NCBI GenBank assembly: GCA_012798955.1
Contig: JAAZMF010000149.1
Coordinates: forward strand, 1 to 34,223
Origin: Bacillota bacterium
GTDB lineage: Bacteria > Bacillota > Limnochordia > DTU087
Direction: 5' to 3'
Length of the DNA: 34,223 nt
Below the pieces are notes generated by a model. The model saw only the letters and a list, made by a program, of their open reading frames with translations. It was not told the DNA's origin and ran no database searches. Position 1 is the first letter of the stretch, and each line of letters opens with the position of its first letter. This document shows positions 1-34,223 of this stretch, in pieces. A program made the translations under genes and the position numbers.

Positions 1-1019
1 ACTGTCTTAACGGAAAGATCCAACAAACCAGCACTGCCTAATTCTTGCATAAGGGCAGGAATTCCACCAGCTTCATCAAGATCCTGCAGATGATGAGCCC
101 CCCCAGGCCGCAAATGGCAAAGATGGGGGGTGGCATCGCTAACTTCGTTAATTAGCTCCAGCGACAATTCCAGCCCCGTTTCATGGGCAATAGCTGGCAG
201 ATGTAGCACCGTATTAGTGGAGCATCCTAAGGCCATATCTACCGTTAGGGCATTACGAAAAGCAGCAGGCGTAAGGATATCTAAGGGCTTAAGTCCAGCT
301 TCCACGATTTTCATGATCTGCATACCTGCGGCTTTAGCCAAACGGATGCGAGCACCACTAATGGCAGGCACTGTCCCATTACCGGGCAAGGATAGCCCTA
401 GTACTTCAGCCATGCAATTCATAGAATTTGCAGTAAACATACCGGCACAGCTACCACACCCCGGGCAAGCCTCATCCTCCAGCTCCGCAAGTTCTTCTAG
501 GGACATCTTGCCAGCTTGTACAGCTCCAACACCTTCGAAAACGGTGTTCAGATCTATGGCCTCTCCCCTATACCTTCCAGCTAACATGGGCCCACCACTA
601 ATCAAGATAGAGGGAATGTTGAGCCGGGCGGCGGCCATGAGCATACCGGGCACGATCTTGTCACAGTTAGGGATCAAGACCAAACCATCAAAGGCATGGG
701 CCTCTGTCATGGCTTCCACAGAGTCAGCAATCAGCTCCCTACTCGCTAGAGAATATCGCATACCACCATGACCCATGGCAATGCCATCACATACGCCAAT
801 AGTACCAAACTGTACTGGAGTGCCTCCCGCCATACGGATACCGGCCTCTACCGCAGCAGTTATTTTACCCAAATCTATGTGGCCTGGCACAATACTGTTA
901 GCCGCATTGGCAATGCCGATGATCGGACGATTAATCTCCTCATCAGTATACCCCATTGCCTTAAATAAGGAGCGATGAGGTGCCCGCTCTAATCCTTTTT
1001 TTATGACATCGCTTCTCAT
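1..1019 (-). CDS. ilvD: Dihydroxy-acid dehydratase, 3' part truncated by window start
   Basis: Reverse-strand translation from ATG at 1019: [50 protein letters not shown]..., with [18 protein letters not shown]; open to the window edge. Not in the ORF track because no stop lies inside the window. Confidence 0.96.
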
Positions 1020-1025
1020 AAAAAC

Positions 1026-1045
1026 GCCTTGCCAAAAGGCAAGGC
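1026..1045 (-). promoter_or_regulatory. Perfect 8-bp hairpin (GCCTTGCC-TTTT-GGCAAGGC) followed by GTTTTT and then the ilvD ATG; terminator-like
   Basis: Direct inverted repeat at 1026-1033/1038-1045; T-run at 1020-1024 abuts the start codon at 1017-1019. Confidence 0.7.
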
Positions 1046-1073
1046 TGCCTCCCTCCCCAAACGTGATCAGCCC

Positions 1074-1511
1074 TTAACGATTGCCTAGCCTTACTAACCG
1101 CTGGGCAAAGGCATCAATATCTGATTGGCCATGCAATGTAGCAAAGTCTTCCACCATAGCCCCCTGCTTTTCCAAAAGCCCCATCACGGCCTTCAGGGAT
1201 TTTCCTGCTCCAAAGAGCTTCCCACTCACAAAAGCTGCTGCCTTCCTGCCCTCCAAGCGGCTCAGCCGGGCACTAGTTGACACCAAATCCTCGGCAATCT
1301 TACCTCCGAAAAACCCCAAGGTCGGACTACCCAAAACAACTAGATCATAGGGTGCACCGGAAATAGGGCTACTACCCTGGGGATCCGCCTCTAACAACTG
1401 CACTTGACAATCATGTTTCTTAAGTGCGCTGGCAAGCCCCTGGGCCAAAGCCCCTATCCGCCCCTCTTTGCTAAACAAAATCAATATGCGCATCTTACAA
1501 TACCCCCACAA
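1074..1511 (-). CDS. Flavodoxin-like protein
   Basis: 145 aa; MRILILFSKEGRIGALAQGLASALKKHD...DLVVLGSPTLGFFGGKIAEDL resembles a flavodoxin fold with an FMN-binding loop and a GSPT segment. Likely start is the internal Met of MRILILFSK. Confidence 0.7.
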   Translation of the reverse strand: MWGYCKMRILILFSKEGRIGALAQGLASALKKHDCQVQLLEADPQGSSPISGAPYDLVVLGSPTLGFFGGKIAEDLVSTSARLSRLEGRKAAAFVSGKLFGAGKSLKAVMGLLEKQGAMVEDFATLHGQSDIDAFAQRLVRLGNR

Positions 1512-1582
1512 CAGGTTGGGCTAAAGCAAGCCGCCCATTGTTACAAAGATTCTGTAGAGCCCCCCAGGATCCTGCTTGCATC

Positions 1583-2797
1583 TTACATGGCGGTCTCAAT
1601 CCGGCGGCGAATTACTTTACTTAACCGGTGAATCCCCTCTGTAATATGGGCTTCAGGAGCCTGACTATAGGCAAGCCTTATGGTATTGTGTCCTGTTCCA
1701 TCCACGTGGAAACCCTTCCCACTTACATAGGCCACTTTCTCCTCATCCAACGCGAAAGGTAAGAGGGCTTTAGTATCAATGTAAGATGGCAACCTTAGCC
1801 AAACGAAGAATCCCCCCTGGGGATGAGTCCAGCGCACCTCAGATGGCATATAGCGAGCAAGTGCCTCTAGCATAGCATCACGGCGACGTCTGTAGATGAC
1901 CTTAAGGGATTCAATATGTGCATCTAGCTTGCCACTTAGTACGCTCTCTAGAACTAACTTCATACCCAAAGAGCTCGAGCAAAGATCTGTCCCCTGCTTG
2001 GCAATGGTCAGCTGACGAATCACTACCGGTGAAGCCACTACCCAACCTATCCGTGCACCGGGAATCAAAATCTTTGAAAATGAACCTAGGTAAATCACAC
2101 GACCTTCCTCATCCATGGTCTTCATATGTGGCAGAGGTTCCTGACCGAAGGAAATGTTGCCATAGGGATTATCCTCTAGGATCAAAAAGTCATACTCCCG
2201 AGCTAGATCAAGGAGCCCCCGTCTTCGCTCCATTGACAAAGTCACCCCTGTGGGATTCTGAAAGTTAGGTACGGTGTAGATAAATTTGGGATGCTGGCCT
2301 TTACCGGCCATGTCTTTGAGCTTGTTGGCCATGATATCAATTCTGAGCCCATCATCATCCATAGGAATACCGACTTTGCGCCCCTGATAGTTGCCAATGG
2401 CATTTAAGCCCCCTACATACCCTGGCTGTTCTACCAATACATAATCACCAGGATCAAGAAAAATCTTCGATACGAGGTCTAGGGCTTGCTGGGACCCGTT
2501 GGTAACCAAGATATTCTCTACTTCAGAGGGAACGCCTTCAGCATCCATCATGAGAGCGATTTGACGCCGCAACTCTTCTAAGCCTTCAGTAGGGCCATAC
2601 TGCAATCCCGAATAGTCGTGGCGAAACATGCTCTGCATGATCTCTTCGATTAAAGGTACGGGAAATGCTTCTGCGGCAGGAAACCCTCCGGCAAAGGAGA
2701 TCACGTTAGTATCTTCTGTCAACTTAAAAGCATCTCGAATATCCGAACCCTGCATATCTCCTACTCGCTCCGCGTAATAACGTTCCATCTGTAACAT
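1583..2797 (-). CDS. PLP-dependent class I/II aminotransferase (MocR/LysN-like stand-alone aminotransferase)
   Basis: 404 aa; NGSQQALDLVSKIFLDPGDYVLVEQPGY, YTVPNFQNPTGVTLS, EDNPYG, YLGSFSKILIPGARIGWV (PLP lysine region). Confidence 0.92.
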   Translation of the reverse strand: MLQMERYYAERVGDMQGSDIRDAFKLTEDTNVISFAGGFPAAEAFPVPLIEEIMQSMFRHDYSGLQYGPTEGLEELRRQIALMMDAEGVPSEVENILVTNGSQQALDLVSKIFLDPGDYVLVEQPGYVGGLNAIGNYQGRKVGIPMDDDGLRIDIMANKLKDMAGKGQHPKFIYTVPNFQNPTGVTLSMERRRGLLDLAREYDFLILEDNPYGNISFGQEPLPHMKTMDEEGRVIYLGSFSKILIPGARIGWVVASPVVIRQLTIAKQGTDLCSSSLGMKLVLESVLSGKLDAHIESLKVIYRRRRDAMLEALARYMPSEVRWTHPQGGFFVWLRLPSYIDTKALLPFALDEEKVAYVSGKGFHVDGTGHNTIRLAYSQAPEAHITEGIHRLSKVIRRRIETAM

Positions 2798-2827
2798 GCT
2801 TCACAGCTCCTTCTACTGATTAAAATC

Positions 2828-3100
2828 AAAAATCCCGCCCCTGTTGCCAGAGACGGGATTCCCGCGGTACCACTCCAGTTGCTAGCTACTACTAGCCCCT
2901 CACCCTCTAGCCAAACACCTACCAACTGTACAGTTAGTAGCACCTCCGGCTAGAGCACCCAGTTAACGGTGGGTATCCGGCCTGTTTGTAGCCATTGGCC
3001 TTCACAGACTGCTCAGGGGGGGCCCGACATCCCGGTTCGGAACTTTTCCACCAACTAGTTCCTCTCTAGAGAACCCGCAGAAAGCTTCATCCCCATCATC
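2828..3100 (-). promoter_or_regulatory. T-box leader (proximal copy) with terminator
   Basis: Reverse strand: AACTGGAGTGGTACCGCGG (T-box), then AATCCCGTCTCTGGCAACAGGGGCGGGATTTTT (terminator); upstream stem I elements AGAGAG and GGTGGAAA; CCCCCCCTGAGC 3' of the specifier region. Confidence 0.88.
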
Positions 3101-3130
3101 GCTACGCATATTATGCTATGGGAGGATCAG

Positions 3131-3400
3131 AAAACCTCCGCCCCTAATGGGACGGAGGTACCGTGTTACCACCCATTTTCGTCACTAGCTCACGCCAGCA
3201 ACCTCATGATGCAATCCTGCATCGTTGTTAACGGAGTTGCATCTCCGGTGATCCCTTACCAGCATAGTACAATCATGCTGTTCGGACACAGCTCAGGGGT
3301 GGCCTTCAGCTCCCGCCAAATACCGCCTCTCACCCTCTGCGGTTCGCTCAAATCTGGCTTAAGAGCCTACTCTTCCCTTCATCACCTTACTATCCCGATG
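3131..3400 (-). promoter_or_regulatory. T-box leader (distal copy) with its own terminator
   Basis: Reverse strand: AAATGGGTGGTAACACGG (variant T-box), then CCTCCGTCCCATTAGGGGCGGAGGTTTT; stem I with AGTA/GAA loop-E halves and GAAGGCCACCCCTGAGC specifier region; apical ACCGC-AGAGGGTGAGAG-GCGGT. Confidence 0.85.
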
Positions 3401-3405
3401 TTGCT

Positions 3406-3434
3406 ATTATACTAGCCAAGTCCGCGGCTGTCAA
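3406..3434 (-). promoter_or_regulatory. Sigma-A type promoter driving the tandem T-box transcript
   Basis: Reverse strand TTGACA-17 nt-TATAAT: both hexamers match consensus at optimal spacing, just upstream of the distal T-box. Confidence 0.88.
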
Positions 3435-3482
3435 GCCCTTCTTCCCATCAGCTCAAAACCAGCCAAAACCTCGCACCCGGTG

Positions 3483-4931
3483 CTATTCGCCCTGCTCTGC
3501 TGCATAGGAAGCAGAAGAAATCGTGTCACCCATACCTACAGTGCTCACCGGGTGGGGCACAATATGGGCCGGTGTTACCACTAGATAATGATCGTCAAAT
3601 TCAAGATAGCCATTGGTTAACAAATCCGATGCCTTGGGATGCTCGTCCTGAAGCTCTGCTGCAAGTCCTGCCAGCTCCCTGAACCCTATATCGGACAATG
3701 CTAACTCACTTGCTTCCTCGAGTTTCGCACATTCGACATAGCCCCCATACTGGGCCTTCATAGCGTTAACTCCCGAAGCAAAAAGACAAGACTGTCGTAC
3801 ACCCTCCATAGACACTGGGTAAGGCTTCTTTAAGATCAGCACATAGTATCCTAGGTTATGCAGATGAATTCGATCAAGTTTCATATGCCTAAATAGGGCT
3901 AAAGCACCTTTGTACAAAGTGTAAGCCCGCTCATCATCTTCTATGGCCTGCATCTCGGCCTCATACCCATACTCCCGCAGTACTCGCTTAATCTCATTCT
4001 CATTGATACCGAAACTCTTAATCTCCTGGCAAATCGTCTGTAGCATCTTGGGCTCAAGCTCAGGCCGTTTCATAGGCACATACTCAAAATGAATAACAAG
4101 TTCGGGATTCCGCTTTTTCAATCCATGTAACTGTTTGACAGAATCCTCCATGAATTCATCAAAGGTACGTCCGCAACTGTTCATGGGCTCAGCGTAGTGG
4201 TAACCAGCCATAAATGCCACATCAATATTCTCACCTAGCTCTGGCAAATGTTCGGCGGTTTCCTCATCGAAGGACATAACCGATCCCTTGGGGCGAGTGG
4301 CCAAAATTACGCGATTAGCCCTGGGTGTAGTTACAGTCTCCCCGCCAAAGGTGACAGCTTCGCCCTTGGCATACTCAAAGATCCAGTTAATCTTGGTCTC
4401 ATCAGATGTCCTCGCCGCCTTAGAAACCGGCTGAATATCCAACTTGCCATTGACCAAAACAGGTGTGCTTACACCATCAACAAACAAACGGGCCTGCTTA
4501 GGCGAAAGCAATGGGGTATAAACGGTCGAGGCCGCCCCTAGCGTAGCCATTTGGTTGGCGATGATGCCAGCCTGACCACCCATGTTCTCCCGAGCACCTA
4601 CGAAGTGCTCATCAAGCCAATCTAGAAGGGAAAGATCTTCCAAGACTATATGAAAGGACTTGCCCCCAGCTAGGCAGTCCTTAAGAATAATCAGAAGATC
4701 CTCTTTACTTCTAACGGCAGTTATGTCCTCAGCCTTACCATTAGCCACCTTCTGCCAAGAGATAGTTGCATCTCCAGTCTTTATGTTATCCATTAAGGGG
4801 CCGGTAACGTGAACTACCGCATCAATATTGGTGTTAAATGCAGCAAGTACTCGGGCTCGAATCTGCCGTTGGCAGGCTTCCCGCAAGTAATCGTGCCACA
4901 AATTTCTATCTACCAAAGCGCTTCCCTCCAC
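3483..4931 (-). CDS. ADP-dependent phosphofructokinase/glucokinase family protein
   Basis: 482 aa; NTNIDAVVHV, GGQAGIIANQMATLGA, HFEYVPMKRPEL, C-terminal VSTVGMGDTISSASYA (GXGD catalytic motif). Confidence 0.88.
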   Translation of the reverse strand: MEGSALVDRNLWHDYLREACQRQIRARVLAAFNTNIDAVVHVTGPLMDNIKTGDATISWQKVANGKAEDITAVRSKEDLLIILKDCLAGGKSFHIVLEDLSLLDWLDEHFVGARENMGGQAGIIANQMATLGAASTVYTPLLSPKQARLFVDGVSTPVLVNGKLDIQPVSKAARTSDETKINWIFEYAKGEAVTFGGETVTTPRANRVILATRPKGSVMSFDEETAEHLPELGENIDVAFMAGYHYAEPMNSCGRTFDEFMEDSVKQLHGLKKRNPELVIHFEYVPMKRPELEPKMLQTICQEIKSFGINENEIKRVLREYGYEAEMQAIEDDERAYTLYKGALALFRHMKLDRIHLHNLGYYVLILKKPYPVSMEGVRQSCLFASGVNAMKAQYGGYVECAKLEEASELALSDIGFRELAGLAAELQDEHPKASDLLTNGYLEFDDHYLVVTPAHIVPHPVSTVGMGDTISSASYAAEQGE

Positions 4932-5067
4932 ACATAGTAATGTGGGAAACCCAGGAATCCTGACTCCCCTAGTTCATCCTTCGACAATATCATAGTTTCC
5001 CCTGCCGGAACCTCCCACGACCTAGCATTCTATTCCAGAATACTCTATCCCTAGATATGCCGCAATA

Positions 5068-5961
5068 CTAGAGGAGCTCGCCATCGGTGACATTACCTAA
5101 GTAAACGCTGGTCAGCCATTTACTAGCTATCTCACGGGCCCGCTTTAAGGTAGATACAGGAGTCGGAGCAATGTCTAGCCTGTAGTTGGGATAGTAGCGG
5201 GAAAAATGTACAGGAGTCTCCCCTCCAAGGTTGTCCCTTATCCAGCGGGAGAAGCCGGCCAGACTTTCATCATCATCGTTGTGACCGGGGATCAATAAGT
5301 ACGTAACCTCTATGTGACACATATCCCCAGCAACCTGGGCATTATCTAGTACTGGCTGCAGGCGTCCACCGCAAAGCTTGCGGTAGAATTCATCATCCCA
5401 ACCTTTAATATCTATATTGACAGCGTCAATGTGGGCAAGAAGCCTTTGCCAAGGCTCCATAGATATGTATCCGTTGGTAACTAGCACTGTCTTGAGCTTG
5501 GCAGCTTGGACTTGTTTTGCGGTATCGAGGATAAACTCATACCACATCAGTGGTTCATTGTAAGTGAAGGCAACTCCAACACAACCCCGATGTAAATATT
5601 CTTGAGCAAGCTCTACAACTGCCTCCGGGGTGATATGCCTAGCATCACCTGTTCTTTGGGAGATCTGCCAGTTCTGACAGAACTGACAGCGTAAATTGCA
5701 ACCAAAAGAGCCCAGAGACAGGATTGTACTTCCTGGGTAGAAATGAAATAATGGTTTCTTCTCCATGGGATCGAGAGCAATTGAACTAACAGCGCCATAC
5801 CCTGCCGCAATCAATTCCCCACCTTGGTTAATCCGAGTCCGGCAGATACCTGCCTTTCCCGGCAATACAAGGCACTGATGGGGACATAGACTACAGCGAA
5901 CTCCCCCATTTTCTCTCTGGTAGTAACTTGCCATTCTACCGGAAAGCTCCATCCTCATCAC
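5068..5961 (-). CDS. AmmeMemoRadiSam system radical SAM enzyme
   Basis: 297 aa; CSLCPHQCLVLPGKAGICRTR; CxxxCxxC as CNLRCQFCQNW; FTYNEPLMWYEF; HFSRYYPNYRLDIAPTPV. Confidence 0.93.
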   Translation of the reverse strand: MMRMELSGRMASYYQRENGGVRCSLCPHQCLVLPGKAGICRTRINQGGELIAAGYGAVSSIALDPMEKKPLFHFYPGSTILSLGSFGCNLRCQFCQNWQISQRTGDARHITPEAVVELAQEYLHRGCVGVAFTYNEPLMWYEFILDTAKQVQAAKLKTVLVTNGYISMEPWQRLLAHIDAVNIDIKGWDDEFYRKLCGGRLQPVLDNAQVAGDMCHIEVTYLLIPGHNDDDESLAGFSRWIRDNLGGETPVHFSRYYPNYRLDIAPTPVSTLKRAREIASKWLTSVYLGNVTDGELL

Positions 5962-6033
5962 CCCTCCCCCATGGTGCTTCCCGTGTTGCCCGAGCCTGAT
6001 ACGTGGTCTATAGGCAACGGTGGGACATCATGA

Positions 6034-7497
6034 CTATAGATAGCGTTGCACTGAAAAGCGAAAGAGCTTTACATCCTCATTTTGCCCAATACCCGCTTTA
6101 CTCCGGGCGATGGACACCTGCTGTGCCACGCTATCAATACCCTCTAGATCTGGTAGTAAGAGACCCTTTCGCCTACCCGCCTCCACGATGACGCCGTAGC
6201 GCTTGGGGTCTAGATCATCCAGATCATCCACAAGCTCCGGTGGGCCCAAAACATCTACTGAATACGATAAATCCTTTAATTCATCGGGCGCTATCGGGTC
6301 AAACCTAGGATCAGCAGTAGACGCTTGCCCGGCAACATAGACTACTTCACTGACTAGATCTGGCTTGGTCGGGCCTATAGTGCCAATGCACCCCCTAAGT
6401 TCACCGTGTTTCTTGATGGAGACAAATACCCCGGCAGAAACAGGGAGATCCTGTGGTAGATTCACCCGGGTGCATTCGGGCACCGCCTCATCTTTGGCCA
6501 AGGCTTCTACTGTTTTTCGAGCTAACCTAACAAGCACATGCCCATTGACATGCCCAGTGGCATGCTCCTTACATACCGTAGACGAAGGATTTCCTCCCAA
6601 GCCACTAGACCCTGGCATGCTATCCGGATCACTCCTAAGGCAGCTAGGTACCTGCTGCCCGATAGAGTGCATTACACACACGCCATATCCAACTCCATAG
6701 GGCCCCTCATAGGACAAAGGTATGGTAACAAGATCATCTTTGTCCCAACATCCTAGTAGCATAATCAGCGAACGATATCCACACTCACCAGCCTCTTCCA
6801 GGAGCTCGATATCAATATCTAACAGACCCTCTACATTACCTTGCTCGAGAAAATGCCACAGGGTTTCATCAAAAACTTTGCCTTGGGGCGTGTAGCCGTT
6901 AGGAGCATCCTTTGTCAGCCTATGGGATAAGTCACCACTTGCGATGACAACTCCTCTACGACCCATCCTATGAATAGCTTGACGCAGGACCGCCCCAAAT
7001 TCGTACAATTCCCAGGGCGGCAGAAATCCCATACCCATAGCCAGTATTGGAGTATGGACACCCACTTGATCCAGGTAATAGAGGGGAACCAAAGTGGCAT
7101 AATCAAGCCGGGGCGACCAGCCATATGTCCGAATCACGGGCCAATCGACTCTTCTTAACGGGTAGTCCACTGTCTTACCTTCCTCGAGCAACGCTTCTAG
7201 AAGTTCAAGATCGTTATCATAGCTTAGTGCTATGTGACTTGCGCCAAATTGCCCAAAATCCCCCTCCAGGGTCTCTATAGCCCGAATCCCAATCCCATCA
7301 GGTAGTAAAGGTCCATGGGGGCTAATCACAACCACCACATCGGGTTCGAGGCCCTTCACAGTTTCTGCCAAGCACATCATCGCTTGGAGGGTATTCTCTA
7401 CACCGGCCAGCGCGTCTAGGCCTATCTCTGGAATAAGTAGCGGAGGGTGGGGTGCAAGGGCACCTAATAGAACTTCGCCCATGGTCTTGCTACTCAC
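6034..7497 (-). CDS. Fused MEMO1-like (AmmeMemoRadiSam B) and AMMECR1 (A) protein
   Basis: 487 aa; N-terminal GALAPHPPLLIPEIG...VVISPHGPL...VVIASGDLSHRLTKDAPNGY (MEMO1-like); C-terminal GVFVSIKKHGELRGCIGTIGPTKPDLVSEVV (AMMECR1 RGCIG motif). Confidence 0.93.
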   Translation of the reverse strand: MSSKTMGEVLLGALAPHPPLLIPEIGLDALAGVENTLQAMMCLAETVKGLEPDVVVVISPHGPLLPDGIGIRAIETLEGDFGQFGASHIALSYDNDLELLEALLEEGKTVDYPLRRVDWPVIRTYGWSPRLDYATLVPLYYLDQVGVHTPILAMGMGFLPPWELYEFGAVLRQAIHRMGRRGVVIASGDLSHRLTKDAPNGYTPQGKVFDETLWHFLEQGNVEGLLDIDIELLEEAGECGYRSLIMLLGCWDKDDLVTIPLSYEGPYGVGYGVCVMHSIGQQVPSCLRSDPDSMPGSSGLGGNPSSTVCKEHATGHVNGHVLVRLARKTVEALAKDEAVPECTRVNLPQDLPVSAGVFVSIKKHGELRGCIGTIGPTKPDLVSEVVYVAGQASTADPRFDPIAPDELKDLSYSVDVLGPPELVDDLDDLDPKRYGVIVEAGRRKGLLLPDLEGIDSVAQQVSIARSKAGIGQNEDVKLFRFSVQRYL

Positions 7498-7531
7498 TCA
7501 TTACACCTCCTAAGAAATTAACCACGAAAAC

Positions 7532-8620
7532 TCATTCATAGATTATCTTCTCCACATATGGGGATGTAATAGCCCCAAGCAACCCACCATAATCCAGCCT
7601 AAACTCCAAAGTGTCTCCGGGCTTCACCACATCTGATGCCTTGTCCACAGCTAAGATAGTATGATCACTAGTCATGCCTACAACCTCAATTGCTTGATCT
7701 CTTGGATATAAGTGGCCAGCACCTAGATCCTGTCTACCTAAGGCCACAATAGCCCGCTGGTGGGTACCATAGTCCTTAAGGCTAAGTTCCTCATCAAAGG
7801 CATTGTATCCCACCACTCCTTGAGGTAAGCTTGGCTTTCTGGCCACTTCGATAACTTCTGCAAAAAGTCTAAAACCATCCTGCCTTAACCCGGTGATTGA
7901 CTGCTTGGTGAGGACATCCCGACCTAGCAAGATGCTCTCTCCAATCCGCAAATGGGAAGGCAAAGCGATACCCGGCCATTGATCATCGATGATCAGTCCC
8001 AGGCAACTACTATTACCTGCGGAAAGAAGAGCCTTGGAGCCGGAAAAACCACACCCATAGGCCAAACCCGCAAGCTCTGCAATTGCAGCAGGGGTAGGTA
8101 CTACCCCCGCAAAACAGGCCATATTAGTGCCAAGGCCATGGACACGCACTCCTGGCAAGTCGCAAATGGCTGCGAGTAGGCCCTCCAAATCCCCAGGCAT
8201 TACGCCTTCCCGGCGATCCCCCATTTCCACCATGGGAATCACGTAAGCTACCCGCCCCTGCACTGAGGCACTTTTTGATAGCGCCTTAATCGATTCCACG
8301 CTGGAGCAAAGAAAAGTATCAGCTATAGCCACTGCCTCTGTCATCTCTCCAAGGGTGGGGGCACGAAGTAGCATCATGGACGCGCCGATACCACTACGAC
8401 GCAGTCTTGCTAGATTGGCTAAACGGGAATCGGCAATACCGGCCACACCCCCTACAAGCATGGCCCGGGCGACCGACGGAAGCCCACAGACACCCTTAGT
8501 TACACCAATCACTTCAACTCCCACAGTGTGACACAGCCCTACTATGGCTTTGGTATTGTGGCAAATGCTCTGTATGTGTATCTCAAGGTAAGGCAAAGCT
8601 AAGTACCTCCCCGGGTCCAA
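7532..8620 (-). CDS. Alanine/ornithine racemase-family PLP enzyme (alanine racemase N-terminal fold)
   Basis: 362 aa; YLEIHIQSICHNTKAIVGLC, GVTKGVCG (PLP lysine), LRIGESILLGRD. Confidence 0.85.
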   Translation of the reverse strand: MDPGRYLALPYLEIHIQSICHNTKAIVGLCHTVGVEVIGVTKGVCGLPSVARAMLVGGVAGIADSRLANLARLRRSGIGASMMLLRAPTLGEMTEAVAIADTFLCSSVESIKALSKSASVQGRVAYVIPMVEMGDRREGVMPGDLEGLLAAICDLPGVRVHGLGTNMACFAGVVPTPAAIAELAGLAYGCGFSGSKALLSAGNSSCLGLIIDDQWPGIALPSHLRIGESILLGRDVLTKQSITGLRQDGFRLFAEVIEVARKPSLPQGVVGYNAFDEELSLKDYGTHQRAIVALGRQDLGAGHLYPRDQAIEVVGMTSDHTILAVDKASDVVKPGDTLEFRLDYGGLLGAITSPYVEKIIYE

Positions 8621-8640
8621 GCCTTCATCCAGCGCTTGGT

Positions 8641-9390
8641 TTAACGCCTCAATATATTGCTCGATTGGTAGTATCGCAGAATGCCGTGGTAAATAGAGTT
8701 AGCAACTCTTTCTTGGTAGGTGGGATCCACCAATAGCTTTGCTTCCTTGGGGTTAGATAAAAAGCCCACTTCCACCATCACTGCAGGCATCCTAGTATCC
8801 TTTAGCACCCGATAATCTCCGGCATTGGCCTGCCGCCGATTAGGACCGAGCCGTTTTACAAGCTCAGTTTGAATAGCTATGGCTAAGCGCTTACTTTCCT
8901 CCCGCCCAGGATAAAAGAAAACTTGGGCACCGGACCAGATAGATTGGGGAAAACTGTTGCAGTGAATACTTATGAACAGATCGGCCTCGGCCTTGTTGGC
9001 CATATCAACTCGCCCGATCAAATCTTGTCTTTTACGATTGATGAGACCGCCATTGGGAATCGGATGTTTTATGTTATCCCCATCCCGAGTAAAAAGTGTA
9101 TATATGCTAGCCTGATTGAGAAGCCGCCCTAGATGCTCGGCAATGGCCAGGACAATGTCCTTCTCCAATGCCCCATGGACAGACACCGCACCGGGATCAT
9201 AGCCACCATGGCCCGGGTCAATTACAATCAACCGCCCCGAGATCCTCTCCCGCAACAATCCGCTGGTAGGCCTAAAATCCCGCCACCTACCAAATGATGT
9301 AGCCATTAGCCCGACAACAATTAACCCCAGGAAGGCGCAGATCACCCCTTTGCGGGTGATCCCAATAACCACCACTGGCCGTGCCATCAT
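8641..9390 (-). CDS. cwlD: N-acetylmuramoyl-L-alanine amidase, CwlD-like (Amidase_3)
   Basis: 249 aa; N-terminal TM; VIDPGHGGYDPGAVS, LFISIHCNSFP, VMVEVGFLSNPKEAKLL. Confidence 0.88.
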   Translation of the reverse strand: MMARPVVVIGITRKGVICAFLGLIVVGLMATSFGRWRDFRPTSGLLRERISGRLIVIDPGHGGYDPGAVSVHGALEKDIVLAIAEHLGRLLNQASIYTLFTRDGDNIKHPIPNGGLINRKRQDLIGRVDMANKAEADLFISIHCNSFPQSIWSGAQVFFYPGREESKRLAIAIQTELVKRLGPNRRQANAGDYRVLKDTRMPAVMVEVGFLSNPKEAKLLVDPTYQERVANSIYHGILRYYQSSNILRR

Positions 9391-9485
9391 ACCAGCCCCC
9401 AGTCTGTATCAAGGCCGCCCGGCAAGGGGCAGTTCCCATCTACAGACTTATGCGGCAGACAAAGACATTATTTAAGATTAAGGAT

Positions 9486-10115
9486 CTAGATATGGGCGGC
9501 AAACACCCGATACCCACCACCCTTATCGATGGTTTCAACCCTACCATAGTGGTTATTTAGATGCTTCTCCAAACTACTAGCACCCTGCTTGGTACGAATC
9601 ACAACACAAAGCATACCTCCTGGGGCCAGATGCTCCTTAGCCTCAGCCAGCAAAGGGTAAATAATCTGCTTGCCGGCCCGAATGGGAGGGTTAGTGGCGA
9701 TTAGAGAAAAATCCCGCTCCGGGACAACAGCGAAGCCTTCACCCCAGCGAACATCGACCTTTACACCATTTAATCTGGCGTTCTCCTTAGCGATCTCCAC
9801 TGCCCGGCGATTTACATCCACCATGATTACTTCGAGTTCCGGCTCCTCTTTGGCAGCGGTGATACCCACAGGGCCATACCCGCAACCCAAATCAAGTAGT
9901 CTGCCTTGCTTAGGCAAAGGCAGAGCATCAATCAAAAGACGGGTACCGCGATCAACTCTAAACCGGGAAAAAACCCCGGCCTCGGTGAAAAACTTGTACT
10001 CCACCCCCCGCAATCGAGCCGCGATCTCCATCTTTCCAGATGGTGATGCAGGTTCAGCTGTAAAATAATGTTCTTGTTCCATATCGTGCCCCATTGCGTC
10101 CCCTACCTTTGCCAT
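9486..10115 (-). CDS. Class I SAM-dependent methyltransferase, RsmC-like small-domain family
   Basis: 209 aa; LLDLGCGYGPVGITAAKE, FSLIATNPPIRAGKQ. Confidence 0.88.
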   Translation of the reverse strand: MAKVGDAMGHDMEQEHYFTAEPASPSGKMEIAARLRGVEYKFFTEAGVFSRFRVDRGTRLLIDALPLPKQGRLLDLGCGYGPVGITAAKEEPELEVIMVDVNRRAVEIAKENARLNGVKVDVRWGEGFAVVPERDFSLIATNPPIRAGKQIIYPLLAEAKEHLAPGGMLCVVIRTKQGASSLEKHLNNHYGRVETIDKGGGYRVFAAHI

Positions 10116-10117
10116 AG

Positions 10118-11083
10118 CTAAGCTTCATAGAGATTAGCCAAATCGTCAACATCCCCGATAAATAAAGAACGCCCTAATCGCTGATCATAGTTTGTCCATC
10201 TTTGGCCGGGAGCACCGCTCTCAAGGATCTCCATGAACTTGCTCACTTGACCATCGAGATTGTCGGCGTGGTGCAATATGCAAGCTTCCACTGTCTGTGG
10301 CTCCTTAGGCGAGCCCCATGCCAACTCACCATGGTGACTAAGTAGCATATGACAGATGCGCAGGGCCATTTCCTTGGGAAAATCCGGCAAGGTCTGTATC
10401 ATATCACTAACTAGCCTGTAGCCCATGGACACATGACCTAAGAGACGACCCATATCGGTAATCTCAATGCCTGCCCCTAAGGCGTATTCCTCCACTTTTC
10501 CCACATCGTGTAAAAGGGCCCCAGTCACCAAAATGTCTCGATCCACCTTGGGATACAACTGAACTACGGTATCACAAACCCGCACAACATTCAGGGTATG
10601 CTCCACTAGCCCCCCCACATAAGCTTGGTGCATGGAGCGGGCAGCGGGAGCCATCCCGAAATCCTCTAGGAATTCATCGCTGAAGACCGCCTGCAACAGC
10701 CGCCTACAATCCCCATCAGTGACGCTATCTATTAGTCCCACCAGCTCCCCAAGCATTGCCTTGCGATCCCGGGTGCTAGTAGGTAAGAACTCTTCCTTTG
10801 AATACTGGCCCGGAAGTGGCTTAAGCACAGAGCTACACACAATCTGTAGACTCTCTCGAAAAACGGCAACCCGGCCCTCAACCTCTAGTACATCACCTAC
10901 TGCTAGCTCCGCAGCCAGCTTCTCTCCCTGCTCCCAAACGATACCCCTAATATCACCGGTCTTATCGGATAGCTGCATTAACAGAAAGCGTCCCGGTTTC
11001 GAGGAAAAGGGGATAAGCTCTTTGCGAGTCAGCAAATAGTGACCTCTGACATTATTTCCTTCCAACATGTCCTTAATCTTCAT
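10118..11083 (-). CDS. yhaM: 3'-5' exoribonuclease YhaM family (OB fold + HD domain)
   Basis: 321 aa; N-terminal OB-like region and HD motif LVTGALLHDVGKVEEY, LLSHHGELAWGSPKEPQTVEA. Confidence 0.9.
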   Translation of the reverse strand: MKIKDMLEGNNVRGHYLLTRKELIPFSSKPGRFLLMQLSDKTGDIRGIVWEQGEKLAAELAVGDVLEVEGRVAVFRESLQIVCSSVLKPLPGQYSKEEFLPTSTRDRKAMLGELVGLIDSVTDGDCRRLLQAVFSDEFLEDFGMAPAARSMHQAYVGGLVEHTLNVVRVCDTVVQLYPKVDRDILVTGALLHDVGKVEEYALGAGIEITDMGRLLGHVSMGYRLVSDMIQTLPDFPKEMALRICHMLLSHHGELAWGSPKEPQTVEACILHHADNLDGQVSKFMEILESGAPGQRWTNYDQRLGRSLFIGDVDDLANLYEA

Positions 11084-11224
11084 GGTAAAAATGGGCCTAC
11101 TTTAACTTGCACCCAGGCACGGATGCGGCCCAACACCTCCTCAGATTCCACATAGCGCTTAGGATTAGCTACTATGCTCCCACCTTATCTTTCTGCTAAT
11201 TCCTCTATGCTAGATTATCTACTG

Positions 11225-11285
11225 ACTTCCACGAGAGTTCTGCCTAGAGAGCTCACGACTCTAGTCGTGGGTAGTTGACTCTACA
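11225..11285. mobile_element. Possible IS200/IS605-family terminal hairpin relic (no tnpA/tnpB seen)
   Basis: GAGCTCACGACTCTAGTCGTGGGTAGTTGAC: CTCACGAC/GTCGTGGG hairpin followed by GTAGTTGAC, resembling subterminal hairpins of IS200/IS605 elements. Confidence 0.35.
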
Positions 11286-11379
11286 CGGGGACCCATAAGA
11301 TAGGTTAACATACAAGTCCACAAGGCGCCCGGATTCCAGCCTAGATCCCGCCACCCCTAGGATTCTACTCCCTATTAAT

Positions 11380-12315
11380 TCATAGGGTCTGCAACAAGCC
11401 CAGGAGTCGCACAAGGGTCTGTAAATCCCGGGAGTTGTGTAGAAGCACCATCTCAAGCAAGGCCGGCTCTTGATCCATAACAAACTCATAATATACCTGG
11501 GGAATCATATAGCCAGGGATATCACCTACACGATAGGTATCGAGCAGATATCTTTCTACAGTAGTTAGGCGGCAATCCGGTAGTAACCCAGTGTAGTGTT
11601 GCCTTACGTGGCGGAGCAAGTCAATATGAAGCCCCGGACGCAGTTCGTTGCCAAGATAATAGCGCAAACGACCGTTTAGAAAGGGCTGGTCAAAGGCTCG
11701 ACCATTATACGAGACCCACACAGGGCGATTTCCCAGAATATCTGCTGCGGCGTCTAGGGCCCCGATCTCTTCTTCAAACCCCCGGGCCAAAAACTGCTTC
11801 AAGTGGGGCTTTCCCTGCTCAAAGTACATTAAGCCAACTAAAAAAAGCGGCTGGGTAGAGCACAAACCAGTGGTCTCAAGATCAAAAAAGACAAATTCCT
11901 CCGGTTCATACAGCCGAGCCAAGTCCCAATCCGATGCACCCCTGCGGGCAAGTTCCCATGCATCCCGGGCTTCGATGGCACGGAGCACATGCTTTGCCTC
12001 GGTTTGGAATCTCTTCGTTTCCAGTAATCCATCTACCCAGACAATCCCCTCGGCCTCAAGCCGCTGGGCAGTCTTGGGCCCAATCCCTCGAACCAACTGC
12101 AATTGCCTTCGCAATCTATTTGCATCACCTAGCAAAGGGGGGAACTCTACAGGGGGAGATTCTTCCAGAAGATAATAGGTACTATGGCCATTGTGGTTAA
12201 CAGATCCTCTAGAGAATTGGGCAGTTAATCTGGGCCCATGACCCCAGGTTGATCTAGCCCTGACACCACCTGCCTCTTGGTGGGATCGCAGGCGCTTGGC
12301 TAAATTGGACGCCAA
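11380..12315 (-). CDS. Ribonuclease H-like exonuclease, YprB-like
   Basis: 311 aa; FVFFDLETTGLCSTQPLFLVGLMYFE, VSYNGRAFDQPFL, LHNSRDLQTLVRLL. Confidence 0.82.
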   Translation of the reverse strand: MASNLAKRLRSHQEAGGVRARSTWGHGPRLTAQFSRGSVNHNGHSTYYLLEESPPVEFPPLLGDANRLRRQLQLVRGIGPKTAQRLEAEGIVWVDGLLETKRFQTEAKHVLRAIEARDAWELARRGASDWDLARLYEPEEFVFFDLETTGLCSTQPLFLVGLMYFEQGKPHLKQFLARGFEEEIGALDAAADILGNRPVWVSYNGRAFDQPFLNGRLRYYLGNELRPGLHIDLLRHVRQHYTGLLPDCRLTTVERYLLDTYRVGDIPGYMIPQVYYEFVMDQEPALLEMVLLHNSRDLQTLVRLLGLLQTL

Positions 12316-12338
12316 TTCCCCATCCCCTTCCCATGATC

Positions 12339-13793
12339 CTAGGGGCTAGAAAGCCCCTGCTTCTCCAAATGCCTTAGCTCATCTTTAGCCTGGGCTAAGC
12401 TGGGATCCAGTTCCAGTGCCTTCACAAAGTGCTCTTTGGCCTTAACCAGCCGAAACTCAGCGCTATAAGCCATACCCAAATGGTAATGGACTACGGCCCG
12501 GTCCCAAGGTCGCTCTTCATCCCCCATTAGATCAAGTGCCTTGGTAAATTCTAGAATTGCATCCCCATACTCACCTAACTTGTAATATGCCCATCCCAAT
12601 GTATCTCGGAAAGCACCATTACCAGGCGATAGTTCCACGGCTTTTTGAGCCATCTCCAGAGCCTTCTGCAGGTAAATGCCATTATCTACGTAGATGTAAG
12701 CCAAATTGTTATATCCCAAAGGCTCTTCGGGAGCCAGCATAATCACTTGCTCAAACTCGGCAATTGCCCCCGCCTCATCACCACTTTCTATATAAGCATA
12801 GCCTAGATTAGAATGGGCAGCAACATTGTATGGATCGATGGCAACAATTTTCTGGAACTCCTTTATAGCTGACGAATAGTTGCGGGAGGCCAAAAAGGCA
12901 GCACCTTTAGCAAAGGCTGTTCTCAAGATTTCAAATTCTTCCACATAGAAGAGCTCATCAGGTAGGGAGACATTGAACTGAAGATCAGAAAACTGTTGGG
13001 CCATGGCCAAACGGCTTCCCTGCACACATACTTCCTTGGGAAACCAGATGTTATCATTGAAGCGAACTAGCTTCATGACCATTCTAGCCTCTTCTGGCCC
13101 CATCTCCACGACCTCAGCAACCATCCCCGTGATTTGACCATTGGCATTAGCATCAATGGAGGTAGCCTTAAACTCTACAGATGCAAAAGGAGTGCCAAGG
13201 CCCGTAACCCGCAAAGGCAGCCAACTGACAGAATCTATCCAAAAGACTGTGTTCTCCCAAAGGTCGGGCCGGGTCTCTGCAGGCTTTAGTTCCACCGTAT
13301 ATACCAAGCGATCAAGATACTCTTCTTCACCGGATAGGTAACCTTGACCACCTAGGGACAGTCGCTCTAGTGATGCCAAAACTAGATCCGTAATCAAAGG
13401 AAAGCCTAAATGTATGGGATCATGGATAATGCGGGGCCGTGTTGCTCCCTGGAGGTATTGGGCCACCATGTCGCCGTCGGTAATAATCGTGGACGGATTA
13501 GTTGCCCCTGGCTCCAGGTAATCTAGGCGTAAATGCTCCCGATTCTTGACCATCAAATCGCCAGTGAGTAGCTGTAGACCAATCTCACCTTCATGGACAG
13601 AAAAGGTCACTGTGCCAGTCAGATTCTTGGCCACATTGAACTGCCCTGCCATTTTTGCGAGAACGCTATCACCATCAAGACCAGTGCTACTCGTGGCGGC
13701 TAAAGCAGGTACTCCACCCAGGCCATAAACAATGACCACAGCCAAACATAGGGCAACTAGAACGCTCAGCTTCCGAATATGGAAAACACCCAA
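12339..13793 (-). CDS. Exported LolA-like domain fused to C-terminal TPR repeats
   Basis: 484 aa; signal peptide; N-terminal LolA/sorting-protein-like beta domain; C-terminal TPRs (AAHSNLGYAYIESGDEAGAIAEFEQVIMLAPEEPLGYNNLAYIYVDNG...). Confidence 0.78.
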   Translation of the reverse strand: MGVFHIRKLSVLVALCLAVVIVYGLGGVPALAATSSTGLDGDSVLAKMAGQFNVAKNLTGTVTFSVHEGEIGLQLLTGDLMVKNREHLRLDYLEPGATNPSTIITDGDMVAQYLQGATRPRIIHDPIHLGFPLITDLVLASLERLSLGGQGYLSGEEEYLDRLVYTVELKPAETRPDLWENTVFWIDSVSWLPLRVTGLGTPFASVEFKATSIDANANGQITGMVAEVVEMGPEEARMVMKLVRFNDNIWFPKEVCVQGSRLAMAQQFSDLQFNVSLPDELFYVEEFEILRTAFAKGAAFLASRNYSSAIKEFQKIVAIDPYNVAAHSNLGYAYIESGDEAGAIAEFEQVIMLAPEEPLGYNNLAYIYVDNGIYLQKALEMAQKAVELSPGNGAFRDTLGWAYYKLGEYGDAILEFTKALDLMGDEERPWDRAVVHYHLGMAYSAEFRLVKAKEHFVKALELDPSLAQAKDELRHLEKQGLSSP

Positions 13794-13865
13794 CTTGTCA
13801 TCTCCCCCTAAAGTTTAGTCAGGGTAGGAACCCGCCACCCCCAAAGATTTTGCCCAGACCATCTC

Positions 13866-14663
13866 TTACCTAACACGAATGTCAGCAACAGAATCCAAGA
13901 CATACGTGGGCACTATATCCGATGCCTCCAAAGTGCCACGATTTGTCACCCCGGTCATGACCAAGGCTGTAGCCAAACCGAAATCATGGCCCATGAGGAT
14001 ATCAGTCTCAATGCGATCCCCCACCATTAGGCACCGGGCAGGTGCAAGGCCCAGCACCCCTAGAGCTACCTCAACAGTAATGGGACTTGGCTTCCCTACA
14101 ATCAACTCAACTTTCTGCCCTGAAGTACCCTCCACCGCCCCAATCACCCCACCGGCATCGGGGATCTCGCCCCCCTCCACCGGGCATGTTCGATCACCAT
14201 TAGTGGCAATCAACCGGGCACCTTTCTTGACACACTGCAAGGCTCGATTGAGCTTAGCGTAATGGAAAGTACGGTCAAAAGACAAGATGACATAATCCAC
14301 TCGGTAATCATTGTGCTCCGGCTCTAGAGTATAGCTGATCCCGGCCTCATCTAGATCATTTAAAAGTGCTTGCTCACCCACCACATAGCACAAGCAATCC
14401 GGTGAATGGGTCTTTAGGTACTTACCTAGCACAAAGGACGAATTAATCACACTATGGACATCGGTAGGTATACCCAGTCTCGTCAGCTTTGCCGCGTAAT
14501 CATAACGGGTTTCAATGGGTTTATTAGATAGAAATAAAACCTGCCTGCCCGCCTCCCGCAGTTCCCGTATGATGCGATCCGCCCCCGGCAGAAGCCTTTC
14601 ACCCAAATAAATGGTTCCATCTAGGTCAAAAATGTACCCATCGTACAATTGCATATCACTCAA
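13866..14663 (-). CDS. HAD-IIA family phosphatase (NagD/AraL/PGP-like)
   Basis: 265 aa; YIFDLDGTIYLGERLLPGA, LFLSNKP, LMVGDRIETDILMGHDFGLATALVMTGV. Confidence 0.9.
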   Translation of the reverse strand: MSDMQLYDGYIFDLDGTIYLGERLLPGADRIIRELREAGRQVLFLSNKPIETRYDYAAKLTRLGIPTDVHSVINSSFVLGKYLKTHSPDCLCYVVGEQALLNDLDEAGISYTLEPEHNDYRVDYVILSFDRTFHYAKLNRALQCVKKGARLIATNGDRTCPVEGGEIPDAGGVIGAVEGTSGQKVELIVGKPSPITVEVALGVLGLAPARCLMVGDRIETDILMGHDFGLATALVMTGVTNRGTLEASDIVPTYVLDSVADIRVR

Positions 14664-14702
14664 AATCCCCTCTACCCTTTCCTCTGCCCCCCAATATGTA
14701 TA

Positions 14703-15308
14703 TCAACACCGCTTTTTGGACCACTCCCAAAGCTCCACCCGGCTAGTGGAAACAGCCACGGCGGGACTATCTAACACCGCCCGAAGCTCCGCAACTGTCT
14801 CCACCAGTCCCCCTGCAATAATGGGAGGCATGGAAGCTACCGGCAATTTGTGTCCTAAATACGGAAGAACCAAAGCCGGCAATATCTCCACAGCGTCAGG
14901 TTCACTAGAACGCAAGATGTTTAGCCCCGTCCTTACTGCCTCAGAGTCCAAGGCAAACAGTCGCTGAATAGCCAATAATCCTGCATCCTTTGCCGCCCGA
15001 ATCAGATGACTCCTAGTCGTCACAACTCCATCTAGAGGCACTCGCTTCGCAAGATAATCAACCGCGACCTGATCTTTGCCTAATCCCGGGATCAAATCAA
15101 TGTGCACAAAAGCTGTGGTATCCCCTTTGGCCTTAATAGCTCGGACCACTTCATCCAACTCCAAGATCGTACCACCGAGAATGAAAAAAACCTGCATGCC
15201 TTTGGCCAATGCCAATCTAACCGCCGAAGCATCTCGCAAACCGGCAATCACAGGATTTTGCTCCAATTTATCAAGTAAAGAATCTCTGTCGCTACTCAAC
15301 TCTAGCAC
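14703..15308 (-). CDS. glpP: Glycerol-3-phosphate responsive antiterminator GlpP
   Basis: 201 aa; NPVIAGLRD, FFILGGTILELDEVV, FVHIDLIPGLGKDQVAVDYLAK, VEILPALVLPY, IIAGGLVET. Confidence 0.92.
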   Translation of the reverse strand: MLELSSDRDSLLDKLEQNPVIAGLRDASAVRLALAKGMQVFFILGGTILELDEVVRAIKAKGDTTAFVHIDLIPGLGKDQVAVDYLAKRVPLDGVVTTRSHLIRAAKDAGLLAIQRLFALDSEAVRTGLNILRSSEPDAVEILPALVLPYLGHKLPVASMPPIIAGGLVETVAELRAVLDSPAVAVSTSRVELWEWSKKRC

Positions 15309-15894
15309 ATCCCTCCCCTAAGGGCCCCCTCGTCCGCCATATAACGCGTTTTTCCGTGATCACCACATCGACTGGCACATCATGGGACGCTGAGGGCACT
15401 CTTTCTACTAGCTGCACATCGAAACACACTCCAACCTTGCACGCACAATCCGCCTTAGGCAAAAACCGATCATAATAGCCACCACCATATCCAATCCGCC
15501 GTCCCGTTCCATCAAAGGCGAGCCCAGGGACGACCACCACATCCAAGTCCTCTGGCAAGATTGCTTCACCAATCCTAGAAGGTTCAAGTATGCCCCAATG
15601 GCCCGGGACCGCCTCGGCTCTACTATTGATTGGATAAAGGGCAAGCTCTTTCGTGGCAGGCAAACAGATAGGTGCCACCACCAACTTACCCAACTCCACC
15701 CCACGCTCCAGCAAAAGCCAAGTATCAACTTCGCTACCAAAAGCTAGAAAGAGCATAATGGTGGTCGCCTCTTGGACCACTTCTAGATCAAAAAACCGCT
15801 CCATAATATCATGACTAAACCTCTGGCGTTTTGCCTGTGGCAATCCGTTGCGCAACGCCAGAACTTGCTTACGCATAACATCCTTGTCCTGCAT
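15292..15894 (-). CDS. 5-formyltetrahydrofolate cyclo-ligase
   Basis: MQDKDVMRKQVLALRNGLPQ...VVVPGLAFDGTGRRIGYGGGYYDRFL. Start set to 15894 behind GGGGAGGATCC; the ORF-track start at 15939 looks too long. Confidence 0.9.
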   Translation of the reverse strand: MQDKDVMRKQVLALRNGLPQAKRQRFSHDIMERFFDLEVVQEATTIMLFLAFGSEVDTWLLLERGVELGKLVVAPICLPATKELALYPINSRAEAVPGHWGILEPSRIGEAILPEDLDVVVVPGLAFDGTGRRIGYGGGYYDRFLPKADCACKVGVCFDVQLVERVPSASHDVPVDVVITEKRVIWRTRGPLGEGCARVE

Positions 15895-15965
15895 GGATCC
15901 TCCCCTTCCACAAAATCCAAGAGACAAGTCTCTCCCCAAACCCCTAGGTCCGTAGGATCGCCAAA

Positions 15966-17273
15966 CTAACGGGGGCGAACCATGGATATGGCCAAGTGCT
16001 TTTCACTTAGTTGCTCCTCGAGACACCGCTCCACATCGTCTAGGGTGAGCTGCTGCAATATATCTAGATAGGAAAACAAAGAGCTGCCCTTTAGATGGGT
16101 AGAGATGAAATTGCTAGCGATAAACTCCAGGGAATTAAAGGCATAAAGGAAGCTACCTATTGATTTTCTTTTTTGCCTGGCAAATTCCTCCTGGGCAATA
16201 CCGTTTTCCCTGGCTTCCTCAAGGCCAACCAGCACCGCCTCCACCAGTTGATCGGGCTCATCGGTGGAACCCCCGAGAATGGCATGGGCAAAAGTCTCTT
16301 CGGCAGTATAATATGTGTCAAAACTATCATCAATGAGTCCCGCCTCATATAGACGATTATACAGTCCCGATGTCTTACCAAACAGAATCTGCAAGGTCAA
16401 ACTACTGATTAGTTGTCGCTTAAGCAGCTCATCCTTAGCCTTGAGCACGATATCCTTAAACCCCAGATAACATAAGGGGCGAGCAACAGCCATCTCCGTC
16501 CGCACCTGGGACTCCCTAATACTTGCAGGCTCAGTGGGATAGACCCGACGTAATGCCCCGAGGGCTTCGTAATTGCCCTGTGCTAACTGCTCCTCTGCTT
16601 GTTCTACTATCGCCATAGGCTCCACAGCCCCAACGACAAAGAGCACCATATTCTGAGGATGATAAAACGTACTATGGCATTGATACAGAATTTCGGGGGT
16701 GATCAGGCCCACGGAGGTAACAGTACCGGCGATCTTCTCCCGTACAGCATTACTATGATAGAGAGCTTTGAGGAGGTTTGAAAACCCTTGGTAGGCTGGG
16801 TTATCCTCATACATTGTAATCTCTTGTGCAATAATCCCCTGTTCCTTTTCCACGCTTTCCTGGGTGAAATACGGTGTTTGCACAAAGCTTAAGAGAGTAC
16901 TTAGGCATTCGTTGAAATTATCTGTCGTAGAAAACAGGTAACTAGTCAGAGCATAACTTGTGTAGGCATTGACCGAAGCCCCTAAGGTAGCAAAGATCTC
17001 AAACACATTGCCCTTGGGCCCTTCAAAGAGTTTGTGCTCAAGAAAATGGGCAACCCCTGCCGGCGTGGTTGTAACAGTCCCTTGACCAGGGGTGACGAAG
17101 CTTGTATCAATGGAACCGTATCTTGTGGCAAATACAGCATATTTCTCATTGTAATCAAGTTTTGGCATCACATACACATCTAGCCCTACAGAAAGGCGGC
17201 CATGATAGATTGTCTCCTTGAGCACCTCACTGGAGAGTGTCTGTAGCCCCATGTTTGTCTTGGTTATGCCCAT
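15966..17273 (-). CDS. M16 family peptidase, YmfH-like, with intact HFLEH zinc motif
   Basis: 435 aa; GVAHFLEHKLFEGPKGNVFEIFATLGASVNAYTSYALTSYLF. Confidence 0.9.
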   Translation of the reverse strand: MGITKTNMGLQTLSSEVLKETIYHGRLSVGLDVYVMPKLDYNEKYAVFATRYGSIDTSFVTPGQGTVTTTPAGVAHFLEHKLFEGPKGNVFEIFATLGASVNAYTSYALTSYLFSTTDNFNECLSTLLSFVQTPYFTQESVEKEQGIIAQEITMYEDNPAYQGFSNLLKALYHSNAVREKIAGTVTSVGLITPEILYQCHSTFYHPQNMVLFVVGAVEPMAIVEQAEEQLAQGNYEALGALRRVYPTEPASIRESQVRTEMAVARPLCYLGFKDIVLKAKDELLKRQLISSLTLQILFGKTSGLYNRLYEAGLIDDSFDTYYTAEETFAHAILGGSTDEPDQLVEAVLVGLEEARENGIAQEEFARQKRKSIGSFLYAFNSLEFIASNFISTHLKGSSLFSYLDILQQLTLDDVERCLEEQLSEKHLAISMVRPR

Positions 17274-18574
17274 TAACTCTTACCTCCTGTAGGGATAGCG
17301 CCGTTAGTGTGGGCCATCTGGCCTTGCAGAAAATAGATGGTGTCTAGCTGCAGAAGCCTTCCCTGTTCTACTAAATCATCTACAGTTACTGCCCGAACGG
17401 CCGTGACCACTTCTTCCAGATCCCGGCGTATGTCATGGATAGTCTCGACTAGACCCCGATCGATAATAGCGATGGCACTATCTTGCATGGTCAGCAAACC
17501 ATTGATTAGGCCCTGTTTCGTTTTGTCCAGCTCATCGAGGGTGATCGCTCCCCTATTCATCTCCTCAAATTGATGCATGATGATTTCCACTGCCTCATTG
17601 TATCTATCTGGAGGAATACCGGCACTGATCATTAGAAACCCCTTAGTTGCATCAATGCGGGCTGAGACATAGTAAGCTAAGCTTGCCTTCTCCCTGACGT
17701 TAGTGAAAAGCTTAGCATGGGGAAAACCGCCTAAAACACCGCAATAGACAAGTAGTTTGTAGTACTCCGGTGACCCGTAGGTGACGGGAGTTCGATATCC
17801 CAGAAATAGTATCCCTTGCTGCAGATCGCCTAGCTCTGTTGCGGTCTTCACTTCGGAGGGAAAAGGCCACTTTGCCCCAGGAGGTATGGGTCTATATCCA
17901 TCCCGTATCCCGGCTAAATCATCTAGCCATTGATCCTCTAGTATCCCAGGCTCTACATCCCCCACGACAAATATGTCAATGGGACTATGGGCCATTAATC
18001 TTCGATAGTGCTCCAGTAACCCTTGACAGGTAATGCCTGAAAGCTCCTCCAAAGTGCCATATTTATAGGTAGCAAAAGGCTCCCCCTCGAACATTGTCTC
18101 TAGAAATCTTTGCAGGGCATAGCCCCGCTTATTGTCGATTAGGCCTCGAATCCGATTCTCCAAATTGGTCTGCTCCTGAACAACGTAGGGCCCGTAAAAA
18201 CCGTCACCTTCCACCCGGGGTCTAGTAACTAGTTCGCCTAGGGTAGCCATGCCTTGATGGACTAGGCCTAATCCTTCTCCTAGATAGGAGTCATTGGCTA
18301 TTTCGAAATAGTACTCCACTAAATGGCGCTCACCGATCTTGGTCACATCGGAGCCAAAACGAGCACCATAAAGATCTGCCAAATCGGCGGCAATAGCTTG
18401 CATAGTGGGAAATTTTGTACTTCCCCGGGCGATTACCATGGGCACCAATGCAGTTAAGGCAGCATCATGCTCAAGTGCAGTCTGAACATAGACCCTACAA
18501 GTCACAGTTTTGAACTTCTCTGTGGGCATAAGATGAAGTTGCACTCCATCGGTGATGCTTTTTGTCTGGAACAT
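17273..18574 (-). CDS. M16 family peptidase-like, YmfF-like, lacking HxxEH
   Basis: 433 aa; M16-type architecture; the expected motif region reads MVIARGSTKFPTMQAIAADLADLYGARFG; stop overlaps the start of the next gene. Confidence 0.87.
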   Translation of the reverse strand: MFQTKSITDGVQLHLMPTEKFKTVTCRVYVQTALEHDAALTALVPMVIARGSTKFPTMQAIAADLADLYGARFGSDVTKIGERHLVEYYFEIANDSYLGEGLGLVHQGMATLGELVTRPRVEGDGFYGPYVVQEQTNLENRIRGLIDNKRGYALQRFLETMFEGEPFATYKYGTLEELSGITCQGLLEHYRRLMAHSPIDIFVVGDVEPGILEDQWLDDLAGIRDGYRPIPPGAKWPFPSEVKTATELGDLQQGILFLGYRTPVTYGSPEYYKLLVYCGVLGGFPHAKLFTNVREKASLAYYVSARIDATKGFLMISAGIPPDRYNEAVEIIMHQFEEMNRGAITLDELDKTKQGLINGLLTMQDSAIAIIDRGLVETIHDIRRDLEEVVTAVRAVTVDDLVEQGRLLQLDTIYFLQGQMAHTNGAIPTGGKS

Positions 18575-18787
18575 TTGCTTAAACCTCCTTCCCCTTTATT
18601 GTCCCTTGGCTTTGGTTCCATATGCGCCCACCTAACCAAGGGCCTACTACCTACAGAAAACTCAAAGGCGGCGATTTTCCCACTCTTTAAGCTTGGAAGC
18701 ACCACCTTTCGATATCATGAATAGAATATCTAACAAATCTCCCTTGCTTGCCTCTCCCTACTTACCTAAATGGAAGGAGATCGATCC

Positions 18788-19153
18788 ATGGATAGGTCCG
18801 AAGATATCCTGTCAAATGCCCGCCAAATGCTTCAGGAGGAGATCAATATCCTGCAGCAGAATTTACACGTCCTAAAGAAACGCCTTGCGCAACTAGATAA
18901 GATCCTTGGCAGTTCCGCTACTAATGCGCCCACCCGAACGATTAGTGACGCCTTAATCGATATCCTGCAATCTAGCCCTGAACCCTTAGCTACAGCCGAT
19001 ATTGTGCAACGTTTTCAGGCCTTAGGTATTTCCCAAAGGGCCAAAAATCCCCATAACAGCATCCAGGCCTTACTCCACCACCTCAAAAAGGCTACCCCTC
19101 CCAAGGTATTTCAAGATCTAGCTACAGGTAAGTGGTACGCTCCGGGCCGTTAA
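18788..19153 (+). CDS. Small protein: N-terminal coiled coil plus winged-helix (HARE-HTH-like) domain
   Basis: MDRSEDILSNARQMLQEEINILQQNLHVLKKRLAQLDKIL then TISDALIDILQSSPEPLATADIVQRFQALGISQRAKNPHNSIQALLHHL...GKWYAPGR. Start at 18788 after GGAAGGAG. Confidence 0.65.
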   Translation: MDRSEDILSNARQMLQEEINILQQNLHVLKKRLAQLDKILGSSATNAPTRTISDALIDILQSSPEPLATADIVQRFQALGISQRAKNPHNSIQALLHHLKKATPPKVFQDLATGKWYAPGR

Positions 19154-19254
19154 TATCGAGACCCGTGATAAGCTTGTATAATCACTACCCCTAGTGTATA
19201 CTTTAAATCGTGAAACGCTAGGTGAGCTAGATTCATCATAGGGAGGTGCCCGGC

Positions 19255-19476
19255 ATGAAGGAACAGGTACAAAAGGTCCTCGATGAGATTCGCCCGCAGC
19301 TACAGGCCGACGGCGGTGATGTGGCTTTGGTGGATGTGGAGGACGGTATAGTTAAGGTTCAGTTACAGGGGGCTTGTGCTGGCTGTCCCATGTCTACCAT
19401 GACACTAAAAAATGGCATCGAGCGACTACTTAAGCAGCGGATTCCCACTGTCAAAGAAGTAGTTAACGTCAGATAG
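19255..19476 (+). CDS. NifU-like C-terminal domain Fe-S scaffold protein
   Basis: [31 protein letters not shown]...[33 protein letters not shown] upstream of ATG 19255. Confidence 0.93.
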
Positions 19477-19503
19477 AACTACAAGGCCCAATTCAAGTAC
19501 TGG

Positions 19504-19536
19504 AAAGCGAGATGCATTTTCGGTGTCTCGCTTTTT
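19504..19536 (+). terminator. Rho-independent terminator after NifU-like gene
   Basis: AAAGCGAGA-TGCATTTTCGGTG-TCTCGCTTT with following T run. Confidence 0.7.
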
Positions 19537-19573
19537 GGTACTTAGAAATACTAAGGCCAGAGGAGGCCCTCAG

Positions 19574-20734
19574 GTGTCAGATCTAAAAAGCCAAGTAGTT
19601 AATTACACTAAGCACCTGGGGTTTGATCTAGTTAGAATCGCTGATGCTAGCCCCTTGGAGGATGCCGGTACTAGGCTAGCAAAACAGCTAGAGGCAGGGT
19701 TTCACAGCCCTTTAACTAAGCACAGCCCCAAGGAGCGGACTACCCCCACATTGCTTTTACCGGGGGCGAAGAGCGTGATCATGGTGGGGATGGCCTATAG
19801 TGTGGAGCTAGATCATGCCCCAGACCGCATCCCAGGGGATCAAACACCCCGTGGCCTGCTTTCCCGCTATGCATGGGGCCAAGATTACCATCGGATCATG
19901 GGCCCACGCCTCAGGGAACTAGCAGCTTATCTAAATGTACTCGCGCCTGATACCACTAGCCGCGTCATGGTGGATAGTGGTCCCTTGGCAGAAAAGGCCA
20001 TGGCCTACAGGGCAGGCCTTGGGGTATATGGCTGGAACTCGTGCATTATTACAAGAAAATGGGGGTCATGGGTGTTTCTCGGTGCCATAGTAACTGATCT
20101 AGCCCTGGAGCACGACTCTTTTCATGGAGGGACTTGCCAAGAATGCGGGCGCTGCATTAAGGCCTGCCCCACCGGTGCCATTGTGGCTCCCTATGTAATA
20201 GATGCCAGTCGTTGTCTATCACAGATTACCCAAACTAGAGGCATAATGCCTACTGAGTTTCGCCAGGCTTTGGGCACACGTCTATTTGGCTGTGACACCT
20301 GCCAAGCCGTCTGCCCCCATAACGAGCCAAACACAATCATTTATGGCAACCATGGGGAGTTTAGGCCCCACCCCTTCATCGGGCCCACTCCGCCCTTAGA
20401 GATGGTGGTAACCATGGATAACCCCACCTTTAAGAGTACCTTTGCTCAAACCGCTGCCGGTTGGCGAGGCAGGAAGGTGCTGCAGCGGAACGCCGTTATC
20501 AACTTAGGCAATACTGGCCAACCAACGGCTATCCCCTTATTGGTCAAAGCCCTTAGAGACCCCACTGAGCCTGTACAAACTGCTGCCATCTGGGCCCTAG
20601 GCGAAATCGGTATGGCTAACAACGAAAACGTCAAAAGAGAAACACAGAAGATCTTATTAGATGCCAAAACCCGCATCACATCTGGTTCTCTTCACCAAGA
20701 GATCCTATTCTCCCTCGACCGGATAAATAACTAG
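19574..20734 (+). CDS. queG: Epoxyqueuosine reductase QueG with C-terminal HEAT-like repeats
   Basis: CQECGRCIKACPTGAI and CDTCQAVCPHN ferredoxin clusters; C-terminal IPLLVKALRDPTEPVQTAAIWALGEIG. GTG start at 19574 behind AGAGGAGG; ORF-track start at 19523 overlaps the terminator. Confidence 0.93.
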   Translation: MSDLKSQVVNYTKHLGFDLVRIADASPLEDAGTRLAKQLEAGFHSPLTKHSPKERTTPTLLLPGAKSVIMVGMAYSVELDHAPDRIPGDQTPRGLLSRYAWGQDYHRIMGPRLRELAAYLNVLAPDTTSRVMVDSGPLAEKAMAYRAGLGVYGWNSCIITRKWGSWVFLGAIVTDLALEHDSFHGGTCQECGRCIKACPTGAIVAPYVIDASRCLSQITQTRGIMPTEFRQALGTRLFGCDTCQAVCPHNEPNTIIYGNHGEFRPHPFIGPTPPLEMVVTMDNPTFKSTFAQTAAGWRGRKVLQRNAVINLGNTGQPTAIPLLVKALRDPTEPVQTAAIWALGEIGMANNENVKRETQKILLDAKTRITSGSLHQEILFSLDRINN

Positions 20735-20777
20735 GATCCACCACGACCAATTGTGCTGACCTTAGGATCTTCTGAAC

Positions 20778-22337
20778 TTAAGATTTCCTGACCTTAAGCT
20801 TATAATCGCCAGTTTCAATACTGACCTCCTGCACTGGCAGTTCATTTATGCTGGCCAATATCTCTTGGATGTTCTGTACGTAACCCGAACAGCCTTTCAT
20901 GTCCCCAGCCCCTTCCCCTTGAGCTCCCTTGCTTTGGGCTAGATTATCTAGTTTTGGCCCTGCCATAGTGGCCTCCCATCGATCTGAAGTGATACTGGCC
21001 CAACCCTGCCTTGCATCAAGGAACTTACGGGCCACATCGGGGAAAAGCGTGTAGCTTAAGACATCTTCTTCGGATTGGGCTAGATCCCCAATCTCGTCTT
21101 TGGCTTTCTCATAACCGCTAGATAGTAGATCCGCGGGGCGACAGTTGATAATTGTGCCACCATTGGCCAGCCGGGACTGCAAAGCCGGTTCGATAGGTAC
21201 CGGTGGTCTGCCGTAAAAACCCCGGGCGTAAAGTCTCACTTCATCGGGAATTACCTTATATCGGTCACCAGTCAGCACATTTAGGACAGATTGAATACCC
21301 ACAATTTGGCTAGTTGGCGTAACTAGAGGCGGGTACCCTAGCTCTTGCCTCACCCGAGGGATCTCTGCCAATACATCGGGAAGTCGGTGACTGGCCTTCT
21401 GTTGCTGCAACTGACTCACCAAATTGGTGATCATGCCTCCGGGCACTTGGTGGGAGAAGACCTGCATATCAGTGATGCGTGTCACTCCTCTTTCGTAGCC
21501 ATGACGTCGCCGAACCCCGTCAAAGTATTCGGCGATCTCAAAGAGCAGATCGATATTTAGCTTAGGATCAAAGGGTGTACCCCGTAGGGATCCCTCGAGA
21601 GTCTCCACAGCCGGCTGGGAAGAACCAAAGGCCAAAGGTGCTGTGGCAGTATCCACTGCATCAACCCCAGCCTCAATGGCTTTTAGGTAAGACATCATGG
21701 CGTGACCACCTATATAGTGGCTGTGCAGCTGTACAGGAATGTTTAGCTCACTCTTAAGAGCTTTGACCAAATCATATGCGACATAGGGCTCCAAAAGCCC
21801 CGCCATGTCCTTGATACAAATGGAATCCGCACCTAGATCCTGCAGTTCGAGAGCAAGGTTGACGTAAAGATCTAAAGTGTGAACAGGGCTTACAGTATAT
21901 ACGACCGTAGCCTGCACATCCGCACCGGCCCGGCGGGCCGCTTGGATGGGGAACCTTAAGTTCTCTATATCATTTAGAGCATCAAAAATGCGGATGATCT
22001 TAATCCCATTGGCTACAGCCCGATTCACAAAGCGCTCCACTATGTCATCGGGGTAGTGTTTGTACCCCAAGAGATTCTGACCCCGAAGCAACATCTGCAA
22101 GGGGGTGTTTTGCACGTGCTTAGCCATAGTGCGGAGCCTTTCCCAAGGGTCTTCATTAAGATATCTGAGGCACACATCAAAGGTTGCCCCTCCCCAGACT
22201 TCTAGAGAGCGGTAACCCACCCGATCTAGCCTATCTAGGATAGGTACCATATCTTCTGTGTGCATGCGGGTAGCCCACAATGATTGATGGGCATCCCGCA
22301 AAGTGGTATCAGTGACCCCAATGCGATGGCCTACCAT
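20778..22337 (-). CDS. Pyruvate carboxylase subunit B/oxaloacetate decarboxylase alpha-type carboxyltransferase lacking a biotinyl domain
   Basis: 519 aa; VTDTTLRDAHQSLWATRM, EVWGGATFDVCLRYLNEDPWERLR, RIFDALND, CIKDMAGLLEPY, HSHYIGGHAMMSYLKAIEAGVDAVDTA. No AMKM biotin site at the C-terminus. Confidence 0.92.
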   Translation of the reverse strand: MVGHRIGVTDTTLRDAHQSLWATRMHTEDMVPILDRLDRVGYRSLEVWGGATFDVCLRYLNEDPWERLRTMAKHVQNTPLQMLLRGQNLLGYKHYPDDIVERFVNRAVANGIKIIRIFDALNDIENLRFPIQAARRAGADVQATVVYTVSPVHTLDLYVNLALELQDLGADSICIKDMAGLLEPYVAYDLVKALKSELNIPVQLHSHYIGGHAMMSYLKAIEAGVDAVDTATAPLAFGSSQPAVETLEGSLRGTPFDPKLNIDLLFEIAEYFDGVRRRHGYERGVTRITDMQVFSHQVPGGMITNLVSQLQQQKASHRLPDVLAEIPRVRQELGYPPLVTPTSQIVGIQSVLNVLTGDRYKVIPDEVRLYARGFYGRPPVPIEPALQSRLANGGTIINCRPADLLSSGYEKAKDEIGDLAQSEEDVLSYTLFPDVARKFLDARQGWASITSDRWEATMAGPKLDNLAQSKGAQGEGAGDMKGCSGYVQNIQEILASINELPVQEVSIETGDYKLKVRKS

Positions 22338-22539
22338 CCCTACATCATCCTTTATCTAGTACCAAGGCACAATGTCTAACTTGCTGTCTATGATGGGACA
22401 GAATGGGCGGAAAGTCAAGGGATTACAACCAATTATACATTATACATACTTATCGTTCATAGCCCATCCCCGGATCCCCAGGATCAAGAAAGGCCGGGCA
22501 ACCACCCCGGTCTTTCCTGTACCTACCCTATCAGTGGTT

Positions 22540-22902
22540 TTACCAATAGGTGGGTCCCATAGATCCCATTTGGTATTCAGACATGGAATCTTGGCAATGA
22601 CATGGTTCGGGGGTGCCCGTCTCAAGCTGCACACCATGATCGTGATCTTGGTTGACAGTTGTCATACCATCGAACTGATGGACATGAAGACCACCACACA
22701 TATGGATTGGCGGCCCAGTATAGATACTGTATCCGTGGGAGTGTTCTCGATCAACTGTAGAAATGCCTGCTATTCGATGTATATGACCTCCCATGGGTAT
22801 TGGAATAGCTGGCCCAGAGGTGCCGGCTATTTGATGAATATGGTCTAGGGCTTCTTCAGTTGGCCCCACATAAGGATGCACATGATCCCTCATCCGATGC
22901 AT
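22540..22902 (-). CDS. His-rich YmaF-like protein
   Basis: 120 aa with repeated HxH units: LDHIHQIAGTSG...GGHIHRIAGISTVDREHSHG...GGLHVHQFDGMTTVNQDHDHG. Confidence 0.75.
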   Translation of the reverse strand: MHRMRDHVHPYVGPTEEALDHIHQIAGTSGPAIPIPMGGHIHRIAGISTVDREHSHGYSIYTGPPIHMCGGLHVHQFDGMTTVNQDHDHGVQLETGTPEPCHCQDSMSEYQMGSMGPTYW

Positions 22903-22973
22903 GAGATCTACCTCCAGCTAATATGATGCTATACTCTATGCCGTGATTGGGAGATAGGTCCCTAGTCGGATAG

Positions 22974-23216
22974 CTAATGCGACCAAGAAGGTAGCAACTT
23001 CTCCAGCCCATTCCACAGATACTCACCAAACGGGGTAAGGACCTCTGCCCAGCTCCTTGTGGGTAGATCCTTTGTCTGTAGCCAGCTTAATACAAACCCC
23101 AAGGCCCACACTCCGAAAAACACCGCCAATTCCCGCCATAGTCTGTCCCGCAGGAGTCTAGGACCTTCATATAGCGCGATTCCACCAAAGACAACTATTA
23201 CCCCAATCAGACCCAA
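22974..23216 (-). CDS. Small two-TM protein at the end of the ger operon
   Basis: 80 aa; GLIGVIVVFGGIALY and ELAVFFGVWALGFVLSWL hydrophobic segments; 6 nt downstream of gerC. Confidence 0.6.
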   Translation of the reverse strand: MGLIGVIVVFGGIALYEGPRLLRDRLWRELAVFFGVWALGFVLSWLQTKDLPTRSWAEVLTPFGEYLWNGLEKLLPSWSH

Positions 23217-23222
23217 CTACTG

Positions 23223-24443
23223 TCACCTTCTCTCCGATAGCCCTAGTTCACCAAGGCCTGTATGGCGGATTCTAGCTGAGACCTTAGTTTCGATCTGTAG
23301 CTCCTGGAACCCCTGATCATTCCAGTTATCCCTAAGGCTCGCCCATTCCTTGGGATATTTCCGCCGGATGGCTCGACCAAAACCAAAAATATCTGAGGCA
23401 AGCTCCCTTTGGGTCTTCCGGAAAACCGCCTCGATCTCATTGGAGATGACTGTGGCCATACGTCGTTCCATAGAAGCTACCGCGCTTAGGGTGTTGGTCT
23501 TACCCAGGATGTCCTGGATGTCGCCAATGTTAGCATCAGCCTTCACTTCGATGACGATCTTAAACTTGCCATCCACCAGCTCGGGCTTCACCTTACTGCT
23601 TGCCCGCAGTAGTTCTAGACCCGCAAGCTTTTCCCCACCCTCGGGCCTTTCGATAACAATGATACCGCTATTGGCTTTGCCCATCACCCAGTTGTAACCT
23701 CGAGTCTCAGGCTTGTTTAGCCACCCCACTAGCTTAGCACCTTTGAAAACTGCAGCTCCGGTTACCCGGGGGGCTAAGGAAACATAGCGTCTTTCCACTT
23801 GCCCCCTAATATCTACATCTGGTAACCGATCAATCATCTCCACCCGAATTGCTACGGGTTCGATGCCCTCCCCAACCAAGGCTAATAAGAACTGATGGAG
23901 ATCGATGTCCACCACAGTGGATAGCCCTCTGCGGCTGTTGTCCAGTATTTGCTCATAGGCTTTGGAGGCTAAACGCTCCATCTCCTGTTCAGTTTCGAGA
24001 AACTCTGACGCCATTCCATCTTGGACCACAGCCAGCTTCATAGTACGCCTAGCCTCAACATCCCTATCGAAAAAATCTAGCACATCCTCCAGTCCCTCTC
24101 GAGCCTGCGCTTCCCCGAAGACAAGCCACCGGTTATGAGGCCAATATAGTCGTCGCGACGATTGGCTAGCGAAGTTGCGAACTGCATCAAAGACCGTGTA
24201 CCCCGTGCTACTCACCAGCCAGAAGGCCCGTTCTAGACTGGAGCCTCCCGTGCTGGCAACTGCCAAAGCGGTGGGTCTCGCTATCTGGACCGTCACCTGT
24301 ACCTTTTCTGACTCCTGGGCTCTATCTACACCCACAGCTGAGACAAAGGCCAGTGACTCTACTTCCTGGAGATTCCAGCATCCACCCTGGAGCAGCACTA
24401 TGATGCCAACGGTGATCCATAGATATCGCTTGCGTAATCCCAT
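23223..24443 (-). CDS. gerC: Ger(x)C family spore germination lipoprotein
   Basis: 406 aa; lipobox LLQGGCWNLQEVESLAFVSAVGVDRA; C-terminal FGRAIRRKYPKEW. Confidence 0.92.
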   Translation of the reverse strand: MGLRKRYLWITVGIIVLLQGGCWNLQEVESLAFVSAVGVDRAQESEKVQVTVQIARPTALAVASTGGSSLERAFWLVSSTGYTVFDAVRNFASQSSRRLYWPHNRWLVFGEAQAREGLEDVLDFFDRDVEARRTMKLAVVQDGMASEFLETEQEMERLASKAYEQILDNSRRGLSTVVDIDLHQFLLALVGEGIEPVAIRVEMIDRLPDVDIRGQVERRYVSLAPRVTGAAVFKGAKLVGWLNKPETRGYNWVMGKANSGIIVIERPEGGEKLAGLELLRASSKVKPELVDGKFKIVIEVKADANIGDIQDILGKTNTLSAVASMERRMATVISNEIEAVFRKTQRELASDIFGFGRAIRRKYPKEWASLRDNWNDQGFQELQIETKVSARIRHTGLGELGLSERR

Positions 24444-24445
24444 GC

Positions 24446-25561
24446 TCAGCCCCCTCTTTTGACCAACCGCTCCGCCATTCTACGAATTAGTGCCATCATG
24501 TAGAGAAATAGTGGAGTGGCGACAGTTACCAGAAAACTGATTGCCCCAAACCGTGGAAGGGTAGAAAAGCTAGAAAGGTCTATGGTACTCCTAAATACCC
24601 ATAAAGCCAAAGCACCAACTAACGCGCCCACGGGATAAGCCAACACTCGCAGCTCCGATAGGCGAAACCATTGGGCAATCCCCAGCATAGCTGCCCATAG
24701 GAAAAGAGCTTGCTTCACACCGGCACTCAGCGTCCAGGCAACTAAGGGAATCACTTCGAGTCGCTCAGCCACCGACGATATTCGAATCACCCTACCAAGA
24801 CTAAAGGCAGGCATGATCAAAGTAGACATGATGGGGCCAAATACTGCCGCCAAAACCGTGGCAAACCAAGTGAAAAGAAAGCCAGCTAGCAGGAAGGCAT
24901 AGACTACCATTTTGCCCGCTTCCTGGGGCCTATCCATATAGGGAATCATCATGGTCATAACCACCAACTCACCAAAAATGGCGAAGGAGAGCAACATAGC
25001 ATCCTGTACTGGCAGCCACCCCTGGGCCATAGTCGGTAGAAGGTTCCCAAGATCCATAAGGCCAAGAGGGAAGACCAGTAAGAGCCCCAGCAATACAAGG
25101 GTAATCCCGAAACTGACAGAACCGGCCCGCGCCAGTACCTCAAGACCATTACGGGCGCTATTGGCACAAAGGAATGTGAGCATAACCACAAAAACCCACA
25201 GGGGAGTTTCGGGCATAATTGTGGAAACATATGCCGCACTGCCAATGTGAGCCGTATAAGCTGACTGATGAAGAAAAAACACTATGAGCATGAGCCCCAC
25301 TATACGTCCCAACCATGGCCCCAGAATCACTTGGCTGTATTCAATGATCGTCATGCCAGGAAACATGCTACTAAGACGCACTACAAGTAACCCCCAAGCT
25401 AGGGCCAATAGGGTACTAAGTGCGATGGCGATCCAGGCATCGTTGTCAACTGATGTCCCAGAGATGGTAGGACAGTCGATCAGCATGGCCACTAGGCGCG
25501 CCAATACCAACAGAGCTAGAAACTGTCTAGAGCTGATCCTGCCACCCTCGAGATCTGCCAA
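24446..25561 (-). CDS. gerB: GerAB/ArcD/ProY-type endospore germination permease
   Basis: 371 aa multi-TM protein; RISSRQFLALLVLARL..., FPGMTIIEYSQVILGPWLGRIVG. Confidence 0.9.
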   Translation of the reverse strand: MADLEGGRISSRQFLALLVLARLVAMLIDCPTISGTSVDNDAWIAIALSTLLALAWGLLVVRLSSMFPGMTIIEYSQVILGPWLGRIVGLMLIVFFLHQSAYTAHIGSAAYVSTIMPETPLWVFVVMLTFLCANSARNGLEVLARAGSVSFGITLVLLGLLLVFPLGLMDLGNLLPTMAQGWLPVQDAMLLSFAIFGELVVMTMMIPYMDRPQEAGKMVVYAFLLAGFLFTWFATVLAAVFGPIMSTLIMPAFSLGRVIRISSVAERLEVIPLVAWTLSAGVKQALFLWAAMLGIAQWFRLSELRVLAYPVGALVGALALWVFRSTIDLSSFSTLPRFGAISFLVTVATPLFLYMMALIRRMAERLVKRGG

Positions 25562-25566
25562 TAGAC

Positions 25567-27211
25567 TTACCCCCTCTGTCTAGAGCCCTTGGGTCGCTTC
25601 TTAGGTGGCCTTGGCATCTGTTTGGGATCCTCCCGAATATACTCCTGTTTCACCGTGGAACGAGGCCGTGTATTCATCATCCACAACGGGGCCCTAACTA
25701 GAGCATCTTTCCACTCTGAGAAGATCAACGGTGATACTGGTTCTAGATAAGGCACGCCAAAGGAGCGCAGCGACAACATATGAATGAGCATGGCGGACAG
25801 GCCCATGATCACCCCAAAAAGGCCTAGACTACCAGCCAGCAATAGCAGAGGAAAGCGCAACAGGTGTACACTGATAGCCATGCTATAGACAGGGCTGGCA
25901 AAGGAGGCTATAGCCGTGGCAGCCACCACGATCACCATTGCAGAAGACACCAACCCTGCCCGGACCGCGGCTTCTCCCAGGATGAGTGCACCTACTATGC
26001 TGATGGCAGGGCCAATTACCTTAGGCAGCCGAATGCCAGCCTCCCTTAGCATCTCGAAACTTAGCTCCAAGAAGATGGCCTCAACTATGGCCCCAAAGGG
26101 GACTCCCTCCCTTTGGGCAGCAATACTAAGAATCAAGGGGGTGGGCAAGAGTTCCTGATGAAAAGAAGTAATGGCAACATAAAAGGACGGCAGGGTTAAG
26201 GGAGATAAACATGGCCATCAAACGCAAGAGTCGGATAAACGAACCCGTCATGTAGCGTTCATAGTAGTCTTCACTGGCCACCAGAAACTGTGTAAATGTT
26301 GCTGGCACTACCAAGGCAAAGGGTGTCCCCTCGGTGATAATGACGACTCTACCCTCGAGCAAACCCGCAGCCGCCTTATCCGGCCGCTCCGTTCTCAACA
26401 CAGTGGGAAACGGAGAATATGGAGCATCTTCGATGTACTCCTCGATGTAGCCGCTTTCGAAAATTGCATCTACTTCAATAGACTTGAGTCGGTGACGGAC
26501 TTCCTCCAATAGCTCGTTCTCGGCAATGCCCTTAACATACGCAAGAGTGATGGTAGTCTTGGTCACCGCCCCAATCTGAAATTCCTCCATCCACAGCTGA
26601 GGGGAGGTGATAATGCGCCTGAGCATACTGGTGTTGATCCGATAGTTCTCCACAAAACCCTCTCGGGACCCACGGATGGATGATTCTGTCCCGGGTTCGC
26701 TGACATTTCTTTCTGCCCATCCCCTTACTTCGGCCGCTAGGCCCCGAGGCACGCCCTGGATCAAGATAACGCAAAACCCGTTAATCAGATATTGGAGGAT
26801 CTTCTCTATACTATCTGCTTCTTGCATCCCAGTATTCTGAATCAGGCTCTGCCTGAGCAACTCATACGCGGCTACTCCATCAGGGGCTTTCACCGACTTT
26901 TGGGGTGGCTCTTCTGCAATAGGCCGAAGTATCCCAATACCCATAAAGGTAGTATCAACCATACCATCCAAATGGGATATCAAGATTTCCACCTTGGGGT
27001 TTGCCCCTAGTCTCATATACCGGAAGGTCAAGTCAGGGCTATTGCCAAAGGCTGCCCTTATCTGCTCCTCGGTATCTTTGAGATCACCGGTGAGGGTCTC
27101 CGATTTCACATAATCTTGAATCTCACTAAAGCTAGCATCAGTGAGATCCTTGGGTTGGCACTGGCGCCTACGGCGCAACTGCCACAATATCCGCTTTATC
27201 ACGTGGACCAC
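25567..27211 (-). pseudogene. gerA: GerA family spore germination protein interrupted by a +1 frameshift (ORFs 26126-27211 and 25567-26148)
   Basis: N-terminal ORF ends ...SFIRLLRLMAMFISL-NPAVLLCCHYFF...; the other frame continues LPSFYVAITSFHQELLPTPLILSIAAQREGVPFGAIVEAIFLELSFEMLREAGIRLP. Removing one nt near 26196-26197 restores the frame. Confidence 0.88.
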
Positions 27212-27300
27212 TTTAGTTAGTTATGAGTTTCCCCTTGTAGAATGTCCGTAACTGGCGGCCAATATTTGTCTAGGTAGTGTTTCCCATATGCACAAAGGAA

Positions 27301-27375
27301 TCGGTCAACTCCCGACGAAAGCTAGGCTAATGGAAGAGCTTAGAGTCCGTTAGCTAGGTCCGGCGTTATCGCCGG
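27301..27375 (+). promoter_or_regulatory. Structured leader candidate (three hairpins) upstream of TIM-barrel gene
   Basis: TCGG/CCGA (27301/27312), GCTAATGG/CCGTTAGC (27326-27333/27347-27354, one G-U), CCGGCG-TTAT-CGCCGG (27360-27375). Confidence 0.4.
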
Positions 27376-27420
27376 GGCTCTAGCAATACCAGGCAAAATC
27401 CACCCACAGGAGGTCCTGCT

Positions 27421-28266
27421 ATGCGAATTGGTAGTTCGTCTTACTCCTTCAAGCGATTCAATTATGGTGGCACCGAAGGTGAGGAAGAGAAGACCCTGTT
27501 GGAGATCATTGATGAGGCACCTAAGTACGGGCTAGATGGGTTAGAGCTTCTGGCTGTCCAATTTGCTTCAGAGGAGCGGCAGTATATCAATGAGCTGAAG
27601 CAAAAGGCAGCAGCCAATGCTTTGGACATTTACGCCCTCAGTCTCCATCACAATTTCGTCAATCCTGACCCAGAAGTCAGAAACCAGCAGGTGGAGTTTG
27701 TGCTACGGTGGCTCGATCACGCCGAAGCACTAGGGGCCCCCTTAGTCAGGGTGTTTGGAGGCCGCTGGGGAACAGTATCAAACTTTATAGACCTAATGGC
27801 CCGCAACGGCCTTGAGGATCCCTTACCAGGATATGAGTATGCAGAGGGTGTCAAATGGAATGTGGAGGCCTTTAAGCGGTGTGCCGAAAAGGCAGCTGAT
27901 TTAGGCATTATATTAGCACTGGAAAACCATTGGGGCCTGACATACTCTGCCCAGGGTGTGCTAGATATTCTGGAAGGAGTTAACTCCCCGGCGCTCAAGG
28001 TAGCCCTAGACTGTGGAAACTTTTTAGAAAACACCTATGAGCAAATTGGCATGCTAGTTCCCCATACTGTCTTAGTCCATGCCAAGTGCTACCACGGTGG
28101 TGGTATTTTCTATACCCTGGATATAGATTATCCAAAGGTAATTCGCATGCTTAAAGACGTAGGATTCAATGGTTATCTATCCATTGAATATGAGGGCAAG
28201 GCTAATCCTCAAACCGCCATCCCCGCCCAAGTGCAATTGCTTGAACAAGCCATTAGAATGTCATAG
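27421..28266 (+). CDS. Sugar phosphate isomerase/epimerase family (xylose isomerase-like TIM barrel)
   Basis: 281 aa; VRVFGGRWG, LALENHWGLTYSAQGVLDILE, VALDCGNF, VHAKCYH, YLSIEYEG; RBS AGGAGG. Confidence 0.87.
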   Translation: MRIGSSSYSFKRFNYGGTEGEEEKTLLEIIDEAPKYGLDGLELLAVQFASEERQYINELKQKAAANALDIYALSLHHNFVNPDPEVRNQQVEFVLRWLDHAEALGAPLVRVFGGRWGTVSNFIDLMARNGLEDPLPGYEYAEGVKWNVEAFKRCAEKAADLGIILALENHWGLTYSAQGVLDILEGVNSPALKVALDCGNFLENTYEQIGMLVPHTVLVHAKCYHGGGIFYTLDIDYPKVIRMLKDVGFNGYLSIEYEGKANPQTAIPAQVQLLEQAIRMS

Positions 28267-29607
28267 GTAAGACTTTTTCCAATCACCTTTACGAAATCTC
28301 ATACCGAAAACGACTACAAGTAAAAGGGCGTGGGTCATCGGCCCCGCCCATGCTCCCCATAGACCCATGTCTAGAACAAATGCCCCTAGATACGTGACGG
28401 GAACAAACACAATGCTCGCTGCAACTAATGTAGCAAGGCCCGTGAAACGGGTCTCCCCCGCACCATTCAAGGAACCGCAAAAAGCGATACGTATAACATC
28501 AAGCAGCTGATAAATAGCTACTACCCTAAGAATCTTACTACTAAGTGCACGGACCGCAGGGTCTTTAGTAAAGGCCGCCACAAACGCTTTAGGAAATGCC
28601 CAATAGCAGGCGGCCAAGGTGCCCATCAGCACTATGCCAACAGTAAGGCCAGCAAAACCGTACCTTTCAGCCTGCTCTGTATCCCCTGCTCCCAAAGAAC
28701 GACCCACCAGAGAGCTAGTTGCCATACCGATGGCAAAGGAGGGCATAAAGGCAATATCATTGAGTTGATTAGCCACTTGGCTTGCGGCTAGTTCAACCGT
28801 GCCGAGGCGAGCAAGGAAGGTCATAAACACACCAAAAGCTGCCAAGTCCACTGAATCGGCCAGCCCCATGGGAAAACCCAGCCTTAGCATGGCCCTAATG
28901 TCGGCCCAGCTTGGTAAGGAAAAGGCTCGCTTGAGGCCAAGTTGCCTCCCGTATAATCTGAATACAAAAAACAAAAAGAGGGTTACCTGCACCGTCTGGG
29001 ATACTACAGTCCCCCAAGCAGCACCAGCAAGTTCCATGCGGGGAAAGCCAAATTTCCCAAAAACCAGGACATAGTTGGCCACCATGTTGACCATGACAGT
29101 AGCCCAGCTAACTAGCATGGGCACACGGGAATTGCCCATTCCTAGCAAAAACCCACCCATAACTTTGGAGAGCAAACTAAGGGGCATCTCCCAAGCCCTA
29201 ATGGCAATATACCTAAGGGCTAGGGCCTTTACTGCCGGTTGGGGTTTTGTAATCACAAAAAAACCTTTAAAAAAGAGCGGCATCAAAAGACCAAGTGGCG
29301 CAAGTAGCAATGCCAATATCGCATAATGCCAGACTGCTTTTTTGATGCGCCCGTAATCCTCGGCCCCATAGGCCTGGGACACTACTACCATCACTGACCC
29401 AACTGTCCCCCGGAGCAAACTACTGGCGGCCAAAAAGAGTGCACTAGCTACACCTACAGCCCCAAGCTCAGTAGCCCCCACCTGACCCATAAATATGGTA
29501 TCTAAAGCTCCTAGTAGAGTATAAGCAAGATTAGAGAAAATCAATGGACCAGCTAACTGCAATAATTCCCGGGCATGGGTCCCACCCGTTTCACCTTTCA
29601 CCGACAC
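28261..29607 (-). CDS. MATE family efflux transporter
   Basis: 448 aa; multi-TM; GALDTIFMGQVGATELGAVGVASALF, VSQAYGAEDYGRI, GMATSSLVGRSLGAGD. Confidence 0.92.
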   Translation of the reverse strand: MSVKGETGGTHARELLQLAGPLIFSNLAYTLLGALDTIFMGQVGATELGAVGVASALFLAASSLLRGTVGSVMVVVSQAYGAEDYGRIKKAVWHYAILALLLAPLGLLMPLFFKGFFVITKPQPAVKALALRYIAIRAWEMPLSLLSKVMGGFLLGMGNSRVPMLVSWATVMVNMVANYVLVFGKFGFPRMELAGAAWGTVVSQTVQVTLFLFFVFRLYGRQLGLKRAFSLPSWADIRAMLRLGFPMGLADSVDLAAFGVFMTFLARLGTVELAASQVANQLNDIAFMPSFAIGMATSSLVGRSLGAGDTEQAERYGFAGLTVGIVLMGTLAACYWAFPKAFVAAFTKDPAVRALSSKILRVVAIYQLLDVIRIAFCGSLNGAGETRFTGLATLVAASIVFVPVTYLGAFVLDMGLWGAWAGPMTHALLLVVVFGMRFRKGDWKKSYL

Positions 29608-29706
29608 CTAACCACTCCAGTCAACACCAATTATGCCTACTAGCAAAACATATGTCTCTATTCTAGCAGACCTGAAGTAGCAGGGTCAAAAGACTGTCAA
29701 ATAGGC

Positions 29707-30315
29707 TCAAATATCCGTGGTTTCAGCCAATAACTGGCTCAAATCCCTGGCGAGGGCCTCTGGCGATGTGCACTTGATGGTCTTGAAGCCAAACTCCTCT
29801 GCCGCGGTTAGATTCATCGTAATATCGTCAATAAAGACACTCTGGTGTGGATTAAGCCCATAACGATGAATCAGTGTCTGGTAGATCTTGGGCTCTGGCT
29901 TATGTGAGTTGATCTCATAGGAAATAACCATACCATCAAATAGCCGCAACCATTGGTACTGCTCCCGCACATGGTCAAAAGCCTCCCTATGGAAGTTTGA
30001 TAACGCATAAAGTCTATGGCCCTTCGCCTTTAGCTCATAGAGCAAATTAACAGTGATCTCTATCGGCCGGAGGAGTGAATACCAATTGGCAAACACCTGC
30101 TTGATTTCTAAAGTATGCTCCGGGTGACAAGCAGATAGCCTTAGGATAACCTCAGCTTCATCGGTGACTCCCCGATCAAGATCTAGCCAAAGGCTACTGC
30201 CAAAGACCATCTTATGGTACAGATCCACCATTTCACTATCTCCAAATAGGTCCATGAGGTATTCCCGGGGCCGAAAGCTCAGCAAGACGTTGCCAATATC
30301 AAATACAATGTTCAA
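29707..30315 (-). CDS. HAD-IA family hydrolase
   Basis: 202 aa; MNIVFDIGNVLLSFRP, LYALSNFH, SHKPEPKIYQ, VFIDDITMNL. Confidence 0.88.
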   Translation of the reverse strand: MNIVFDIGNVLLSFRPREYLMDLFGDSEMVDLYHKMVFGSSLWLDLDRGVTDEAEVILRLSACHPEHTLEIKQVFANWYSLLRPIEITVNLLYELKAKGHRLYALSNFHREAFDHVREQYQWLRLFDGMVISYEINSHKPEPKIYQTLIHRYGLNPHQSVFIDDITMNLTAAEEFGFKTIKCTSPEALARDLSQLLAETTDI

Positions 30316-30416
30316 CTAGCTAGCACCTCCCCAAGTATACAGGCTAGGTCCAATGAACAGGACCTAGCCCATACAATGCTAGAAAATGAAGCCGAATACA
30401 AAGCGACACTAGGGAA

Positions 30417-31802
30417 TTATCGAATCACTAGGGCTTGAGATGGATCCAGAAGGAACGGCCTGTAGTACCCCAAAATATCAGACATAGGTAATACCTCTTC
30501 CTTCAAGGCAATACCAAGTACATCCCGAATATACCCGCGCCGGCGCTGGAACCTTGCCCATGCCTTGGGGTATTCATTCTGCATCCGTCTGCGTAACCCT
30601 CCATCGGCAAGCACCATACCATCCTCAAAATCGGCGCCAAAATAGGGTGCCTTGGGGATAATTATCAAGTCAAATTGCATATAATTACCGCTTTGCAGCC
30701 TCACCTCTGATCTAGGTGTAAAGGGCGTAGACACCCATTCATCTGCCGCGATGAAGTGGCCTGGATTCAGATTCCATCCGAATTTGGACTTAGGCAGGCA
30801 AGTCATTGCCAGATCCCAAATCTCACTGCCTTCAACTCCGATCCCAACACTTTCCAGCCATTTGGCTGCTGTAGCGTAAAAAGGTGTGGCCATTTCTTCC
30901 AGCCAGTCTTGAATATCCGGTGCCAAATCCTTGCAGGTCTCTGCGATAAATGCTCCTCGACACGAAAGCGCACCCTCAATTCCATAAGCGGTGGTTAGAA
31001 AATCACCTAGCTTGGCAACAGCACCTGTGGGACTAGCAAGGCCAAAACGGGCCTTCTCCCCCACAGACAGCATGGGATGAACCGATAGTGGGACACCCAT
31101 GTTTTGCAGAGGACTAGCCAACTCCAATTCGCTCTTGCCCACTGCCACATTATCCATGAGAGCTAGCATGGATTTTGCCACAAGGGATGCAGCATATTCA
31201 AACACGATGATCTGCTCTAGCTCTAGCACTGTACGCAATCCATTGTAAGGGGACATGAAGATCCCGGTGGCATTGCGTACCTTATCTCCCACTACAGACC
31301 TTAAGGCCTCCACAAGAAAATAGGGAATCTCAAAGGAGCCGGCAGGCACTCCATCTTGCCCACCATAGTACTTCCAGCCCACTGTCCCCACTGTCATGCC
31401 TTGCTCAAGGCCGGCATCCTGTAAGATATTAGTGAGAGGCGGAACTTGCTGCCGAGGTTGACCGATCAAGCTGAATGTAGGGAAGTGCACGCCCCGTAGC
31501 TCTACAGGAGTATATCTAACCATATCGATATTCTCTGTGCCTAAGACGGCTGTGGGGGTGTCATCTTGACCTACGATTAGCAAAGCTTCTTCGAAGCGGG
31601 GGCCAAAGCCCGCTAGATAAGCAAAGTTTGCGGCATGCTCCCGATCAGCATAAACAATAACGACATCTAATCCAGCAGTTTTCATCCGCTGCCGCAAGCG
31701 CCCAAGGCGCTCGTCATAGACTGCCTTGGATAACTGGGGATATTCCTCTGGAATTTCCACTACTGGTGGGGGTATGTTAAGCAATTTGACCCGATCTAGC
31801 AC
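30417..31802 (-). CDS. M24 (creatinase/Xaa-Pro peptidase) fold protein, likely without the canonical metal site
   Basis: 461 aa; N-terminal YDERLGRLRQRMKTAGLDVVIVYADREHAANFAYLAGFGPRFEEALLIV; C-terminal M24-like region with NPGHFIAADEW but poor match to the DxG...SDxTRTF motif. Confidence 0.7.
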   Translation of the reverse strand: MLDRVKLLNIPPPVVEIPEEYPQLSKAVYDERLGRLRQRMKTAGLDVVIVYADREHAANFAYLAGFGPRFEEALLIVGQDDTPTAVLGTENIDMVRYTPVELRGVHFPTFSLIGQPRQQVPPLTNILQDAGLEQGMTVGTVGWKYYGGQDGVPAGSFEIPYFLVEALRSVVGDKVRNATGIFMSPYNGLRTVLELEQIIVFEYAASLVAKSMLALMDNVAVGKSELELASPLQNMGVPLSVHPMLSVGEKARFGLASPTGAVAKLGDFLTTAYGIEGALSCRGAFIAETCKDLAPDIQDWLEEMATPFYATAAKWLESVGIGVEGSEIWDLAMTCLPKSKFGWNLNPGHFIAADEWVSTPFTPRSEVRLQSGNYMQFDLIIIPKAPYFGADFEDGMVLADGGLRRRMQNEYPKAWARFQRRRGYIRDVLGIALKEEVLPMSDILGYYRPFLLDPSQALVIR

Positions 31803-31830
31803 GCTGTATCACGTCCTTATCTTGTAGTAT

Positions 31831-33069
31831 TCATGATGATGATCGTGACTTTGCATCCATGAGCACAGCCGTCATCAATATTAAACCTTTAATGATCTGC
31901 TGCCAAAAAGCCTGCACATTCAACATACTAAGTCCATTATCTACACTTGCCATCACCAGTGCACCTAGAAGTGCACCAGGTATGCTACCATAGCCTCCGG
32001 CTAGACTAGTACCGCCGATTACACAAGAGGCAATGGCATTAAGCTCAAACTGGTTACCGGCATTAGCTGTGGCGGCATTCAACCTAGCTGTTAGGATAAT
32101 ACCGGCTAGTCCACAGAGGGCGCCCATAAGACCGAAAATTTGAATGGTCACCCTGCGCACATTTAACCCAGATAACCTTGCGGCTTCTAGGTTGCCACCG
32201 ATAGCACAAGTATAGCGTCCCAATTGAGTTCTCCGGAAAATGAAGGCAAAAATCACGGCGACTATAATCAAAAACACCACCGGCAAAGGCACGCCCCGGT
32301 AGCGTTGCATAGTCACGATAAACGCAATGGATAAAGCCCCGTAAATGGCCGCAACACCCATGTCTATCCATAGCGCCTTTACCGGCAGGTTATACCTTAA
32401 CTTGTTTTGCCTTGCCAAAACCCGAAGGGCAAAAATGCCAGTAACCGCCAACACCCCTAGAAGCGCGCCTCCCGTAAGACCCAGATACGATTGCCCAAGA
32501 GCCCTAAAGCTTGGGTCCATAGGGCCAATGTTCACGCCTTTGGTGATGCCTAAGATAGTGCCGCGGAAAATCAATAGGCCCCCCAATGTCACTATAAAGG
32601 CAGGTACTTCTCCATAGGCAACCCAAAACCCTTGCCAAAGACCGATAATAGTCCCTATAAACACGGCGAAGCTGATGGCGATAATGGTTGTAGTCCAACC
32701 AGGCTCTAGCCAAGCAACCCCCCAACTCGCGCCCAAGGCAGGCAACCAACGCACCTGCATCATGGCGGCAATGGCACCGGCCAACCCCGCCACAGCCCCC
32801 ACCGACAAATCGATATGACCTGCAGTAATGATGAAGACCATTCCGATGGCCAAATAGCCGTTAATAGCCGTCTGCCGAAAAAGATTGGATAAATTGCGGG
32901 GCTCCAAAAAAGTTCCCCCAGTGGCCATAGCTAGAGCTAACCAAATGGCCAAAAGTGCAAAAACCATGGTATATGCCCGGAGATTGGCTTTCCATCTTCC
33001 AACATCCATCTGTTCTCCTAATGTTACATTTACTTGTGGTCTTTCCACTCTAGCATCACTCCCTGTCAC
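31831..33069 (-). CDS. Ribose/xylose-type sugar ABC transporter permease
   Basis: 412 aa; AINGYLAIGMVFIITAGHIDLSVGAVAGLAGAIAA, NLEAARLSGLNVRRV, NAIASCVIGGTSLAGGYGSIPGALLGAL. Confidence 0.93.
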   Translation of the reverse strand: MTGSDARVERPQVNVTLGEQMDVGRWKANLRAYTMVFALLAIWLALAMATGGTFLEPRNLSNLFRQTAINGYLAIGMVFIITAGHIDLSVGAVAGLAGAIAAMMQVRWLPALGASWGVAWLEPGWTTTIIAISFAVFIGTIIGLWQGFWVAYGEVPAFIVTLGGLLIFRGTILGITKGVNIGPMDPSFRALGQSYLGLTGGALLGVLAVTGIFALRVLARQNKLRYNLPVKALWIDMGVAAIYGALSIAFIVTMQRYRGVPLPVVFLIIVAVIFAFIFRRTQLGRYTCAIGGNLEAARLSGLNVRRVTIQIFGLMGALCGLAGIILTARLNAATANAGNQFELNAIASCVIGGTSLAGGYGSIPGALLGALVMASVDNGLSMLNVQAFWQQIIKGLILMTAVLMDAKSRSSS

Positions 33070-33072
33070 ATT

Positions 33073-34223
33073 CTAGCTAACTAGCTCTCCCCTAGCTCCC
33101 ATGGCAGCTAGTCCCATAACCCGTTCTGCATCCGCCTCAGCTTGTTCTAGGATACCTGCTACACGGCCTTCATGCATGACCAATATCCTATCACTCATAC
33201 CCAATATCTCAGGTAGCTCAGACGAGACCATTATGATGGCCATACCTTCGGCGGCTAGGCGATCCATTATCTCATATATCTGAAACTTAGTCCCTACATC
33301 GATACCTCGGGTAGGTTCATCCATCATAAGTATGCGGGGATTGGTCATGAGCCATTTTGCGATGGATACTTTCTGTTGATTGCCACCACTTAAGGTATCT
33401 ACCGTGGATTCGATGGAGGGCACTCTAATACTGAGGTCTTCTACTGACTTCGCAGTTGAGGCTAGCTCCAAGCTCTGATTCACAACCGGCCCATCACTTA
33501 ACCTAGGCAAAGACGGCAAAGTAATGTTACTAGTAACGGAATGTATGCTAATTAGGCCTGTGTTTTTCCTATCCTCTGTCACTAACCCCACTCCCAGGGC
33601 AATGGCATCACGGGAGGATTTGATCTGGCACTCCCGCCCCTCAATCTCAGTCACACCTGAAACCTCTACCCCATACTCCCCAAAAAGGCTTTGCACCAAT
33701 TCCGTCCTACCTGAACCCATTAGCCCAGCAATTCCCAAAATCTCCCCAGCCCTAACGTCAAAAGAGGCATCATATACAGCATATTTCTCTCGATTTTCAG
33801 GGTTTTTGACAGACCAATTTTTGACACGAAATACTACCTGCCCTGGCTTGCGACTCTTGGGAGGAAAGCGCCCGGTAGGTGCACGACCCACCATCATGGC
33901 GATAATCTTGTCCTCAGTCAAACTAGCAGTATCGCCAGTCCCAATGCATTTCCCATCTCGAATAACAGTAATGCGATCAGTAATCTCAAATAGTTCATTT
34001 AGCTTATGGGATATGTAAATACAGGTCACACCCCGGCTCCTAAGATCCCGCAATGTGTCCATTAAGTTCTCTATCTCAACGTCATTTAGAGCAGATGTGG
34101 GTTCATCGAGGATCAAAAGGCTTAGCTCTCCCCGCAGGGCCTTGGCGATCTCTACCATCTGCTGCTGTCCCACGCCTAAGCTGCTTACCAAGGCAGTTTC
34201 CGACACATCAAGTCCAACCCGAT
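33073..34223 (-). CDS. Sugar ABC transporter ATP-binding protein (RbsA/XylG-like, two NBDs), 5' end truncated by window
   Basis: GVGQQQMVEIAKALRGELSLLILDEPTSAL and LSGGNQQKVSIAKWLMTNPRILMMDEPTRGIDVGTKFQIYEIM; frame stays open to the window end (RVGLDVSETALV...). Confidence 0.95.
   Translation of the reverse strand, partial: RVGLDVSETALVSSLGVGQQQMVEIAKALRGELSLLILDEPTSALNDVEIENLMDTLRDLRSRGVTCIYISHKLNELFEITDRITVIRDGKCIGTGDTASLTEDKIIAMMVGRAPTGRFPPKSRKPGQVVFRVKNWSVKNPENREKYAVYDASFDVRAGEILGIAGLMGSGRTELVQSLFGEYGVEVSGVTEIEGRECQIKSSRDAIALGVGLVTEDRKNTGLISIHSVTSNITLPSLPRLSDGPVVNQSLELASTAKSVEDLSIRVPSIESTVDTLSGGNQQKVSIAKWLMTNPRILMMDEPTRGIDVGTKFQIYEIMDRLAAEGMAIIMVSSELPEILGMSDRILVMHEGRVAGILEQAEADAERVMGLAAMGARGELVS

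Follow-up and report, generated by a model that had tools for sequence, protein, structure and literature searches.

Here we describe two T-box units arranged in series on the minus strand of a 34,223-nucleotide stretch of DNA (the window) from a little-known group of Bacillota. Both units contain the alanine codon GCC at the specifier position and UGGU in the T-box sequence, and together they lie between a single promoter and an aminotransferase gene; the cognate tRNA-Ala is encoded in the same genome and the pair is conserved among relatives. We consider it very probable that, under alanine starvation, transcription has to clear two antitermination checks in series before this enzyme, a probable alanine aminotransferase, is made.

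Structure of the tandem leader

The original prediction of two T-box units on the minus strand was borne out by an Infernal search with the Rfam model RF00230, which scored both units rather than one, each over the full model (positions 1-219 of 219; Table 1). The E-values are far beyond chance and both matches recur in relatives. The units had also been described as complete, which holds for the full-length matches but not for the AGUA/GAA loop E that unit 2 lacks. The gathering score of RF00230 in Rfam is 93 bits and, because both units fall just under it, a default Rfam scan of the whole window returned zero RNA matches. Genome-wide there are 12 T-box matches, four of them below the gathering score, and the only two that lie side by side are the aminotransferase pair. 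Two further T-boxes of the genome score under 93 bits, those of valS (L010, 85.4 bits) and metS (L012, 73.0 bits). T-box counts made at the default threshold in such genomes are likely to be too low.

Table 1. Features of the tandem leader and its gene, in window coordinates
Feature	Position	Strand	Details
Promoter	3406..3434	-	-35 TTGACA 3434-3429, 17-nt spacer, -10 TATAAT 3411-3406
T-box unit 1, canonical type	3145..3391	-	RF00230, 90.4 bits, E 3.2e-20
Unit 1 specifier codon GCC (Ala)	3301..3303	-	loop context GAAG-GCC-A
Unit 1 T-box sequence GGGUGGUAACACG	3162..3174	-	UGGU 3171-3168
Unit 1 intrinsic terminator	3134..3159	-	11-bp stem, -21.7 kcal/mol, short U run (UUUUC)
T-box unit 2, variant with loop E in neither Stem I nor Stem II	2846..3108	-	RF00230, 76.2 bits, E 1.5e-16
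Unit 2 specifier codon GCC (Ala)	3021..3023	-	register as in unit 1
Unit 2 T-box sequence GAGUGGUACCGCG	2863..2875	-	UGGU 2872-2869
Unit 2 intrinsic terminator	2827..2864	-	17-bp stem, -25.8 kcal/mol
Ribosome-binding site AAGGAG (likely)	2807..2812	-	9 nt before ATG
Aminotransferase, class I/II PLP, 404 aa	1583..2797	-	Pfam PF00155 E 3e-40

Each unit was found to have an intrinsic terminator of its own, as had been predicted, and in both a competing antiterminator can form (-9.9 kcal/mol in unit 1 and -10.5 kcal/mol in unit 2, folded in isolation). The terminators are approximately 12-15 kcal/mol more stable than the antiterminators when folded in isolation and thus outweigh them, so that the default state is expected to be off, as a T-box switch needs. 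The AAGGAG motif, or a similar purine-rich site, precedes the start codon in relatives as well.

Several other features of the window were recorded. At 3483-4931 (minus strand) is a member of the ADP-dependent phosphofructokinase/glucokinase family (PF04587, E 2.9e-70; under the curated equivalog cut-offs); in L053 the corresponding leader likewise has a gene of similar appearance upstream of it. An amino acid racemase akin to the ornithine racemase Orr is encoded at 7532-8620 (minus strand; E 5.6e-92, below the cut-off), and an ORF of 120 aa with a very high histidine content and similar stretches repeated lies at 22540-22902 (minus strand). The region 23223-27211 (minus strand) is, by its appearance, what we take to be a spore germination operon of the gerA type; its GerAA-like gene appears to be divided into two overlapping ORFs (26126-27211 and 25567-26148, minus strand), which suggests a frameshift or an assembly error.

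Predicted alanine specificity and the downstream enzyme

To set the register of the specifier, the other ten T-boxes of the genome were used and the genes that follow them were identified. Specifier and downstream gene agreed in all ten: UAC/tyrS, UUC/DAHP synthase, CUC/leuS, UCC/serS, CUC/acetolactate synthase, ACC/thrS, AUC/ileS, UUC/pheS, GUC/valS and AUG/metS. Read in this register, units 1 and 2 alike present GCC (alanine), an assignment that is new relative to the original prediction and from which both units are judged to be specific for alanine. The same codon occupies the specifier position in every readable T-box on the aminotransferase gene, whether single or paired, the specifiers of several relatives' units having been read by eye from the sequence. 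The UGGU of both units is complementary to the ACCA end of a tRNA-Ala with A73. Such a tRNA, with anticodon GGC, is encoded in the genome (its gene runs to the end of a contig, where ...CATCTCC-A-C can be read), and the tRNA-Ala(CGC) of the genome also has A73. No T-box of the genome outside the pair reads alanine in the calibrated register, and the search of the genome with RF00230 gave no match at alaS. UGGU opposite A73 is likewise found in published alaS T-boxes (PMC4695836), while GCC accounts for 9% of alanine T-boxes in TBDB, compared with 72% for GCU (PMC7778990).

The gene downstream of the T-boxes encodes an aminotransferase, as the original prediction had it, and its class I/II fold family is clear from sequence. 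Its closest family models include MocR regulators; at 404 aa the protein is too short to hold the MocR DNA-binding domain. Among solved structures, the nearest are multi-substrate aminotransferases from archaea, a LysN-type 2-aminoadipate transaminase and an alanine-glyoxylate transaminase. Sequence cannot name the product of such an enzyme; its regulation indicates that this is most likely alanine. It is improbable that the enzyme makes something else and that alanine starvation acts as a proxy, for instance for valine or aminoadipate supply, with alanine as the amino donor. The multi-substrate character of the family and the presence of ilvD two genes downstream in the window would fit such a role, but an alanine codon is found in all readable leaders of the gene across many Bacillota lineages, and an enzyme that consumed alanine as donor would deepen the very shortage that turns it on. 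The genome has an alanine dehydrogenase gene as well, so that the aminotransferase, even with alanine as its probable product, is not the sole possible source of this amino acid.

Conservation and divergence of the two units

Beyond the source genome, ten genomes from its family and order encode homologues of the aminotransferase, and further homologues were found in the wider Bacillota. The T-box pair is present in all nine family genomes in which the region is intact (the window, L043-L049 and L051) and also at L052, L055, L056, L062, L093 and L178, giving a total of 15 distinct loci. At L055 the same strand bears a third T-box match (541-848, minus strand), separated from the tandem pair by the aminotransferase gene; it presumably serves the next gene. 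A single T-box, also with GCC, precedes at least 21 other homologues with comparable leaders, including those of Dethiobacter, Syntrophomonadaceae and other Clostridia MAGs. No convincing T-box motif was seen at the archaeal, actinobacterial and most other homologues (41-47% identity).

The two units belong to different structural types. In the window and most relatives, the specifier loop of unit 1 carries a canonical loop E, AGUA facing GAA, and several relatives have a loop E in Stem II too. Unit 2 lacks the specifier-loop motif in each of ten sequences from the family and related genomes, and in all family members it is without loop E in Stem II as well. Loop E is typical of most T-boxes, not of all, and is no absolute criterion; unit 2 therefore remains a T-box, as a variant. 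Compensatory changes occur in 14 of the 26 predicted pairs of its Stem I among ten sequences, a count taken over partly related sequences that is not a significance test, and they indicate that this stem is a real conserved structure. Glycyl T-boxes without any Stem II have been described (PMC4695836). The duplex between GCC and the anticodon GGC comprises three G-C pairs, and we infer that its strength may account for the ability of unit 2 to manage without loop E.

The T-box sequence also differs steadily between the units across the family, being GGGUGGUAACACG in unit 1 and GAGUGGUACCGCG in unit 2. In the window the units are 63% identical, as aligned with ends untrimmed. Their relationships were examined in a tree of 51 T-box units, based on an alignment of some 230 columns in which deep branches are poorly resolved. 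One group (UFBoot 100, FastTree 0.97) holds every unit 2 along with 13 of the 15 single T-boxes in the tree. Most unit 1s join the single T-box of L053, on the side of the T-boxes for other amino acids; unit 1 of L093 and the sequence from L097 are placed elsewhere. A recent duplication in place was rejected as the source of the pair, given the 63% identity and the clustering of unit 2, not unit 1, with the single T-boxes of other lineages. The safe conclusion from these comparisons is that the units are not recent copies of one another; they may have arisen separately or by a very old duplication. One tentative reading, which we rate as possible but not as the likelier case, is that a canonical T-box and one lacking loop E in both Stem I and Stem II, each with its own ancestry, were joined on one gene as a heterotypic tandem in which both read tRNA-Ala(GGC), and that their differing affinities give a two-threshold response to alanine starvation. 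If true, the leader would have two thresholds instead of one curve simply squared.

The state of unit 1 varies within the family. In the source genome, the U run after its terminator consists of four U followed by C, and the run in eight family relatives is four to seven long, mostly five or more; the AG-bulge region reads GAGCGA, not AGAGA. In known T-boxes the Stem I tip contacts the tRNA elbow through its AG-bulge/GGUG part. This part is gone in unit 1 of the sister species (L043, 178-412; 61.9 bits), which is possibly a natural decay intermediate. As the tip is more degraded there, it may be that unit 1 leaks or is being eroded in the source genus. A stronger version of this view, that unit 2 alone works and that unit 1 is a decaying extra copy adding little control in the genus, seems to us improbable, slightly more so than a product other than alanine. 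It would accommodate the weak U run in the source genome, the off-consensus tip, which is further off in L043, and the fact that a single T-box of the unit-2 type is the usual arrangement in other lineages. Against it, unit 1 has the higher score of the two in the window, and its specifier, loop E, T-box sequence and terminator are largely kept over nine family genomes, the enzymes of which are 73-82% identical to that of the window.

Transcript organization and proposed response

A single near-consensus promoter (TTGACA-17-TATAAT) had been proposed for the pair, and a sequence scan confirmed a sigma-70-type site upstream of unit 1 that scores 12/12 against this consensus. Each of the nine family genomes whose upstream sequence is intact has a 12/12 site directly ahead of unit 1. 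The scan of the leader region of the window yielded no other promoter-like site; the spacer between the units has one in none of nine family genomes, and a 9/12 site occurs inside unit 1 in two of the nine, which is the level of chance matches. These data support, short of proof, the placement of both units on one transcript. It is very unlikely that unit 2 has a promoter of its own and that the two terminators act on separate transcripts: the spacer in the window does contain CATAAT, placed as a possible -10 would be, but this has no matching -35, the motif is not kept in the spacers of relatives, and the scan found only the one site.

Reading the specifier loops as glycine (GGC) or proline (CCC) codons was rejected, as only GCC is invariant among relatives and its flanks vary. 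In ten aligned unit 2 sequences GCC is followed by C or G and preceded by G or A, and in many unit 1 relatives the base before GCC, which would be the first G of GGC, is A. As tRNA-Gly has U73, a T-box for it would need UGGA, a further point against glycine. That the units sense different tRNAs, for example glycine or proline in one of them, and form a two-amino-acid AND gate is the least credible of the alternatives: GGC does overlap the loop of unit 1 and CCC that of unit 2, and the two T-boxes of the Clostridium difficile homoserine dehydrogenase gene are presumed to read different tRNAs (PMC11477304), but the variable flanks and the fit of UGGU to A73, found in both tRNA-Ala(GGC) and tRNA-Ala(CGC), speak for alanine in both.

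The favoured reading is two serial checks on alanine. One transcript would start at the promoter and run through two T-boxes, each for tRNA-Ala(GGC), which we infer to bind tRNA independently of one another. When alanine is plentiful, charged tRNA-Ala would sit on the GCC specifier, its blocked 3' end would be unable to pair with UGGU, and the terminator of each unit would form and stop RNA synthesis. When alanine is scarce, an uncharged tRNA-Ala would bridge the specifier and antiterminator of unit 1 and a second would do likewise in unit 2, such that only transcripts past both terminators would reach the aminotransferase gene. Serial switches for the same ligand are expected to be 'pseudo-cooperative' (PMC9481103; PMC12452182). 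By analogy, the two checks would be expected to reduce leak and, if the units are equally sensitive, to give a steeper response (PMC9481103, PMC12452182), in line with the steeper or more stringent response of the original prediction. Were the sensitivities unequal, which the anatomy of the units allows, the less sensitive unit would set the threshold.

The original prediction regarded tandem T-boxes as known but uncommon. Tandem T-boxes are indeed well documented, and 'uncommon' is fair for alanine, but a 2025 survey counts T-boxes as one of the riboswitch families for which tandem arrangement shows significant enrichment (PMC12452182). The tandem T-boxes of Bacillota in that survey precede trp, leu/ilv, thrS, glnQ/artP (transport) and met genes, and like the present pair they comprise two serial units with their own terminators before an amino-acid gene. 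Here, in contrast, both units read alanine GCC and their target gene encodes a class I/II aminotransferase; the words 'alanine' and 'alaS' are absent from the main text of the survey. The alaS T-boxes of Bacillus subtilis and Clostridium acetobutylicum share the alanine specificity and the UGGU opposite A73, and that of B. subtilis resembles unit 2 in lacking the Stem II loop E, but these are single units with the specifier GCU, rather than GCC, and a synthetase target (PMC4695836). Leaders of alaS are able to discriminate against tRNA-Ala of foreign origin (PMC4695836). Tandem TPP switches are similar in being serial, independent switches for one ligand with an expected sharper response (PMC9481103); they combine two alike units, whereas the present leader has tRNA-sensing ON switches of two distinct T-box subtypes. 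The literature searched, with the two main early T-box surveys outside its scope, gave nothing relevant on an alanine T-box preceding an aminotransferase gene.

The leader is a new example of known regulation and no new mechanism; the pairing of two T-box subtypes is unusual. It offers a conserved natural pair for the same tRNA, with loop E in only one unit, beside many relatives with one unit. The mode of action of tandem T-boxes is a stated open question (PMC7583486), and a comparison between leaders of this gene that carry one unit and those that carry two makes it open to test. Finally, this regulation points to alanine as the probable product of aminotransferases that are unnameable from sequence alone.
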